From a virus: 51,352 bases of DNA. A model generated the notes under the pieces. That model was not told the origin of the DNA, did not search any database, and worked only from the letters and a program-made list of their open reading frames with translations. The translations under genes were made by a program, and so were the position numbers. Positions within the stretch are counted from its first letter, which is position 1; every line of letters starts with the position of its first letter. Below, one piece after another: positions 1-51,352 of this stretch. The stretch spans positions 1-51,352 of IMG/VR virus record IMGVR_UViG_3300047655_000009; one strand, given 5' to 3'.

Positions 1-1
1 G

Positions 2-163
2 CAGAGTCTGGCGAAGCGGGCAAAGAAGGCCATCAAGAAGACGGTGAAGAGCATCAAGAAAGCCGTCAAGCAGGCCAATAAGCCGAGCAAGAAAAATGCG
101 CTCGTCGGCGTGGTGGTAGGCAAGTCCAAAGTGACCACGCGGAAGACATTGTTCATTAACTAG
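2..163 (+). CDS. C-terminal end of a lysine-rich protein (partial)
   Basis: The frame is open from the window edge to TAG at 161-163 and gives 53 residues. The first 35 or so are Lys/Ala/Val/Ile rich with repeated KKA/KKT steps, like the basic tails of histone-H1-like proteins; a short hydrophobic stretch (ALVGVVVG) follows. The start lies outside the window. A strong terminator directly follows, so this is the last gene of its transcript. Function is unknown; a nucleic-acid-binding tail is only a guess from charge. Confidence 0.6.
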   Translation, partial: QSLAKRAKKAIKKTVKSIKKAVKQANKPSKKNALVGVVVGKSKVTTRKTLFIN

Positions 164-178
164 CTTGAGTCACTTCGT

Positions 179-218
179 GAGGAGTTATCTAGTGGGATCG
201 GTAACTCCTCCGTTTTTT
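179..218 (+). terminator. Rho-independent terminator
   Basis: A 9-bp perfect stem (GAGGAGTTA at 179-187 and TAACTCCTC at 202-210) with a 14-nt loop is followed by CG and six T (213-218). It separates the lysine-rich gene from the replication genes. Confidence 0.85.
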
Positions 219-241
219 GTTGGTGGTCAGGGGAAGATTAA

Positions 242-1219
242 ATGATAGATAGACCAGCACTTACAGGCGGGAGACTGATTCCCGTGTCCACTCCAATCGA
301 GAAGAAGTTTGGCAGGTGCGCAGCAAAGCTGCTGCAACAGGTGCATTTTTGGTGCGCCTCAAAGCCTGTCAGGACTGACGGACACGCTTGGGTGTACAAC
401 ACCTATGAAACCTGGGCAGAGCAGGTTGGCTATTCAGCGAGACAGGTAAGACGTGTTGTGAAAGAGCTTGTAGAGGCCAAGGTGCTGGTGCTTGGAAACT
501 ATAACAAGTGGAAGTCGGATCGCACCCAGTGGTATCGGGTCGAGTACAACGAGTTGTCCAAGCAGATGTCGGAAGTAGCTCCGTTGGCAACATGTCCACT
601 TCCAACTGGCCATAATGTCCACATGGAACCGGCCAAAATGTCCGCACCAATACCAGAGATGAACCAGAAGATGAACGCACAAGTAAATAGCGTCGTTCCC
701 GACGCTTTTGAGAAAGAGCAGGAACTATCTAAAAAGCCAACAGGAGAGAAAGAGACGAAGCTGATTATGAAAGCTGACGAGATACTGAAGAACAAAGCCT
801 GGAATGCTAGTAAGAAGGTTCGGCTAGAGGGTCTTTGGAAACAGCATGTTGCCGAAGTGTATGGCATGACCTATACGCAGCTTGGTTTGAAAGAGGCTGG
901 GCAGCTTAGGCACTTTGAGAGGCGCTGGGGACCTGATGCTGCTGGGGCTTTAGTGTATGCCATTCACAACTGGTCGATGTTTGCTGCTGATGGAAAGTCT
1001 TCGTTAGGGTTAGAAACAATGCCAGCAACCCCTGTTGTAGGCTACATGCTGAAATGTGGTGGTGTACTGCTCGACATGTATTTGCAATCAATTGCACCGA
1101 AGCCCAAAGTTCTGGTACAGAAGCCAAAAGTCCAGGTCCAAGAAGTACAAACAGACGACGAGACTTATGTCCCACAGCCCGGTGACTTGGAAAAAGCTCT
1201 GGCGATGTTAGAAGGTTGA
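242..1219 (+). CDS. Winged-helix replication initiator-like protein
   Basis: 325 aa. Residues about 25-110 look like the helix-turn-helix of phage and plasmid replication proteins: a helical block with FWCASKP, then TYETWAEQVGYSARQVRRVVKEL as the recognition region and a wing ending in WYRVEY. The middle is a charged linker and the C-terminal half is helical, ending PGDLEKALAMLEG. It heads a run with a putative helicase loader and DnaB, the usual place for an origin-binding initiator. That role comes from fold resemblance and context. A TGCAAT box lies inside the gene at 1083-1096. Confidence 0.6.
   Translation: MIDRPALTGGRLIPVSTPIEKKFGRCAAKLLQQVHFWCASKPVRTDGHAWVYNTYETWAEQVGYSARQVRRVVKELVEAKVLVLGNYNKWKSDRTQWYRVEYNELSKQMSEVAPLATCPLPTGHNVHMEPAKMSAPIPEMNQKMNAQVNSVVPDAFEKEQELSKKPTGEKETKLIMKADEILKNKAWNASKKVRLEGLWKQHVAEVYGMTYTQLGLKEAGQLRHFERRWGPDAAGALVYAIHNWSMFAADGKSSLGLETMPATPVVGYMLKCGGVLLDMYLQSIAPKPKVLVQKPKVQVQEVQTDDETYVPQPGDLEKALAMLEG
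1083..1096. repeat. TGCAAT box 1 (CA core, exact)
   Basis: TGCAATCAATTGCA within the initiator-like gene, read there as LQSIA. See the finding on the dispersed palindrome. Confidence 0.9.
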
Positions 1220-1220
1220 T

Positions 1221-1760
1221 ATGTCCGTATTGGATATAGGCACTAAGAAATCCGAGGGTGTGCATTTCCGCCTGATAATGAACGAAGCGGAGGTATGCCT
1301 GACTGCCGGTGTACAGTCGAAGTTCCTGCATGAATCTATGGGTGTCTACTGTTCTGAGGACGAGATTGATTATGTACGGCACTTCAAGCAGAAAGAGAAG
1401 GAAGGGCAACCAGGTTTGGTTCTTGTCGGAGGCAAAAATGTTGACAGTAGGTGTCAAGCAATAGCCGCAGCCTTTGTGAGAAATTTCATAGACGCAAGGG
1501 TGATACCAATGAACTCTTTGTTGGAGAGAACTGGTGATGGTCTGCTGCCCCATGTTCTGGTTGTTCCCAACCTCTACATCAGTCAAGCAGGTAAGGGGTT
1601 GCCAGCGTGGAAGATACAGGGTCTGTATGACCTGCTCCTACAGAGGAGCGTACAAGGCTTGTCGTCTGTGGTTTATGTACAGAACCTATCGGGGATGCTG
1701 GAGGTGTATGGAGCACCCTTTGCTGATTTCTTGTCCCAGTTTAAGATCGTAAAAGGATAG
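1221..1760 (+). CDS. Putative helicase loader, AAA+-like with degenerate Walker A
   Basis: 179 aa, starting 1 nt after the upstream stop and 2 nt before the DnaB gene. Its middle follows the order of DnaC/DnaI-type ATPases: a beta strand and loop GLVLVGGKNVDSR where Walker A should be, a helix, then HVLVVPNLYI as a Walker B-like strand, and a final SVVYVQNLSG strand like a sensor. The loop lacks GxxxxGK[ST], so ATP binding is doubtful. Its position between initiator and DnaB is the main support for a loader. It could instead be another replication accessory protein. Confidence 0.45.
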   Translation: MSVLDIGTKKSEGVHFRLIMNEAEVCLTAGVQSKFLHESMGVYCSEDEIDYVRHFKQKEKEGQPGLVLVGGKNVDSRCQAIAAAFVRNFIDARVIPMNSLLERTGDGLLPHVLVVPNLYISQAGKGLPAWKIQGLYDLLLQRSVQGLSSVVYVQNLSGMLEVYGAPFADFLSQFKIVKG

Positions 1761-1762
1761 AT

Positions 1763-3040
1763 ATGTCATTCGGGTTAGGCACTAAAACATTGTTGTCGTT
1801 TTGTAAGCAGCAAGACCCATTGCTGTGGCAGAAGTCTAAGGTGACGCCCGTGCTGTTCAAGCCGCACGAGGCAAACCTGTATGGGTACATCGCTGAGTTT
1901 TTGAAGAAGCACCATGCATTACCTCACGTTGAAACGTTAGGTCTCAACTTCCCCGACACGATAGGCATTGACGTTCCAGAGCCGCCCAGCTATTACTTGG
2001 ACAGGCTGGAACACGCCTTCTACTACTCTGCCATCAATGCCGCTAACATAGGGTCGCAGGAGATTTTGAAGGCGAATCAAGACGACTACGAACCGGCGAT
2101 GAAGTTGCTGAAGAATGCTCTGTACTCGATCATGGAGCAGAAGCAGCGCACCGACTTGATAGACATTGGCCTAGAAGGTGCCGCTTTAGCAATCAAGGCA
2201 TATCACGATAAGATGCTGACGGAGAACATCTGTCAGTTTGGGTGGCCCTACCTGGATGACCAGCAGGGTGGTGTAATGCCTGGTGATATTGTTAGTTTTG
2301 TGGGTCGTCCAGCAACAGGTAAAACCTGGCTGATGCTGTGGATCGCCATCGCCAACTGGATTTTAGGCTGCAAAGTTCTGTTCGTATCTATGGAGATGGG
2401 AAAGCTGCCGATAACCCAGAGAATAGCCGCAATGTATACGCATTGCCCTGTTTCGCAGCTTAAAACGTCTGCGTTCTCAAAGCACACCTATGAGATGTTT
2501 GTGCAAAACAGCGTGGGTATGAAGGGTGAGAAGGGCAAGTTGTATGTTGTAAATGGCCGTTTAGCAGCTACGATGGATGACATCTTCACGTTGGCTGACC
2601 AGTTGCAATGCAAGGTGATTGTTATAGACGGCTGCTACCTGGTGAGGCATCACAACACCAAGCTGGACAGGTTCAACAGGGTGGCTGAGAACTGCGAGAT
2701 CATGAAGACGTACACGGAAGATGAGGAGTGCTCGACATTCGCATCTTGGCAGTTCAATAGAGATGCCGTGAAGGATAAGAAGAACGGCAAGCAAGAGACA
2801 AAGCTGGAAGACATTGGATACTCTGACGCGATTGGCCAGATTAGTTCGATTGCCTGTGGCATGTGGCAAGAAGATGGCGTGGAGACAATGCTGAAGCGTA
2901 ACATCAGGCTGATGAAGGGCAGAAATGGCGAGATTGGTGAGTTTAGTGTCGCCTGGGACTTTATGCAGATGAACTTCAAGCAGGTTGATCCTCCTTTGGT
3001 TGGCGTGAAGGAAGAAAAGCAGGATTTGCTGTATTTGTAA
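1763..3040 (+). CDS. dnaB: Replicative DNA helicase, DnaB family
   Basis: 425 aa. The RecA-like C-terminal domain is clear: Walker A GRPATGKT (about 181-188), Walker B KVIVIDGCYLV, a sensor-like SWQFNRD, and a basic arginine-finger segment (KRNIRLMKGRNGE) near the C terminus. The N-terminal 150 residues are helical and shorter than in bacterial DnaB but fit the primase-interacting domain. It should form a hexamer unwinding the phage fork with the primase at 4861. The gene closes the first replication operon; a promoter follows at once. Confidence 0.92.
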   Translation: MSFGLGTKTLLSFCKQQDPLLWQKSKVTPVLFKPHEANLYGYIAEFLKKHHALPHVETLGLNFPDTIGIDVPEPPSYYLDRLEHAFYYSAINAANIGSQEILKANQDDYEPAMKLLKNALYSIMEQKQRTDLIDIGLEGAALAIKAYHDKMLTENICQFGWPYLDDQQGGVMPGDIVSFVGRPATGKTWLMLWIAIANWILGCKVLFVSMEMGKLPITQRIAAMYTHCPVSQLKTSAFSKHTYEMFVQNSVGMKGEKGKLYVVNGRLAATMDDIFTLADQLQCKVIVIDGCYLVRHHNTKLDRFNRVAENCEIMKTYTEDEECSTFASWQFNRDAVKDKKNGKQETKLEDIGYSDAIGQISSIACGMWQEDGVETMLKRNIRLMKGRNGEIGEFSVAWDFMQMNFKQVDPPLVGVKEEKQDLLYL

Positions 3041-3048
3041 CTATTTCC

Positions 3049-3076
3049 TTGACAAACCAAGACATTGTGCTATAGT
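3049..3076 (+). promoter_or_regulatory. Sigma70-type promoter of the shared phage family
   Basis: TTGACA (3049-3054), 16-bp spacer ending TGTGC, extended -10 TATAGT (3071-3076). The leader carries CTCAAAGGAGTGAG before the ATG at 3123. No TGCAAT box precedes it. Confidence 0.8.
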
Positions 3077-3122
3077 AAATGTAGGTAACAAAAAGTTCAA
3101 AGCAAACTCAAAGGAGTGAGAT

Positions 3123-3716
3123 ATGGCTTTTGTGAAATACAAGATTCCGTTTGAGAGTGAGGCACTTGTGCCAGACAAGCCCGTTGCTGTTGGGCATAAA
3201 CCTGACGCAAAGAATTACATGGTGCAGGGTGCCAACGCTCAAGATGTTGATATGGGCACTTTGGTTGCCCAGATGGAGCCTGTGCAGACCGTTACCGCTG
3301 CCGAGCCTGTGGCTATGACCGAGGATGAGGTACTGTCCACGGAGCTTATCGGTCTGTATGAGAAGATGGAAAAGGCTGACGTGAAGAACTCGCAAGCTCG
3401 TATGGAGGTGCTGAAGAAGAAATTGCAATTGATTGCAAATGACCAGACCGCCGACGATGTTGTTGCCGTGTTTAGCTGCGAGGCCGGTGAAGTAGAGTTC
3501 AGCAAGCGTTCTGTAACGAAGGTGTTCAAGAACCCTGAAACCCTCCTGTCCGACTTGGTTGATAAGTTCGGCATGGAAGCCGTGCAGAACGTAGTGAAGA
3601 TTGGCGTTACGGAACTGTCGAAGCTGCTTTCGCAGAATGAGATGGCGAAGTATTACAGCGAGGAGAGGGGATCGCGCAGCCTGAAAGCTGTACGTCCCAA
3701 GAAACGGGTGGCCTAA
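3123..3716 (+). CDS. Phage protein of unknown function, promoter-proximal
   Basis: 197 aa, acidic in the middle. I recognise no family. Residues about 75-110 form an amphipathic helical segment, and the last third (LLSDLVDKFGMEAVQNVVKI) is predicted helical before a basic tail (RPKKRVA). It is the first gene after a strong promoter with the consensus AAAGGAGTGAG leader, so it is probably abundant. Its stop overlaps the next start (TAATG). A TGCAAT box lies in the coding sequence at 3424-3437. Confidence 0.8.
   Translation: MAFVKYKIPFESEALVPDKPVAVGHKPDAKNYMVQGANAQDVDMGTLVAQMEPVQTVTAAEPVAMTEDEVLSTELIGLYEKMEKADVKNSQARMEVLKKKLQLIANDQTADDVVAVFSCEAGEVEFSKRSVTKVFKNPETLLSDLVDKFGMEAVQNVVKIGVTELSKLLSQNEMAKYYSEERGSRSLKAVRPKKRVA
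3424..3437. repeat. TGCAAT box 2 (TG core, exact)
   Basis: TGCAATTGATTGCA inside the 3123 gene, read as LQLIA. Confidence 0.9.
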
Positions 3717-3871
3717 TGGACAAAACAGCTAAGATTCTCAAGCAGGTGCGGGATGCCATCAACCCGGAAGATGTAACTGTTGATGATGCCATAGCGTTTG
3801 TCAAAGATTTGATTGACGAGTTGCGTACCGTGATAGACGCTTTGGAACAGGATAAGAGTAACCATGTCTGA
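3716..3871 (+). CDS. Small acidic helical protein
   Basis: 51 aa (MDKTAKILKQVRDAINPEDV...). It begins on the A of the upstream TAATG and its own stop (TGA 3869-3871) lies inside the next gene's start region, so translation is coupled on both sides. It is helical with many Asp/Glu and no cysteines. No family recognised; the tight fit between neighbours is the reason to call it. Confidence 0.7.
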   Translation: MDKTAKILKQVRDAINPEDVTVDDAIAFVKDLIDELRTVIDALEQDKSNHV

Positions 3872-4055
3872 CAAGAACACTTGCAACCCAACAGAGCATA
3901 ACTTCACTCCTGGTGGTGAAGTAGACACCAGAAAGAACATGCCGAACGGAGACACTGAGATTCACCGCCCGTTTGTTTGCACGAAGTGTGGCGTAGTAGT
4001 CATTCGCCATGTAGCAACCTGGGAGAAGAGAGTTCGGCCTGAAAAGGCGTTTTAA
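3864..4055 (+). CDS. Small zinc-binding-like protein
   Basis: 63 aa, start overlapping the upstream stop by 8 nt. It has C7, H13, a CTKCG pair near residue 40 and a later His, suggesting one metal site. The layout resembles short phage proteins with an IHRPFVCTKCG core. Function unknown. Confidence 0.65.
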   Translation: MSDKNTCNPTEHNFTPGGEVDTRKNMPNGDTEIHRPFVCTKCGVVVIRHVATWEKRVRPEKAF

Positions 4056-4064
4056 GGAGATTTG

Positions 4065-4433
4065 ATGTCAGTCAAAACCGTCTATGAGTGCGACTGCGGA
4101 AGAACGAACTGCAAGCAGCAGAAGAAGGACACGAACCACTGGGCCTTGTTCAAAGATGAAGGCGGCACCCTGATTCTGAAGGATTGGGATGCCTCTCTAG
4201 CTGATGCTCCTGGTTGGGGTCACCTGTATGGTGACGAGTGCATAAGTGCAGTAGTCGCCAAATGGCGGCATGAGGCTTTAGGTAGAGCAAAGAAAGACAA
4301 AGAGGAGAAAAGAAATGAGTCAGAATCCAGACCAGCCAACGACTGCTCAGTTGGAGACCCTGAGCCAATTGACAGAGCAGAAGCCCTTGGCTACACAGAC
4401 GGACACCCCGGTGGAGGCTCAGACTTTTACTGA
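4065..4433 (+). CDS. Unknown phage protein with Cys-rich N terminus
   Basis: 122 aa. ATG 4065 is chosen over the in-frame TTG 4062 because AAGGAG at 4054-4059 then lies 5 nt away. The N terminus has C9, C11 and C16 (YECDCGRTNCKQ), followed by WALFKDEGG; the rest is charged. Its last 119 bp overlap the next gene in another frame, an unusually long overlap, so its C-terminal 40 residues may be only partly constrained. Confidence 0.6.
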   Translation: MSVKTVYECDCGRTNCKQQKKDTNHWALFKDEGGTLILKDWDASLADAPGWGHLYGDECISAVVAKWRHEALGRAKKDKEEKRNESESRPANDCSVGDPEPIDRAEALGYTDGHPGGGSDFY

Positions 4434-4860
4434 GCGGGTGGTCATCATCCACGAGGTCGTAGAGGGTAAGGACGACAAAGACCAGGCTGCTTACAGTACG
4501 TCAGGCAGGCAGTTGCATGTCACCCATGACTTCCCTATTTTCGCTTTGTTGCCAGAATCGACGCGCAGTGATGTGTTTGATGCAGGCAGTATGGCCATGC
4601 GCCATGACGAGTTCGACCCCATATTCAATGCTGTAAGGTTGAACAACCTGCTTGAAGAAGAAAAGGCAGCCGGGGTAGAGCCACCGAAGATCGTGAAGCC
4701 CTACAAGAAGCTGGCCTCGATTGACGAGGGCACCAAGCAGGGTATGCGCCTTATTAAAGGCAAGTCCGAGGGCCAGAAGGAAAAGAAGAAAGTTATTTGC
4801 CACGCTTGTGGGTGCCCTATTGATGAAGATGGTTGTGGCTGTGATCCCGTTGGAGCTTAA
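4315..4860 (+). CDS. Unknown protein with C-terminal zinc knuckle
   Basis: 181 aa. The N-terminal 40 residues are Gln/Thr rich, the middle is mixed, and the C terminus has a lysine-rich stretch and then CHACGCPIDEDGCGC, a compact metal-binding knuckle. A GAGGAG sequence precedes the ATG. The stop is directly followed by the primase ATG, so it belongs to the replication operon. Function unknown. Confidence 0.7.
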   Translation: MSQNPDQPTTAQLETLSQLTEQKPLATQTDTPVEAQTFTERVVIIHEVVEGKDDKDQAAYSTSGRQLHVTHDFPIFALLPESTRSDVFDAGSMAMRHDEFDPIFNAVRLNNLLEEEKAAGVEPPKIVKPYKKLASIDEGTKQGMRLIKGKSEGQKEKKKVICHACGCPIDEDGCGCDPVGA

Positions 4861-5823
4861 ATGACCATAGAGCAAGCACAGGCATTTTTGATTGCCTTGA
4901 AAGCGCCGAACGTCCACATAAAGAACGATATTATAGTACAGTCGTCTTGTCCTCTGGCGGCGTGGACTCACCAGAGCCACAAGGATTTGAATCCTTCCTT
5001 TGCTCTGTTCTGCAAGCCTGGTGAGACCACCTATTACCATTGCTTCACATGTGGCGATGGGTCTGCCGAAGACCTGATTGGCGCGATTGGCATGTATGCC
5101 AAGGATGACCTGTCTAGCTATGACTTGAAGGCCGCAAGGCTAATCCTGGAAAACGAGCAGTTTGTAGTTCCCCTGCCTGAGTACAGTGAGGGAGTGCCCA
5201 AGCAACAGGTGTTTGAGGCATGGCCTGAGTGGTGGCTTGAGAGCTTTCAGACTGTGGCCTATAGTCAGCCGTCCCTTGATTACTTAGCAAGTCGCAAAGT
5301 TACGCCGGATGAGGCTCAAGAGTTTGAGCTTCACTACGACCATGTGCGGCAGATGATCGTCTTTCCCTACTGGAGTGTGTATGGCAAGTTTGCTGGTGCC
5401 AGGGGAAGGTCTATTTTGCCTGGGGTGGGTGGTGCTAAGAAGCACTATGACTACAAGTGGAACCAGAGGAACAACTCGAAGCTGACTTGGTACAACGAGC
5501 AGTGCCTGAATTTACCTGGGCCAGTGGTTGTAGTTGAAGGCCAGTATGATGTTTTGCGGGTTTGGAAGAGGTGGAAGAAGGTTGTCGGTAACCTGACGGG
5601 TTTGGTGGTAGAGGCCAAGATTCAGAAATTGTGTGAATCTGAGATGCTGATCCATATCCCTGATGCAGACCAAACAGGTGAGCGGAGTGTAGAAGGCTAC
5701 ATGGATGCTGCAAAAAGGTGTGGGTTGAAGTACAGAAAAATCGATGTAGGAGAAGGCGTGAAAGACCCCGGAGACTGCCATGAAGATTTCCTCTATGACA
5801 AGATTATGGAGGAATTATCTTGA
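4861..5823 (+). CDS. DNA primase, CHC2 zinc finger plus TOPRIM
   Basis: 320 aa. The N terminus has a CHC2-like finger: C30, H37, C61, C64, with DLNPSFALF between as in DnaG-type primases. The TOPRIM domain follows: VVVVEGQYDVL with the metal-binding glutamate at about 226, then IPDADQTG with Asp 268/270 and a later DPGD. It should lay RNA primers for the DnaB fork. At 320 aa it is much shorter than bacterial DnaG, with no helicase-interacting C-terminal domain visible. The -35 of the next promoter overlaps its stop codon. Confidence 0.9.
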   Translation: MTIEQAQAFLIALKAPNVHIKNDIIVQSSCPLAAWTHQSHKDLNPSFALFCKPGETTYYHCFTCGDGSAEDLIGAIGMYAKDDLSSYDLKAARLILENEQFVVPLPEYSEGVPKQQVFEAWPEWWLESFQTVAYSQPSLDYLASRKVTPDEAQEFELHYDHVRQMIVFPYWSVYGKFAGARGRSILPGVGGAKKHYDYKWNQRNNSKLTWYNEQCLNLPGPVVVVEGQYDVLRVWKRWKKVVGNLTGLVVEAKIQKLCESEMLIHIPDADQTGERSVEGYMDAAKRCGLKYRKIDVGEGVKDPGDCHEDFLYDKIMEELS

Positions 5824-5848
5824 CAAACTACCGGAATTGTCGTATCGT
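5820..5848 (+). promoter_or_regulatory. Promoter for the SSB gene
   Basis: TTGACA (5820-5825, overlapping the primase TGA), 17-bp spacer, TATCGT (5843-5848). It diverges from the main family in spacer and -10. Confidence 0.65.
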
Positions 5849-5856
5849 TGGATTAG

Positions 5857-5870
5857 GTCACTTGGGTGAC
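5857..5870. promoter_or_regulatory. Small inverted repeat in the SSB leader
   Basis: GTCAC (5857-5861), TTGG, GTGAC (5866-5870) lies between the likely transcription start and the ribosome site of the SSB gene. It could be an operator or a short RNA hairpin for autoregulation, as known for T4 gp32. Weak evidence. Confidence 0.3.
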
Positions 5871-5905
5871 AACAGAAATTGGTTTCGACCAAAAGGAGAA
5901 ACACT

Positions 5906-6673
5906 ATGGCATTAACATGGTTAAAGAAAGGTGCTGAGTCTGCGTCAATTGCGAAGCAGGATCAGCTTGATTACGAGAGGCGGAAAGAAGAGTCCGGGAA
6001 GATGTTCCGCTTCTGGTTGAACAAGGGAGACAGTGCAAAGGTCACGTTCGTTGATGGCGATCTTGACCCAACCGCTGGTGTCCTTTTGCCACCGAGGTAC
6101 TACGAGCACACCATCATGGTGAATGGCGACTGGGTGAACTTCGTTTGCCCGGAAAAGACCAACCCTGAATCGGGCGAGAAGTGCCCGTTCTGCGCTACCA
6201 ATGACCGGCCTTCGCTGGTTGCTTTGTTCACGATCATTGACCATCGCACCAGTTACGGCAAGAACGACAAGACCAAGGTGTACCAGAACCAGCGGCGTCT
6301 CTATGTGGCGAAGTCTACCACGTTCGAGATTCTGAACAAGCTGGCCGCGAAGCGTGGTGGTTTGGCTGGTCTTCGCATCGAGATTTCCAGGGTGGGTGAC
6401 AAGTCACCTGGTGTTGGAGACACGTTCGATTGTGAAGAGAAGCTGCCCATTGACCAATTGCAGGCATCCTACCAGATGGAAAGAACCGACCCGAAGACTA
6501 ACGCGAAGGTCAAGACAACGGCCTTCCTGCCAGCCGACTACGAGAAGGAAATCGTATATCGGACTGGCGAAGAGTTGGTCAAGATGGGCTTCGGCGGTCC
6601 GCAGGTTCCCGGTGCTGTGGCAAGCCCAGCAGGGCAAGCTGCTCCTACCGTGGACTACAGTAACCAGCTTTAA
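5906..6673 (+). CDS. Single-stranded DNA-binding protein, T4 gp32-like
   Basis: 255 aa. ATG 5906 is used, with AAAGGAG at 5892-5898, not the in-frame TTG at 5879. The N terminus (ALTWLKKGA) and the metal site match phage gp32-like SSBs: H68, C81, C93 and C96, and the His-x12-Cys spacing equals that of T4 gp32 (known for the family). An OB-fold-like region follows, and the tail is flexible (Pro/Ala/Gln). It should coat ssDNA at the fork and work with the recombinase and UvsW-like helicase downstream. Confidence 0.82.
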   Translation: MALTWLKKGAESASIAKQDQLDYERRKEESGKMFRFWLNKGDSAKVTFVDGDLDPTAGVLLPPRYYEHTIMVNGDWVNFVCPEKTNPESGEKCPFCATNDRPSLVALFTIIDHRTSYGKNDKTKVYQNQRRLYVAKSTTFEILNKLAAKRGGLAGLRIEISRVGDKSPGVGDTFDCEEKLPIDQLQASYQMERTDPKTNAKVKTTAFLPADYEKEIVYRTGEELVKMGFGGPQVPGAVASPAGQAAPTVDYSNQL

Positions 6674-6685
6674 CTGCAACACTTG

Positions 6686-6718
6686 GTGGTGGGTTGCCGG
6701 GGGTGGCTCACCACTTTT
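6686..6718 (+). terminator. Weak terminator-like hairpin
   Basis: GTGGTG (6686-6691) can pair with CACCAC (6709-6714), with an inner GCC/GGC pair, followed by TTTT. It lies just after the SSB stop and could reduce read-through. Confidence 0.4.
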
Positions 6719-6732
6719 CAAGAGGTATAGCC

Positions 6733-6885
6733 ATGACAAAAGATGAGCGCACAGTAAACCAGAAGGCGTCTGAAATTTTCAAGATAGCCTCGCAACCAAA
6801 ACTTGCCGAGAACCCTGAGCTTACAGAAGAGGTTAGGCAGGTTATGAACCTTAGTTCCGACATCATGAAAGTAGTAAACCCCTAG
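6733..6885 (+). CDS. Small helical protein
   Basis: 50 aa (MTKDERTVNQKASEIFKIAS...). ATG 6733 follows AGAGG; an upstream in-frame TTG would run into the hairpin and is not used. It is highly charged and probably two helices. It sits 3 nt before the helicase. Unknown function. Confidence 0.6.
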   Translation: MTKDERTVNQKASEIFKIASQPKLAENPELTEEVRQVMNLSSDIMKVVNP

Positions 6886-6888
6886 GCC

Positions 6889-8235
6889 ATGCTGCAATAC
6901 AAGCACATAACGGAGCAGGTTCCACTGTTTACCGGAGCTATGTCGGTTCTGCCTTACAACTCTTCGTTGGAGGCGAACTACAGTTTCAAGTCCAAGTTTG
7001 AAGACGAAGATGTGCAGATGTCGTTTCGCAAAGGCAACATGCTGTATGTGCCAAGGGAGACATGTCCAGAAGCACCGAAAGATTACGATTACCGGGTGTC
7101 ATACCCGCCCATTGCAATTGATTGCAATTTTGTACCTCGTAATGAAGAGCAAGAGGTGTTGATCGCTAAGTCCTTGGCTTTGTTGCAGCAAGGCAGGAAT
7201 CACATCTTCAATGCGCCGACAGGCTGGGGTAAGACCATTGCTGGTACCGTGATTGCCTGTCGTCTAGGTCAGCCAACGCTTGTGATTGTGACCAAGCAGG
7301 ATTTGATGGATCAGTGGTACAAGTCCGCCAAGATTCTAGGCGTAGACATGAGTTTGGTTGGTAAGATTCAGCAAGACACCTGCGATTGGATGGGCAGGCG
7401 CATCGTGATAGGTATGGTCCACAGTTTGGTGATACCAGAGCGTTATGCAGAAGAGATGTACAAGTATTTTGGGTTGGTGATTCTTGATGAAGTCCATCAA
7501 ATGGCGGCTGAAACTTTCAGTAGGGCTTGCTATCTGTTCCCTGCTCGGTACAGGCTTGGTTTCTCGGCTACACCGACTAGGACGGATGGCAAGACAAAGA
7601 TACTTCATGCTCACATTGGGCAGGTATTGGTAGAAGGCACAACGGTGCCGATGAAGGCCAAGGTTCTTACAGTCAAGACAGGCTGGAAGATTCCGATTCG
7701 GAAGAACTACAAGACGGGTGAGCTTGAGGAATTGAAATACGCACCGGGTAGGATGATGCCGATCTACAAGGAGATGGGCAAGAGTATCCAGAGAAACCAG
7801 GTGATTACGAATTTTGTAGTACAGTCGTACAAGGCTGGTAGAAAGACGCTGGTTTTGTCCGACATGATTGATGGCCATCTGCACCCCTTGTTTAAGTGCT
7901 TCTGCGCTGCTGGTGTTGCAGGTGATGACATAGCCTATTACATAGGGGGTTTGAAGGAACACGAGTACCAGTATGCACACAAGAGGCCGATAATTTTAGG
8001 GACGTATGCCATGTGTTCGACAGGTACGGATGTTCCAGTGTGGGACACGGTGGTATTTGCGACACCGAGGGCAAGGATCAAGCAGCCGTTTGGTCGTATT
8101 TTGCGCGTACTTGACGGAAAGCGACAGCCGGTTGCGCTAGATTTGATAGATTACAATTCGATTTTCAACAGTTTCCATCTGAGCCGACTCAAAGAATACT
8201 ATGAGTTAGGTGCTGAAGTTGTTCAGATGGGTTAG
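6889..8235 (+). CDS. UvsW-like SF2 DNA helicase
   Basis: 448 aa. SF2 motifs are in order: Walker A NAPTGWGKT (about 108-116), motif Ia with IVTKQDLMDQW, DEVH box (about 200-203), SATP (226-229), and in the second RecA domain TLVLSDMID, a STGTDVP motif V and QPFGRILR motif VI. The N-terminal 85 residues are an extra domain, as in phage UvsW. T4 UvsW unwinds branched DNA and D-loops; the same role beside SSB, RecA-like protein and resolvases is likely. A TGCAAT box lies at 7113-7126 in a reading frame different from most others. Confidence 0.9.
   Translation: MLQYKHITEQVPLFTGAMSVLPYNSSLEANYSFKSKFEDEDVQMSFRKGNMLYVPRETCPEAPKDYDYRVSYPPIAIDCNFVPRNEEQEVLIAKSLALLQQGRNHIFNAPTGWGKTIAGTVIACRLGQPTLVIVTKQDLMDQWYKSAKILGVDMSLVGKIQQDTCDWMGRRIVIGMVHSLVIPERYAEEMYKYFGLVILDEVHQMAAETFSRACYLFPARYRLGFSATPTRTDGKTKILHAHIGQVLVEGTTVPMKAKVLTVKTGWKIPIRKNYKTGELEELKYAPGRMMPIYKEMGKSIQRNQVITNFVVQSYKAGRKTLVLSDMIDGHLHPLFKCFCAAGVAGDDIAYYIGGLKEHEYQYAHKRPIILGTYAMCSTGTDVPVWDTVVFATPRARIKQPFGRILRVLDGKRQPVALDLIDYNSIFNSFHLSRLKEYYELGAEVVQMG
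7113..7126. repeat. TGCAAT box 3 (TG core, exact)
   Basis: TGCAATTGATTGCA inside the helicase gene, read as IAIDC. This frame differs from the QSIA/QLIA copies, so a protein motif cannot explain the repeat. Confidence 0.9.
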
Positions 8236-8244
8236 GAGTACGTG

Positions 8245-8655
8245 ATGGCTTATGATTCGGTGTATCAAGCAAAGTGGTATGAAGACCACAAGGACGATTT
8301 AAGAAAGACGAGGAAGGCGAAGTACGACACGGACGCCGAGTACAAGAAGGCCGCCAAGAAGAGGGCTGCGGATCGTCGTGCCTTACTGCGCCTGCCCAAA
8401 CCAGAAGGGTTGGACTTTACGTTTGACTCTGTTGCTGCTGAACTAGGCATCACGGTATGGAGTTTGAGAGGTTGGAGGAAGAACGAATACTACCCAGAGC
8501 CACAGAAGTTTGGCGGAAGGATGTGGTTCTCATCCAACCAGGTTGGCCTGCTGAAGGAGTTGAAAGACCTGATAGCCAAGCTGGGTGTTCGGGTTGGCCA
8601 GTCTAAGCGCGGCCTGTTGGAAGATATGTGTAACTACGTTTCGGCCAACTGGTAA
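8245..8655 (+). CDS. MerR/AlpA-like HTH protein with basic N terminus
   Basis: 136 aa. ATG 8245 is chosen over GTG 8242, with TAGGAG at 8233-8238. Residues 1-45 are a basic helical stretch (Lys/Arg/Ala). Residues about 58-100 look like a winged HTH: FDSVAAELGITVWSLRGW, then an aromatic wing and FSSNQVGLLKEL. It is probably a DNA-binding regulator or architectural protein; the target is unknown. A TGCAAT box starts 3 nt after the stop, so it is one candidate for the box-binding protein, without direct proof. Confidence 0.65.
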   Translation: MAYDSVYQAKWYEDHKDDLRKTRKAKYDTDAEYKKAAKKRAADRRALLRLPKPEGLDFTFDSVAAELGITVWSLRGWRKNEYYPEPQKFGGRMWFSSNQVGLLKELKDLIAKLGVRVGQSKRGLLEDMCNYVSANW

Positions 8656-8657
8656 GG

Positions 8658-8671
8658 TGCAATTGATTGCA
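8658..8671. repeat. TGCAAT box 4 (TG core, exact)
   Basis: TGCAATTGATTGCA in the 37-nt gap between 8655 and 8693, before the AAGGAGG ribosome site. Confidence 0.9.
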
Positions 8672-8692
8672 ACGTAGCTCAAGGAGGAGCAA

Positions 8693-9097
8693 ATGGCGCT
8701 GATTATGAATTTGTGTCCGGTGATTCCGGCAAAGCCTGAGAAGCCTTTGGCTGGGCCTGACTACTCGGAGCATTTGGGCAAGCCCAAGACTGTCATGGCG
8801 AAACCTGTGGTTGGCTTGGTTACTGTCGAGAAGAAAAAGAAGGGTGAGGTTACTGACCAAGTGCCCACCGAAACCGTTGTTGAGCATCCTGGCTTGATGT
8901 TTGGGAATAACCCTCTTATGGAGATAGTTGTTGAGGGTGGCCGCACCATGAACCTTGGAAACTACGAGAGTGCCAAGGTTGGCATAACGATCAAGGTGCC
9001 TTGTGACCCAGACCAGCTTCAGCAGGCATACGAATTTGCTACAGACTGGATTTCTAAGAAGCTGGAAGAAGCCCTGAAAGATGCCAAAGGAGAATGA
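8693..9097 (+). CDS. Unknown protein preceding the recombinase
   Basis: 134 aa, with AAGGAGG at 8681-8687. The N-terminal half is proline/lysine rich. The C-terminal 60 residues form a compact domain (MNLGNYESAKVGITIKVPCD, then a helical end) that resembles a short domain I recall from small phage recombination-region proteins. The name and function of that domain are not known to me. The stop lies just before the recombinase start, so translation is probably coupled. Confidence 0.7.
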   Translation: MALIMNLCPVIPAKPEKPLAGPDYSEHLGKPKTVMAKPVVGLVTVEKKKKGEVTDQVPTETVVEHPGLMFGNNPLMEIVVEGGRTMNLGNYESAKVGITIKVPCDPDQLQQAYEFATDWISKKLEEALKDAKGE

Positions 9098-9098
9098 A

Positions 9099-10433
9099 GT
9101 GGCTCTGACGTTAAGTAAGACTGAAGCTACGCCTGTTGTGCAGACGTACATTGAGGCGAGTGCCCCAGCTACTAAGAAACCTGTTACTAAGAAGGTGCAG
9201 GCTGGCTCCAAGCAGGAGTCGAAGGTTAAGTTGAATGGTACTGCCGCCGACATTCTTACAGCTATCCGTAAGACCAAAGGCGACAAGGTTGTTGTTATGG
9301 GGAATGAGGCAGTTGCTGTTGCCAGAATTCCCACAGGTATCTTTGAGCTTGATTTCTACCTTGGTGGCGGCTTTCCTTGCGGAAGGTACACGATAATCTA
9401 TGGACCGGAGTCAAGCAACAAGACGAATATCGCTCTGTTGGCTGTAGCAGAAGCCCAGAGACGGCCAGCGCCGAACAACCTGGGCGTGTGGGTGGATGTC
9501 GAGCAGGTGTGGGACAAGGATATGGCTGCCTGGGCTGAAAAGCTGGGAGTTAACACCGCCAACCTGATGGTTGTAAAGCCAGCCTATGGCGAGGAAGCCG
9601 TAGACATGGTGGATGCCCTGATGCGTGCCGAAGATGTGGCGATCCTGGTGGTTGATTCACTAGCCCCAATGATTGCCGTGAAAGAGATCGAGCAATCTGC
9701 CGAGAACTTTGATGTGGGCACAAGTGCTCTGATGATTAAGCGCATGGCGAACAAAGTTGCCTGTGCTTTTGGTGAAGAACGGCGCAGAGACCACTACCCG
9801 TGCGTGATCTTCATCAACCAGATAAGGTTCAAGATTGGTGTTCTGTTTGGGAACCCTGAAACGATGCCTGGTGGCGAGGCCGTGAAGTTTCTGGCTAGTA
9901 TGCGGCTACGGACATCTGCAAGCAACAAGGTGGTGACAGCAATCAATCCTGACGTGCATTCGTTCAAGGAAACGCACATCATCTTGAAGAAGGCCAAAGT
10001 GCCGGTACTCTCAAATGACTTCAAGTTTGATCTATGCGTGTATGACCATGACAAACTGAAGTGTGGCGAGTCTGCAAGTTGGAACATGGTGATGGGTTAC
10101 CTGCAACAGCTTGGCAGTATGGTGAAAGTTCCGAAAGGCTATCAGATAGCTGGCGAGATGGTGCAACCAATTGCAGTCAAGGGTCAGCCACAAGAAAAGC
10201 CCTACCCCCAGACTTGGAAGACCCAGGCTGATATTGCTGACCAGTATTACAGTGACAGGCCGTTTCGTATGAGGATGCAGAAGCTGGTTATTGATGCCTT
10301 CTCAGACAAGACGTTCTATGTTGATGAGCCCACTGTTGGCCCGCAAGACATAGTGCCTGGTATCAAGGTTGACATGGAGACTGGCGAGATACTTGAGGAG
10401 AATGAAGATGGCGGAAGTACAGGGACAGCGTAA
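9099..10433 (+). CDS. RecA/UvsX-like recombinase
   Basis: 444 aa from GTG 9099, with AAAGGAG at 9086-9092; the upstream in-frame ATG at 9081 overlaps that ribosome site. RecA core: LDFYLGGGFPCGRYTIIYGPESS, Walker A GPESSNKTN (about 102-110), then VDVEQVWD (catalytic Glu), Walker B ILVVDSLAPM and INQIRFKIGVLFGNPETMPGG as L2. The Walker A glycine before Lys is Asn; T4 UvsX also deviates at this place. An N-terminal 40-residue Lys/Thr-rich extension precedes the core. It should form filaments on ssDNA for recombination-dependent replication. A one-mismatch TGCAAT box lies at 10162-10175. Confidence 0.9.
   Translation: MALTLSKTEATPVVQTYIEASAPATKKPVTKKVQAGSKQESKVKLNGTAADILTAIRKTKGDKVVVMGNEAVAVARIPTGIFELDFYLGGGFPCGRYTIIYGPESSNKTNIALLAVAEAQRRPAPNNLGVWVDVEQVWDKDMAAWAEKLGVNTANLMVVKPAYGEEAVDMVDALMRAEDVAILVVDSLAPMIAVKEIEQSAENFDVGTSALMIKRMANKVACAFGEERRRDHYPCVIFINQIRFKIGVLFGNPETMPGGEAVKFLASMRLRTSASNKVVTAINPDVHSFKETHIILKKAKVPVLSNDFKFDLCVYDHDKLKCGESASWNMVMGYLQQLGSMVKVPKGYQIAGEMVQPIAVKGQPQEKPYPQTWKTQADIADQYYSDRPFRMRMQKLVIDAFSDKTFYVDEPTVGPQDIVPGIKVDMETGEILEENEDGGSTGTA
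10162..10175. repeat. TGCAAT box 5 (one mismatch)
   Basis: TGCAACCAATTGCA within the recombinase gene; position 6 is C instead of T. Confidence 0.6.
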
Positions 10434-10797
10434 CCCGTTTCTCAAGCGTGCATCACAGGCACCCGCCAACGGCCACGGTAGGCTCTCAGAGCGACGAGTG
10501 GCTACCAAGGTAGGTGCTAGGCTCACCCCGAACAGTGGGGCGCTTGTAGGGGCAAAGAGTGACGCTGTATGCGGCTCCTACAGGATGGAGATGAAGTCCA
10601 CGAACAAGACTACACTGGCTATTGAACTTGCTTGGCTGGCCAAGATCACTAGAGAGGCAAGGCAACAAGGACAGACGCCAGCCTTGTTGTTCTCTTTCGT
10701 GAATGCAGAAGGCAAACCAGCCATGGACATGAATGCTGACTGGGTGGCAATTCCACTTTGGAAGTTCAACGAATTGAAGGGGTTGGAAAATGACTGA
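10408..10797 (+). CDS. PD-(D/E)XK nuclease, Holliday-junction-resolvase-like
   Basis: 129 aa from ATG 10408 (GAGGAG at 10395-10400), overlapping the recombinase gene by 26 nt. The core reads GARLTPNSGALVGAKSD, then MEMKST: D52, E61 and K63 fit the PD-(D/E)XK metal site, with a preceding Ser-Gly-Ala as in archaeal Hjc and related phage resolvases. The end (ADWVAIPLWKF) also suits this group. With the RuvC-like protein at 11986 it gives two putative junction resolvases in one module. Confidence 0.7.
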   Translation: MAEVQGQRNPFLKRASQAPANGHGRLSERRVATKVGARLTPNSGALVGAKSDAVCGSYRMEMKSTNKTTLAIELAWLAKITREARQQGQTPALLFSFVNAEGKPAMDMNADWVAIPLWKFNELKGLEND

Positions 10798-10861
10798 GGT
10801 TAAGCTGTACGGGCAACAGAACAGCAAAGAAATAGGCGAAATAACCGACTACTTATGCTAA
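10790..10861 (+). CDS. Tiny ORF between nuclease and HTH peptide
   Basis: 23 aa (MTEVKLYGQQNSKEIGEITD...), overlapping both neighbours by a few nucleotides. It may be a leader peptide for the HTH ORF or a relic of a longer protein. Coding status is uncertain. Confidence 0.35.
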   Translation: MTEVKLYGQQNSKEIGEITDYLC

Positions 10862-10989
10862 ACGGTGTTATTAAGAGTTTGGCAGAGTGGTCCGAGTTTA
10901 CTGGCTTGAAAAGAACCACCATTAGCCAAAGAATTGATGCTTATGGTTGGTCCGTGGAAAAAGCACTTAGCACACAGTGCGGAGGGTAG
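10855..10989 (+). CDS. Stand-alone HTH peptide of the homing-endonuclease type
   Basis: 44 aa. KSLAEWSEFTGLKRTTISQR followed by YGWSVEKALST matches the small HTH that usually sits at the C terminus of phage HNH or AP2 homing endonucleases (TLxEWSxxTGxxxxTIxxR, then GWSxEKAL). No nuclease domain is attached, so it could be a remnant of an eroded homing gene or a free DNA-binding peptide. It overlaps the tiny ORF before it. Confidence 0.6.
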   Translation: MLNGVIKSLAEWSEFTGLKRTTISQRIDAYGWSVEKALSTQCGG

Positions 10990-10993
10990 ATTT

Positions 10994-11890
10994 TTGGCAG
11001 AGGGTTGGCTAAAAGCAGCAGTAAAGCACTTGAACAAGCCGAACGAATCGATCATCACGGTTCTGAAGAAGAACCTGGAAGGTTACAAGGTTGGTCGGCC
11101 CAGAACAGTGCTACATGCATCTGATGTGACGAAAGACGGCTTCTGCCCCAGGCTAGAAGCCTTTCTTGATTTAGAGGAGAAGCCCTTAAGTCCCGGCATG
11201 TACACTCCAGCAGCTTTACAGGCCACCTTTGATGTTGGAAGTGCCCTAGAAAGGCTTATAGTAGAGGAGTGGGGTGGCGAGTCCATCATTGGTAACTGGA
11301 GATGTCGCATTTGTGGCAAGTCAGCTACCATGTGCTCCAAGCCCGGTTTGCAGAACGGCACCCATCTTCATGACTGGGAGTACATGCAGTGGCCAGCGGT
11401 GTCCAATGAGTACGGAATCTCAGGTAGCGTAGACAGTTTGTGGGCTTTAGGTACGCCATTGTGGATGATGGCCGAACTGAAGATCATGGCTCCTGATGAG
11501 TTTGCCAGCATTGTAGCCCCGCTATCAGAGCACAGGATAAGAACGAACCTGTACATGAAGATCATTGGTGACTCTGACTCGCCCTATAAGGACAGGGTGA
11601 ACCTGCATGAAGCCAGGGTGATGTATACCAGTCGAGCCTATGGCAAGAAAAATGATGTACACGGTGGCGAGATACTGCCTTGGAAAGAATTTGTAGTAGA
11701 AAGAAATGACAAGGATTTGGTGCAGATTCTTGATAGGGCGAAGCAGTTGAAAGTGTTTCGACAAGAACAGAAGATGCCTGCGGGCATTTGTGCAACTGCT
11801 CTCGATAAGAGAGCTAAGAAATGTGACCAATGCCAGCTTTGTTTTAGTGGCAAGCACCCTGCACAGCAACCGGATTTGTTAAGTTTTTGA
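10994..11890 (+). CDS. Cas4/RecB-like PD-(D/E)XK exonuclease with Cys cluster
   Basis: 298 aa from TTG 10994 (GGAGGG at 10981-10986); the longer frame to 10934 overlaps the HTH ORF. HASDVTKDGFCPR with C51 is the typical Cas4/AddB N-terminal part. The nuclease core is SGSVD (D147) and AELK (E161, K163). C-terminal Cys 266, 277, 280 and 283 could complete a 4Fe-4S cluster with C51. An extra CRICGKSATMC knuckle (about 104-114) is inserted before the active site. Likely a 5'-3' or end-processing exonuclease supplying the recombinase with ssDNA. No CRISPR array is present. Confidence 0.75.
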   Translation: MAEGWLKAAVKHLNKPNESIITVLKKNLEGYKVGRPRTVLHASDVTKDGFCPRLEAFLDLEEKPLSPGMYTPAALQATFDVGSALERLIVEEWGGESIIGNWRCRICGKSATMCSKPGLQNGTHLHDWEYMQWPAVSNEYGISGSVDSLWALGTPLWMMAELKIMAPDEFASIVAPLSEHRIRTNLYMKIIGDSDSPYKDRVNLHEARVMYTSRAYGKKNDVHGGEILPWKEFVVERNDKDLVQILDRAKQLKVFRQEQKMPAGICATALDKRAKKCDQCQLCFSGKHPAQQPDLLSF

Positions 11891-11900
11891 AGTCTAAAAC

Positions 11901-11930
11901 TTGACAACAAGTTTATACAGGGAGCATAGT
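11901..11930 (+). promoter_or_regulatory. Promoter for the RuvC-like gene
   Basis: TTGACA (11901-11906), 18-bp spacer, CATAGT (11925-11930). Downstream TATACATACGGTT shares elements with the putative operators at 14251 and 34617. Confidence 0.6.
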
Positions 11931-11961
11931 ATACATACGGTTACACCTGGTAAGGGTTTGG

Positions 11962-11975
11962 TGCAATCAATTGCA
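11962..11975. repeat. TGCAAT box 6 (CA core, exact)
   Basis: TGCAATCAATTGCA in the leader, ending 10 nt before the GTG start of the RuvC-like gene and touching its ribosome site. Confidence 0.9.
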
Positions 11976-11985
11976 AGGGAGTGCA

Positions 11986-12462
11986 GTGAAAGTTCTCGGT
12001 TTAGACATCTCGACCTACGTTGGAATGGCCCTGGTTGGTGAAGGCGAAGACCGTGGGAAGTGCATTCACTTTGCAGGCTTGAAAGGGTTCAAGAGGCTGG
12101 CTGCTATTAAGAGCCAGCTAGAAATGGTCCTTGATGTTTGGGCACCTGATTATGCCGTAATTGAAGGGTTTGGCTTCAAGAACAAGTTCACTCTGGTAAC
12201 CCTGGTAGAAGTAGGGACGATTGTAAGAGATGTACTGCATCGGCGTGGAATCCCATGGTATGAAGTCCCTCCCACGACGTTGAAGATGTGGACGACAGGC
12301 AAAGGCAATGCCAAGAAACCTGACATGGCTGCTGCCGCAAAGAAACGGTGGGGCTATGAAAGTCCTTCGGATGACATTGTAGACGCCTTCAGCTTGGGAA
12401 AGATGGGTGAAGGTGGTTTGCAGAGTCTCTTGGCTGTCAAAGGGGTTTTGTTAGGTATTTGA
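11986..12462 (+). CDS. RuvC-like Holliday junction resolvase
   Basis: 158 aa from GTG 11986, preceded by AAGGGAG; the in-frame TTG at 11971 lies inside a TGCAAT box and is rejected. RNase H-fold residues are in place: D7 in LGLDIS, E60 in AVIEGFGF, and the C-terminal SDDIVDAF with D129/D130 and D133. The TTLK and GNAKK segments also resemble RuvC. Expected role: cutting Holliday junctions before packaging. It has its own promoter. Confidence 0.82.
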   Translation: MKVLGLDISTYVGMALVGEGEDRGKCIHFAGLKGFKRLAAIKSQLEMVLDVWAPDYAVIEGFGFKNKFTLVTLVEVGTIVRDVLHRRGIPWYEVPPTTLKMWTTGKGNAKKPDMAAAAKKRWGYESPSDDIVDAFSLGKMGEGGLQSLLAVKGVLLGI

Positions 12463-12486
12463 ATAAAGTGCCAAAGGAGTAGCACA

Positions 12487-13227
12487 ATGAAATTTGGAAC
12501 GTACCGCAACGTCGCAATGAAGTCGGTCAATGTTCGCGCTGCCAAAAACGGGCTGCGTCTCTTGGCCAAGAGCACGCCATCTACTGTTGAGTGCAAGGCC
12601 ATTGTTGGCCTGAATCTCGGCCTGGGTCTACTTGTGCGTGTGACTACTCCCTACCTGTTGGGAGACCAACTCAGCAATGATGTTCGGGCGCAGTCCTTGG
12701 ATGCCCTAGCTGACGTAGGCTACAATCTTGTGCTGTTGGCCCGCACCCTGAAAGTGAAGCTGCCAACCTCCACGAAGAAGGTCAAGTTGGTGGGTACTGT
12801 GTCCCTCGGTATCCTCACTTTGGCAGGCATGGCCTACAGGCTGCTGGACTATGTGGACGGGGTGTTTATTGGACCGGCCATGAAATCCGTGGAGAAGGAA
12901 ATCGTCCTGCCAAACGAGGGCGGCAAGAAAGAACTGCGCGTGGTGTCTGTTGTTGACCGCGAGCAGGAGAATGCCGATGAAAAGGAGCGCCAGGAGCAGG
13001 TCAAGGCCATGTTCACTCCGATCATCGACCAGTATTGGAAGCTGGTCTACAGTCTGACTGGCCAGACCCCAGAGGCTGCTTTCACCATCAGCGAGACAGC
13101 TCTTCGCATGAAGTCCCCTGAACTCTTCGAGCACATCGACGAGGGCGAGGCTGACACCGAAGATGCGGGCGAGGAAGAGGCAGAAGTGAAGCCGCAAGGA
13201 GAGCACGAGCAGTTGGCTGCCGAATAA
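12487..13227 (+). CDS. Unknown protein with acidic C-terminal tail
   Basis: 246 aa, with AAAGGAG before the ATG. Residues about 35-135 are helical with two moderately hydrophobic stretches (AIVGLNLGLGLLV and LVGTVSLGILTLAGMAY) that could touch a membrane but are not clear transmembrane helices. The last 40 residues are very acidic (Glu/Asp/Ala). Codon choice is more G+C-rich than most of the window. No family recognised. Confidence 0.8.
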   Translation: MKFGTYRNVAMKSVNVRAAKNGLRLLAKSTPSTVECKAIVGLNLGLGLLVRVTTPYLLGDQLSNDVRAQSLDALADVGYNLVLLARTLKVKLPTSTKKVKLVGTVSLGILTLAGMAYRLLDYVDGVFIGPAMKSVEKEIVLPNEGGKKELRVVSVVDREQENADEKERQEQVKAMFTPIIDQYWKLVYSLTGQTPEAAFTISETALRMKSPELFEHIDEGEADTEDAGEEEAEVKPQGEHEQLAAE

Positions 13228-13233
13228 AAAACG

Positions 13234-13247
13234 TGCAACTGATTGCA
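13234..13247. repeat. TGCAAT box 7 (one mismatch, promoter-linked)
   Basis: TGCAACTGATTGCA, ending 6 bp before the -35 at 13254. Confidence 0.7.
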
Positions 13248-13253
13248 AAACCA

Positions 13254-13281
13254 TTGACAAACCGCGTTCTTGTGCTACACT
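13254..13281 (+). promoter_or_regulatory. Promoter of the shared phage family
   Basis: TTGACA (13254-13259), 16-bp spacer ending TGTGC, TACACT (13276-13281). The leader ends ACTCAATTGGAGTGAG before the ATG at 13329. A variant TGCAAT box lies just upstream. Confidence 0.8.
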
Positions 13282-13328
13282 ATAAAAGTAATCACTAGAA
13301 CAGGTTTCAAACTCAATTGGAGTGAGCT

Positions 13329-14165
13329 ATGGAAGATACACAAGTAGTAACGGCTACCGACCAAGCCAATGAAGCAGGCGGTACGGTAGTTGAGGCGGTT
13401 GCGCAGACGCAGCAGACGGTTGCCGTCGGCAAGACCAAGAACGCGAAGACGGGAAACCTGATTCTCGACATTGCGCACGAGGTCGAAGGACTCTCCAAGA
13501 CCAAGGCGCTCAACAAGGCATCAGAATTGGCCGAAGACATTGAAGTGAACTACTTCATGCTCGGCGGCGTCCTGCAACTCATCAATGACAACTCGTGGTT
13601 CGAGGGCTTCCCCGACTTCGACAGCTTCGTGTTCGAGAAGTATGGCTTCCAAGGCCGCAAGGCGCGGTATCTGATTGCCATCTACGACTCGCTTGTGAAG
13701 AAGCAGATTCCGTGGGAAAAGGTCAGTCATCTGGGCTGGACGAAGCTCAAGGACTTGGCCCCGGTTCTTACCCTGGAGAACGTGGACGAGTGGGTTGCCA
13801 AGGCCACGCCTGTTACAGTGGCTGAACTGCAAGCAATGCTCAAGGCGAGCGCAACGGGCACCGAGACACCGGCCAAAACCAAGGCTGATCTGGTGACCAT
13901 CAAGTTCCCCCTGAAAACCGATCAGGCCGAGATCGTTCAGCAAGCTCTGGCGAAAGCCAAGGGTGAACTGAAAACGGAATTCGATACTGTTGCATTGGAG
14001 AACATCTGCGCAGGATACCTGGGCGGCACCACAACGGCGAAGGTGTATGACGTGGACACGATTATCCAGAACACCGGATTTGACACGATCATGACGCGCA
14101 TCTCGGAACTCTACCCGGAGTACGACATCGCGGTTGCACCGGCCAAGGCACCAACAGTCCAGTAA
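13329..14165 (+). CDS. Putative DNA-binding protein of the ParB/plasmid-associated HTH type
   Basis: 278 aa. After an Ala/Thr/Gln-rich N terminus comes a helical domain (about 60-165) with NYFMLGGVLQLIND, FDSFVFEKYGFQGRKARYLI and LGWTKLKDLAPVLTLENVDEWV. That arrangement resembles HTH domains in phage and plasmid proteins of the partition/regulator class. A second, unknown domain fills the C terminus. It has a strong promoter with a TGCAAT box, so it may bind and control itself; this is inference. Codon use is G+C-rich like the 12487 gene. Confidence 0.55.
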   Translation: MEDTQVVTATDQANEAGGTVVEAVAQTQQTVAVGKTKNAKTGNLILDIAHEVEGLSKTKALNKASELAEDIEVNYFMLGGVLQLINDNSWFEGFPDFDSFVFEKYGFQGRKARYLIAIYDSLVKKQIPWEKVSHLGWTKLKDLAPVLTLENVDEWVAKATPVTVAELQAMLKASATGTETPAKTKADLVTIKFPLKTDQAEIVQQALAKAKGELKTEFDTVALENICAGYLGGTTTAKVYDVDTIIQNTGFDTIMTRISELYPEYDIAVAPAKAPTVQ

Positions 14166-14447
14166 AGCGATTTACCGGATGGCGGTAGGTGACTGGGGCA
14201 GGTAACTCCTGCCCCTACACTTTAGGCTTGACAAACGGTTACTTTGCGGTGTATGTTTTATACATACCCCCAGCACGTAGATGTGTTCCAGTCTGCAATT
14301 TTTGTACTACGCAAAGAGGTTGTTTACCAGACAGCAAAGGTAGGCTGCTGATCGGATGTAAAGGCAAAGATAAGTGACTAGCCCTCCCCTAAAAAGCCCT
14401 TATGTTTGCTCCAGTTGTACAAGTAACCCAACCTGGAGAAACAGGTA
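14166..14447. promoter_or_regulatory. Intergenic region: terminator-like hairpin, promoter, palindrome
   Basis: GGGGCAGG (14195-14202) pairs with CCTGCCCC (14208-14215) around a 5-nt loop, but no T-run follows. A promoter-like pair TTGACA (14228-14233) and TATGTT (14252-14257, 18-bp spacer) comes next. GTATG...CATAC (14251-14267) overlaps the -10 and could be an operator. The rest is a 190-nt leader. A cysteine-containing ORF spans 14189-14377 but runs through the hairpin and has no ribosome site, so I do not call it. Confidence 0.5.
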
Positions 14448-15512
14448 ATGATTGCAACAAACTCCCTCGCTCGTAAGGAGAGGCTGGCATCGATCCTAGA
14501 TGCCGTAGCGTTAGTAGCTAAGTCTGGTAAGTACACAGAAGGTGCAGCTACTTTCAAACTCGAATCTGGCATGTCACACCTGATGCATGGCCAGCCAGCA
14601 ATAAGCGTCAACAGTCGGGGATCAGCTTTATTCGCTACTTATGATTTCTACTTCAGACGTGGTATCAGAAAAGTTGCCATCCAGAACAACAGCTTCGTAG
14701 CTGTTGGTGCAATGGCAGTACAAGCAGAGATGGAAGTCTATCTGGTAGACTCATCAGAAAAATGCCCAGCCATGGGCGTTGACGCATTACGCAAAGTCCT
14801 CAGTGACCATCCCGACATACAGCTAGTGGTAATCCAGCACGTAGGCGGCTGGCTTGCCAAAGACTATTACAAGATTCTCGATCTCTGCTCAGAGAAGGGT
14901 GTCTTAGTGATAGAGGACTGCGCCACAATGTTGGGTCACCCTGCCATAGGTAAAGACTACCTGCCCAGCGTAGGTACAGACGCAGCCATCTGGAGCTTTC
15001 AGCAAACCTCTTCACTCCCTGTAGGAGGCGGCGCGGTAATAACCACTATGAATCTGGAGTTGAGGAATCACCTGCGCTTGTTCCGTTCCTTTGGCAAACA
15101 CTGTACAGCAGTACAAGTAATGTATGGTGAGGGCCTAGACTTAAGGATGTCAGAATGGGAAGCAGCCATAGCCTGTGTACAGTTGGATAGTATTCAAAAC
15201 ATCATAGAGGCTCGCAAGCGAGATTTCGCAATGCTTGAGTCCATAGCGCCATGTCTCCTAGAGGGTGAAACATCCTACCAATGCTACCCTGTACACCAAG
15301 AAGACACGGCCTCCAGAAAAACTGCTCCCTCCTGCTACAGTCTACAAGAACAGTTGATTTCGACATTGTTAGCTAGTCGCTTTGTGGCTGGCAATTTGGA
15401 ACACAGCTATGCTTGGAGTCAGGCCCATAAGTGCCTTCCAATTGGCGAGGGCTTGTATGACGACACACCGAGAGAGGAAGTCTTCAAGGTGTTACATAGA
15501 GCGTCAAGTTAG
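14448..15512 (+). CDS. DegT/DnrJ/EryC1-like protein lacking the PLP lysine
   Basis: 354 aa. The fold of sugar aminotransferases is recognisable: an N-terminal SVNSRGSALFATY segment, VLVIEDCATMLG with the pyridine-binding Asp157, and IWSFQQTSSLPVGGGAVI. In active enzymes this last segment reads SF..K...TGEGG; here the lysine position is Ser188 and GEGG is altered to GGGA, so PLP Schiff-base chemistry is unlikely. Codons (gta, cta, aga) differ from the neighbours, hinting at separate acquisition. It may be a regulatory or sugar-binding paralogue of the 37127 protein. It ends before an inverted repeat. Confidence 0.7.
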   Translation: MIATNSLARKERLASILDAVALVAKSGKYTEGAATFKLESGMSHLMHGQPAISVNSRGSALFATYDFYFRRGIRKVAIQNNSFVAVGAMAVQAEMEVYLVDSSEKCPAMGVDALRKVLSDHPDIQLVVIQHVGGWLAKDYYKILDLCSEKGVLVIEDCATMLGHPAIGKDYLPSVGTDAAIWSFQQTSSLPVGGGAVITTMNLELRNHLRLFRSFGKHCTAVQVMYGEGLDLRMSEWEAAIACVQLDSIQNIIEARKRDFAMLESIAPCLLEGETSYQCYPVHQEDTASRKTAPSCYSLQEQLISTLLASRFVAGNLEHSYAWSQAHKCLPIGEGLYDDTPREEVFKVLHRASS

Positions 15513-15548
15513 ATATAAAAGCAGCCAAAAATGCATATTCGACAGAAA

Positions 15549-15611
15549 CCTGGGTCTTGAAAAGTAGACAATTTGAGTAGTTTGTAAAGACCAAGACCCA
15601 GGCGTTGTTTT
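15549..15611 (+). terminator. Long-loop inverted repeat, terminator-like
   Basis: CCTGGGTCTTG (15549-15559) pairs perfectly with CAAGACCCAGG (15592-15602) across a 32-nt loop, followed by CGTTGTTTT. It could terminate the 14448 gene. The large loop is unusual, so a structured RNA or protein site is possible. Confidence 0.5.
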
Positions 15612-15663
15612 AGTGTATTCTGTCGCACTCTGGCAAAACACCACACAAGTAGAAGGAGTCATT

Positions 15664-16203
15664 ATGGGTACTAAGCCAAGAATACTGCAATCCCTAGAGG
15701 AGCAACGGCGCGACTGGCAAGATAGGAATAGCCTAGCCTGTGAACAGCAACAGCAACCACGCCCGATATTGCAACCCCTGGAGGAGCTAAGTCGTCACGA
15801 TTGGGAGAATGAAAGGCAAGGCCATGAAGGTGATCGTGATGAACATGAAGGTGCTGGTGCTGCCTTTGGTGAAGCAAGAGAACGCATGGCTGCTACGGCT
15901 AGGGAGGCTGCACGGGTCAGTAAGAGTCAAGTAGCTGATTCGCTCGGTCTTGCTCAGAGGGGCCATGACTTAGGACTTCTGTTGCAGAAGAAGAATGCTG
16001 CCTATGGCGACAGCTTCAGTAAGTCTGGTGAATTCTTGAAGCTGCTGTATCCTGAAGGTGTAAAGCCCGAACAGTATGCCGAGATGCTGGTGCTTGTCAG
16101 GATATTCGACAAGCAGATGAGGATCGCCACAGACAGGGATGCATTAGGAGAGAATCCGTTCCAAGACATCGCAGGTTATGGAATTTTAGGCTCCACGTTG
16201 TGA
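15664..16203 (+). CDS. Nmad1-like (DUF1599) nucleotide-modification-associated protein
   Basis: 179 aa from ATG 15664 with AGAAGGAG upstream. The N-terminal 95 residues are Gln/Glu/Arg rich and low in complexity. The C-terminal domain (about 105-179) reads LLQKKNAAYGDSFSKSGEF, LYPEGVKPEQ, RIFDKQMRIAT and DIAGYGIL, the pattern of Nmad1/DUF1599. That family is linked by gene context to phage DNA base modification. With ThyX, a HAD phosphatase and glycosyltransferases in this window it suggests, but does not prove, modified nucleotides. Confidence 0.72.
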   Translation: MGTKPRILQSLEEQRRDWQDRNSLACEQQQQPRPILQPLEELSRHDWENERQGHEGDRDEHEGAGAAFGEARERMAATAREAARVSKSQVADSLGLAQRGHDLGLLLQKKNAAYGDSFSKSGEFLKLLYPEGVKPEQYAEMLVLVRIFDKQMRIATDRDALGENPFQDIAGYGILGSTL

Positions 16204-16219
16204 CATCAGAAAGGGAGTC

Positions 16220-16378
16220 ATGAGACAACGAACCCGTAAGCAAACCAAGAGGCAGATCGAAGTGTACTTTGCTACAGGCAACGATAACGCTTTTGCTGCG
16301 AAAGTACCTCGCTCTCTTAGAAGAACGAAACCCAATCCTAAGACTGGAAGTGCCAAGCAGCACCCTGTAAAGCCCTGA
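16220..16378 (+). CDS. Small very basic protein
   Basis: 52 aa (MRQRTRKQTKRQIEVYFATG...) with AAGGGAG 3 nt before the ATG. About a third of the residues are Arg/Lys/Gln. Likely nucleic-acid binding by charge; no family recognised. Confidence 0.6.
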   Translation: MRQRTRKQTKRQIEVYFATGNDNAFAAKVPRSLRRTKPNPKTGSAKQHPVKP

Positions 16379-16408
16379 AAAATATAGATGAAAAGTGTTA
16401 AATAATCC

Positions 16409-16436
16409 TTGACAAACTCGCGCAAGGTGCTACGCT
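16409..16436 (+). promoter_or_regulatory. Promoter of the shared phage family
   Basis: TTGACA (16409-16414), 16-bp spacer ending GGTGC, TACGCT (16431-16436), followed by TAAA as at 30274. Confidence 0.85.
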
Positions 16437-16450
16437 TAAATTATGGAAAA

Positions 16451-16492
16451 CATTGGCAACAATCCTGACAAGCTCTCAGTAGGTTGCCAATG
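16451..16492 (+). promoter_or_regulatory. Perfect 10-bp stem in the 5' leader
   Basis: CATTGGCAAC (16451-16460) and GTTGCCAATG (16483-16492) are exact complements around a 22-nt loop, beginning about 14 nt after the -10. It may be an attenuator, an mRNA-protecting 5' hairpin or a protein site. No T-run follows. Confidence 0.5.
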
Positions 16493-16539
16493 TATAGCAA
16501 CTCAAGTCACCGCAAGGTGAACGCAGTACCAGAAGTTTT

Positions 16540-16553
16540 TGCAATCAATTGCA
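16540..16553. repeat. TGCAAT box 8 (CA core, exact)
   Basis: TGCAATCAATTGCA in the leader, directly before the AAAGGAG ribosome site at 16556-16562. Confidence 0.9.
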
Positions 16554-16567
16554 CCAAAGGAGTGGTG

Positions 16568-16984
16568 GTGGCAAGAATAGGGTGTGTCCCTTTAAGCTGG
16601 GCTAAGGTGTCTGGCCTTTCCGCCGCTCCAAGCAGGTTTCGTGGAAGGGCGATGCGTCACCCCTATGAACCTGGACTTAGATACCGCTGCCTAAGAGGTG
16701 AATGCTCGTCCTGTACAAGTGAGACTTGTACTTGTGAGTGCCACAAAGTGGGTGGTGTGATGAGACCCGCAATAGTCTCAAACGTAACAGGTAGTGCAAT
16801 GGAGTGCGAAATGTCTGACGACCTGAAAGAAATTGCCAAGTTCGATGAGATGGACTACGTTGAAGACCATGGCTGGTGCGTGATCTGCGACAAGCCTTTG
16901 AAGGGCACCAGTTGGCTGGAAGTATCGCCTGGTAGATTTGCACATGCTGCTTGCCACGCCAAGGAGAAGTTGAATGTTAATTAA
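16568..16984 (+). CDS. Cysteine-rich putative zinc protein
   Basis: 138 aa from GTG 16568 (AAAGGAG 5 nt upstream); a longer frame to 16484 would translate the hairpin and TGCAAT box and is rejected. One cluster is CLRGECSSCTSETCTCECH (about 45-63), the second WCVICDKPL followed by HAACH near the C terminus. Both look like metal-binding knuckles, the second like a phage zinc ribbon. Function unknown. Confidence 0.6.
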   Translation: MARIGCVPLSWAKVSGLSAAPSRFRGRAMRHPYEPGLRYRCLRGECSSCTSETCTCECHKVGGVMRPAIVSNVTGSAMECEMSDDLKEIAKFDEMDYVEDHGWCVICDKPLKGTSWLEVSPGRFAHAACHAKEKLNVN

Positions 16985-17195
16985 GACCTACTGGCGCATG
17001 TGGCCTGCAACACCGTGGCACGACATTCCCACTAAGGAAGAATGTCCGTTCACTTTGGAACAGGCGCGTGAGATAGGTTGCTTGTCTACAATGTTTGATT
17101 TTGAGAAAGGTTTGCCTATTTTGGAAGCCCTTAGACTGGTAAATAAGTGGAACCGTCAAGCTCAGGGTAGGCAGGTTTACTGGTTGGAGGTCTGA
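16974..17195 (+). CDS. Small unknown protein
   Basis: 73 aa, overlapping the upstream gene by 11 nt and ending directly before the next ATG. Many Trp and Pro residues in the first 20 positions, then a helical segment (FEKGLPILEALRLVNKWNRQ). No family recognised. Confidence 0.65.
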   Translation: MLIKTYWRMWPATPWHDIPTKEECPFTLEQAREIGCLSTMFDFEKGLPILEALRLVNKWNRQAQGRQVYWLEV

Positions 17196-17606
17196 ATGTT
17201 TGACCAAGTGAGAATGTGCTGGAATGCGTGGCTCGATGAAACAGTGTTTGCTCCTCGTTACATGTCGGAGCAACATGCCACAGCTAATGACTATCCGAGG
17301 AATCACCCGATGTACCTGTCAAAAGAACAGGCATTGCGGCCTTGGACAGCAATTGAAAGTCACCCGCTGCATCGGCATTGGTTTATGGCTTTTGAGTCTT
17401 GGGTTATATCTGACAAGCCAGGGTGGTTTGTTCGCTGGCTGTTTAATAGGCCAATGAAGAAGGTGTTGGCCCAGCCCAAGATTGACCTGTGGAGTTGCCA
17501 GTTGGTGTACTACTGGCAGGACGAAACAGGTATCGTCTGGTTGTGTACGAACCGTTTGGGTTACATGAAAGAACTAGCCGCAAGGGAAATACAGGAAGCA
17601 GCCTAG
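17196..17606 (+). CDS. Unknown Trp/His-rich protein
   Basis: 136 aa with GGAGG upstream. Several Trp and His residues (PLHRHWFMAFESW) and a short hydrophobic WFVRWLFNRP segment, but no clear membrane helix and no known motif. It sits in a run of small accessory genes behind the 16409 promoter. Confidence 0.7.
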   Translation: MFDQVRMCWNAWLDETVFAPRYMSEQHATANDYPRNHPMYLSKEQALRPWTAIESHPLHRHWFMAFESWVISDKPGWFVRWLFNRPMKKVLAQPKIDLWSCQLVYYWQDETGIVWLCTNRLGYMKELAAREIQEAA

Positions 17607-17617
17607 AAAGGGCAGAG

Positions 17618-17812
17618 ATGACAGCCTTTGGAGAGTTTATGAGTGTGAATGTGAACATCGTCAAGCTGATGATCGGGGTGTTTATCCTAGTGTATTTCGG
17701 CTTCGAGTTCATGGCCTGGTGCTTCGGCGTGAAGCAGAACCGCAACCGGAGTTTGACGATGGCGGCATTGACTGGTGTTGCGCTGGCCTTGATGTTGACC
17801 TTCGTTCGCTAG
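17618..17812 (+). CDS. Small membrane protein, two predicted TM helices
   Basis: 64 aa. Hydrophobic segments at about 15-35 (IVKLMIGVFILVYFGFEFMA) and 47-62 (MAALTGVALALMLTF) flank a basic KQNRNR loop. ATG 17639 is an alternative start. Membrane role unknown; holin-like size, but no lysis neighbours. Confidence 0.6.
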   Translation: MTAFGEFMSVNVNIVKLMIGVFILVYFGFEFMAWCFGVKQNRNRSLTMAALTGVALALMLTFVR

Positions 17813-17816
17813 AATT

Positions 17817-17830
17817 TGCAATTGATTGCA
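17817..17830. repeat. TGCAAT box 9 (TG core, exact)
   Basis: TGCAATTGATTGCA in the short gap between the membrane protein stop and the ATG at 17838. Confidence 0.9.
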
Positions 17831-17837
17831 GGCAAGC

Positions 17838-18542
17838 ATGAAATATGTCGCACAAAACGGGAGCGTGTTTATGGTGCCTGACCCAGGCTCGCATCTATAT
17901 GCCAAGCCTGATCCGAACCATCCGATCTTGTCGTCTGACATGTTCACTAAGGTGCAGCACAACACCGTGAAGAGTGCCAGTTTCAACCTAACAGGTGCTA
18001 TCATGACGGCTGCCGGTGAAGAATTGAACAAGTTCATTGATCTTGGCCTTATCAAAGATTTCACGGTGGTTACTACGAAAGATGCCAATGGTAAGTTGCA
18101 CTATTCGCCTCTTGGAGTAAAGCCGCCTTTGTTCACAGTGGGGCCTGAACCTGATGAATTTTGTTGGTGTGGCAGCATGAATCACTACTCGCCCTACCAT
18201 GATGAACTGGTGCCAGTAGAAGAAACGCTGCTGAAGCTAGAAATGAATATGACCATGCCTTGGATCGAAAAGGCCAAGAGATTGTGGATGGCTGTACCGA
18301 GAGGCAGAAGGCTTGCCGTTTGTGCCCTGCTGGATGAGTACCTTAAGTCAGAGGTAAAGTTCGATATACAGTTTGCCCAGTACGAGAATCCGGATAGCTG
18401 GATGACTGCCGAGAGTTACTATGAAGGCTTGATTTGGGACTACTTGACCAAGCAGGGTATAACGCACCAGTTCTTTGGTGTACCTTCTGTTGGCATGTTG
18501 ACGTACCCCATGCTTGAAGATGTAGCTTGGGGAGTGCGGTAA
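17838..18542 (+). CDS. Unknown protein, 234 aa
   Basis: Start ATG 17838; the in-frame codon at 17826 lies in a TGCAAT box. The N-terminal third is Pro/His/Lys rich, a WCGSMNHYSPYHDE cluster lies near residue 113, and the C-terminal half is helical with many aromatics. The ribosome site is weak (AGGCAAG). No family recognised. Confidence 0.7.
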   Translation: MKYVAQNGSVFMVPDPGSHLYAKPDPNHPILSSDMFTKVQHNTVKSASFNLTGAIMTAAGEELNKFIDLGLIKDFTVVTTKDANGKLHYSPLGVKPPLFTVGPEPDEFCWCGSMNHYSPYHDELVPVEETLLKLEMNMTMPWIEKAKRLWMAVPRGRRLAVCALLDEYLKSEVKFDIQFAQYENPDSWMTAESYYEGLIWDYLTKQGITHQFFGVPSVGMLTYPMLEDVAWGVR

Positions 18543-18554
18543 AGAGAGGTAGTT

Positions 18555-18746
18555 ATGCATGTAATAAGTAAGTTGTTGATTTGCGTGGCGGTGTTCATCT
18601 TTTCGCTGGTTGCGTTCTTCACCGTTGCTGCCTTACTGGACAGTAAAGGGCAGCATGGCCAAGACGCTGCTTGTGCCTCTGCTGTGTTGGCCTTTATGTT
18701 GAGTGTGGTGGTAACCCTGGCTACAGGTGCAGTTTTGTTCTGGTAA
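18555..18746 (+). CDS. Small membrane protein, two TM helices
   Basis: 63 aa. Hydrophobic helices at about 5-28 and 40-62 with a short polar loop (DSKGQHGQD) between. GAGAGG precedes the ATG. Unknown function. Confidence 0.65.
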   Translation: MHVISKLLICVAVFIFSLVAFFTVAALLDSKGQHGQDAACASAVLAFMLSVVVTLATGAVLFW

Positions 18747-18754
18747 GGAGAAGT

Positions 18755-18892
18755 ATGCTGATCTTTGTCTTGGTTTTGGCCTGCTGTTTTGAACTGATAG
18801 ACAAGGGCCATCCTGTCGCTGGAGTTGTAATCGCTGTGGTTTTTGTGTATTGCTGGCTTACGCCAGTAGGCCGAATTGGGAGGCACAAGTGA
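18755..18892 (+). CDS. Tiny membrane protein
   Basis: 45 aa from ATG 18755 with AAGGAG upstream. Two hydrophobic segments (LIFVLVLACCF and VAGVVIAVVFVYCW) and a basic end (RIGRHK). Its stop overlaps the next start. Confidence 0.6.
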   Translation: MLIFVLVLACCFELIDKGHPVAGVVIAVVFVYCWLTPVGRIGRHK

Positions 18893-19293
18893 GCAAGATA
18901 GGCCATCCGAACATCAACGCTGCTGGCTTTGCATCTGATATAGTAACCAGTTTGACCAGACGGCTAAGAGGCCAAGCAGACGCAGAAGGCAACAGTAGGC
19001 ACGCTTACACAGTTTTGCGTGACCGAATCACCGAGTTCGTTACTGATGTCTCCGATATTTTAGACAGGGAGTTCCCAGTCGATGATCCTCTCACCAGCAC
19101 TGATAGCTTATTTCCGCCAGAATTATCCGATGATGTGCTTCTACTGCGGCCAGGAGTTATTGCCATCAAAATACGTGAAGAAGACTGCCCATCAGAAGAC
19201 TCTGGACCATGTGGTAGCGCGGTCCAAGGGCGGCAGCAACAGCAAGAAGAACAAGGTGCCTTGCTGCTTCCCGTGCAATCAGTTGAAGGCTGA
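18889..19293 (+). CDS. Unknown helical protein overlapping the HNH gene
   Basis: 134 aa from GTG 18889. The first 65 residues look like a genuine helical protein (FASDIVTSLTRRLRGQADAE and VLRDRITEFVTDVSDILDRE). After about 19082 the frame runs under the HNH gene in another register, and its sequence becomes Gln/Ser-rich and less protein-like. It may be the displaced N-terminal part of the HNH protein, joined by a frameshift, or a true overlapping gene. Confidence 0.45.
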   Translation: MSKIGHPNINAAGFASDIVTSLTRRLRGQADAEGNSRHAYTVLRDRITEFVTDVSDILDREFPVDDPLTSTDSLFPPELSDDVLLLRPGVIAIKIREEDCPSEDSGPCGSAVQGRQQQQEEQGALLLPVQSVEG

Positions 19294-19531
19294 CATGCCT
19301 GCTGATAGGTTTCGCCTGGTGTTCAAGGAAGTACATGGCAAGGCTCAGTTCTTTGCAGAAATTGTGTACAGGAGACTAAAGAGTGTCAGTAGGCTTCCAG
19401 TATCGGTGCAAGGCGTGCGACAAGTTTCTGATGGGCAACGAAAAGGGTGGTCTGGTGATTCGTGCCAATATGTGCAAGCCCTGCGAGGACAAGATGGCAC
19501 CCAGTCAGGATGTAGCGGTTGTAATGCCTAA
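19082..19531 (+). CDS. HNH endonuclease
   Basis: 149 aa. The HNH signature is complete: MMCFYCGQELLP (first Cys pair), TLDHVVARSKGGSNSKKN (the DH and the Asn part) and VPCCFPCNQLKAD (second Cys pair), at about residues 17-70. An AGGGAG lies 11 nt upstream. After about residue 100 the sequence is low in complexity and overlaps the next gene by 149 bp, so the functional protein may end earlier. Likely a free-standing homing-type or DNA-processing nuclease. Confidence 0.75.
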   Translation: MILSPALIAYFRQNYPMMCFYCGQELLPSKYVKKTAHQKTLDHVVARSKGGSNSKKNKVPCCFPCNQLKADMPADRFRLVFKEVHGKAQFFAEIVYRRLKSVSRLPVSVQGVRQVSDGQRKGWSGDSCQYVQALRGQDGTQSGCSGCNA

Positions 19532-19760
19532 GTCAGATATGCAGCGCAAGATGAACTACCCGCAAGCTCTGACGCTGCTGAAGATGGGTTGCTGTGTGGC
19601 TAGGTTGATATGGCCTGGTGGCTATGTTCAGCATGATGTTGTGGCCTGCCAGTTGATGACAGTTGGTTGTATTGCTGTATATGGTGGCAAGCCGACACCC
19701 TGGAACCCCACGTATGAAGACCAGTTTGCAGATGACTGGGTGATTGTGAAAGGACTGTAA
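19383..19760 (+). CDS. Tad2-like (DUF2829) protein with N-terminal zinc ribbon
   Basis: 125 aa from GTG 19383 (GGAG 8 nt upstream). Residues 1-40 form a two-CxxC ribbon (YRCKACDKFL, MCKPCEDKM). Residues 57-125 match the DUF2829 pattern: NYPQALTLLKMGCCVARLIW, PGGYVQ, then PWNPTYEDQFADDWVIV. DUF2829 includes Tad2, which captures the cyclic ADP-ribose signal of Thoeris defence (family knowledge). An anti-defence role is plausible. The attached ribbon is unusual. The pocket residues have not been verified. Confidence 0.7.
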   Translation: MSVGFQYRCKACDKFLMGNEKGGLVIRANMCKPCEDKMAPSQDVAVVMPKSDMQRKMNYPQALTLLKMGCCVARLIWPGGYVQHDVVACQLMTVGCIAVYGGKPTPWNPTYEDQFADDWVIVKGL

Positions 19761-19888
19761 TGGAGCTGATCTCTCTAAATTTGTCTAAGCCGTGCAAAGT
19801 CTGTAAAGGTTTGAGATGGGTTCTTAAATGTTTTACAGACGTGACAGGCTGGGAGCTTGTAAAATGTTCTGCTTGTCAGTTGGACTGA
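19760..19888 (+). CDS. Tiny zinc-ribbon protein
   Basis: 42 aa, starting on the A of the upstream TAATG. CKVCKG near residue 12 and CSACQ near residue 36 form a two-CxxC ribbon. Similar mini-ribbons recur in this window (25821, 32821). Function unknown. Confidence 0.6.
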   Translation: MELISLNLSKPCKVCKGLRWVLKCFTDVTGWELVKCSACQLD

Positions 19889-19908
19889 AAGATTTGAATA
19901 GGAGAATT

Positions 19909-20178
19909 ATGAACAAGCCAAGATACCAGTCTAAGAAGATTGTCGAAGCCCTGAAGATCAATGGCGTGTTTCGTGAGGTTAACCTGGCTGATACACGCGA
20001 GTACACTTCTAAAGTGTCGATAATGTTTGAGGGCACTTGGCCATCGCTACAGGGTGTCGAGACCGCTAACAGACCCATGCCGCAACCTGGCATGTATATG
20101 GTGTGGTACAGCGATGGCTATTACAGCTTCTGCCCTGGTGATGTATTCGAGAAAGAGCACACGCTCTTAGCCTTTTGA
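19909..20178 (+). CDS. Small phage protein of unknown function
   Basis: 89 aa from ATG 19909 with AGGAG at 19900-19904. The C-terminal half (PGMYMVWYSDGYYSFCPGDV) resembles a small beta-rich domain I recall from large phages, with no assigned role. The ORF extends upstream to 19828, but without a ribosome site. Confidence 0.7.
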   Translation: MNKPRYQSKKIVEALKINGVFREVNLADTREYTSKVSIMFEGTWPSLQGVETANRPMPQPGMYMVWYSDGYYSFCPGDVFEKEHTLLAF

Positions 20179-20188
20179 AGGAGCAAGC

Positions 20189-20839
20189 ATGATTCACGCA
20201 AGAAAAGATTACGAATGCATCCAAGAGTCTACAGGTGGAAATACGCTGAAGATTCCGTACCAAGAGCCTGTGTTTCTGATTCGCGGCCAAGACAAGGTTG
20301 GTGCATTGACGGTCAAGATTTGGTGCATCCTGGCTTGGCTGGTTGGAGCCAAGTGGAATATAGTCAGTATGGCGTGGCGTCATGCAAACGCAATGGCCAA
20401 GTGGCCTAAAAAGAAATTACCCGACCTAAAGGAGTACAAGATGAAAATTGTTCTGCTTGTAGTGTCTGTGTTGATTGCTAGTGCTGCTTCTGCCCAGTCC
20501 GGCAGACTGAAACCCAGTAATAATCAGTGTGCTGATGCCTTTGCCAACGGGGAGCGTGCATCATTTCAGTTAAAAGACCAGGTGCCACGCAACTCACGGA
20601 AGTACAAGTACCTGCTCAACCAGGGTTTTGCCTTTGGAGCTACGGCAGAAACCATGTACCTTGGTGACAAGTCACAGGACAGTCTCTGCACCCTAGAGAA
20701 CCTGCAAAAGCTCGAAACCCTGAACAAGGTGCTCGATACGCCTGTTTTACAGACGCAAAGTAATGAAAACCCTGACCTTGACTTGGCTGGTAAGGCCCTA
20801 AAAGCTGGCTCCAAAAAGTATTTAGACAGCTTAAAATAG
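20189..20839 (+). CDS. Fused ORF: phage N-terminal domain joined in frame to a signal-peptide protein
   Basis: 216 aa from ATG 20189 with AAGGAG upstream. Residues 1-84 are a soluble domain (EPVFLIRGQDKVGALTVKIW). Residue 85 is the Met of an apparent second gene that has its own ribosome site and signal peptide (see 20441). No stop codon separates them. Either two proteins are made from one frame, or a stop has been lost by mutation or sequencing error. Confidence 0.55.
   Translation: MIHARKDYECIQESTGGNTLKIPYQEPVFLIRGQDKVGALTVKIWCILAWLVGAKWNIVSMAWRHANAMAKWPKKKLPDLKEYKMKIVLLVVSVLIASAASAQSGRLKPSNNQCADAFANGERASFQLKDQVPRNSRKYKYLLNQGFAFGATAETMYLGDKSQDSLCTLENLQKLETLNKVLDTPVLQTQSNENPDLDLAGKALKAGSKKYLDSLK
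20441..20839 (+). CDS. Nested in-frame gene: exported small protein
   Basis: 132 aa from ATG 20441, with AAAGGAG at 20428-20434 and 6 nt spacing. The N terminus MKIVLLVVSVLIASAASAQS is a textbook Sec signal with cleavage after ASA. The mature part has two Cys (C26 and C84, counted with the signal) and is otherwise unremarkable. It shares frame and stop with the 20189 ORF. The strong internal ribosome site favours independent translation. Confidence 0.6.
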   Translation: MKIVLLVVSVLIASAASAQSGRLKPSNNQCADAFANGERASFQLKDQVPRNSRKYKYLLNQGFAFGATAETMYLGDKSQDSLCTLENLQKLETLNKVLDTPVLQTQSNENPDLDLAGKALKAGSKKYLDSLK

Positions 20840-20848
20840 ATTAGAAAG

Positions 20849-20862
20849 TGCAATCAATTGCA
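20849..20862. repeat. TGCAAT box 10 (CA core, exact)
   Basis: TGCAATCAATTGCA between the exported-protein stop and the HNH-like gene. Confidence 0.9.
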
Positions 20863-20872
20863 ACGTCTGCCT

Positions 20873-21298
20873 GTGTTCAGAGACAAGCAAGGTAAGTTCA
20901 AGCGTGGGTGGTGCCTAAATAAGAAAGGCTACCCACGCTACTGCTGTGGCGTCTTCCGAAATAAGTATGTGCATAGGGTGCAAATGGAGTTAGCATTAGG
21001 TAGGCGCTTGAAAAAGAACGAAGATGTGCATCACAAGAACTGTTGTCGCCAAGACTTCAGACGTAAGAATCTGCTGCTGATAGACCATAGTTTGCATGGT
21101 TTTGTGTCCTCGAAGCAAGCATTCTGGGTGCTAGTGGTAATTGAAGCTAGGGAACGTGAGCAGTGGGAGGCTTATCGTGCAGGGACCGTACAAGCAAGTT
21201 ACGATGCAGGAACTGATCGAGATTGCCAAGATTGTTCGTTCGAGTCACCCAGCTTTGGAGTTGCAGAAGCAGCATGTACAGAAGCAGTATTTGCTTAA
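20873..21298 (+). CDS. HNH homing-endonuclease-like protein
   Basis: 141 aa from GTG 20873; TTG 20858 inside the box is the alternative and the ribosome site is weak. KYVHRVQMELALGRRLKKNE followed by VHHKNCCRQDFRRKNLLLI matches the HNH core of small homing endonucleases (H-R ... HHxN ... N). The C-terminal 40 residues overlap the next gene in another frame. No intron is visible nearby. Confidence 0.6.
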   Translation: MFRDKQGKFKRGWCLNKKGYPRYCCGVFRNKYVHRVQMELALGRRLKKNEDVHHKNCCRQDFRRKNLLLIDHSLHGFVSSKQAFWVLVVIEAREREQWEAYRAGTVQASYDAGTDRDCQDCSFESPSFGVAEAACTEAVFA

Positions 21299-21380
21299 GC
21301 AGCATTTGCAGAAACAGCATTTGCAGGAGCAGCATGTGCAGTGGCAGCCTAGGACAGGACCCCAGAAAGATGACCTTTGA
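21177..21380 (+). CDS. Small protein with QKQHL pentapeptide repeats
   Basis: 67 aa from GTG 21177 (GGGAGG at 21165-21170, 6 nt away). After TMQELIEIAKIVRSSHP come five pentapeptides of the form QKQH[LV], encoded by a 15-bp tandem repeat. The repeat should make a polar Gln/His-rich helix. The frame overlaps the HNH-like gene by 122 bp. No family recognised. Confidence 0.55.
   Translation: MQGPYKQVTMQELIEIAKIVRSSHPALELQKQHVQKQYLLKQHLQKQHLQEQHVQWQPRTGPQKDDL
21264..21350 (+). repeat. 15-bp tandem repeat, five units plus a partial
   Basis: Units start at 21264, 21279, 21294, 21309 and 21324, with consensus CAGAAGCAGCATTTG, then a partial unit. They encode QKQHV, QKQYL, LKQHL, QKQHL and QEQHV. 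Confidence 0.85.
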
Positions 21381-21456
21381 GTTGTTCATTCGTATCGGCA
21401 TTGTACTGTGCTCTCTGCACCTCCTGGTTCGGATTGTGAAGGGATTGTATGACTGA
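21370..21456 (+). CDS. Tiny membrane peptide
   Basis: 28 aa (MTFELFIRIGIVLCSLHLLV...), a single hydrophobic helix with a basic end. It overlaps both neighbours by 8-11 nt, a pattern typical of translation-coupled phage peptides. Confidence 0.45.
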   Translation: MTFELFIRIGIVLCSLHLLVRIVKGLYD

Positions 21457-21541
21457 GCAAGAGGAAGACTTTAGTGGCGGTCTTGCATTCGCTTTGGTGA
21501 TGATGATTGCCATGCTATGCATACTGATTGGTGGGAGATGA
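21449..21541 (+). CDS. Tiny membrane peptide
   Basis: 30 aa with an acidic N terminus (MTEQEEDF) and one transmembrane helix (LAFALVMMIAMLCILIGG). Overlapping start and stop with its neighbours support coding. Confidence 0.45.
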   Translation: MTEQEEDFSGGLAFALVMMIAMLCILIGGR

Positions 21542-21738
21542 TGGAAAAGCCGCCTAGATTAGTGCTCATGGAACGCTTCCATGACGTGATTGTTTGTGAA
21601 GGGTACAGTGAGCAGGCTGCCAGGAAGATTCTGGCTGACTACTTTGATCGCTACATGCTTGATGTGCCCAAGTTCAATGCCATGCTTGTAAGATATGAGT
21701 TGCGCCAGCTTCAGGCTCGCCAGCTAAAAGAGGATTAG
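21541..21738 (+). CDS. Small helical protein
   Basis: 65 aa; ATG 21541 or 21538 (GGGAG at 21533-21537). Entirely helical with FHDVIVCEGYSEQAARKILA and a Gln/Arg-rich end. The stop touches the ParB-like start. Unknown function. Confidence 0.65.
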   Translation: MEKPPRLVLMERFHDVIVCEGYSEQAARKILADYFDRYMLDVPKFNAMLVRYELRQLQARQLKED

Positions 21739-22605
21739 ATGAACGCCGCGATTGAAAAGACGAAGAAGCTGAAGCGTATCGACCTGCCCTTGGAAATGTT
21801 GGTGCCCCAAGAGGTGAACCCCAATGAAATGTCAGATGCCGAGTTCAACATGTTGGCCGACAACTTTGAGCAAGTTGGCTTCGTTGATCCGATCTTCGTG
21901 CGTGGCCCTTTGCCAGACCTTGGGGGCAAGTATCGCATCATCGGTGGCAAGCATAGGTGGGATGTCGCCAAGCTGTATGATTTTGACACGGTTCCTTGCA
22001 CCGTAATTGATGACCCTGATTTCGATGGTGATGCCGAGAAGTTTCAGATCGTCAGAATGAACGTAATCAAGGGCAAGATGTCCCCTAAGAAGTTTCTGGA
22101 GTTGTACCAGTCCTTATCTGACAAGTACGCCTCTGAGATAGCTGCTGAAGCCTTCGGTTTCGTCCACCAGGAGGAGTTCGACAAGCTGGTGAACCAGATG
22201 TCGAAGTCGCTGCCTAATGAGATGCAAACCCAGTTCAAAGAGGCTGCCAAAGAGATCAAAACGATAGATGGCCTGAGCACACTGTTGAATAGCATGTTTA
22301 GCAAGTATGGCTCAACGTTGCCCTATGGCTACATGCTGTTGGACTTCGGTGGCAAAGATAGTGTTTGGATCAGGATGAAGGGTAGTGACAAGAAGAATCT
22401 ACTTGGTCTGGCAAAAAGTTGTATGCTAGAAGGAGTAACGCTAGACAGCGTGCTCGCCGGTGTTCTCGAACTGTTGAACGCCCCCTCAGACATGGCCGCT
22501 ACGAAAATGAAGAAGGAGCTTCTGGAAAAGGGTACGAAAGCTGTATTTCCTGAAGGCACAGAACTTCCAACAGAAGAATTGCAATCAATTGCAGGTGAAT
22601 CATGA
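21739..22605 (+). CDS. ParB/Srx-domain protein
   Basis: 288 aa. Residues about 12-90 form a ParB N-terminal domain: LPLEMLVPQEVNPNEMSD, then YRIIGGKHRWDVAKLY (GGKHRW at 69-74, equal to the GEHR box) and VPCTVID. A helical middle part and a C-terminal domain of unknown type follow. ParB-like proteins bind palindromic parS sites and use CTP (family knowledge). A TGCAAT box lies in its last codons, making it a candidate box-binding protein. No ParA gene is present in the window. Confidence 0.75.
   Translation: MNAAIEKTKKLKRIDLPLEMLVPQEVNPNEMSDAEFNMLADNFEQVGFVDPIFVRGPLPDLGGKYRIIGGKHRWDVAKLYDFDTVPCTVIDDPDFDGDAEKFQIVRMNVIKGKMSPKKFLELYQSLSDKYASEIAAEAFGFVHQEEFDKLVNQMSKSLPNEMQTQFKEAAKEIKTIDGLSTLLNSMFSKYGSTLPYGYMLLDFGGKDSVWIRMKGSDKKNLLGLAKSCMLEGVTLDSVLAGVLELLNAPSDMAATKMKKELLEKGTKAVFPEGTELPTEELQSIAGES
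22580..22593. repeat. TGCAAT box 11 (CA core, exact)
   Basis: TGCAATCAATTGCA near the end of the ParB-like gene, read as LQSIA. Confidence 0.9.
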
Positions 22606-22802
22606 CAGTTGGATGGGTCATTGAAAGAGAAATCGGTGGTAGACCTTGCTGGTGGTTTGCAGATGGTGTAAACCGCGTGGGTGGTTGGACTACTGATTCC
22701 TCGCTGGCCACACGTTTTGGCCGCAAAGAAGATGGCGAAAAGGTAGGCAACATGCTCTGCCTGGAGTTCGCTGCTGTAACTGCACATTCCTGGAGTTCGT
22801 AA
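22602..22802 (+). CDS. Small unknown protein
   Basis: 66 aa, start overlapping the ParB-like stop (ATGA). WWFADGVNRVGGWTTD and TRFGRKEDGEKV suggest a small beta-type fold with Trp/Gly repeats, as in other phage mini-proteins. Unknown function. Confidence 0.6.
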   Translation: MTVGWVIEREIGGRPCWWFADGVNRVGGWTTDSSLATRFGRKEDGEKVGNMLCLEFAAVTAHSWSS

Positions 22803-23173
22803 TGAAAGGGTGGCTTATGTTCGCTTGTCTTGTTCTTTGCCTAGCCATTGGTTGGCCGCATCATAAGCCTAAACCTGAAGTACCTGTTGTGCCTGACACG
22901 TCTGTGCTTATTGAGCAAGACAAAGCTATGGAGCGGCGCAATGCTGCTATTGAGTTTGGTGCTAGTCTGTTGTTCCAAGTTTACGAAGATGAACTGGCCA
23001 AGGATGCCACAGAGGCTCCCTGGCTGAAGACACCGTTTCTTGATGAAGCCCATGACGCGATTGGTGAATTGCTTGGGATGCCTGTTGATAGCCCAGAGTA
23101 CAAGGAGAAGTTCAACGGTTTGCATCTGTTGATGGACAAGATTGCCTGGTTGAAGCAGTGCGACACGATTTGA
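22802..23173 (+). CDS. Membrane-anchored or exported small protein
   Basis: 123 aa, start on the A of TAATG. An N-terminal hydrophobic helix (WLMFACLVLCLAIG) is followed by a proline-rich spacer and a helical soluble domain. The Cys in CLAIG is not followed by a good lipobox, so an uncleaved anchor is more likely. Unknown function. Confidence 0.6.
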   Translation: MKGWLMFACLVLCLAIGWPHHKPKPEVPVVPDTSVLIEQDKAMERRNAAIEFGASLLFQVYEDELAKDATEAPWLKTPFLDEAHDAIGELLGMPVDSPEYKEKFNGLHLLMDKIAWLKQCDTI

Positions 23174-23181
23174 GGGTGTTT

Positions 23182-23352
23182 ATGGGTTGCTTTAAGAAAC
23201 AAGAATGTACCCATGACAGCCTGGAGAATGAAAGACTCGCAAAAGCAAAACGCGCTTTTGAGGGTGAACCCCAAGGGCTGTTCATGGATGAAGTGTTTCC
23301 TCTAGTAGATGCTGTAATGGCAAAGTACGACCTGGTTACGGAGGCAGCATGA
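23182..23352 (+). CDS. Small unknown protein
   Basis: 56 aa from ATG 23182 (MGCFKKQECTHDSLENERLA...), with two Cys near the start and a helical remainder. Its stop overlaps the next start (ATGA). Unknown function. Confidence 0.55.
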   Translation: MGCFKKQECTHDSLENERLAKAKRAFEGEPQGLFMDEVFPLVDAVMAKYDLVTEAA

Positions 23353-23633
23353 TTAGGGTAACGATTGAGCTTGATTCGTTCATAACCGGCAAGACAACGG
23401 TGCTAGGGGTGATGTGTATCGCCAACAAGGGCGATGCTCCTTCGCCAGACCGAGGCAACTACAAGGTTGCCGTGCTAAAGAAGAACATGACGCACCTAGT
23501 GAAAAGGCATGTTATGCCGAGTGGCGACAAGGTGCTTAGAACTGGTGAAGTGTTGGACTATCCGAGGCTTGCCTATAATGTTTGGCGGCTAGTAATCAGA
23601 AGTTTGAAATCATGTTTCCCTGAAGAAAAGTAG
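23349..23633 (+). CDS. Conserved-looking small phage protein
   Basis: 94 aa with GGAGG upstream. The N terminus (MIRVTIELDSFITGKTTVLG) and following CIANKGD recall a common beta-rich small phage protein family with no assigned role. The central part is basic. Confidence 0.65.
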   Translation: MIRVTIELDSFITGKTTVLGVMCIANKGDAPSPDRGNYKVAVLKKNMTHLVKRHVMPSGDKVLRTGEVLDYPRLAYNVWRLVIRSLKSCFPEEK

Positions 23634-23641
23634 GAGTTGAA

Positions 23642-24688
23642 ATGCTCACGCTGCACCCGAATTTGACGCATAAAGCGCAACAGTGGTCTGAAGACAAGAC
23701 GTTACACCTTGCTGTTGCTTACTCGAACCCGCTTAGGTGGCGCACCAGGCGCGAGTTGTTCAATGACTTCAGGGCCGAGATGGAGAAAAAGGCTAACGTC
23801 AAGTTGTACATTGGAGAATTGGCGTTGGGTGAAACGCATTTTGAAGTAACAGAAGCAGACAATCCCCAGCATGTTCAGTTGAGAACAAAGTCGATGATGT
23901 TTCATAAGGAGAACATCCTGAATGAGGTGATTCGTCGCTTTGATCCTGAATGGAAGTATGGCGGCTATGTTGATGGCGACTTTGTGTTTGTTCGCCATGA
24001 TTGGGGTCTTGAAGCTGTTCATCAGTTGCAATCAAGTGCATGGGTGCAGTTGTTCTCGCAGTACACGAACTTGACTGCAAGGGGTTATGGTGGGGGCATT
24101 CCGGCTGTAGAGCCAACTAGATCGTCCTTCGCTGCCACGTACATTGGCAACGGCCATAAGGTGATAAGTGGCACTTTGACTGCATCTGGTGGTTTTCCTG
24201 GCACTGGCAAAGTGTACGAAGATAAGGAGCCTAAGTCTGAATGGGTTCCCGTAGGAGCGACAGGTGGTGCCTGGGGATTCACTCGCTGGGGTTTCGAGAC
24301 TGTCGGTGGTCTTATGGATCACTGCATCCTGGGCCATGGTGATTGGTTCATGACGTTTGGCCTGGTGTCAGAGCCGACTGCTGGTGATGTTGCCAAGAGT
24401 CCGTACCACCCAAATTACACGGCCATGATTACTGCATGGCAGGAGAAGGCCAAAGCTCTGAACAAAAGTATTGGTGTGTTAGACTGCTACGCCCTGCACC
24501 ATTTTCATGGCGATATGAAGAAGCGTGGCTATGGTTCAAGAGACCAGATTCTGGTGCAGCACAAGTTCGATCCGTTGCTAGACCTTAAGAAGAACTCGCA
24601 AGGAATTTGGGAGTTCACTGGCAACAAGCCTGGGCTACGTGATGCTGTTCACAAGTATTTGAGGGAGAGGGATGAAGATGCCAGATAA
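23642..24688 (+). CDS. GT-A fold glycosyltransferase
   Basis: 348 aa. KSMMFHKENILNEVIRRFDPEWKY is the helix preceding the metal motif, followed by GGYVDGDFVF with D111-G-D113 as a DxD-type site. Further on, GATGGAWGFTRWGFETVGGL and LGHGDWFMTFGL match the acceptor side of galactosyltransferase-like enzymes. It should transfer a sugar from a nucleotide sugar; acceptor unknown (host polysaccharide, virion protein or modified DNA). It lies 11 kb before the sugar cluster. A one-mismatch TGCAAT box is internal. Confidence 0.7.
   Translation: MLTLHPNLTHKAQQWSEDKTLHLAVAYSNPLRWRTRRELFNDFRAEMEKKANVKLYIGELALGETHFEVTEADNPQHVQLRTKSMMFHKENILNEVIRRFDPEWKYGGYVDGDFVFVRHDWGLEAVHQLQSSAWVQLFSQYTNLTARGYGGGIPAVEPTRSSFAATYIGNGHKVISGTLTASGGFPGTGKVYEDKEPKSEWVPVGATGGAWGFTRWGFETVGGLMDHCILGHGDWFMTFGLVSEPTAGDVAKSPYHPNYTAMITAWQEKAKALNKSIGVLDCYALHHFHGDMKKRGYGSRDQILVQHKFDPLLDLKKNSQGIWEFTGNKPGLRDAVHKYLRERDEDAR
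24027..24040. repeat. TGCAAT box 12 (one mismatch)
   Basis: TGCAATCAAGTGCA inside the glycosyltransferase gene. Identical in sequence to box 23. Confidence 0.65.
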
Positions 24689-24863
24689 CCCAAAGATGGT
24701 GCATGTTGGTCCTGTGGACCCAGATGAAATAGTGCCGATTCCAACCACGCTGCTAGACGAGATTTTCGATGGTCTGGCTATTCCAACTGATGTTTTGATT
24801 CATCGCATGGCTTACGAGTTGAAGAAGCTGCGCGGTGATCCGCACCCAGAAAGAATTAGCTGA
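24678..24863 (+). CDS. Small unknown protein
   Basis: 61 aa from ATG 24678 (24672 is an alternative start); GGGAGAGG upstream. Pro/Asp-rich start (HVGPVDPDEIVPIP), helical end. It overlaps the glycosyltransferase by 11 nt. Unknown. Confidence 0.6.
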   Translation: MPDNPKMVHVGPVDPDEIVPIPTTLLDEIFDGLAIPTDVLIHRMAYELKKLRGDPHPERIS

Positions 24864-24929
24864 TTGTTGAATCTACATTTTATTGGTGCAATGTGCGTCC
24901 GAATTGGCTAAGATAAAGAAGAGGCCGCT

Positions 24930-25091
24930 ATGGACGAGTTACTGAAGCTGATGGCAATTCTGCTACTGTTTAGGCTGGTGTTTACTGCCTGTGCGGGTAT
25001 AGCGTTTGTCTGGTGCGTGGTGTTCATAGTAAAGAGGATTTGTGGCAAAAGCAGGATTCGTATCGGTTCCAGAACCTCGCGCTTGCAATAA
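24930..25091 (+). CDS. Small membrane protein
   Basis: 53 aa with a long hydrophobic helix (LLKLMAILLLFRLVFTACAG continuing through IAFVWCVVFIV) and a very basic tail (KRICGKSRIRIGSRTSR). It overlaps the next gene by 50 bp. The gap 24864-24929 before it holds nothing recognisable. Confidence 0.5.
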   Translation: MDELLKLMAILLLFRLVFTACAGIAFVWCVVFIVKRICGKSRIRIGSRTSRLQ

Positions 25092-25260
25092 GCGAGTGAA
25101 CGAGATTGTTCAGGCCATGAAGAGGGAGCCAACGCCCATGTTTCTGATGGGTTTAGTGTCTTTAGGCTACCAGGCAAAGGAAGACCCAGCCGAGATGAAG
25201 AGGCTGTGTGATGATTTGAACGCAGCAGCCGAGTTGTCTAATGCAATCAATTGCAGATGA
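25042..25260 (+). CDS. Small unknown protein ending in a TGCAAT box
   Basis: 72 aa from GTG 25042 (AGAGG upstream). Helical, with PTPMFLMGLVSLGYQAKEDP in the middle. Its last codons are the TGCAAT box at 25242-25255 (read AINC). Unknown function. Confidence 0.55.
   Translation: MAKAGFVSVPEPRACNKRVNEIVQAMKREPTPMFLMGLVSLGYQAKEDPAEMKRLCDDLNAAAELSNAINCR
25242..25255. repeat. TGCAAT box 13 (CA core, exact)
   Basis: TGCAATCAATTGCA, ending 3 nt before the stop codon of the 25042 gene and read in a third frame (AINC). Confidence 0.9.
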
Positions 25261-25269
25261 GGGTGACAA

Positions 25270-25824
25270 GTGACCTGTATAGTTGGCGTGATTGGTAATG
25301 GCGCGGTTACTCTTGGTGGTGATTCTGCGGCCACTAATAGTTCCTTTGAACAAGATACGCGCCTAGATGCCAAGGTGTTTAAGCGTGGCCCGTTCGTCAT
25401 TGGCTATGCGGGTTCGTTTCGTATGGGCCAGTTGATGCGCTTTAAGTTGAAAGTGGATGAACAGAAGTCCAGCATGGATGACTATGAGTTCATGGTCACT
25501 GTTTTCGCAGAAGCCGTCAGGCAGTTGCTAAAAGACTATGGTGTTGCCGGTAAAAAGGAAGAAGTTGAAAGTGGCGGTCAGTTCTTGATTGGATACAGGG
25601 GCAAACTGTACGTTATGGAAGAAGACTATAACGTAGGCATCGTGGCAGAAAAGTATGCCGCAATAGGTGGTGGCTCTGAGATAGCAAAGGGTGCCATGTT
25701 TGTTCAATCAGAAAGGCTGACCGTAAGAAAGCGCATTTTGAAGGCTTTAGAAGCCAGCGCGAGATTCCATGCCGGTACGTCAGCACCGTTCACGTTAGTG
25801 AGCATGAATGGAGGCTCTAAGTGA
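25270..25824 (+). CDS. Proteasome beta/HslV-like Ntn hydrolase
   Basis: 184 aa from GTG 25270. After removal of Met the nucleophile Thr1 starts TCIVGV; GGDSAAT supplies Asp17 and DAKVFK supplies Lys34, close to the Thr1/Asp17/Lys33 set of proteasome beta subunits and HslV. GYAGSFRMGQL and AAIGGGSEIAKGAM are typical later strands. Stand-alone Ntn proteases of this type occur in some phages with unclear substrates. No HslU-like ATPase is seen nearby. It may process virion proteins or degrade host factors (inference). Confidence 0.8.
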   Translation: MTCIVGVIGNGAVTLGGDSAATNSSFEQDTRLDAKVFKRGPFVIGYAGSFRMGQLMRFKLKVDEQKSSMDDYEFMVTVFAEAVRQLLKDYGVAGKKEEVESGGQFLIGYRGKLYVMEEDYNVGIVAEKYAAIGGGSEIAKGAMFVQSERLTVRKRILKALEASARFHAGTSAPFTLVSMNGGSK

Positions 25825-25988
25825 TCTTGCTTGTAGCAGAAACGTCTCAAGGTGTTGAAGCCATTGGTGAACAGGCCGAGCCTGGTGAATTGTTGACATG
25901 TGAAGGCTGTGGCCAAAAGGTCAAGCAGTTGTTTGAAGATGCTGGCATGAACAAGTTGTGCAAAGATTGCATCGCTTTGGGGGATTGA
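25821..25988 (+). CDS. Mini zinc-ribbon protein
   Basis: 55 aa from GTG 25821 (GGAGG at 25810-25814). CEGCGQKV and CKDCIAL form a two-CxxC ribbon after an acidic N terminus. The start overlaps the Ntn hydrolase stop, and the stop touches the HAD start. Unknown function. Confidence 0.6.
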   Translation: MILLVAETSQGVEAIGEQAEPGELLTCEGCGQKVKQLFEDAGMNKLCKDCIALGD

Positions 25989-26594
25989 GTGGAAGACACG
26001 AGATTGCGCATCGGTATCGATGTTGACATGGTGCTGGCCGACTTCGTAAAGGGTTTCAAGATAGTTGCCCAAGAAGTTGTAGGCCATGAATTGTTTGGTG
26101 AGCCGATAGACTGGCACATGTCCAATTGGTTTGCATCTGATCGCCAGTTTGAAGAAGCGTGGCATCAGCATTGCAGGATTCCTAACTTTTACAGGATGCT
26201 TGTACCCGTTCCTGATGTGTACAAGATAAGTTGGCGCTGGTTTGCCAATAAGCACCTGCTGTATTTCCTGACCAACCGGCCATGTACTGCTGGGTTGCCT
26301 ATTGAGGTACAGACCGCAGACTGGCTAAGAAACTACCTGTACTTGTCCCATCCGACAGTTATTGTTAGTGACGACAAGGGCAGTCTGGCAAAGGCCCTGA
26401 AACTTGATGTCTTCATTGATGACAAGCCAGAGAATTTGCTGGAGGTATGCTCTGCAAACCCCAGTACACGACTGTATTTGATGGACTGCCTGCATAACAG
26501 GAGTCGGGATATGTCATGCATGACTCGCGTCAACTGTCTTGTGGACTTCGTGAAAGAAATGGAGAATTTGCAATCAATTGCAAAATTACAGTAG
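25989..26594 (+). CDS. HAD phosphatase, 5'-deoxynucleotidase-like
   Basis: 201 aa from GTG 25989. Motif I is IGIDVDMVLADF (D11, D13), motif II FLTNRP, and motifs III/IV KLDVFIDDKPENL. The arrangement is that of 5'(3')-deoxyribonucleotidases (NT5C type) found in phages, which dephosphorylate dNMPs. It may adjust nucleotide pools with ThyX and the Nmad1-like protein. Its last codons contain a TGCAAT box. Confidence 0.75.
   Translation: MEDTRLRIGIDVDMVLADFVKGFKIVAQEVVGHELFGEPIDWHMSNWFASDRQFEEAWHQHCRIPNFYRMLVPVPDVYKISWRWFANKHLLYFLTNRPCTAGLPIEVQTADWLRNYLYLSHPTVIVSDDKGSLAKALKLDVFIDDKPENLLEVCSANPSTRLYLMDCLHNRSRDMSCMTRVNCLVDFVKEMENLQSIAKLQ
26569..26582. repeat. TGCAAT box 14 (CA core, exact)
   Basis: TGCAATCAATTGCA near the end of the HAD gene, read as LQSIA. 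Confidence 0.9.
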
Positions 26595-27230
26595 ATGAAG
26601 ACGAAGAAGACCTGGAGCCATAAAGACCTGGTGACCGTTGCTGCAAAGTGGCTAAGAAATGTAAGAAAGTGCCACGCGGTGATTGCCGAACTGAATCTAG
26701 TAAGCAGTGACGAGATACCTGACGCCATTGGCTGGGATTTCATGGGACGCTCAGTTCTTATAGAGGTTAAGGCGTCTAGGTCTGACTTTCTGGTGGACAA
26801 GCACAAGACGTTTCGTAAGCACGCCCACTTTGGCATGGGATTGACCAGGTACTACATGTGCCCGATGGGTATGATCCACCCTCAAGACCTGTGTGTTCCT
26901 GAAGAGGGAACGGGTGAACTGCTTTGGAATGGCTGGGGCATCCTTGAGGTGGACAACAGTGGTAGAGTTCACAGGATGTTTGATAGTCGCAAGTTTATAA
27001 AGCGTAATGAACGTATGGAACTACGGCAGTTGGTAGGTACGTTGCGCCGTGTTCAGACCAGACTTAATGAACCTGTTTGGGAGTTCATCAAGAATTGGGC
27101 TGATCCTGCCACACCTGAAGACGATTTTCACTGCGTGGTGCCAGACGAGCAAAAGAAAGTTAACTTGGCTTGGCTGTTTAGTCAGTGTAAGCCGACAAAC
27201 TTTGTAGAAGTAGAGGCGAAAGATGCTTGA
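26595..27230 (+). CDS. PD-(D/E)XK nuclease, MmcB/VRR-like
   Basis: 211 aa. EIPDAIGWDFMGRSVLIEVKASRSDF-type core (shown here in overlapping parts: PD at 42-43, E57 and K59, D65), followed by KTFRKHAHFGMGLTRYYMCP. This is the pattern of the MmcB-like DNA-repair nuclease family. The C-terminal 70 residues are helical and extra. It could act in recombination or restriction of host DNA. It starts directly after the HAD stop. Confidence 0.7.
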   Translation: MKTKKTWSHKDLVTVAAKWLRNVRKCHAVIAELNLVSSDEIPDAIGWDFMGRSVLIEVKASRSDFLVDKHKTFRKHAHFGMGLTRYYMCPMGMIHPQDLCVPEEGTGELLWNGWGILEVDNSGRVHRMFDSRKFIKRNERMELRQLVGTLRRVQTRLNEPVWEFIKNWADPATPEDDFHCVVPDEQKKVNLAWLFSQCKPTNFVEVEAKDA

Positions 27231-27444
27231 AATGATTGAACGAGGGGCACAGGTAGAAACAAAGTGTAAGCCCGGTGATCTGTTGTATTGCCCGGTTGGT
27301 CACCATGACGATCCAGTGAGCCACACGCACTGCAACTGCTGGTTTGATGGGTTGGAATGCTGTCATTGTGGCATTAGCGCAGAAGGAAAAGAACCGAACC
27401 AAGGGGTGACAAGTGGCGTTCGCAAAGCTACAGAAGCTCGGTGA
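27223..27444 (+). CDS. Small Cys/His-rich protein
   Basis: 73 aa, overlapping both neighbours. HTHCNCWFDGLECCHCG (about 35-50) is a dense metal-binding motif, preceded by LLYCPVGHHDD. Unknown function; possibly structural zinc. Confidence 0.6.
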   Translation: MLEMIERGAQVETKCKPGDLLYCPVGHHDDPVSHTHCNCWFDGLECCHCGISAEGKEPNQGVTSGVRKATEAR

Positions 27445-28039
27445 CGAGAAGATTCAGAAGGTCCGTAATGAACTGATGAAGGGCACGGCGTGTATGGCTG
27501 TTGCCCGCATGATTCAGTTGGACTGGAAAGACCTGCTAGGGGTTGGCGAGAAGACTCTGACCCAGATGCTGCAAAGGTTTAAGAACACCCTGGTCGATGA
27601 AGGGGTTGGTCCTGAAGCCAAGGAGGTGGTCAAGGCTGAAGGTGGCAAGATGCTGCTCAAGATGCTACGAGCCTCTAGCCTGCCTGTTCTCGATAGGATG
27701 GTTGCTATTGCCGAGATGCAGGAGCACCGCATTCAGAAGCTGTGGGAGAAAGAACAGACCATGGGAGGCATGACTATTGGTGCCTTGGATGGCCTGATTT
27801 CTGACTACCGCAACACGCTGCTCGCTATCCAGAAGGTGCAGTTCGACCTTGGCGTAGACGAGTTCAAGGGGTTTACTGGAAGAATGATGCAGGAGACCTT
27901 GAAGAACCCCGATGGGTCTGTTCGTCAGAGAACTATTGTTGAAGCTCTCACGAGTCTCGACGAGGTGTTCAAGAAGCGCGGCATCTATGTGCCGCAGCAA
28001 GGTCAGTTAGGCAGTGGCGCTGTTAATAGTAAAGCCTGA
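27413..28039 (+). CDS. Putative terminase small subunit
   Basis: 208 aa from GTG 27413. It is wholly helical, with an N-terminal HTH-like segment (GTACMAVARMIQLDWKDLLG, then EKTLTQMLQRF) and long coiled regions (MVAIAEMQEHRIQKLWEKEQ). Position directly before the large terminase and the helical plan support a DNA-recognising small subunit; sequence alone does not prove it. It overlaps the large subunit by 26 nt. Confidence 0.55.
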   Translation: MAFAKLQKLGDEKIQKVRNELMKGTACMAVARMIQLDWKDLLGVGEKTLTQMLQRFKNTLVDEGVGPEAKEVVKAEGGKMLLKMLRASSLPVLDRMVAIAEMQEHRIQKLWEKEQTMGGMTIGALDGLISDYRNTLLAIQKVQFDLGVDEFKGFTGRMMQETLKNPDGSVRQRTIVEALTSLDEVFKKRGIYVPQQGQLGSGAVNSKA

Positions 28040-30080
28040 AGAAAAGCCGCAAGAATCGCCCATTGAATCGATGGATGAGGCGACTGCCAAGGTGTTCGTC
28101 TACCTGAAGAAGTACCTGGGTTACGAAGATGCCAGACGTGTATTCAATGCTGGGCAGAAGATTCCAGACTTGATTGAACGGCACATGTTTTACACGCACG
28201 CCGTGAACGAGATCGAAAGACGCCTGCCTGAAACCCAGATGCATGTCGAAGGTCTGACTGAGTTTGAAAGGTACAAGTGGGAGCCTGTAGGCATTGAGGA
28301 GTTCATTTGTTCCAAGGAGTTCTTGGACAAAGAGCACGCTGTCTATCCGGCAGTCATGGAAGAACTGATTAAGATGAATTCCGGTGACTACACGGAGATC
28401 GTGTTGACCGGAGGTATCGGTTCAGCGAAGACGACCTGTGCCTTGTACACGAATGCTTACCAGCTTTACCTGTTGAGTTGCATGAGGAGTCCGCACCGCG
28501 AGTATGGCCTCGATCCTAGCTCGGAAGTATTGCTGATATTCCAGTCGATTAACCTGCATCTAGCTCGCACTGTTGATTTCGCTCGCTTTAAGAGCATGAT
28601 CGATGGCAGCCGCTACTTCAAGGAGAAGTACCCGTTCAAGAAAGACATTGAATCTAAACTTGTCTTTCCTAACAGAATCGAAGTAGTGCCTGTATCTGGT
28701 GCAGAAACCGCAGCCATTGGTCAGAACGTCATTGGAGGTCTGATTGACGAGTTGAACTACATGGCGATCATTGAGAAGAGTAAGCAGTCTGTGGACAAAG
28801 GCACGTTTGACCAAGCCACAGTGGTGTATAACAGCATTGCCAGAAGGCGTAAGTCACGTTTCATGGAAGCGGGAGCACTGCCTGGTATCTTGTGTCTAGT
28901 GTCGTCTAAGAAGTATCCTGGACAGTTTACCGATTTGAAGATTGCCGAGCAGGAGCATGAAATTGCCCAGACCGGCAAAAGTACCATTTACGTGTATGAC
29001 AAGCGTGTTTGGGACGTAAAGCCAGCGGGAACGTTCACGAAAGGTTGGTTCAATGTCTTTTCCGGTGACATGTCACGTAAGCCCCGCATCCTTAAAGATG
29101 ACGAAGAGGTTTCGGAAGCAGACAGGGCGCTCGTTGTTGCGGTTCCGAAGGAATATGAGAAGGATTTCGGAGGGGCTGGAGGAAGTGGTGACATTATTAA
29201 CGCCTTGCGAGAGATCGCAGGTGTCAGCACTCTGGCGAGACATCCGTACTTCTTGGAGGTTGAGAAGGTGGATGCCATGTTTGGGCGTCATGCCTCGATC
29301 TTTGCCCAAGAATCAGTTGATTTCGTTGACACGAAGTTAAGGATTTTGAGGAATGCCTTCTACAAGCCGCATTTGCCACGCTATGCTCATGTTGACTTAG
29401 GCATCACAGGTGACAGTGCTGGCTTGGCGATAGGCTGTGTACCCGATTTCTGTGATCTGAAGGCCACTGGCAAAGGTGAGTCAGGCTACATGCCGAACAT
29501 TCGGTATGACGGCATTCTTGAGATTCGCCCCCCAAGAGGTGGCGAGATTCTGTTCTCGAAGATTAGGCAAGTTCTGGTTGTGCTAAGAAGCATGGGAATG
29601 AACATTAGGTGGGTGACGTATGATTCGTTTGAATCGACGGACTCGATGCAAATTCTACGGCAGCAGGCATTCGTTGCGGGAACGTTGTCGGTGGATGTGC
29701 TGCCATGCTTGCCCTACGATTTTTTCAAGCAGGCTGTCTATGATGGCCGCGTGGCTGCACCGGAGCATCCTCATGTCAGAAAAGAAATTCTGATGCTGGA
29801 GCGCGACACCAAGACCACGAAGATCGATCACCCGCCAGGTGGTAGTAAAGATTGCGCCGATGCTATGGCTGGTGTTGCCTATGGTCTGACGATGAGGCGC
29901 GAGATTTGGGGTCACTTTGGCATTCCGGTTGTGATGGTGCCAAGCAGTGTTACAGATTCTCCTGACAAGCTAGAAGCGAGGAACAAGCAACTTGAGGAAA
30001 ACATGCGCAAGCAGCAGGTTGACCCAGAAAACCCGAATGACATAAGAGCCAGAAGGCTGACAGGGAGAAACATTGCGTAA
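28014..30080 (+). CDS. terL: Terminase large subunit
   Basis: 688 aa. ATPase domain: Walker A LTGGIGSAKTT (about 131-141), Walker B GGLIDELNYM and a coupling SS motif (LCLVSSKKYPG). The nuclease domain starts at RYAHVDLGITGDSAGLAIG, with the first catalytic Asp, and ends with KDCADAMAGVAYG carrying further acidic residues. It packages the phage genome into the prohead. The size fits the larger terminases of big phages. No portal or capsid gene follows within the window, so structural genes lie elsewhere. Confidence 0.92.
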   Translation: MALLIVKPEEKPQESPIESMDEATAKVFVYLKKYLGYEDARRVFNAGQKIPDLIERHMFYTHAVNEIERRLPETQMHVEGLTEFERYKWEPVGIEEFICSKEFLDKEHAVYPAVMEELIKMNSGDYTEIVLTGGIGSAKTTCALYTNAYQLYLLSCMRSPHREYGLDPSSEVLLIFQSINLHLARTVDFARFKSMIDGSRYFKEKYPFKKDIESKLVFPNRIEVVPVSGAETAAIGQNVIGGLIDELNYMAIIEKSKQSVDKGTFDQATVVYNSIARRRKSRFMEAGALPGILCLVSSKKYPGQFTDLKIAEQEHEIAQTGKSTIYVYDKRVWDVKPAGTFTKGWFNVFSGDMSRKPRILKDDEEVSEADRALVVAVPKEYEKDFGGAGGSGDIINALREIAGVSTLARHPYFLEVEKVDAMFGRHASIFAQESVDFVDTKLRILRNAFYKPHLPRYAHVDLGITGDSAGLAIGCVPDFCDLKATGKGESGYMPNIRYDGILEIRPPRGGEILFSKIRQVLVVLRSMGMNIRWVTYDSFESTDSMQILRQQAFVAGTLSVDVLPCLPYDFFKQAVYDGRVAAPEHPHVRKEILMLERDTKTTKIDHPPGGSKDCADAMAGVAYGLTMRREIWGHFGIPVVMVPSSVTDSPDKLEARNKQLEENMRKQQVDPENPNDIRARRLTGRNIA

Positions 30081-30255
30081 GCTATACATTGTGTTGCTGT
30101 CTTATGCTACGTTCGGCTTTGAAAGCACTGATGGTGTAGTGACTCGCTGCGCTCCGATAGGCCAATGGATGGTAGGAAAGTCCGTGCAATCAATTGCAGA
30201 ATGGGTGAAGAAGAAGCATGGGGAGATTCGATTGGTGCGCGAAATTAACCCTTGA
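30073..30255 (+). CDS. Small unknown protein
   Basis: 60 aa from TTG 30073, overlapping the terminase by 8 nt. The N terminus (KLYIVLLSYATFGF) is hydrophobic but short. A TGCAAT box is inside (30185-30198). The next promoter's -35 lies at its stop. Coding is likely but not certain. Confidence 0.5.
   Translation: MRKLYIVLLSYATFGFESTDGVVTRCAPIGQWMVGKSVQSIAEWVKKKHGEIRLVREINP
30185..30198. repeat. TGCAAT box 15 (CA core, exact)
   Basis: TGCAATCAATTGCA within the 30073 ORF (read VQSIAE), 53 bp before the -35 at 30252. Confidence 0.9.
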
Positions 30256-30279
30256 CAAACCAAGCATTTGTGATACGCT
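30252..30279 (+). promoter_or_regulatory. Promoter of the shared phage family
   Basis: TTGACA (30252-30257), 16-bp spacer ending TGTGA, TACGCT (30274-30279), then the AACTCAAAGGAGTGAG leader before ATG 30312. Confidence 0.88.
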
Positions 30280-30311
30280 TAAATCGTACCCAAAACTCAA
30301 AGGAGTGAGAG

Positions 30312-30605
30312 ATGCGAGTTCTGATTATCTGGGAAGAGATTCCCGAAAACACCAAGTTCTTTGTGATCGAAGATGCCACCGAAGCTCAAGTGGCCATGCT
30401 GAAGCGGGCTAACGGCCAGATCATTAACTATGAAGGCCCGACAGACGGTGCCGAGTGGGTTGGTCGTGCTATTTCAAAGCCTGGTGAGTGGGGCGTGGAC
30501 AGTCAGCCACAGGATGCCATCTGGCACGACAAGCTGGTGGAGTCTGCAAAGTTGCCAGAGTCAGGTCCTTTCGATGTGGTGATTTGGACCGGCTTTGGCA
30601 TGTAG
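30312..30605 (+). CDS. Unknown promoter-proximal protein
   Basis: 97 aa. MRVLIIWEEIPENTKFFVIE begins with a clear beta strand; LVESAKLPESGPFDVVIWTG ends with another. A small alpha/beta fold is likely. It is the first gene after a strong promoter with the consensus leader. Unknown function. Confidence 0.75.
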   Translation: MRVLIIWEEIPENTKFFVIEDATEAQVAMLKRANGQIINYEGPTDGAEWVGRAISKPGEWGVDSQPQDAIWHDKLVESAKLPESGPFDVVIWTGFGM

Positions 30606-30637
30606 CAAGCTGTAGTAAAAGCCCAAAGGAGTGAGCT

Positions 30638-30811
30638 ATGCCTGTAGGCCCAAGAGACCAAGCATTCAGGACCAGCATAAAGGAGTTGAAGGTCTTGTTA
30701 GACAAGTTGGCTGGCAAGTCTCAGTTGCTGGATGATATGCAGCTTGTGTTTGAAAAACATCGCATCGATCTCCTGGCCCTCCATGTTGACCTGCTACTGA
30801 ACAAACTTTGA
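30638..30811 (+). CDS. Small helical protein with consensus leader
   Basis: 57 aa from ATG 30638, preceded by AAAGGAGTGAG. Two Leu-rich amphipathic helices (SIKELKVLLDKLAGKSQLL and LLALHVDLLLNKL). Likely a small coiled or interaction protein. Unknown function. Confidence 0.65.
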   Translation: MPVGPRDQAFRTSIKELKVLLDKLAGKSQLLDDMQLVFEKHRIDLLALHVDLLLNKL

Positions 30812-30824
30812 CAAGAGGTGCTGA

Positions 30825-31064
30825 ATGAAAATGACAGAGTTTACCGAGCAAGCACTTGCCGAGAGGATGATTCACGCCCAGCATTGGAGTGTGATTGCCG
30901 AGAACTACCTGAATATCGACCTTCATGATAGGCCCCAGCAAGATTTGCAGGGTGCAAGAAGGGCTATCGCCAGGTACAAGAGAAAGTACCCGACATGCGA
31001 GGATTTCAGAATTCTGATTGTGACCAAACAGACTACGGTGATTTCTGTAGTCGTGACCAGGTGA
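30825..31064 (+). CDS. Small unknown protein
   Basis: 79 aa (ATG 30831 also possible). A helical first part (EQALAERMIHAQHWSVIAE), a basic RRAIARYKRKYP, and a final beta segment (FRILIVTKQTTVISVVV). No family recognised. Confidence 0.65.
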   Translation: MKMTEFTEQALAERMIHAQHWSVIAENYLNIDLHDRPQQDLQGARRAIARYKRKYPTCEDFRILIVTKQTTVISVVVTR

Positions 31065-31066
31065 AG

Positions 31067-31080
31067 TGCAATTGATTGCA
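31067..31080. repeat. TGCAAT box 16 (TG core, exact, promoter-linked)
   Basis: TGCAATTGATTGCA ending 8 bp before the -35 at 31089. Confidence 0.92.
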
Positions 31081-31088
31081 CAAATACC

Positions 31089-31116
31089 TTGACAAACTCA
31101 GTCATTGTGGTACGCT
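31089..31116 (+). promoter_or_regulatory. Promoter of the shared phage family
   Basis: TTGACA (31089-31094), 16-bp spacer ending TGTGG, TACGCT (31111-31116), then an ACTCAAGGGAGTGAG leader before ATG 31145. Confidence 0.88.
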
Positions 31117-31144
31117 AAAACTAGGTCAAACTCAAGGGAGTGAG

Positions 31145-31375
31145 ATGGCAGAACAACTCAAGTTCAGGCAGTATGAAAGGCCCGCCAAAGTTAGCATTGG
31201 TTTAGTTTGTGTGGGTATCAAGAAGGACCACAGCTTCTGTGGGGCGAGGTTCTGTGGCCCTTATCAGGCTGTACAGTTCAAAGCTCATGTTAGGGAGCAG
31301 CATCCTAATGACACCCTGCTCATGGACTTGACTTCTGGTTGTGACGATCCTTGGAATTTGGCTAAGGTACACTAG
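31145..31375 (+). CDS. Small Cys-containing protein
   Basis: 76 aa from ATG 31145; the longer frame to 31076 would translate the promoter. VCVGIKKDHSFCGARFCGP, with a later HVREQH, gives a possible C2H2-like metal site. Function unknown. Confidence 0.65.
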   Translation: MAEQLKFRQYERPAKVSIGLVCVGIKKDHSFCGARFCGPYQAVQFKAHVREQHPNDTLLMDLTSGCDDPWNLAKVH

Positions 31376-31382
31376 AGGAAAA

Positions 31383-32381
31383 ATGAACATTGCCGAACTA
31401 GAAGAGTTCCCGGTTGAAGTGCTTGGAATGTCCAATATAGGGGCGTGGAATGCCTTGTGCCACGGTCTAGCCATGTATGAGCCTCCCGAACGAACTCTGA
31501 GGGTATCGAATAAAGCCCGAAAATGGGAGATAGTTTCTGCCTACCAGAAGTCAGTAAGGCGAGGGGACAAGGTGTTAGCTCTGCGCCTGGTGTCTGCGAT
31601 GTCTTCGATGCCAGAAGAATGGGCTTACTTTCACAGACGGGTAGCAACCACGCTGTGCGAAGATGTTGGGCCAGCAGATGTGTTGTTTGTGTTGTGGGCA
31701 ATAGCTGCATTGACGGTGTTTACGCCCAAGCGCACGGGTTCCGCTAACTACCGTTTGATTAGTTTCATCACGGAGAAAGCCTGTGATCTTGAACATAGAA
31801 GCCACGCTTACTGCTCGTTTGCCGTGATCGAATCGGCCTTGCAGAAGTTGAGTATGCATCGGATAGATGACCTGGTGCAGTCCCAGTTGATGCATTGGGC
31901 GCTGCACATTGACACGGTTGGCTTGCATGGAACGCAAAGGCAGAAGTGGCTGTATGAGAACAACTGGCGTGGCGAGGGTATGCTTAAGTATCTGGCGCTT
32001 GAATTGCCAATTGAAATGACTTTGAAGACAGGTGGCGATTGGCCCCCAGTGACTTTGATGTATGGCTTGCCAAACTACTGCTATGACCAGCATACAAGAG
32101 TAGGTCTGAACGCCATTGCTAGATTGGCAAGGAAGTTGAAACTGACCTATGCCGAACCAAGAAAGATAGTTGGCGAGGCCGTGTTCTACCTGGAAGGTGT
32201 GAAGATCAAGAATGAACTACACCTGCCTGAACTGACAGGTATGGAGCAGGAGATGATTCCCAAGTGGATCAGTATTTCCTATGACGCCTGGATGGAGTTG
32301 CGCCAGCGGGTTTGGACAGCCTTGACGGATGGAACTATGGACCAGCTTAGGCTTGCCGCTCTGAAGGAGACGTATGGCTGA
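31383..32381 (+). CDS. Stand-alone RarA/MgsA C-terminal-like protein
   Basis: 332 aa from ATG 31383. Residues about 50-100 (AYQKSVRRGDKVLALRLVSA, MPEEWAYFHRRVATTLCEDV, GPADVLFVLWAI) follow the pattern of the MgsA/RarA C-terminal oligomerisation domain, where KSIRRGD...RRLVRIASEDIGLADP is usual. No AAA+ domain or Walker motif is present. It may dock on clamp-loader-type ATPases or act as a dominant-negative subunit; this is inference. The C-terminal half is helical and of unknown type. Confidence 0.5.
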   Translation: MNIAELEEFPVEVLGMSNIGAWNALCHGLAMYEPPERTLRVSNKARKWEIVSAYQKSVRRGDKVLALRLVSAMSSMPEEWAYFHRRVATTLCEDVGPADVLFVLWAIAALTVFTPKRTGSANYRLISFITEKACDLEHRSHAYCSFAVIESALQKLSMHRIDDLVQSQLMHWALHIDTVGLHGTQRQKWLYENNWRGEGMLKYLALELPIEMTLKTGGDWPPVTLMYGLPNYCYDQHTRVGLNAIARLARKLKLTYAEPRKIVGEAVFYLEGVKIKNELHLPELTGMEQEMIPKWISISYDAWMELRQRVWTALTDGTMDQLRLAALKETYG

Positions 32382-32559
32382 TAAAAGTAGAGAGACCCAT
32401 GCTCAACTTCAGTTGATACAAGCTAGGCTGCCTCGTAACGCACAGGCAGCTTGTGAATGGCCTGTAGGGGCTTGGACAAGATGGACTGTTGTAATCCGTG
32501 ACATGACGCATTGCGAGGCTATGAAAGTAGCAGACGCTATAAGAGAGGCTCTAAAGTGA
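32374..32559 (+). CDS. Small unknown protein
   Basis: 61 aa, overlapping the upstream gene by 8 nt. RWTVVIRDMTHCEAMKVADAIREA looks like a small beta-alpha unit. Unknown. Confidence 0.6.
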   Translation: MADKSRETHAQLQLIQARLPRNAQAACEWPVGAWTRWTVVIRDMTHCEAMKVADAIREALK

Positions 32560-32819
32560 TGGCCAAGCAGAAGAAACTGATGAAGGCAGCCGAGCTGATT
32601 AGGGCTGTAGGTAAAGACATGTACCAAGATATAGTCAAGCTGTTGACCGAACCTGGCTACGAAAAGCTCAGTGCTGAAGACCTGAATGCCATGGAGTCAG
32701 AAGCTGCCAGAGTTTATGGCCTTGCTATATCTGTACAGCAAGTTTCCTGGAGATTGGGGCTGCCTACCAAGACTGAAAAGATGAAGATACGGCCTGCCAA
32801 GTCTAAAAAGGAGAAGTGA
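32559..32819 (+). CDS. Small basic helical protein
   Basis: 86 aa from ATG 32559 (TGATG overlap). Lys-rich at both ends, with an acidic helix in the middle (SAEDLNAMESEAARVYGLA). Unknown function. Confidence 0.65.
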   Translation: MAKQKKLMKAAELIRAVGKDMYQDIVKLLTEPGYEKLSAEDLNAMESEAARVYGLAISVQQVSWRLGLPTKTEKMKIRPAKSKKEK

Positions 32820-32820
32820 T

Positions 32821-33006
32821 ATGGGGTTCCTAGCCAAGCCATTGTCGAGTATAAGTGTTCAGTGCCCGCATTGTGGGCGGCCTGTGTACATGCGCCGCGT
32901 ACCCTTGACCAAGGAAGAGGCCGAACTTCCTATGTACCAGTGCAGTTGTGGCTGGAACTCGATAGCTGAAGGTGCTCGGCAGAAGGCCGCAGGGTTAGAC
33001 GTATGA
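32821..33006 (+). CDS. Zinc-ribbon protein (Ogr/Delta-like layout)
   Basis: 61 aa. CPHCGRPVYMRRVPLT and YQCSCGWNS form a ribbon with spacing like small phage zinc-ribbon regulators. No other domain. It could be a transcription factor or structural mini-protein. Confidence 0.6.
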   Translation: MGFLAKPLSSISVQCPHCGRPVYMRRVPLTKEEAELPMYQCSCGWNSIAEGARQKAAGLDV

Positions 33007-33230
33007 CCCAAAGGAATTATAGGGTACAGATCAGGGGTCGTGGTAGTAGGGTATGGCACGATACTTGGTTTGGCGTTGCCAAGACTACTTTGGTGCTGTC
33101 CAAGGCGCAGGGTTTGAGGGCGCTTACGATAGCCAATGATTTGGCAAATTTGAACATGCGTGGCGGAGAACGCCCGGTGTTCTATCGCTTGGTTTGTTAC
33201 ACGACAAAGTTGGAAGTTGTGGCGAGGTGA
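33003..33230 (+). CDS. Small basic protein
   Basis: 75 aa, ATGA overlap with the ribbon gene. Beta-rich N terminus (NYRVQIRGRGSRVWHDTWFG) and a helical middle (SKAQGLRALTIANDLANLNM). Unknown function. Confidence 0.6.
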   Translation: MTQRNYRVQIRGRGSRVWHDTWFGVAKTTLVLSKAQGLRALTIANDLANLNMRGGERPVFYRLVCYTTKLEVVAR

Positions 33231-33233
33231 CGT

Positions 33234-33383
33234 ATGGGCCGACATGGGTTGCTAAAAGAAATAGCCTGGCTGGAATCCTTGGTGGAGTGGGCTAGAGATG
33301 TCTCCTGGTGGCAAAGACGTAAACAGCTTCAGGCTGATTTGGAAGCCTTAGATAAGGAGGCGTCTGATGGGCTGGGCAGCTAA
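33234..33383 (+). CDS. Small helical protein
   Basis: 49 aa (MGRHGLLKEIAWLESLVEWA...), amphipathic helix with many Trp and Leu. It overlaps the next gene by 17 nt. Unknown. Confidence 0.5.
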   Translation: MGRHGLLKEIAWLESLVEWARDVSWWQRRKQLQADLEALDKEASDGLGS

Positions 33384-33561
33384 GGATGGGCCAACGAAGC
33401 AGGCCCTGGAGATTCAGTTGTCGAGAACTCGCACCGAGATGTACAAGCTGAAGCAACTGTCTCGCTCTGTGATCCATAAAGAGAAAAGAGAAGCTCTGCT
33501 TGAAGTGTTGGAGCCAGAAGATCGCGGTTTGGATACGTTTGAACGTTTGTTAGTGCGATAG
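33367..33561 (+). CDS. Small charged helical protein
   Basis: 64 aa with AAGGAGG upstream. Alternating Lys/Arg and Glu along one long helix (SRTRTEMYKLKQLSRSVIHK). A coiled coil is possible. A TGCAAT box starts 1 nt after its stop. Confidence 0.6.
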   Translation: MGWAAKDGPTKQALEIQLSRTRTEMYKLKQLSRSVIHKEKREALLEVLEPEDRGLDTFERLLVR

Positions 33562-33575
33562 TGCAATCAATTGCA
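33562..33575. repeat. TGCAAT box 17 (CA core, exact)
   Basis: TGCAATCAATTGCA immediately before the AGGAG ribosome site of the ThyX gene; its last A is the first A of that site. Confidence 0.9.
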
Positions 33576-33584
33576 GGAGATGAA

Positions 33585-34397
33585 GTGAGACTGATTAAGC
33601 CGTTAGTGATTGTCGAAGACGACTTAGGCATGGTGATGCCTAATGGCGTAACCCTGGCTACGCACATGGCCAAGAAGATCGAGACGTTTACTCGGAAGTG
33701 CTACAAGTCCGAAGGCAAGATGACAGAGGACTCGCACTCCAAGTTCCTGCCAGCCGTGTTCATGACCAGAAGGCACACGGGAATTGCCGAGCATCGCATG
33801 ATTTCAGTCACGTTCATTACGGATCGTGGGGTGAGTCACGAAGGCGTGCGTCACAGGATGGCTGCCTATCTGCAAGAGAGCACGAGATATTGTGACTACA
33901 GCGGCAAGGGTGTGACCTATATCCTGCCGCCTTGGGTTGTTCCACACGCAGTTTCAGATGGGGTGTTTTTCAGTGAAGCCTCTAAGCACTGGTCAGAATG
34001 GTATGACTTTGTGGAAGACCTTAAGGCTGATGATGAGCGTTACGCTAGATGGCGTAAGAATGGTTGGCGTCCAGAGATGGCAAGGTATTGGTTGCCACAG
34101 GGCGTGAAGACAGAGTATGCTGCCAGCCTGAACATTGGTAGCTGGCACAACTTCCTGGTGAAACGCACTGCACCAGAAGCTCACCCGCAGATCAGGCAGT
34201 TGGCGATTCCGTTACTGCGCTACTTCCAGAAGCATTTGCCTGAGTTCTTTGCCGACATCCACATGCCACCTGTCCAGATTGATGAGTTGGGTGAGACTTC
34301 TAAGTTTGCCCACAAGGAAGAGTGGTATGATGAGGCCAAGCTGCATGTTAACCCGTTTTACGAACAAGTTCCCGTTGACGTAGTGTACGAAAGTTAA
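33585..34397 (+). CDS. thyX: Flavin-dependent thymidylate synthase family protein
   Basis: 270 aa from GTG 33585 (AGGAG at 33575-33579); the longer frame starts inside the box. The ThyX signature is at 81-106: RGVSHEGVRHRMAAYLQEST followed by RYCDYS, i.e. RHR at 89-91, S99 and R101. The first Ser of the usual RHRxxSxxxxSxR is Ala94. The ESTRYC variant is frequent in phage ThyX proteins. It would make dTMP from dUMP with folate, NADPH and FAD, or act on a modified base. It directly precedes the sugar cluster region. Confidence 0.88.
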   Translation: MRLIKPLVIVEDDLGMVMPNGVTLATHMAKKIETFTRKCYKSEGKMTEDSHSKFLPAVFMTRRHTGIAEHRMISVTFITDRGVSHEGVRHRMAAYLQESTRYCDYSGKGVTYILPPWVVPHAVSDGVFFSEASKHWSEWYDFVEDLKADDERYARWRKNGWRPEMARYWLPQGVKTEYAASLNIGSWHNFLVKRTAPEAHPQIRQLAIPLLRYFQKHLPEFFADIHMPPVQIDELGETSKFAHKEEWYDEAKLHVNPFYEQVPVDVVYES

Positions 34398-34406
34398 GGA
34401 GAAGTG

Positions 34407-34616
34407 ATGGCTTTGTATAGTTTTGTCTGCAAGTGTGGCTCGGTCTTGGTTCTGCCAAGTAAAGTTCGCCCTAACTGCCGTAACCCGAAGTGTGGCAAGC
34501 AAATGAAGCTGCACAAGAAGGTGAGTGGCCCCGTGATGTACACGGCTTTGCATCAGTTCAATGCTGACCATGGTATCCCAAAAGAAGAAGTGTCTCCTTC
34601 TGTGGAGACAGTGTAA
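34407..34616 (+). CDS. Small zinc-binding-like protein
   Basis: 69 aa from ATG 34407 (AAGGAG at 34397-34402). SFVCKCGSVLVLPSKVRPNC, then RNPKCGKQM, gives a CxC...C...C site. The end of the gene contains a 7-bp inverted repeat. Unknown function. Confidence 0.65.
   Translation: MALYSFVCKCGSVLVLPSKVRPNCRNPKCGKQMKLHKKVSGPVMYTALHQFNADHGIPKEEVSPSVETV
34591..34610 (+). terminator. Stem-loop at gene end
   Basis: TGTCTCC (34591-34597) and GGAGACA (34604-34610) form a perfect 7-bp stem with a 6-nt loop, inside the last codons. There is no T-run. A partial terminator or RNA-stability element ahead of the cluster promoter. Confidence 0.35.
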
Positions 34617-34649
34617 ACGGTTGTATACACCGTCAGATACAGCTAGAAT
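34617..34649 (+). promoter_or_regulatory. Sugar-cluster promoter with overlapping palindrome
   Basis: TTGTAT (34621-34626), 17-bp spacer, TAGAAT (34644-34649). ACGGTTGTATACACCGT (34617-34633), a near-palindrome around TGTATACA, overlaps the -35, so repression is plausible. The promoter is unlike the shared TTGACA family, suggesting separate control of the cluster. Confidence 0.55.
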
Positions 34650-34688
34650 ATAGGTAGACTATTTAGGCGTCCCAACGGAGTGCGACCC

Positions 34689-35294
34689 GTGTTGATAGCT
34701 CTACACCAGCCAGATTTTATGCCGTGGCCCGGCTTCTGGAGGAAGTATGCCAGAGCCGACAAGTTTGTGATCTATGGTGGCTCACCGTTCACCCGTAGAG
34801 ACACGCAGAACCGTGTGAAGTTAGACGGCACCTGGTTAACCTTGCCTGTGGTGAAGGCTGACCGTGACACTCTGAACTCAGAAATGCAAATAGCCGAAGG
34901 GGGCGTTCAGCATGTAATCGATGTGCTGAAGTCCAAGCATAAGGTGTGGCCCCTCTTCAAGAGGGTGGAGCCTGTGGTGTCTTTGATGGAGCAGCTAAGG
35001 GACACGACATCTATGATGGCGTTGAATGTAGCCCTTTTGCAATTGATTGCACAGATGCTCGGTATGCCTGACAAGTTTGTTCTGAATTTTGAGCACCCTA
35101 AAGGTGAAACAGCAGATGAAAGACTGTGGAATCTGTTGCAGAGCACTGAAGATGGTGGGGTTTATGTTGCCGGTCAAGGTGGAAAGAACTATATGGGCAA
35201 CCCGCCAGCAGGCTGGACCGTGGAGTTCATTGACTCAAGCACCTGTCAGGATAGTTCCGTAGTAGAACTAATTGGAAAGGGCCTGTATGACTAA
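34689..35294 (+). CDS. WbqC-family protein
   Basis: 201 aa from GTG 34689 (AACGGAG at 34673-34679). The start LIALHQPDFMPWPGFWRKYA, followed by ADKFVIYGG and QNRVKLDGTWLTLPV, is the WbqC signature. WbqC-like proteins sit in O-antigen and capsule clusters and are thought to join sugar modification, though their reaction is unsettled. It is the first gene of the cluster. A TGCAAT box is internal. Confidence 0.85.
   Translation: MLIALHQPDFMPWPGFWRKYARADKFVIYGGSPFTRRDTQNRVKLDGTWLTLPVVKADRDTLNSEMQIAEGGVQHVIDVLKSKHKVWPLFKRVEPVVSLMEQLRDTTSMMALNVALLQLIAQMLGMPDKFVLNFEHPKGETADERLWNLLQSTEDGGVYVAGQGGKNYMGNPPAGWTVEFIDSSTCQDSSVVELIGKGLYD
35038..35051. repeat. TGCAAT box 18 (TG core, exact)
   Basis: TGCAATTGATTGCA in the WbqC-like gene, read as LQLIA. 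Confidence 0.9.
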
Positions 35295-35907
35295 GTGGGG
35301 TTTGTATTACGCGCATAAGGCTGATGCCTTCGCTTACACTGAGCGTTGGCGCGACGACTGCTTGCAGATTCTGCACAGGCTTCCTAAGCAAGGAACGATT
35401 GTAGACTTCGCCTGCAACACTGGCAGGTTTATTGGCCATGCTCGTGTGTATTCTCCGCAGGCTAAGTTTGTAGGCATTGACCTGAACGAGTGGGCGCTAG
35501 ACATAGCCAGGAGGCAGAACCTAGAGCCTGTTGCGCGAAAGAATCCTGCTGCCTTCTTTGACTCGATAGTAGGCATCGAGGCCGATTATGTAGTGATGAT
35601 GCATTGTCTCCCCCAGTTCGAGAAGCCTGAAGAGACATTGGCCGAGATTTGGTCTGCTTTGAAACCTGGTGGCGGCATTTCGGTGGTGATTCACAACCGT
35701 CTGAATGACTATTTGTGGGCTGTCCCGAACCTGTTTAACGGCTACAAAGCCGACGAGACCATCACGAAGAATTACAGCCTGAACGAGTTGAAGTCAACAA
35801 TGAAGGATGCTGGCTTCCTGTGTGATGAAGCCTATGCCTTCGGCAGTGAGTGGCTGCCTGATTTTGTAAAGCCAAGATTGGCGTTCCATGGAAGGAGACC
35901 GGCGTGA
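35287..35907 (+). CDS. SAM-dependent class I methyltransferase
   Basis: 206 aa from ATG 35287, overlapping the WbqC-like gene by 8 nt. Motif I TIVDFACNTGRFIG (about 37-50), the acidic ribose binder in FVGIDLNEWA (D65), and YVVMMHCLPQFEKPEETLAE as the motif IV region. It probably methylates a sugar or sugar precursor in the cluster. Confidence 0.78.
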   Translation: MTKWGLYYAHKADAFAYTERWRDDCLQILHRLPKQGTIVDFACNTGRFIGHARVYSPQAKFVGIDLNEWALDIARRQNLEPVARKNPAAFFDSIVGIEADYVVMMHCLPQFEKPEETLAEIWSALKPGGGISVVIHNRLNDYLWAVPNLFNGYKADETITKNYSLNELKSTMKDAGFLCDEAYAFGSEWLPDFVKPRLAFHGRRPA

Positions 35908-37130
35908 GCGAGTTTTTCCCAGGTGTAACCCCTGTGCTGTCTTCTGCGGCTATGTTTGGAGAGGCTGAGAAGAAGCTAATGCACGCCAGTATTGACTCTG
36001 GCTGGTTGACCAGCGGCGATTATGTGGCCAAGTTTGAGCATGACTTCGCCAAGGCTACAGGGCATGATTATGCCCTAGCCTGTAACTCAGGCTCAAGTGC
36101 CAACTTGATTGCTGTAGCCATGATGGTCGAGGCTGGTATATGGAAAAAGGGCGATGAGATTCTGTGCGTGGCTGCCAGCTTTCCGACCACAGTAAACCCA
36201 CTGCTGATGTATGGGTTGGTGCCTGTTTTTGTAGACATAGAGCTTGGCTCGTACAGCGTGAACCAAGAGGAACTGAAGGCCGCAAGAAATAATAAGACCA
36301 GGGGTGTGATGATTGCCCACACGCTTGGCTCGCCATACGACCTGGATTGGATGGCCGATTTCTGTTCCCACTGGAACCTGCCCATCATTGAAGATTGCTG
36401 CGATGCCTTGGGTAGTCGATTCAGGGGGAAAGATGTCGGTAGTATAGGACATGCCGCAACGTTTAGCTTTTACCCAGCGCACCACATCACCACTGGTGAA
36501 GGTGGCGCAGTTTGTTTGAATAACCCGAATTTGATGCGAATCGCAAGATCGGTGCGAGACTGGGGTAGAAGCTGCTACTGCCTTTCATCCCAAGAAGGCA
36601 TTTGTGGCAAGAGGTTTGAGCAACAGCTAGGAACACTGCCGTTCGGTTTTGACCACAAGTACACGTACAGTGCCTTGGGTTACAACCTGAAGATGGCCGA
36701 GGTGTCTGCTGCCTGTGGTATTGCTCAAGTTGGAAGGCTGTTTGAGTTTCACCAGCAACGTAAACTGAACGTCCAGTATTACAACGAAGCCTTTGCCGAC
36801 CTGGAGAACGAACTGATATTGCCAAGAGGCATTGATGGAGCCGACCCGTCCTGGTTCGGCTACCCGATAACGATCAGGAAGACTGGGTTGCGCCGAGAGC
36901 TACAGATGTTCTTGGATGACTGGAGGATTTCTACCCGGTTGATCTTCGGAGGAGACCTGACCAGACAGCCCTACATGCAAGGCCGCAATTTCAGGATAGC
37001 GAGCACGCTGGAAGTAACAGAAAAGGTGATGAACGATGCTCTGTGGCTAGGTGTTTACCCCGGAATCACGAAGACTATGATTGATTTCGTGTCTAGCTGT
37101 GTTCACGAATTTTTTAGGAGCCACCAATGA
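35904..37130 (+). CDS. rfbH: RfbH/E1-type CDP-4-keto-6-deoxyglucose-3-dehydrase
   Basis: 408 aa from GTG 35904. PLP fold of the DegT class, but SFYPAHHITTGEGG has His193 where aminotransferases carry Lys, as in E1 (AscC/RfbH). Cys166, 224, 226 and 234 give C-x57-C-x1-C-x7-C, the spacing known for the E1 [2Fe-2S] cluster. RDWGRSCYC, CGKRF and DHKYTYSALGYNLKMAEVSA also match RfbH. It would remove the 3-OH of a 4-keto-6-deoxy nucleotide sugar, a step needing a reductase (E3); no such gene is in the window. Translationally coupled to both neighbours. Confidence 0.88.
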   Translation: MSEFFPGVTPVLSSAAMFGEAEKKLMHASIDSGWLTSGDYVAKFEHDFAKATGHDYALACNSGSSANLIAVAMMVEAGIWKKGDEILCVAASFPTTVNPLLMYGLVPVFVDIELGSYSVNQEELKAARNNKTRGVMIAHTLGSPYDLDWMADFCSHWNLPIIEDCCDALGSRFRGKDVGSIGHAATFSFYPAHHITTGEGGAVCLNNPNLMRIARSVRDWGRSCYCLSSQEGICGKRFEQQLGTLPFGFDHKYTYSALGYNLKMAEVSAACGIAQVGRLFEFHQQRKLNVQYYNEAFADLENELILPRGIDGADPSWFGYPITIRKTGLRRELQMFLDDWRISTRLIFGGDLTRQPYMQGRNFRIASTLEVTEKVMNDALWLGVYPGITKTMIDFVSSCVHEFFRSHQ

Positions 37131-38191
37131 AATTCTTTGAGCCAAGAATTACCGAGTTCGACATGAAGGCCGTATCCGATGCTGTGGGGAAGGGTGCTTT
37201 GGCCACAGGCGAGATAACGAAGGAATTTGAAGATGCCGTTAGGCAGAGGTATCGTTACAAGTATGCTGTGGCTGTTAATTCCGGTACGTCTGCGTTGCAA
37301 CTGATGTTGATGGCCGCAGGTATTGGCCCAGGTGACGAAGTAATTGTGCCTGCCTACGGCATTATGTGTACGGTGAATGCCGTGTTGTCTGCTGGGGCAA
37401 CACCTGTGTTTGCAGACATCGATAGGTGGAGCTACAACATCGATCCTACGAAGGTTGCTAAGTTGATTGGTTTGAAAACAGCAGCCATTTTAGCTGTATC
37501 TTTGTTTGGCGTACCTTGTGAGATGAGGGCTTTGCAGGAGGCTGCCGGTGACCTTCCTGTGTTTGAAGATGCTATCGAGTGTCTGGGAAGCAAGAGGGGA
37601 GGCAAGGCTATAGGTATTGATGCTGATGCCGCCTGCTTTGGCTTCTTCCCGAACAAGCAGATAACTACAGGTGAGGGTGGTTTAGTTGTTACTGAAGATG
37701 CGGCTCTGGCACGAAGGGTGATGAAACTACGGCAGCATGGTTATGGTGAGGTCTCAAGTTTGATGACCCCTGGCTATGGTTTCAACATGCGTATGCCTGA
37801 CCTGAATGCTGCTTTGGGGCTGTCCCAGTTGTCCCAGCTAGATCAAACTCAGGCTATGCTGCGGCAAGCAAAGAGGAAGTTGGATGCAAAGTTCCTTGTG
37901 TACCATAAGCAGGTGACGACACCTGGAGACTTCGCTACCGAGTTCGTTTATGTAATTGAGCTTCCAGGGAGTATTGACAAGGTTGAGTTCATGGCCGAAA
38001 TGGAGGCTCAAGGAATCCCGACGAGGGCTTACTTTAATAGCTTGCGGCATGAACCCCATGTTGCTATGTTCCGTGGTGATACCCCAGTTGCTGATGAGGT
38101 GGGAGCTAGGACTGTTGCCCTGCCGTTCCACTACAAGTTGACGCAGGAAGACGTTGAAAAGATTTGGATCGCTTTTGAGAGGTCTATATGA
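37127..38191 (+). CDS. DegT/DnrJ/EryC1 sugar aminotransferase
   Basis: 354 aa. NSGTSALQLMLMAAGIGPGD (PLP phosphate loop), PVFEDAIECLGS with Asp148, and FGFFPNKQITTGEGG with the Schiff-base Lys177 are intact, as in active 3- or 4-keto-sugar aminotransferases. Further FNMRMPDLNAALGLSQL is typical. It would aminate the keto sugar made in the same cluster. Start overlaps the RfbH stop (ATGA). Confidence 0.9.
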   Translation: MKFFEPRITEFDMKAVSDAVGKGALATGEITKEFEDAVRQRYRYKYAVAVNSGTSALQLMLMAAGIGPGDEVIVPAYGIMCTVNAVLSAGATPVFADIDRWSYNIDPTKVAKLIGLKTAAILAVSLFGVPCEMRALQEAAGDLPVFEDAIECLGSKRGGKAIGIDADAACFGFFPNKQITTGEGGLVVTEDAALARRVMKLRQHGYGEVSSLMTPGYGFNMRMPDLNAALGLSQLSQLDQTQAMLRQAKRKLDAKFLVYHKQVTTPGDFATEFVYVIELPGSIDKVEFMAEMEAQGIPTRAYFNSLRHEPHVAMFRGDTPVADEVGARTVALPFHYKLTQEDVEKIWIAFERSI

Positions 38192-38853
38192 AGAAGTTGT
38201 TTATTTCCCCGCACCCAGATGATGTTGAGATAGGTTGCGGGGGTTCCATTGCAAGATTTGTTGCTGGAGGCCATGTCTGTGACATCGCTGTGGCTGTTGG
38301 TGATGGTGATTTGAAGATGCGTCATTCTGGGGAGGTTGTCCCATTTCAGAAGCGTATCGATGAACAGCTTGCCGCAGCCGGGGTGCTTGGGGTAAGTACG
38401 GTTCACTGGCTGAACATAGCTAAGGCTGCCCATCTTGACACGGTGAGTTTGGCGGTTGGGACAACGGTTCTTGATAAGTTGCTGGCGGAAGAGAAGTATT
38501 CCGAGGTGTACATCCCGCTGCCCAGCTACAATCAGGACCACCAGTATGTTTGTGACATGTGCATGGCAGCTACTCGGCCACCGGGCAGGTACACCCTGTT
38601 TATGTATGAGCAGCCGACGCAGTTTCATGGTGTGCAATCAATTGCAACCTTCGCGTCCAGGTTCTATGTAACGTTTTCGCCAGCAGAGCAGGAAAAGAAG
38701 GAAAAGGCCCTTAGTTGTCATGTTTCCCAAGTAAAGGGAAGGCAAGAATCGATCACCGGGTTGCGTGGCCTGCGGTTGCTTGCAGAGTTGCGTGGCGCTG
38801 AAGTTGGCCGGATGTATGCTGAGATGTTTCACCTGTTGAGGCAAGTGATATGA
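38188..38853 (+). CDS. PIG-L/LmbE-family deacetylase
   Basis: 221 aa. FISPHPDDVEIGCGGS (H9, D11, D12) is the zinc-binding motif of the family, and the later LPSYNQDHQYVCDM supplies a third His. Family members remove acetyl groups from N-acetyl sugars. In this cluster it may expose an amine on a GlcNAc-type intermediate. A TGCAAT box is internal. ATGA overlaps at both ends. Confidence 0.88.
   Translation: MKKLFISPHPDDVEIGCGGSIARFVAGGHVCDIAVAVGDGDLKMRHSGEVVPFQKRIDEQLAAAGVLGVSTVHWLNIAKAAHLDTVSLAVGTTVLDKLLAEEKYSEVYIPLPSYNQDHQYVCDMCMAATRPPGRYTLFMYEQPTQFHGVQSIATFASRFYVTFSPAEQEKKEKALSCHVSQVKGRQESITGLRGLRLLAELRGAEVGRMYAEMFHLLRQVI
38633..38646. repeat. TGCAAT box 19 (CA core, exact)
   Basis: TGCAATCAATTGCA in the deacetylase gene, read as VQSIA. 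Confidence 0.9.
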
Positions 38854-40301
38854 AGGTGCTTTTTGACTGCATTGTAACCCAGAATCCGGCCAGTAAGTGT
38901 TCAACGACTGCCCAGTTCGTTACGTTGGCAGAACTGTTGCTCAAGCATGAAGACGTGTTTATCTACTGGCCAGTGCCTGACCGTCTTGAGAGTGCTGATT
39001 TTCTGACCACGTTTCCGCAAGACCCAAGAATCAAGTATTTCAAGGTGCCCCAAGTGAAAGACAGAATGCGTGAGTACACTCATGTGTCGCATGAGTTTGA
39101 AGCGATTCTGTCGTTCTCAGGAGTAGCGTGGGACTGGGATGTAATGGTAACTGTGAGGACGCCACAGGTGCCTTGGATGAAAGTTCACGCTCTGTCGCCA
39201 CGTAATGTTGGCCGCAGGGACTGGTCGAAGCGTATCCTGGTCATTGAAGACATGATGGTTTTGAGCAAGAAGCCTACGATAGCTCAGTCCTGTATAGACA
39301 TCCAAGACAGGCAGACCATCGAGGGGTATTTTGCTGCCGACAAGGTGTTGGTGCCCGCCTACCATGAAAAAGGTTGGGTGCTAGAGATTGCTAGACAGCA
39401 TTTTTCCATGGCACGAGTAAGGGACTTGTCTGGTAAGTTGCAAGAGGTCTGTCACTTAACGCTGGAAGACTTCCATCTGAAAGATGAGTTCAAGTACCAG
39501 CCTGGTAGAAAGATGAACGTGGTGTACATCGGGCGCTTGGAAAGAACGAATGCCAGGTTGGAAGTTGTCAGCGGAGTGCTGGCGAACCAGTTCATTCTGC
39601 ACAGTGACGTGATTAACCCGATTGTCTGCACGGTAAGTCCAGATGGTAGTCCTGGTGAATCTAAAGTTGACACAGACGTTATTGAGATCATTCGTCCTTC
39701 AAGGCAGGAGTTCTATGACTTATCGGAGAATACGTTTGATCTTGGGGTGTTTTTCCATATCGATATTGAGTTGTCCATGTCGATGCTGGAACCTGTGTCC
39801 AAGGGAATGCCAGAGATTGTGAAGAAGGCCCCGTGGTCGGTGGGTATGTTTGGGACTGATTACCCGTTTTATGTGAACACTGAGTCTGAAGCCTATGCCC
39901 TGGTGTCTGCCTTCGCCAAAGACTATGAAGGCATGTATGCCAAGTTTGCAGCCTGGTTTGAGAGTTGGTTCGTGCCTGTTTACACAGACCGTATTGCGAA
40001 GCAAGGCTTGTACAGCCAGCTTGAGAAGCTGATTCTTGAGGAGCAAAAGCCAGACGCTACCGGCTCAATGGCCAGAAACGAAGTTGTGGGCCTGCTCAGT
40101 AAGTTCCCAGAGTTTGTGATGATGGACAAGATCAAGGAGCTTGCAGACACCAGTCTCACCTCGCTAGGCACCAAAGTAGGCCAGGAGTTCGATGAACGAG
40201 GTTTGGTTTGGAGCACGGCCTGGAATGAGTTTAGGCTGGCTTTGAAATTGTTCCATGGGTACAAAGATGCTAGTGTTGAGTTAGGTCACTTGAGGCGCTA
40301 A
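38850..40301 (+). CDS. Putative GT-B glycosyltransferase
   Basis: 483 aa. The middle carries a GT-B-like second domain: MNVVYIGRLERTNARLEVVSG at its start and a later LSMSMLEPVSKGMPEIVKKA, corresponding to the sugar-nucleotide-binding E-x7-E area of GT4 enzymes. The first third is a divergent acceptor domain, and the C-terminal 100 residues are helical. It likely transfers the cluster's finished sugar. Assignment rests on fold pattern and location. Confidence 0.6.
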   Translation: MKVLFDCIVTQNPASKCSTTAQFVTLAELLLKHEDVFIYWPVPDRLESADFLTTFPQDPRIKYFKVPQVKDRMREYTHVSHEFEAILSFSGVAWDWDVMVTVRTPQVPWMKVHALSPRNVGRRDWSKRILVIEDMMVLSKKPTIAQSCIDIQDRQTIEGYFAADKVLVPAYHEKGWVLEIARQHFSMARVRDLSGKLQEVCHLTLEDFHLKDEFKYQPGRKMNVVYIGRLERTNARLEVVSGVLANQFILHSDVINPIVCTVSPDGSPGESKVDTDVIEIIRPSRQEFYDLSENTFDLGVFFHIDIELSMSMLEPVSKGMPEIVKKAPWSVGMFGTDYPFYVNTESEAYALVSAFAKDYEGMYAKFAAWFESWFVPVYTDRIAKQGLYSQLEKLILEEQKPDATGSMARNEVVGLLSKFPEFVMMDKIKELADTSLTSLGTKVGQEFDERGLVWSTAWNEFRLALKLFHGYKDASVELGHLRR

Positions 40302-41444
40302 ATGACTTTGGAAGAACTAGGGCTGCCCAAAAACATGCAGGCATTGATTGGCAGAAAGCTGAAGGAAAAGGTACTGCCTGTTGAGAGCCACATTGAGGGC
40401 AAGTCTGTATTAGTGACGGGTGCGGGAGGGTCGATTGGTTCGCAGTTGTGCGTGCAATTGATTGCAATGAAGCCGCGCCTGCTCGTTATGTATGAAATGA
40501 CAGAGTTTGGTCTGTATCAGATTGACCAGCAGCTTCGAGAGTTAAAGACCGCCACAAGAATAGTTGCTATTCTAGGCAATCTGACATCAAGAAGGCAGAT
40601 TCAGAGTCTCCTGAAGACCTACAAGATCGACATGGTGTATCACGCTGCTGCCTACAAACATGTACCCCTGGTAGAGTGCAACCCGATTGTTGCCATGGAG
40701 AACAACCTGTGGAGTGCCAAGAACCTGGTGGACGCCTGCCGGGATTGTGACGTAAAGGAGTTCACGCTAGTGTCTACGGACAAGGCAGTGAACCCTACGA
40801 ACGTTATGGGTGCCACGAAGAGGCTTGCCGAGTTTGTCACGTTGTGTGGGGATAGACCGTACAAGGTGGTTCGCTTCGGAAATGTGTTGCTGTCTTCTGG
40901 AAGTGTGGTGCCTTTGTTCTTCAGGCAGTTAACGCAGCACTTGGAAGTGACGATTACAGATGCCGCAGTGAGTCGCTATTTCATGTCGATCAGTGAGGCT
41001 GTTGGGTTGATCTTGCAAAGCTGCATGGTGCCAGGGTCTATCTGTGTTCTAGACATGGGAGAACAGATCAAGATTGAGGCTGTGGCCAGAAGGCTCGCAG
41101 GGCTGTTGAACGAGGCCATAAAGATCAAGTATATTGGTTTAAGGCCAGGTGAGAAGATGTATGAAGAGCTTGCACTTGGCCACAACCTGAAGAGCACTCG
41201 GCATCCGTGCATTAACGTAGCCCTGGAGGAAGTGCCGTCCTATGAGCAACTGTCAGCATGGCTGCGTCAGGTGAAGAATCATTGTGATAGCGGAGATTTA
41301 GGTGGTTTAAGGACCCTGCTACAAGAGATTGTGCCAGGTTATGTGCCCGCTTGTGGGATAGTTGATTCGGTGTGGCTTGAAAATAACGTGTTCACGGTGC
41401 CCGCAGCATTTGATGACTGCTTTGCACCAGCTTCGTGCAATTGA
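40302..41444 (+). CDS. CapD/FlaA1/WbpM-type nucleotide-sugar 4,6-dehydratase
   Basis: 380 aa. Rossmann motif VLVTGAGGSIGSQLC (37-51), YHAAAYKHVPLVECNP, VSTDKAVNPTNVMGATKRLA with Ser158-Thr-Asp and M169-x3-K173, RFGNVLLSSGSVVPLF and GLRPGEKMYEEL are all family marks. Met in place of the usual Tyr is known for the WbpM-like group. It lacks the membrane domain of WbpM, so it is a soluble form. It would turn a UDP-sugar into the 4-keto-6-deoxy intermediate, the first step for the dehydrase and aminotransferase. Two TGCAAT boxes lie in the gene. Confidence 0.88.
   Translation: MTLEELGLPKNMQALIGRKLKEKVLPVESHIEGKSVLVTGAGGSIGSQLCVQLIAMKPRLLVMYEMTEFGLYQIDQQLRELKTATRIVAILGNLTSRRQIQSLLKTYKIDMVYHAAAYKHVPLVECNPIVAMENNLWSAKNLVDACRDCDVKEFTLVSTDKAVNPTNVMGATKRLAEFVTLCGDRPYKVVRFGNVLLSSGSVVPLFFRQLTQHLEVTITDAAVSRYFMSISEAVGLILQSCMVPGSICVLDMGEQIKIEAVARRLAGLLNEAIKIKYIGLRPGEKMYEELALGHNLKSTRHPCINVALEEVPSYEQLSAWLRQVKNHCDSGDLGGLRTLLQEIVPGYVPACGIVDSVWLENNVFTVPAAFDDCFAPASCN
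40453..40466. repeat. TGCAAT box 20 (TG core, exact)
   Basis: TGCAATTGATTGCA in the dehydratase gene, read as VQLIA, directly after the Rossmann glycine motif. Confidence 0.9.
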
Positions 41445-41449
41445 TTGCA
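41436..41449. repeat. TGCAAT box 21 (TG core, exact)
   Basis: TGCAATTGATTGCA; its central TGA is the stop codon of the dehydratase gene. Confidence 0.9.
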
Positions 41450-41463
41450 AACTGGAGAGTAAG

Positions 41464-43776
41464 ATGAGACGCATTCTTTTGAGTATGTTTGTGGCCGCAA
41501 GTATTGCTGCCGCTCAACAGCCGCAAACTTCGTTCACGCCTACCTATGATGTAAATGCTAAGTACACGAACGGCACAGCACCCGGATATTGGCCTACACA
41601 ACAGGCGGTGTCTGGGCTGTCTGCCGCGACAGGACTCACTCTGAACCTGTCCGCAGGTACTGCCTTTTGTGGGGGAAGTATCGTCTCCTATTCCGGTGGC
41701 ACAAAGACCATGACGGCGAGCACTACCAACTACGTGTATTTGAATACCGGAGCGAGTTGCGTGCCCAGCGTAAAGACTACGGCCTTTGTTTCTGCGGATA
41801 TTCCAATTGCCACGGTTATAGCAGGCCCCAGTACTATAATTTTGATTACAGACGACAGGACCATGTTTCAGCAGGGAGGAACTGGTGGCGGCGGTGGTGG
41901 TAGTGGCTTTGCCGGGGTGAATCCTCTGGTTGCAAGTTATACCGCAGTTTCTGGAGATAACGGTAAGGAGTTGGTGTTCAATTGCCCAACGGTATGTTCG
42001 CTCACCTTGCCTACAACTCCGCCCTCAACAACCTGGAGTGTGTGGGTTCAGAACATCAGCATTCAGGCAATGACGTTCACTGTTCCCACAGGGTTAACGT
42101 TAGACGGCCTTGGTGGTGTCGCCCAGATGAACCCGAATATGGGCACCTTGATTACAACGGATGGGACGAACTATTTCACGCAGCGCGGGGCCATTATTAC
42201 TCGGTCCTCGGCAATACCCGTGCTTGTGCAGAAACGGCTTGGGGACAATTGCACTGGAAATGGCAACTGCTCGGTTGCTTACGATTGCGGAGGTGGTGGC
42301 TGCAACTCTATGCCCTTTGCCAGTGCTGTAACCGCTGGGAATGCCTTGGTGCTTCATTTGTTTCACGCAAATGGCGGCACAATATCTGTTAGTGATAGTC
42401 AAGGGGACACTTTCACCTCAACGGAGAGCGTCAGTCTTGGTGGAGAGTTTGATTTTCATGAGTATGTCGTCTGCAACGCCATAGGCGGCCCAACTACCGT
42501 TAGTTTTGGCAGTTCTCCTGACTTTAATGTGGTTGTGTTCTATGAAGTGACTAATGTTGCGTTGACGAGTTGCGTCGATGGCGCAAATTCCGGTGATGCT
42601 GAAAATGTGGCATCAGTGAGCACAGGGGCAATTACCACGACTACGGTGCCGGACTTCATTATTGTGTCTGGAATGGGCCGCACAGGCACTGGGGGCACTA
42701 CCATCACGGAGGGGAATTCTTACACCTCGCTGATTGGCACGGGCCTTATCGACAATGCGCTGACCTACAATAGCTGGCAAGGTGTTGACTCTGCGGCTGG
42801 CAGTGTTTCCGATCTGATTAGTTACACAAATAGTCCGGGTGGAGAAAACTCTACGATTCTGGCTTTGAAGCCGACGACTACCTCAACAACGATTGTCCAG
42901 GGTGACCTTATTGTTGGTGGCCCTAATGGTAGTTTGCAGCCTTTGCACCCTGGTACTTCGGGGAATGTCTTGACATCGAATGGCCCAGGAGTTCCGCCCA
43001 GTTTTCAGCCAACCGGGAGTTCGTCTAGCTCACCCATTTTCGCTACAGGGAGTCCCATAGCAACAGGCACTCCGTCTGTTATTCAGAGGACTCACAGTGG
43101 CAACATAGGCTCTTCAGGGGTCACTTCTCTGGCTTTTGGCAGCAGTGTAACGAGCGGCCACGTAGTTTGGTTGCTGTTTAACTCAGGTTCTGGTAGCTGT
43201 ACACCTGCGGTATCTGACTCGCGGAGCACCGTGTTTACTAGCTTGGTGTCTTTCAATCTGAGTTCGGCTACTCCAAACTTCCAGCTTTTCGCCGGGACGT
43301 TGACTGCCTCTGGAGCAGATACCGTGTATTTCAGTGGTTGTTCTGGCAGTTCTGCTGCCTTATATGAGACAAACCAGGTGTCCACAACGATAGATAACGC
43401 CTTGACTTCAAGTTCTGGCTCTTCGATTACACTAAGTGTAACCACGACCTTTGCGAACGATTTTCTAATCAGCTTCTTAGTAGGAAGCTATGACTCAAGT
43501 TATGGAGAGTACGCAAACTCTCCGTGGTCGTCAGTTTGGGATTCAAATTCGACGCAGTACAACAACGTCATGGACGTGAGCTACCAGATTGCAACGTCTA
43601 CCGGGGCGTACCCCATTACCTGGACTACTTCGGCAAGTTCGTCACAGGCTGGTTTGATTTCCTTTAAGTCAGTAGGAACCTCAGTTTCTGGTGCAGAGGG
43701 GCAGTTGTATTACGACACTTCTACTACGCCTTATACGAAGTGGGTGTATAACAGTGGGACTTGGCACGAACTGTGA
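41464..43776 (+). CDS. Large exported protein with duplicated beta domains
   Basis: 770 aa from ATG 41464 (the frame is open to 41362, but the Met with the signal follows GGAGAG). Signal peptide MRRILLSMFVAASIAAAQQP. The mature part is Ser/Thr/Gly rich and beta-like, with a glycine linker (GGTGGGGGGSGF). Two copies of a 200-residue domain occur at about residues 250-500 and 550-735 (AGNALVLHLF / SGHVVWLLFN; VSDSQGDTFTS / VSDSRSTVFTS). The end (AEGQLYYDTSTTPYTKWVYN) resembles tail-fibre tips. Fibre-like adhesin or secreted host-surface protein; the signal peptide is unusual for a virion part. Confidence 0.7.
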   Translation: MRRILLSMFVAASIAAAQQPQTSFTPTYDVNAKYTNGTAPGYWPTQQAVSGLSAATGLTLNLSAGTAFCGGSIVSYSGGTKTMTASTTNYVYLNTGASCVPSVKTTAFVSADIPIATVIAGPSTIILITDDRTMFQQGGTGGGGGGSGFAGVNPLVASYTAVSGDNGKELVFNCPTVCSLTLPTTPPSTTWSVWVQNISIQAMTFTVPTGLTLDGLGGVAQMNPNMGTLITTDGTNYFTQRGAIITRSSAIPVLVQKRLGDNCTGNGNCSVAYDCGGGGCNSMPFASAVTAGNALVLHLFHANGGTISVSDSQGDTFTSTESVSLGGEFDFHEYVVCNAIGGPTTVSFGSSPDFNVVVFYEVTNVALTSCVDGANSGDAENVASVSTGAITTTTVPDFIIVSGMGRTGTGGTTITEGNSYTSLIGTGLIDNALTYNSWQGVDSAAGSVSDLISYTNSPGGENSTILALKPTTTSTTIVQGDLIVGGPNGSLQPLHPGTSGNVLTSNGPGVPPSFQPTGSSSSSPIFATGSPIATGTPSVIQRTHSGNIGSSGVTSLAFGSSVTSGHVVWLLFNSGSGSCTPAVSDSRSTVFTSLVSFNLSSATPNFQLFAGTLTASGADTVYFSGCSGSSAALYETNQVSTTIDNALTSSSGSSITLSVTTTFANDFLISFLVGSYDSSYGEYANSPWSSVWDSNSTQYNNVMDVSYQIATSTGAYPITWTTSASSSQAGLISFKSVGTSVSGAEGQLYYDTSTTPYTKWVYNSGTWHEL

Positions 43777-43779
43777 GTG

Positions 43780-43793
43780 TGCAATTGATTGCA
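43780..43793. repeat. TGCAAT box 22 (TG core, exact)
   Basis: TGCAATTGATTGCA, starting 3 nt after the large exported gene's stop. Confidence 0.9.
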
Positions 43794-43842
43794 AAGTTGT
43801 TGTACGATAAGGTATGGCCACAAAGGTGGCAAGGAGATGTAC

Positions 43843-44283
43843 ATGAAATTCTTGAAGTTGTCCTTAACAGGGTTGCTGGTAGCGTTAGCTTCCCTTGTCT
43901 TGGCCCCAAAGGTGAGTGCGCAAGCGAATGGAACGAACACCGTGTCCATCAACAGTTCTGTTTGCAACACGCTGACACCCTGTAACTTGCAGCTTTACAA
44001 GACGCTGTTGGCAGCCGGACAGACAAGTTGCCCAGCCGTGGGTAGTGCGTACAGCCTGGTTACGGCCACGAGTGCAACGCCTATTGTTGCCCAAGTGAAT
44101 ACGCTGTGGACGTATGCAGATACTGCCATTGTGGTCGGTTCTTCGTACTGCTACTATGCCACAGTGACTTTCACATCTGGTGGAGGGGCATCACCGCCCG
44201 CCTTGCCTGTGTTAGGTGCTGCACCGTTCCAAGTACCAGCGGTAGCTCCGGTTGTCACTGTGGTTTACACCCCAGCGCCCTAG
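43843..44283 (+). CDS. Exported small protein
   Basis: 146 aa from ATG 43843 (AAGGAG at 43831-43836). Signal peptide MKFLKLSLTGLLVALASLVL with cleavage after VSA. The mature part has Cys pairs (VCNTLTPC, and TSC ... SYC) that could form disulfides, and ends VVTVVYTPAP, shared with the next gene. Secreted, probably beta-rich. Unknown function. Confidence 0.7.
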   Translation: MKFLKLSLTGLLVALASLVLAPKVSAQANGTNTVSINSSVCNTLTPCNLQLYKTLLAAGQTSCPAVGSAYSLVTATSATPIVAQVNTLWTYADTAIVVGSSYCYYATVTFTSGGGASPPALPVLGAAPFQVPAVAPVVTVVYTPAP

Positions 44284-44296
44284 TGGAAGGTTGAAA

Positions 44297-44455
44297 ATGC
44301 GTGTTTTATTGATGTTCATTGCAGTTATGGGGCTGGGTGGCTGTAATATATCCTCACCAGCCCCTCCTGTAGTTCCCACAGCGCCCACAGTTTCTGTGGT
44401 GTATACTCCAGCACCCACAGCACAGTACACCATAACGGTAACGCGGGTACAGTGA
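44297..44455 (+). CDS. Small lipoprotein
   Basis: 52 aa. MRVLLMFIAVMGLGGC is a lipoprotein signal with lipobox LGGC, so Cys16 would be lipidated. The mature part is Pro/Thr/Val rich with SVVYTPAP, matching the end of the upstream protein. A tail duplication or shared anchoring segment is likely. A surface-exclusion role is possible but unproven. Confidence 0.65.
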   Translation: MRVLLMFIAVMGLGGCNISSPAPPVVPTAPTVSVVYTPAPTAQYTITVTRVQ

Positions 44456-44470
44456 CTGTTTCGGCTATTT

Positions 44471-44484
44471 TGCAATCAAGTGCA
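44471..44484. repeat. TGCAAT box 23 (one mismatch, promoter-linked)
   Basis: TGCAATCAAGTGCA, ending 8 bp before the -35 at 44493. Confidence 0.75.
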
Positions 44485-44492
44485 TTATTTTC

Positions 44493-44520
44493 TTGACAAA
44501 TTTAGTACTTGTGGTACTCT
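44493..44520 (+). promoter_or_regulatory. Promoter of the shared phage family
   Basis: TTGACA (44493-44498), 16-bp spacer ending TGTGG, TACTCT (44515-44520). The leader has ACCCAATGGAGTGGG before ATG 44560. Confidence 0.85.
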
Positions 44521-44559
44521 TAAATTGTAATTCCAATAAAAGACCCAATGGAGTGGGAC

Positions 44560-45210
44560 ATGGAGAGCTTAAAAGAACAAATCGAGATGCTGAAGTTGGT
44601 AGCCAACGATCTTGGCGATAGCAAGTCTTTCGCCTATGACCTGATTTCAAGCTACGAGAAGTACAAGAGCCTCACGCCAAAGCAGGAAGCCTGGGTGATG
44701 AAGCTGATCGATAGGGCTACTCAGCCCGTGTTATTTGCCGATCCCAAGCCAACGAAGCAACTGGCCGATTTCTCTGGTGTTGTGGAGTTGTTCAAGAAGG
44801 CTCAGGCCCATCTGAAGTACCCTAAGATCAACCTAAAGTTGCCTGATCTTCCCATCGTTCTAACCTTGGCTGGCAGCAAGAGCAAGGCACCTGGCACCGT
44901 GAATGTAGCCGGTGAAGGCAAGTACCCAGACCGCGAGTGGTATGGCCGCGTGAATGTAAAGGGTGAGTGGGAGCCTTCCAGAAGTGTAAGCCCAACGCTG
45001 GTAGAGCCTTTGACGGAACTGCTGATGGAACTTGCTGCTGATCCAGGTGGGGTTGCTGCCAAGTATGGCAAGCTGACTGGAAATTGCTGCTTTTGCAACT
45101 CAGGTTTGGAAGACCCAAGAAGTACCGCCGCAGGTTTTGGCCCAGTTTGTGCCGAACATTTTGGTCTGAAAGAGCAATGGAAGAAGGCGACTGAAGGGGT
45201 TGCCGCATGA
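44560..45210 (+). CDS. DUF6011-like zinc-binding phage protein
   Basis: 216 aa from ATG 44560 (TGGAG 6 nt upstream). The N terminus has KSLTPKQEAWVMKL, a common small-phage-protein segment. The C terminus (about 168-200) reads KLTGNCCFCNSGLEDP, then GFGPVCAEHFGL, the pattern I associate with DUF6011 (C-x2-C...C). The middle is basic and beta-like. Unknown function; it is the first gene behind a strong promoter. Confidence 0.65.
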   Translation: MESLKEQIEMLKLVANDLGDSKSFAYDLISSYEKYKSLTPKQEAWVMKLIDRATQPVLFADPKPTKQLADFSGVVELFKKAQAHLKYPKINLKLPDLPIVLTLAGSKSKAPGTVNVAGEGKYPDREWYGRVNVKGEWEPSRSVSPTLVEPLTELLMELAADPGGVAAKYGKLTGNCCFCNSGLEDPRSTAAGFGPVCAEHFGLKEQWKKATEGVAA

Positions 45211-45422
45211 GTGTCAAGAAAGTTCTATTAAAGGCGCTGTGTACCAAGACCTGGTTTGATGAGATAAGTTCTTTGCAGTGGATTAGTGGCTGCATTTCTG
45301 TAGAGGTTGACGGCTGGTGCCTGATAGAAGTGACTGACATTGCCGCTCAGGTTGAGGAGCTAACCGATTTCTTAAAGCACTATCATGTGCAGTGGGAGTC
45401 TTTGGAAGGAGTTGAGGCGTGA
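45207..45422 (+). CDS. Small unknown protein
   Basis: 71 aa, ATGA overlap. VEVDGWCLIEVTDIAAQVEE suggests a beta-alpha unit. No family recognised. Confidence 0.6.
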   Translation: MSVKKVLLKALCTKTWFDEISSLQWISGCISVEVDGWCLIEVTDIAAQVEELTDFLKHYHVQWESLEGVEA

Positions 45423-45688
45423 AGTACATTGTGCTGCGAGCTAAGACAGACGGTTGCGACATGGAGATACCTATTATCTTCCATCCGTTTTTGACGCATA
45501 AGGTTGTTGCCGAAGCCCTGATGAGTATGTTGGAAAAAGAGGGGAAGCTGGTTGTGCCGGTATCCGCTGGTGAATATGTCCCAGCTACTGGAGCTTGTAC
45601 TGGCTACTCGGAAAGTTTGAGAGTTGGTTCCAGAAAGGGTGATGCAACGCTCATTCGGCTGATTGACTATACCGGGGGTATTGTATGA
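45419..45688 (+). CDS. Small unknown protein
   Basis: 89 aa from GTG 45419 overlapping the previous stop. Beta strand start (KYIVLRAKTDGCDMEIPIIF) and a helix (HKVVAEALMSMLEKEG). Unknown. Confidence 0.65.
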   Translation: MKYIVLRAKTDGCDMEIPIIFHPFLTHKVVAEALMSMLEKEGKLVVPVSAGEYVPATGACTGYSESLRVGSRKGDATLIRLIDYTGGIV

Positions 45689-45957
45689 GGAGAATAACCC
45701 GCTATGGTTTGATGCGCGACGGCAATCTCGTGGGCTACACTGAAAATGACCACATGCTGGGCGCTATTAAGCTGACGGCTTTTCCAGACGAGAGCCAGTT
45801 GTACATGCACCAGGACTTAGCCATTGTTAAGGCTGTACAGGAGAATACTTGGACCGGAGACGAGATTGAAAATCCTTTTGCTGGCAGATGCCGTGTAGTG
45901 AAGTATCATATAGGCATAGAGTTGATGCCCGTGAAGGACATAGAAACGGAAGGCTAG
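45685..45957 (+). CDS. Small unknown protein
   Basis: 90 aa, ATGA overlap. Contains RYGLMRDGNLVGYTENDHML, a beta-hairpin-like start. Acidic end. Unknown. Confidence 0.65.
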   Translation: MRRITRYGLMRDGNLVGYTENDHMLGAIKLTAFPDESQLYMHQDLAIVKAVQENTWTGDEIENPFAGRCRVVKYHIGIELMPVKDIETEG

Positions 45958-45963
45958 ACTAAG

Positions 45964-46173
45964 ATGGCGCAAATGAGGCTTGTGGGCGAAGAAGAGTTCA
46001 CTCACGCGGACGCAGTTGAATTGCAACGGCTGTATGCTGTCTATCAAAAGGCAGAAGAGCGGTTGGCCGTGGCCATGAAGAAGGTTGAGGCCCACGAGAT
46101 TAGTGAAACGGAGTTTGAACGGGTGCAGTTGGAGTGCAGGGTAGAGATAGACGCCTATCTTGACGCCACTTAG
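45964..46173 (+). CDS. Small coiled-coil protein
   Basis: 69 aa, almost entirely one charged helix (HADAVELQRLYAVYQKAEER). Unknown function. Confidence 0.6.
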   Translation: MAQMRLVGEEEFTHADAVELQRLYAVYQKAEERLAVAMKKVEAHEISETEFERVQLECRVEIDAYLDAT

Positions 46174-46198
46174 AAAGTAAGACGCTCAAGGAGGAGCT

Positions 46199-46396
46199 AT
46201 GAAAGTCACCATTTGTATTCACACCGACGCTCGCCTGAATAGTGTTGAGGAGATAGTTAGTCTCATAAACTATGCCCTGATTCTGGCAGAGGATGAGGGA
46301 CTTCTTACCGGCGAGAAGGTGGAGAATGAAGCCCAGTTTACCCTGGAGCCTTATGTGCTTAACCATGTGAAGTATGCCGTGGAGGTAGAGAAGTAA
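46199..46396 (+). CDS. Small protein, GLLTGE family, copy 1
   Basis: 65 aa with AAGGAGGAG upstream. SLINYALILAEDEGLLTGEK resembles LTYAANFLANNGLLTGEG in the 47763 gene, so the two are likely paralogues. Unknown function. Confidence 0.6.
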   Translation: MKVTICIHTDARLNSVEEIVSLINYALILAEDEGLLTGEKVENEAQFTLEPYVLNHVKYAVEVEK

Positions 46397-46398
46397 TT

Positions 46399-46412
46399 TG
46401 CAATTGGTTGCA
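46399..46412. repeat. TGCAAT box 24 (one mismatch, promoter-linked)
   Basis: TGCAATTGGTTGCA, ending 8 bp before the -35 at 46421. A half-site (TGCAATCA) also lies at 46454-46461, just past the -10. Confidence 0.75.
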
Positions 46413-46420
46413 CAATTTCC

Positions 46421-46448
46421 TTGACAAACTATGCCTTTGTGCTACGCT
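46421..46448 (+). promoter_or_regulatory. Promoter of the shared phage family
   Basis: TTGACA (46421-46426), 16-bp spacer ending TGTGC, TACGCT (46443-46448). The leader has ACCCAATGGAGTGGG before ATG 46487. Confidence 0.88.
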
Positions 46449-46486
46449 ATACGTGCAATCAAAAATAAACCCAATGGAGTGGGGGA

Positions 46487-46681
46487 ATGACAACCGATCA
46501 GATCAAATCCGGCAAGACCTACGAGAACAAGAAGGGGCACAAGCGTACCGTTCTTGAAATCGGTAAGATTGGCACTCTGGGCTCTCAGACAGTTTCTTAT
46601 CGGCGCAGCGCAGTTGAAATTGGCCCGAACTACACCCAACTTTCCAGTTTCGCTGACTGGGCTGTTAGGGAGGTGGCCTGA
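46487..46681 (+). CDS. Small beta-rich protein
   Basis: 64 aa. KSGKTYENKKGHKRTVLEIG and SQTVSYRRS suggest a small SH3-like barrel. First gene behind the promoter. Unknown function. Confidence 0.65.
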   Translation: MTTDQIKSGKTYENKKGHKRTVLEIGKIGTLGSQTVSYRRSAVEIGPNYTQLSSFADWAVREVA

Positions 46682-46806
46682 TGAAAACACTTGTTATGGC
46701 AGTGTTGATAGTATTTGGCATCACTTTAGCGGCGTGCTACACCCAGCCTATTGTGAAAGCCAAGTTAGTCAATGAAATTAGGTTTGTTCAGGAGTGGGGC
46801 TTCTAA
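46681..46806 (+). CDS. Tiny lipoprotein
   Basis: 41 aa starting on the last base of the upstream TGA. MKTLVMAVLIVFGITLAAC is a lipoprotein signal with lipobox TLAAC (Cys19). Only 22 residues would remain, anchored in a membrane. Unknown function. Confidence 0.6.
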   Translation: MKTLVMAVLIVFGITLAACYTQPIVKAKLVNEIRFVQEWGF

Positions 46807-46839
46807 CTGTTGTAACAAATCCCAAAGGAGTGGGTGACC

Positions 46840-47763
46840 ATGTTTAGGCCAATGAAACCACCGAGTGGCAAGTTGGAAGACGACCAGCTACATACGCTAC
46901 GTTTCCCCTTGATCTGCACCCCAAAGTTGGACGGGTTCCGTGCCACAGGTCAGGGTGGTGGCTTGCTAAGTTCCACCTGCAAAGACTTTGGCAACAAGAT
47001 GCTGGCCCAGCTTTTCACGCACCCAGGCTTAGAGGGGCTTGATGGCGAGTTGGGAGACGGATGCATGACCGATGGTATGGCCTACAACCGCATCAGTAGC
47101 AGCGTCGGTAGTGAAGACGGCGATGTAAGCAACGTGAAGTGGTATGTAATCGACAAGTTCATGGAAGGTGTGAAATACGCCCACAGGTGTGAGCAGGCCA
47201 AAGCGCAGATCGCCCTGCTCCCTGAAGACATGAGAAGTCGCGTGGTATGGGTGGAAGAGACCTGGGTGTACACGTTGGAGGCGTTTCTAGCCTTAGAAGC
47301 CAAGTTTGTTACTGAAGGTTACGAAGGCATGATGGCCCGCCAACCTGCTGGCCTGTACAAGCAAGGACGTTCGACGCCAACAGATCAGTGGCTGGTTCGC
47401 CGCAAGCCGTTCGTGGATGCCGAAGCTGTGATTCTCAGTTCGTATGAAATGATGATGAACTGTAACCCTGAGAAAAAGAACGAGTTGGGCCTGATGAAAC
47501 GGGCAACCTGCAAAGAGTTCATGAAGCCAAAAGGCACGCTGGGAGGCTGGAATGTACGGTGCTTGAATGGTAAGTTCGCAGGCGTTGTGTTTACGATTGG
47601 CGGCTTTGGTGATGATGCCCAGTGCCAGCAGATGTGGAATGACAGGGAGGCTTTAGTCGGGAAGGTCATCAAGTTCAAGTTCCAGTTGTATGGCTCGAAA
47701 GACAAGCCCAGAATTCCCATTGCGCTTGGTTTTCGTCCAGATTTCGATGTTGAGGAGGCATAA
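46840..47763 (+). CDS. ATP-dependent DNA ligase
   Basis: 307 aa from ATG 46840 (AAAGGAG at 46824-46830; GTG 46834 is too close). Adenylation motif I is CTPKLDGFRA with nucleophile Lys29. EGLDGELGDG is motif III, EGYEGMMAR motif IV, and LVRRKPFVDAEAVIL motif V. An OB-fold-like C terminus (GVVFTIGGFGDD, GKVIKFKFQLYG) completes it. It seals nicks during replication and recombination. Confidence 0.9.
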   Translation: MFRPMKPPSGKLEDDQLHTLRFPLICTPKLDGFRATGQGGGLLSSTCKDFGNKMLAQLFTHPGLEGLDGELGDGCMTDGMAYNRISSSVGSEDGDVSNVKWYVIDKFMEGVKYAHRCEQAKAQIALLPEDMRSRVVWVEETWVYTLEAFLALEAKFVTEGYEGMMARQPAGLYKQGRSTPTDQWLVRRKPFVDAEAVILSSYEMMMNCNPEKKNELGLMKRATCKEFMKPKGTLGGWNVRCLNGKFAGVVFTIGGFGDDAQCQQMWNDREALVGKVIKFKFQLYGSKDKPRIPIALGFRPDFDVEEA

Positions 47764-47939
47764 TGCATATCCGTTTGGAGATAGAAGTGGAGTATGTGGA
47801 CTCCACCACTACTCCAGAGTTGATGTTGGCCCAGCTTACTTATGCGGCCAATTTCCTAGCAAACAACGGTTTGCTTACTGGAGAAGGCTCTGCTGAAGTG
47901 GAAAACTGGAAATTTGAGATAGGGGTGGTGAACCCATGA
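47763..47939 (+). CDS. Small protein, GLLTGE family, copy 2
   Basis: 58 aa, start on TAATG of the ligase. Shares YA..LA...GLLTGE with the 46199 protein. Unknown function. Confidence 0.6.
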   Translation: MHIRLEIEVEYVDSTTTPELMLAQLTYAANFLANNGLLTGEGSAEVENWKFEIGVVNP

Positions 47940-48121
47940 GAGTTCGCTGGTCAGTGTACCTTGAAAGAAGCAACAGCCACGGGCCATTGCCACCTTTGCG
48001 TATGCTCTGTAAGGACCAGGCAGAGGCAGAACGTGAGTTGTCAAAGCCTGCGGCCACTGCCATAAGCAGAGAAGAAGTTTGGGCAAGAGGTGAGGAACGC
48101 CCGGAGTTCGAGGAGCATTGA
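47936..48121 (+). CDS. Small unknown protein
   Basis: 61 aa, ATGA overlap. RVRWSVYLERSNSHGPLPPL start, acidic helical end. Unknown. Confidence 0.55.
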   Translation: MRVRWSVYLERSNSHGPLPPLRMLCKDQAEAERELSKPAATAISREEVWARGEERPEFEEH

Positions 48122-48123
48122 TT

Positions 48124-48375
48124 ATGGGAGTCTACTACACGATCAGTGGAATCAGGGCGTCTGTACCCATTGCTTTGATTGAAGTGAGCTTGACTAAGAT
48201 GGCCGAAGGTGTGGCCTCTGCTTGGGTACAGGCGTTGCCTTACCCAGAGGAAATGCCTACTTCTCTTGATGTGACGTTTGACCGGGAAGGGGAATACCTG
48301 GCCGCGTTTCGCGTGCAGGTAGAGATGGTGCCTGTGTTTACGGCTTTACCGATTTTGCGAGGTAGCAGGAGATGA
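48124..48375 (+). CDS. Small unknown protein
   Basis: 83 aa from ATG 48124. Beta-like (YYTISGIRASVPIALIEVSL) with a later DVTFDREGEYLAAFRVQVEM. Unknown function. Confidence 0.55.
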   Translation: MGVYYTISGIRASVPIALIEVSLTKMAEGVASAWVQALPYPEEMPTSLDVTFDREGEYLAAFRVQVEMVPVFTALPILRGSRR

Positions 48376-48578
48376 CTATCCTTTTGTGTATCTGGGTGCT
48401 GATTGTGTTGCGTAGGATCGACCAGGGGCTACGCCGGTGGTGCAAGGATACCTCAACCCTGTTGCAAGTCACCGAAGCGCCACAAGTCATCCCTGAGTCA
48501 CCAGCAGTGCCTGTAGAAGAACTATCCTATGGGGATGCGCGGCATGGGCTGTTCGTGGTGCCAAGAAATAAGCCTTGA
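48372..48578 (+). CDS. Small membrane-anchored protein
   Basis: 68 aa, ATGA overlap. An N-terminal hydrophobic helix (TILLCIWVLIVL) is followed by basic RRIDQGLRRW and a Pro-rich tail. The next promoter's -35 overlaps its stop. Confidence 0.55.
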   Translation: MTILLCIWVLIVLRRIDQGLRRWCKDTSTLLQVTEAPQVIPESPAVPVEELSYGDARHGLFVVPRNKP

Positions 48579-48602
48579 CAAACCCGGCAATTGTGGCATA
48601 CT
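48575..48602 (+). promoter_or_regulatory. Promoter of the shared phage family
   Basis: TTGACA (48575-48580), 16-bp spacer ending TGTGG, CATACT (48597-48602). No TGCAAT box nearby. Confidence 0.78.
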
Positions 48603-48628
48603 TAATCTAACGGTCCTTTGGAGTTTAC

Positions 48629-48823
48629 ATGCCAGATGAAAGAATGCTACGGGTCAAGATGTTCGACGCGGAGACCGAAAAGGCTGTGGGCATTAAGAAT
48701 GCCAAGGATTTGCTGGTGTGGCTGCCGAAGTCCCAGATTGATAGACGGGTGTTCGGTGGCTTCATAGAAGTCCTAGTTCCTTCTTGGTTGGCGGATAAGG
48801 TAGACTTAGAGTTTGAGGACTGA
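48629..48823 (+). CDS. Small unknown protein
   Basis: 64 aa (MPDERMLRVKMFDAETEKAV...), with LLVWLPKSQIDRRVFGGFIE suggesting a small alpha/beta fold. First gene after the promoter. Unknown. Confidence 0.65.
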   Translation: MPDERMLRVKMFDAETEKAVGIKNAKDLLVWLPKSQIDRRVFGGFIEVLVPSWLADKVDLEFED

Positions 48824-48836
48824 AAGAGGCTCTGAA

Positions 48837-49202
48837 ATGGAAATTGCTGAGACTGAAGATGTAAGCCTTGAAAGTACCTTGGATGCCTTGCGGGTCACTA
48901 ATGAAGAGTTGGAGGCCACGGTTGAGGCGGCGAGATTGGAATTATGGCGCAACCATGGGCACCCGTTTTCAGCATTGTATGCCGATGATGGCGAGATGCA
49001 GTGTGCCTTATGCAAGTTGCATGACTGGAAGCGTAACAAGTTGAAGGACTTGATTGAGTCTCTGCGAGAGCAGAGGCAGGATGTCTATCGCTTTGATTAT
49101 GAAGTTGCCCTGGAAAAAGAAGGGTTAAGGCTCAAGGAGGAGCTAAATGACAAGCAAGAGAAAGTTCTATCGGCGGGTGATTCATTACGAAGTGCTAAGT
49201 GA
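48837..49202 (+). CDS. Coiled-coil protein with one CxxC
   Basis: 121 aa from ATG 48837. Long Glu-rich helices (ESTLDALRVTNEELEATVEA and EVALEKEGLRLKEELNDKQE) flank MQCALCKLHDW. It overlaps the next gene by 56 bp. Unknown. Confidence 0.6.
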   Translation: MEIAETEDVSLESTLDALRVTNEELEATVEAARLELWRNHGHPFSALYADDGEMQCALCKLHDWKRNKLKDLIESLREQRQDVYRFDYEVALEKEGLRLKEELNDKQEKVLSAGDSLRSAK

Positions 49203-49398
49203 AGAGCCTCTGGACAACCTGTGCAGTCTAGCTGAGATAGCCGAGGCTACTGACAATGGTGCTTGTTCCGGCATGTTTCTGGCCGACAAAGGCAGTGAGG
49301 TAGTGTCTGGCCGTAGAATGGCCAAGCTGCTCATAGCCCAAGGCTCTGATTCAGAGTTCTTCCAACTCGACGAAAAAGGCAATGATGTGGAGGGGTGA
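49147..49398 (+). CDS. Small unknown protein
   Basis: 83 aa with AAGGAGGAG upstream. SKRKFYRRVIHYEVLSEEPL start (a beta strand), then a helical SLAEIAEATDNGACSG. Unknown function. Confidence 0.6.
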   Translation: MTSKRKFYRRVIHYEVLSEEPLDNLCSLAEIAEATDNGACSGMFLADKGSEVVSGRRMAKLLIAQGSDSEFFQLDEKGNDVEG

Positions 49399-49622
49399 TG
49401 CACGCAACAGAGTGGTTGATGCTCGATGACTGGAAGAAGAAGGAAGAACGTAAGGCCAAGGCAGCGCGTAAAGCAGCCAGAGATGCTGGCAACATGACAA
49501 CTGCCTTGCAAGGCTACTATATTGCGCGAGCGCAAAATGCCGATGCAACCGTAAGGGTGCTACGCAAAGTCCTGAAAATGTTCAAAGACCCAAGGAGTGG
49601 ATGTGCTAACAAGGCTAGTTAG
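49398..49622 (+). CDS. Small basic helical protein
   Basis: 74 aa from ATG 49398 (GGAGG upstream). Lys/Ala-rich (KKKEERKAKAARKAARDAGN), then YYIARAQNADATVRVLRKVL. It overlaps the RapZ-like gene by 20 nt. Nucleic-acid binding is possible. Confidence 0.55.
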   Translation: MHATEWLMLDDWKKKEERKAKAARKAARDAGNMTTALQGYYIARAQNADATVRVLRKVLKMFKDPRSGCANKAS

Positions 49623-50157
49623 TTTCAGCTACAAGGCAGGTGTTCCCGCAGGACTCTGTTTTGACCTTAGAGAGTCGTTTCTGAACCCCTGGCGTATGTT
49701 CAGCCTACGTCATCTGTGCGGCCTTGACCCCAAGGTTGGCGCATTCATTGAAAACGACCCGCATTTCAAGGAGAAGTATGCTGCTCTGAAGTCTAGTGTA
49801 GCTAAAGCTCATGGGGTTGTTTATGTGGGCTGCCATGGCGGTAAGCACCGCTCCGTGTATCTTGCCGAGAAGCTGGGCAAAGAGTTGCATGTGCCGGTGA
49901 TGCACCGCGACCTGTCTAACGAGGAACAGGGCAAGTCTACCCGCCAGATTTTCAAGGTGCAAAGGTCGATTCACACGACTATGGCGCAACGTCAGATTTT
50001 GGCGTATAACAGGGACCATACGATTGAAGTGCAGATACCCGTCACGAAGCAGTTGGACGTTATGTTCAGCCAAGGCCAAGAAAAGGTGTTTAGATTTGGC
50101 CATATAGAAGAGGCCGAGCTAGTTATTGACGAAGTTGCTCCGTGGCAGAACTGGTAG
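49603..50157 (+). CDS. Stand-alone RapZ C-terminal-domain-like protein
   Basis: 184 aa from GTG 49603 (AAGGAG at 49592-49597). SFSYKAGVPAGLCFDLRESF, NPWR, then GLDPKVGAFIEND and VVYVGCHGGKHRSVYLAEKL with HRDL correspond to the RapZ C-terminal domain (FDVRFLPNP ... GCTGGRHRSV). The N-terminal P-loop kinase domain of RapZ is absent. In E. coli this half binds the sRNA GlmZ and the metabolite GlcN6P (family knowledge), so a link to RNA or amino-sugar sensing is possible. The C-terminal 60 residues are extra. Confidence 0.7.
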   Translation: MLTRLVSFSYKAGVPAGLCFDLRESFLNPWRMFSLRHLCGLDPKVGAFIENDPHFKEKYAALKSSVAKAHGVVYVGCHGGKHRSVYLAEKLGKELHVPVMHRDLSNEEQGKSTRQIFKVQRSIHTTMAQRQILAYNRDHTIEVQIPVTKQLDVMFSQGQEKVFRFGHIEEAELVIDEVAPWQNW

Positions 50158-50158
50158 T

Positions 50159-50172
50159 TGCAATCAATTGCA
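50159..50172. repeat. TGCAAT box 25 (CA core, exact)
   Basis: TGCAATCAATTGCA, starting 2 nt after the RapZ-like stop. Confidence 0.9.
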
Positions 50173-50185
50173 ATTCGGGTGTGAA

Positions 50186-50494
50186 ATGTCTCTTAGAATA
50201 ATGACCGAATGTTATGCCGATACTATGGCTAAAGAAACCGGGTTTGCAGTGGAGCACTGCCAGGTGTTCCTGCACCCTGAGCTAAAGAAGCTAACGAGGG
50301 CTGTCGAAGAGTGCCTAGTGACCAAGGCTCAGAAGGCTGTTATGGCCGAGCTAGACATCACTGTTGAGCAAGTCTTGAGGGAGATGTATACGCCTCCAGA
50401 GTTTGTGGACATAAAGCCCATATTTGATGCCTGGAACGCCCAGTTAAAGCGTGAAGTGTTCAAACTGTACACGCCAAAATACCCCCAAAAGTAG
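50186..50494 (+). CDS. Unknown helical protein
   Basis: 102 aa from ATG 50186; the frame is open to 50126, but through the box. Helical throughout (LKKLTRAVEECLVTKAQKAV). No family recognised. Confidence 0.65.
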   Translation: MSLRIMTECYADTMAKETGFAVEHCQVFLHPELKKLTRAVEECLVTKAQKAVMAELDITVEQVLREMYTPPEFVDIKPIFDAWNAQLKREVFKLYTPKYPQK

Positions 50495-50519
50495 TTGCTA
50501 TGTGCTAAACTCAGGATGT

Positions 50520-50756
50520 ATGAAGTATGCCTCCATCCTGAAGAGCAATTCCTCGGACTCTGGTGCTGCCCAGAGACGCCAGCAGTTTATGGCTATTTTG
50601 CCTGCTGTTCCTACTCGCCCGCCGGTGAATGACGAAGAGGATAACGAGGAAGATGACAGTAAGAAGCCTATTGCGGCAGACACGCCAGCGGCTGTTTATG
50701 CGAAGGCCCAAGAGGGAACAGTTGCCGGGTTTCCCTGCCAACCACCGAGTTATTAG
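50520..50756 (+). CDS. Unknown protein with acidic stretch
   Basis: 78 aa from ATG 50520 (weak TCAGGA). A run of Asp/Glu (NDEEDNEEDDSKK) in the middle, Ala/Pro-rich end. Possibly a small virion or scaffold-type protein, from composition only. Confidence 0.5.
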   Translation: MKYASILKSNSSDSGAAQRRQQFMAILPAVPTRPPVNDEEDNEEDDSKKPIAADTPAAVYAKAQEGTVAGFPCQPPSY

Positions 50757-50765
50757 GAGACTGCC

Positions 50766-51191
50766 ATGTACGCAGGCCTGAAATTGCAAGACTTAGCGAG
50801 CAAGATGCTAGTCAAGAAGACCAAGAGTGAAGTAGTGCCTGCCACGGCGACGACTACATCACGCCCTAAAGTGCAAAAAAGTTGGGATGAGTTCAATGCC
50901 AGCAGAACTAAATCAAAATTCACATCTGCTGGGGCTGCTGCGGAGAGAGCGAGTACACCTGAACAGCATCTCCAGGCAGAGAAGTACCACCAGAAACAGG
51001 TTGATGCAATGCGCGGTCCAGACAGTGATTCAGGCTTGTATCGTAAGCACCAAGAGGCTGCTATTGAGCATGGGTATGCCGCAAAAACTGGTTCGGCATC
51101 TCAGAGTTCTTCCGCCAATAAAGCCTCTGCTTCTGCTCATGCCAGTCAGTTTGGGAATTTTCGCAGGATTGGCAGTGCTGCAATAGGGTAA
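50766..51191 (+). CDS. Ala/Ser-rich protein with His-Gln motifs
   Basis: 141 aa. PEQHLQAEKYHQKQVDAM and GLYRKHQEAAIEHGYAAK repeat an H..xAA..H pattern that also appears in the next gene. The Ala/Ser-rich tail is low in complexity. Perhaps virion-associated. Unknown. Confidence 0.6.
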   Translation: MYAGLKLQDLASKMLVKKTKSEVVPATATTTSRPKVQKSWDEFNASRTKSKFTSAGAAAERASTPEQHLQAEKYHQKQVDAMRGPDSDSGLYRKHQEAAIEHGYAAKTGSASQSSSANKASASAHASQFGNFRRIGSAAIG

Positions 51192-51195
51192 GGTT

Positions 51196-51352
51196 ATGAA
51201 CTTGTCAGCAGTGAGAAAATTCGATAGGGGGTGCGCAACGATCAGAGTCCAGAAGAACTGGGAAGTCTTTGATGGCGCAAGAGATGCTGTTGGCGCAAAG
51301 ACTGATGTAGAGCACCAACAGGCTGCTGAAGCCCACCACAGGATGGCTGCTC
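51196..51352 (+). CDS. 5' end of a related Ala/His protein (partial)
   Basis: 52 codons are open to the window edge from ATG 51196. GAKTDVEHQQAAEAHHRMAA resembles the HQEAAIEH pattern of the 50766 gene, so the two may be paralogues. Confidence 0.55.
   Translation, partial: MNLSAVRKFDRGCATIRVQKNWEVFDGARDAVGAKTDVEHQQAAEAHHRMAA

Follow-up and report, generated by a model that had tools for sequence, protein, structure and literature searches.

A phage protein that joins a predicted two-CxxC zinc finger to a Tad2-like domain with replaced pocket loops

The DNA considered here, an IMG/VR virus contig (IMGVR_UViG_3300047655_000009, 50% GC, no tRNA found) that was analysed over its whole length of 51,352 nucleotides and is referred to as the window, encodes a protein in which an N-terminal module with two CxxC pairs is fused to a Tad2-like domain (PF11195, formerly DUF2829), and in which two loops attributed to the ligand pocket differ from those of solved Tad2 proteins. 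The reading that we tentatively prefer, plausible if somewhat short of probable, is that of a counter-defence sponge with a Tad2 fold and a re-tooled pocket, to which a zinc-finger module was added for partner binding or oligomer stability. Its C-terminal domain would adopt the Tad2 fold, probably assemble as Tad2 does, and thereby bind and hide a small nucleotide-type signal of the host; as the pocket is changed from that of the binders of gcADPR, His-ADPR, or cyclic dinucleotides, the ligand would probably be another signal or a modified one. The N-terminal module, in turn, may bind zinc and could offer a partner-binding or oligomer-stabilising surface. The coordinates of the gene and its neighbours are collected in Table 1.

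Table 1. The two-CxxC Tad2-like gene and its surroundings in the window.
Feature	Coordinates	Strand	Remarks
HNH endonuclease ORF	19082..19531	+	stretch after ~19381 looks non-coding in the HNH frame
Shine-Dalgarno-like AGGAG	19370..19374	+	8 nt 5' of the GTG at 19383
Two-CxxC zinc finger (predicted) + Tad2-like (PF11195) protein	19383..19760	+	125 aa, GTG start
N-terminal module, residues 1-56	19383..19550	+	CxxC at 9-12 and 31-34
Tad2-like domain (PF11195), residues 57-122	19551..19748	+	Pfam match
Small two-CxxC ORF	19760..19888	+	42 aa; start codon and Tad2 stop share TAATG; codon score weak
Partner-domain protein	19909..20178	+	89 aa; phrog_11049 E 1.8e-7; phrog_872 E 0.0037

Reading frame and the N-terminal module

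The HNH endonuclease ORF overlaps 149 nt of the N-terminal module, which raises the question of which of the two frames is real. Within the overlap, the Tad2 frame has a codon score of +0.33 to +0.35 (5-95% range of true frames, 0.11 to 0.47) and the HNH frame one of -0.30 (off-frame range, -1.18 to -0.17), while the HNH body, upstream of 19381, has a score typical of coding sequence. Codon usage thus assigns the zinc-finger part to the Tad2 frame and marks the overlapping 3' tail of the HNH ORF as non-coding, and on these grounds we reject the view that the HNH frame gave rise to the two-CxxC stretch as an artefact. The last 50 codons of the HNH ORF (19082-19531) look non-coding and a TAA lies at 19377-19379 in another frame, so that a frameshift near the HNH end, either natural or from assembly, is conceivable. 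Since a related contig (L153, see below) has no HNH match at that place, the HNH gene may be an inserted endonuclease.

The two pairs, C9-x2-C12 and C31-x2-C34, are separated by 18 residues. Such an arrangement is rare by chance: two CxxC arose in 0.3% of trials when the 56 N-terminal residues were shuffled, were present in 11 of the 3250 open 56-aa windows of all six frames, and occurred in no 56-aa window of the contig's large proteins. Both knuckles are conserved in L153, the sole homologue found with this architecture. The first-pass annotation had described the module as a two-CxxC zinc ribbon. While the CxxC pairs and their coding frame bear this out in part, the ribbon as a fold is at most a candidate, for no Pfam family matches the module and the AlphaFold2 (AF2) model of the module alone (pLDDT about 52) is too low in confidence for a fold search; the safe wording is a predicted "two-CxxC zinc finger". 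Elsewhere in the window, a further small two-CxxC ORF (55 aa) is found at 25821-25988.

Family and fold of the Tad2-like domain

A Tad2-like (DUF2829) domain had been proposed for residues 57-125, and the HMM search suggested as a check indeed places PF11195 at residues 57-122 (E 4.9e-11), spanning the whole domain (profile positions 1-73 of 73) and scoring 43.5 bits where the gathering threshold is 25. It is the sole PF11195 match in the 51-kb contig; PADLOC and NCBIfam gave no match to the protein. The conserved family residues R74, W77, W107, D113, D118, and W119 are all present.

The AF2 model, a single chain built from 62 sequences, has a mean pLDDT of 66, with 80-93 in the best Tad2 stretches and mostly <50 for residues 83-96. 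Residues 52-124 of this model superimpose on SPO1 Tad2 (8wje) with Z 8.4 and 1.9 A over 65 residues, and similar values were obtained for 8smg (Z 8.2), SptTad2-cGG (8wjd, 8.2), and ModTad2-hisADPR (9eib, 8.0); all ten Tad2 entries listed gave Z 7.3-8.4 at 1.8-2.0 A over 59-65 residues. Foldseek alone reached a best E of only 0.04, and its best 23 matches are all Tad2-family entries. The model thus predicts a Tad2 fold, with low confidence in the mid-domain stretch 83-96.

The solved Tad2 structures comprise SPO1 gp34.65 (8sme, 8smf, 8smg, 8wje), ModTad2 (9eib), HgmTad2/AcrIIA7 (8kbi-8kbm), and SptTad2 (8wjd). The window protein shares with them the PF11195 family, the predicted fold (Z about 8, 1.9 A), and the conserved R, W, D, and DW, but has only ~30% identity in the structure alignment, a shorter middle insertion, replaced loops, and the extra N-terminal two-CxxC module.

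Pocket loops and possible ligands

Known phages deploy the Tad2 fold as a sponge for bacterial immune signals. The ligands so far described are gcADPR (SPO1), cyclic dinucleotides, and His-ADPR (MoTad2) (PMC12043709, PMC13299392), whereas 3'3'-cGAMP is not bound by SPO1 Tad2 (PMC11722364). To the pocket, one protomer contributes loop b1-b2, loop b3-b4, and strand b4, and another protomer its own loop b1-b2 together with loop b4-a3 and helix a3 (PMC12043709). From this description and the alignment, rather than from contact lists, we infer that the WNGKG stretch of the solved proteins corresponds to loop b1-b2 and the SQTD (S-Q/V-x-D) stretch to loop b4-a3. In the window protein they align with WPGGY and TYED, respectively, and in the two-CxxC protein of L153 the same two loops read WFSRS and NTKD. 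Among 194 sampled Tad2s, a set in which canonical members are over-represented, the N of WNGKG is kept in 180, and the S and Q of SQTD in 179 and 176, respectively. If Tad2 in the strict sense is taken to be a homotetramer with inter-dimer pockets that is marked by the loops W-N-G-K-G and S-Q/V-x-D, the window protein falls outside it by its loops; the domain is a member of PF11195 that we do not class as an anti-Thoeris Tad2.

These substitutions bear directly on the earlier proposal that the protein sequesters the cADPR messenger of Thoeris. With both pocket loops replaced, such sequestration cannot be assumed, and the proposal is not supported, although the fold is kept. The same annotation had named the lack of a DUF2829 match or the loss of pocket residues as grounds for giving up its view; the match is there, and at the sequence level both loops are replaced. 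An orthodox anti-Thoeris sponge, which would still bind gcADPR or His-ADPR, tolerate the loop changes, and use its zinc finger as a mere stabiliser, would agree with the retained R, W, D, and DW residues and with an AF2 model that fits gcADPR-, His-ADPR-, and cGG-bound structures equally well. Against the exchange of WNGKG and SQTD at positions so widely kept in the sample, however, we regard it as unlikely.

In some Tad2s, a site apart from the gcADPR pocket accepts cGG and other dinucleotides (PMC12043709; PDB 8kbk, 8wjd), and the window protein might accordingly capture a cyclic dinucleotide or another CBASS/Pycsar-type signal through this second site, known from HgmTad2 and SptTad2. The insertion from strand 2 to strand 5 to whose length this site is ascribed (PMC12043709) is short in the window protein, and a sponge of this type appears decidedly improbable.

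A related phage and the spread of the gene

A survey of Tad2 loci yielded one contig with a protein of the same build, namely L153 (IMGVR_UViG_3300048014_000011, 62.6 kb), which encodes a 121-aa two-CxxC Tad2 protein at L153:595-957 (125 aa in the window). The two contigs are 62% identical in TerL, 62% in ParB, and 42% in the gene that immediately precedes TerL and, judged by its position, may encode the small terminase subunit. They also have a gene order in common, which runs from a homologue of the window gene at 17826 through the two-CxxC Tad2 protein, a small Cys-rich ORF, and the partner-domain gene to ParB, the gene before TerL, and TerL. The two-CxxC Tad2 proteins agree in architecture, length, the four cysteines, and gene position, and the fusion claimed by the first-pass annotation is both correct and conserved in a related phage. 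L153 differs from the window in that no HNH gene was found in front and that the partner domain further downstream forms one protein with a canonical Tad2. The synteny favours one origin of the fusion; in a tree of Tad2 domains, the branches are too long to tell one origin from two.

The closest named phages by terminase and ParB are Stenotrophomonas phages of the genus Delepquintavirus (DLP_5, DLP_3, and Summit; TerL 57-58%, ParB 53-54%). The window shares with its Stenotrophomonas phage relatives an apparent cluster of sugar-nucleotide aminotransferases, a deacetylase, and a glycosyltransferase (35904-40301), and it further encodes a proteasome-subunit-like protein (25270-25824; PF00227, E 1.3e-4, just under the cut-off). 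Unlike the window, DLP_5 and Summit have no PF11195 match; neither do Rhizobium phage RHph_TM16 and Vibrio phage KarBoss, the other two of four complete named relatives, and the domain was found in 0 of 39 other TerL-related phage records, many of which are fragments. The Tad2-like gene is therefore accessory. A single-sequence search of IMG/VR gave no close relatives of the whole window protein; a single-sequence scan likewise gave no related TerL, but related TerLs were recovered once an alignment served as the query. Tblastn in named phages and plasmids returned nothing beyond weak Tad2-domain matches, and a two-CxxC Tad2 profile was searched against 754 whole genomes, drawn by class around a Pseudomonas genome (369) and an Azospirillum genome (385), where it hit a single protein with Tad2 only, besides one spurious match.

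This patchy distribution, the mere 23% overall identity of the two homologues, and a partner domain that in the window lacks a Tad2 half of its own would all be in keeping with a decaying or recent fusion product devoid of selected function. The ORF, however, is intact, is preceded by a good ribosome site, and has a normal codon usage, all four cysteines are conserved in the relative, and we consider decay very improbable indeed.

Operon partners and other Tad2 architectures

The small ORF that follows the Tad2-like gene in the window is replaced in L153 by a different small Cys-rich ORF. The product of the next gene (19909-20178) matches the first half of phrog_872, the second half of which is Tad2, shares 37% identity with the N-terminal half of L153's second Tad2 protein, and ends about where a Tad2 half would begin. 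The window hence holds both domain kinds of a common fusion, as separate neighbouring genes and in one operon, which is an independent link between the gene and the Tad2 family. It departs from phrog_872-type proteins in that the partner domain stands alone and the Tad2-like domain instead carries the two-CxxC module. At L153:595-1764, the divergent two-CxxC Tad2 and a canonical Tad2 with a phrog_872-type front lie side by side with the small Cys-rich ORF between them.

The N-terminal parts of the two homologues are only 16% identical, and four of the nine identical positions are the cysteines. It could therefore be asked whether the Tad2 fold is a scaffold only, the zinc finger being the working part that binds DNA or a host protein such as RNA polymerase, while the Tad2 domain takes up no small molecule. 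The cysteines as the best-conserved part of the N-terminus, the altered pocket loops in both two-CxxC members, and the small Cys-rich ORFs that follow them in both operons would fit such a role; the retention of W, D, and DW in the Tad2 core and the nearby Tad2 partner domain would not, and we judge it somewhat unlikely.

The first-pass annotation had regarded Tad2 as mainly a single small domain, a view that did not hold in our sample: at least 40 residues precede the domain in up to 59 of the 194 Tad2 ORFs, an upper bound given that the most upstream start was used and some contigs were counted twice. These fronts are often of the phrog_872 type, but some resemble DUF4406 or are themselves another copy of Tad2, as exemplified by a tandem Tad2-Tad2 (L070:1270-1785) and a DUF4406-like-Tad2 protein (L075:1171-1758; DUF4406-like E 0.0011, below the cut-off). 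N-terminal fusions are accordingly common in the sample and the two-CxxC one is rare, as it was seen in the window and L153 only. A Tad2 at L019:2387-2722 has another Cys-rich N-terminus (CDCWYDGKPCCRCG) with the pattern CxC..CCxxC; this front and that of L178, with one CxxC, have patterns of their own and were not taken for the same module. The AcrIIA7 entry 9kzr (158 aa) also has a longer N-terminus as deposited, which may not be native.

Conclusions

Summed up, the sponge with a changed pocket that we tentatively prefer draws on the domain match, the reading frame, the fold match, the four conserved cysteines, the synteny, the conserved fusion, the adjoining Tad2 partner domain, and the divergence of the loops. 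Counting against it are the difference of both loops from solved Tad2s, the low confidence of residues 83-96, and the accessory nature of the gene. The canonical Tad2 beside the divergent one in L153 would be expected if the two bind different things. By extension, and as a speculation that we hold to be rather doubtful, two-CxxC Tad2-like proteins may form a sponge subfamily for a different ligand, which in one of these phages accompanies a canonical Tad2 and would let a single operon deal with two immune signals, with the zinc module docking the sponge on the signalling enzyme or locking the oligomer. In any case, the modules found in front of the Tad2 domain include a two-CxxC one in addition to the commoner N-terminal partner. 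Sponge proteins reveal which signals bacteria use, and a Tad2-fold protein with a changed pocket, accompanied by a canonical one in a relative, is a concrete candidate for signals beyond those of current Tad2s.

Follow-up and report, generated by a model that had tools for sequence, protein, structure and literature searches.

A phage-borne gene for a predicted E1/RfbH-type 3-dehydratase in a sugar operon with a PglF/WbpM-type 4,6-dehydratase

The DNA analysed here (hereafter the window) is the entire IMG/VR virus record IMGVR_UViG_3300047655_000009, 51,352 bases in length, in which no end repeats were found when the record was tested for completeness. Its TerL protein is 57-62% identical to those of the Stenotrophomonas Delepquintavirus phages, whose genomes are ~96 kb in size, and of contig L182. 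Among the genes of phage DLP5 that were tried, the replication genes, TerL and ligase matched in the window, while no match was obtained for the DLP5 portal, major tail, tape measure, fibre and DNA polymerase genes, suggesting that the record lacks about half of the genome. As such, the absence of a gene from the window proves little. Elsewhere in the window, a candidate proteasome-like N-terminal hydrolase is encoded at 25270-25824 (Bitscore: 22.1; Pfam cut-off: 22.4), while a 348 amino acid protein (23642-24688), which lacks a Pfam or PHROG match, contains a YVDGDF sequence resembling the DxD-type glycosyltransferase motif.

A run of seven genes (34680-41444) encodes, in order, a WbqC-like protein, a methyltransferase, an E1-type enzyme, an aminotransferase, a PIG-L deacetylase, a glycosyltransferase and a dehydratase (Table 1). 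The genes lie on one strand, and the four successive junctions between 35904 and 40302 are 4-bp overlaps or have 0 bp between the genes. The GC content is even along the operon and, like GC3, in line with that of the rest of the phage. When the operon was scanned for promoters and terminators, no more sites were obtained than in shuffled sequences. No relative of the WbqC-like protein was found in the PDB, while the glycosyltransferase belongs to a family common to phages DLP3/DLP5, RHph_Y1_11, RcZahn and KarBoss. The dehydratase encoded by the last gene carries a TDK-x8-M-x3-K signature (TDKAVNPTNVMGATK) at residue 159, and the Y-x3-K form is absent. By published signature definitions, TDK-xn-M-x3-K denotes the PglF/WbpM type and Y-x3-K the CDP-glucose 4,6-dehydratases (PMC8987622). 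Besides the E1-type gene, the window holds two further DegT-fold genes, namely the lysine-type gene of the operon and one at 14448-15512, the product of which has a serine in place of the PLP lysine (SFQQTSSLPVGGG). A relative of the latter protein in contig L182 (positions 1-1143) is 56% identical and has the same serine (SFQQTSILPVGGG), while the DLP5 relative keeps the lysine.

Table 1. Genes of the sugar operon and predicted functional residues of the E1-type enzyme
Feature	Coordinates	Strand	Basis
WbqC-like protein, first operon gene	34680..35294	+	Pfam WbqC 86.2 bits (cut-off 21.3)
SAM-dependent methyltransferase; start perhaps ATG at 35287	35272..35907	+	Pfam Methyltransf_23 56 bits
Predicted E1/RfbH-type nucleotide-sugar 3-dehydratase	35904..37130	+	NCBIfam RfbH equivalog; nearest PDB 3bcx; fold match; tree
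C166 codon, predicted [2Fe-2S] ligand (E1 C193)	36399..36401	+	Alignment to 3bcx
H193 codon, PLP lysine replaced (E1 H220)	36480..36482	+	Alignment to 3bcx
C224, C226 and C234 codons, predicted [2Fe-2S] ligands (E1 C251, C253, C261)	36573..36605	+	Alignment to 3bcx
DegT/DnrJ sugar aminotransferase, normal lysine (FFPNKQITTGEGG)	37127..38191	+	Pfam DegT 290 bits; nearest PDB perosamine synthase 3bn1; motif
PIG-L family deacetylase, PHPDD motif intact	38188..38853	+	Pfam PIG-L 53 bits; diacetylchitobiose deacetylase matches; motif
Putative glycosyltransferase	38850..40301	+	tblastn in phages; alignment; relatives annotated glycosyltransferase
PglF/WbpM-type UDP-GlcNAc 4,6-dehydratase	40302..41444	+	Pfam Polysacc_synt_2 308 bits; nearest PDB 5bju, WlaL (PglF); signature

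The E1-type gene encodes a 408 amino acid protein from a GTG start codon, which is preceded by an RBS-like site (AAGGAGA-like) and overlaps the preceding methyltransferase gene by 4 bp. A preliminary description of this gene, the coordinates, frame and residue numbers of which proved exactly right, had identified it as an E1-type 3-dehydrase with H193 in place of the PLP lysine and cysteines in the pattern C166-x57-C224-x1-C226-x7-C234. The histidine is the first of a PAHH sequence, and the cysteines at residues 166, 224, 226 and 234 have exactly this spacing. The best match among solved structures is the E1 dehydrase of Yersinia pseudotuberculosis (PDB: 3bcx; phmmer e-value: 2e-124), in which residues 193, 220, 251, 253 and 261 align, over a gap-free stretch, with residues 166, 193, 224, 226 and 234 of the window protein. 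We take C193, C251, C253 and C261 to be the cluster ligands of E1 and H220 to be its catalytic residue. The four cysteines, the exchange of lysine for histidine and the H220K variant of E1 are confirmed in a review of these enzymes (PMC8987622). The histidine and all four cysteines are retained in 80/80 bacterial and 80/80 viral relatives, with H193, C224 and C226 forming in part the patterns by which relatives were sought, while C166 and C234 did not. Approximately 24-28 N-terminal residues of E1 are absent from the window protein.

Assignment to the family is supported by several further comparisons. The window protein passes the curated RfbH equivalog model (NF011936; Bitscore: 517.3; cut-off: 423) and scores 418 bits against E1, compared to 168 bits against ColD, a GDP-4-keto-6-deoxymannose 3-dehydratase of the same fold with the same replacement of lysine by histidine. 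ColD lacks a cluster, however, and the ColD type was rejected because the window protein retains all four cluster cysteines; the latter protein also resembles E1 far more closely. An AlphaFold model, for which 37 sequences (window, viral and bacterial) served as input, has a mean pLDDT of 90.8, and its top PDB fold matches are the E1 structures 3bb8 and 3bcx (TM: 0.93), followed by ColD (TM: 0.86). Trees of 87 rows and of a stricter 50 rows place the protein within E1/RfbH and apart from the lysine-bearing aminotransferases, a grouping that the preliminary description had named as evidence against its assignment and which the trees reject. Within E1/RfbH, where the bacterial sample was picked for closeness to the window protein, it adjoins the main cellular clade (support: 100/94) and falls outside both the large viral clade and the cyanophage clade, with its exact sister being unsure because the branch is long. 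The highest identity, 50-51%, is to Duganella, while the closest viral contigs among the matches listed share 43-46%. As judged from its sequence, the gene is an intact and well-conserved member of the E1/RfbH-type 3-dehydratases.

The preliminary description had also drawn attention to the phage setting. The gene is indeed phage-borne, but this is not exceptional, as such genes are also found in several cyanophages and on IMG/VR contigs numbering in the hundreds. At least 595 E1 relatives in IMG/VR were confirmed by a motif-directed scan, and all 80 of the viral relatives considered above were kept from these; the relatives were detected only by an alignment-based scan, and a single-protein scan of IMG/VR with the window E1 found none. 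An E1-type gene is also found in the cyanophages RN05-S and S-H68 and the single-cell virus AG-345-D19, with the S-H68 copy annotated as a CDP-4-dehydro-6-deoxy-D-glucose 3-dehydratase, and rfbH is listed among viral metabolic genes in published virome studies (PMC10653327, PMC11295528). Carriage of an E1-type gene by phages is already known and not new.

In 50 E1-containing viral records, no CDP-glucose 4,6-dehydratase exceeded the cut-off and no reductase domain was found, while a ferredoxin passed its cut-off in 1/50, namely cyanophage RN05-S. An RmlB-like gene (>260 bits) is present in 34/50 of the records, with two passing the curated cut-off of 365. No strong PglF-type match was found in the 50 records, the best reaching 78 bits against the Pfam family, compared to 308 bits in the window. 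Given the lack of a CDP-glucose 4,6-dehydratase in these 50 records, viral E1 genes in general are seemingly uncoupled from CDP-glucose; the counts suggest that they are regularly separate from the CDP-glucose pathway and never occur with a reductase domain. The substrate implied by the common viral label of 'CDP-4-dehydro-6-deoxyglucose' enzyme may as such be wrong. The E1 genes of cyanophages RN05-S and S-H68 and of IMG/VR resemble that of the window in being phage-borne, in encoding the histidine and four cysteines and in their location in sugar clusters without a reductase. Their products are, however, only 36-46% identical to the window E1, most fall into separate clades, and the dehydratase partner in the 34 records is RmlB-like rather than PglF-type.

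A ColD-like protein of Synechococcus phage ACG-2014f (L011, positions 4914-6107) keeps the histidine and lacks the cysteines corresponding to C224, C226 and C234. Its gene is common in ACG-2014f cyanophages and adjoins genes for a GDP-mannose 4,6-dehydratase and an epimerase, and both kinds of 3-dehydratase are thus present in cyanophages. A further candidate phage relative, OR851175.1 (Salmonella phage S.Kent 1-2-1), was rejected, as this unverified contig of 2.6 kb encodes a protein that clusters with the products of cellular rfbH; this grouping, and a sequence deviating at a single position from the consensus of rfbG-linked copies, suggest that it is likely host DNA.

CDP-4-keto-6-deoxyglucose, the substrate with which the preliminary description had proposed to assay the enzyme, finds no support in the window. 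Neither rfbF nor rfbG was found in this approximate half of a genome, whereas the bacterial copies are located near rfbF in 75/80 cases and near a strongly matching rfbG in 69/80, and the sole 4,6-dehydratase of the window is that with the PglF/WbpM signature. Among the 80 bacterial E1 loci nearest to that of the window, a PglF-like match (>60 bits) lies beside only two. The window protein shares 44-46% identity, the same histidine and identical cysteine spacing with E1/AscC/RfbH (CDP-6-deoxy-L-threo-D-glycero-4-hexulose-3-dehydrase; 3bcx). Unlike the genes for the latter, however, the window gene is unlinked to rfbF, rfbG and E3 and is linked to a gene for a PglF-type UDP-GlcNAc dehydratase. 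Of 165 positions at which rfbG-linked RfbH proteins are near-invariant, the window protein furthermore differs at 41, compared to 0-16 departures in other bacterial copies. These departures may reflect an altered specificity, but simple fast evolution of the phage would also account for them.

Less probable, in our estimation, is that the enzyme functions as a textbook E1, for which CDP-4-keto-6-deoxyglucose would come from the host or from the part of the phage genome that the record lacks, and which would introduce a 3,6-dideoxyhexose into the O-antigen of the host or into a glycan of the phage. The score against the RfbH model, the incompleteness of the phage genome and the position beside a cellular RfbH clade whose members are mostly rfbG-linked are in keeping with this, while the lack of rfbF and rfbG, the 41 departures and the translational coupling of E1 to a UDP-GlcNAc-type pathway argue against it. 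The PglF-type dehydratase and the aminotransferase could also form a bacillosamine-type branch in which E1 takes no part. We know of no E1-type enzyme that accepts a 2-acetamido 4-keto sugar. For KasR, a PLP-dependent dehydratase of kasugamycin biosynthesis, a UDP-GlcNAc-derived sugar has, however, been proposed as the substrate (PMC8869731), which makes E1-type chemistry on a UDP-GlcNAc derivative plausible.

The nearest relative, contig L182, has the same glycosyltransferase and PIG-L genes just after TerL, but is without E1, and an RfbH-grade gene was found in 0/40 TerL-related records. A PIG-L/SDR/aminotransferase/methyltransferase/glycosyltransferase block adjoins TerL in DLP5, and a similar block is present in RcZahn. 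The TerL-adjacent blocks of DLP3/DLP5 and the related ones of RHph_Y1_11 and RcZahn share with the window an SDR, an aminotransferase, a methyltransferase and the same glycosyltransferase family, while the PIG-L deacetylase is common to the window, DLP3/DLP5 and RcZahn, but not RHph_Y1_11. Judging by gene names, these blocks are, however, without E1, a PglF-type dehydratase or WbqC. Such TerL-side blocks recur in varied form in Stenotrophomonas, Rhizobium and Rhodobacter phages, and probably, going by gene sizes only, in Vibrio phage KarBoss. For DLP3, its authors suggested, as an untested proposal, that the related glycosyltransferase modifies host LPS (PMC7326821). The sugar blocks of L182, DLP5 and RcZahn suggest that E1 joined a pre-existing sugar locus, while its absence from L182 and the 40 TerL-related records suggests that it is, in phage terms, a recent addition to this older locus.

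The same absence from TerL-related records, together with the long branch near cellular RfbH, might be taken to mean that the gene is a passenger, either host-derived or part of an assembly chimera, and has no role in the phage. We consider this highly improbable, as the frame is intact and preceded by an RBS-like sequence, the junctions on both sides of E1 overlap with phage genes, GC and GC3 equal those of the phage and phage-family genes such as TerL and ligase flank the operon on both sides. Moreover, identity to any cellular copy is ~50%, indicating that this is not recent host DNA.

The preliminary description had further noted that E1 depends on an electron-donating reductase (E3) and that none is seen in the window. 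The latter holds, with no Fer2 or FAD/NAD reductase domain being detected in this approximate half of a genome, but a dedicated E3 is not usually adjacent in any case, being located within 6 kb of 7/80 bacterial RfbH genes and accompanying none of the 50 viral ones. The absence of an E3 gene is the rule and represents no special gap. Ferredoxin or flavodoxin reductase pairs reportedly serve as partners of SpnQ, a dTDP-4-keto-2,6-dideoxyglucose 3-dehydrase (PMC8987622), and this precedent and the rarity of E3 linkage make the borrowing of host electrons likely. By description rather than by sequence, SpnQ is like the window protein a [2Fe-2S], His-type enzyme with no dedicated E3, but differs from it in substrate and host. 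SpnQ also transaminates without reductant when provided with PLP and glutamate (PMC8987622), and a corresponding main role for the window enzyme on a 4-keto sugar in infected cells would accord with the lack of a reductase in the window and the 50 viral records, but is highly improbable given the replacement of the lysine by H193, the lack of such activity in E1 and ColD under similar conditions (PMC8987622), the regular aminotransferase encoded next door and the retention of all cluster ligands, which selection for transamination would not require.

We give about even credence to the reading that the product of the gene is catalytically active as an E1-type 3-dehydratase and uses host electrons to deoxygenate C3 of a sugar, probably a UDP-GlcNAc derivative, in an amino-sugar pathway of the phage. 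In the sequence of steps that we infer, the PglF-type enzyme would oxidise UDP-GlcNAc at C4 and dehydrate it across C5-C6, most likely generating the substrate of E1. The latter would bind PMP non-covalently, with His193 acting as acid/base, and hold the predicted [2Fe-2S] cluster on C166, C224, C226 and C234. PMP would form a Schiff base with the 4-keto group of the 4-keto-6-deoxy nucleotide sugar, after which His193 would take a proton and the C3 hydroxyl would be expelled. Two single electrons, derived from a host ferredoxin, flavodoxin or host reductase and passed through the cluster, would then reduce the intermediate to a 3-deoxy-4-keto sugar. The aminotransferase would aminate C4, the methyltransferase may methylate the sugar, the glycosyltransferase would attach it to an acceptor and the PIG-L enzyme would strip the N-acetyl group.

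A more specific proposal, which is rather doubtful when taken as a whole, is that E1 has left the CDP-glucose pathway and acts on the PglF-made, UDP-GlcNAc-derived 4-keto sugar with electrons from host ferredoxin or flavodoxin. The product would be a 2,4-diamino-2,3,4,6-tetradeoxy sugar with a kasugamine-like deoxygenation pattern, which the phage would attach to the surface or DNA of either itself or its host.

This locus is of modest interest, on account of the unusual pathway setting of its E1-type gene and of the broader separation between viral E1 genes and the CDP-glucose pathway. If the substrate is indeed derived from UDP-GlcNAc, E1 chemistry would be extended to amino sugars, and the operon would provide a testable case of a radical-type deoxygenation performed by a phage on host electrons.
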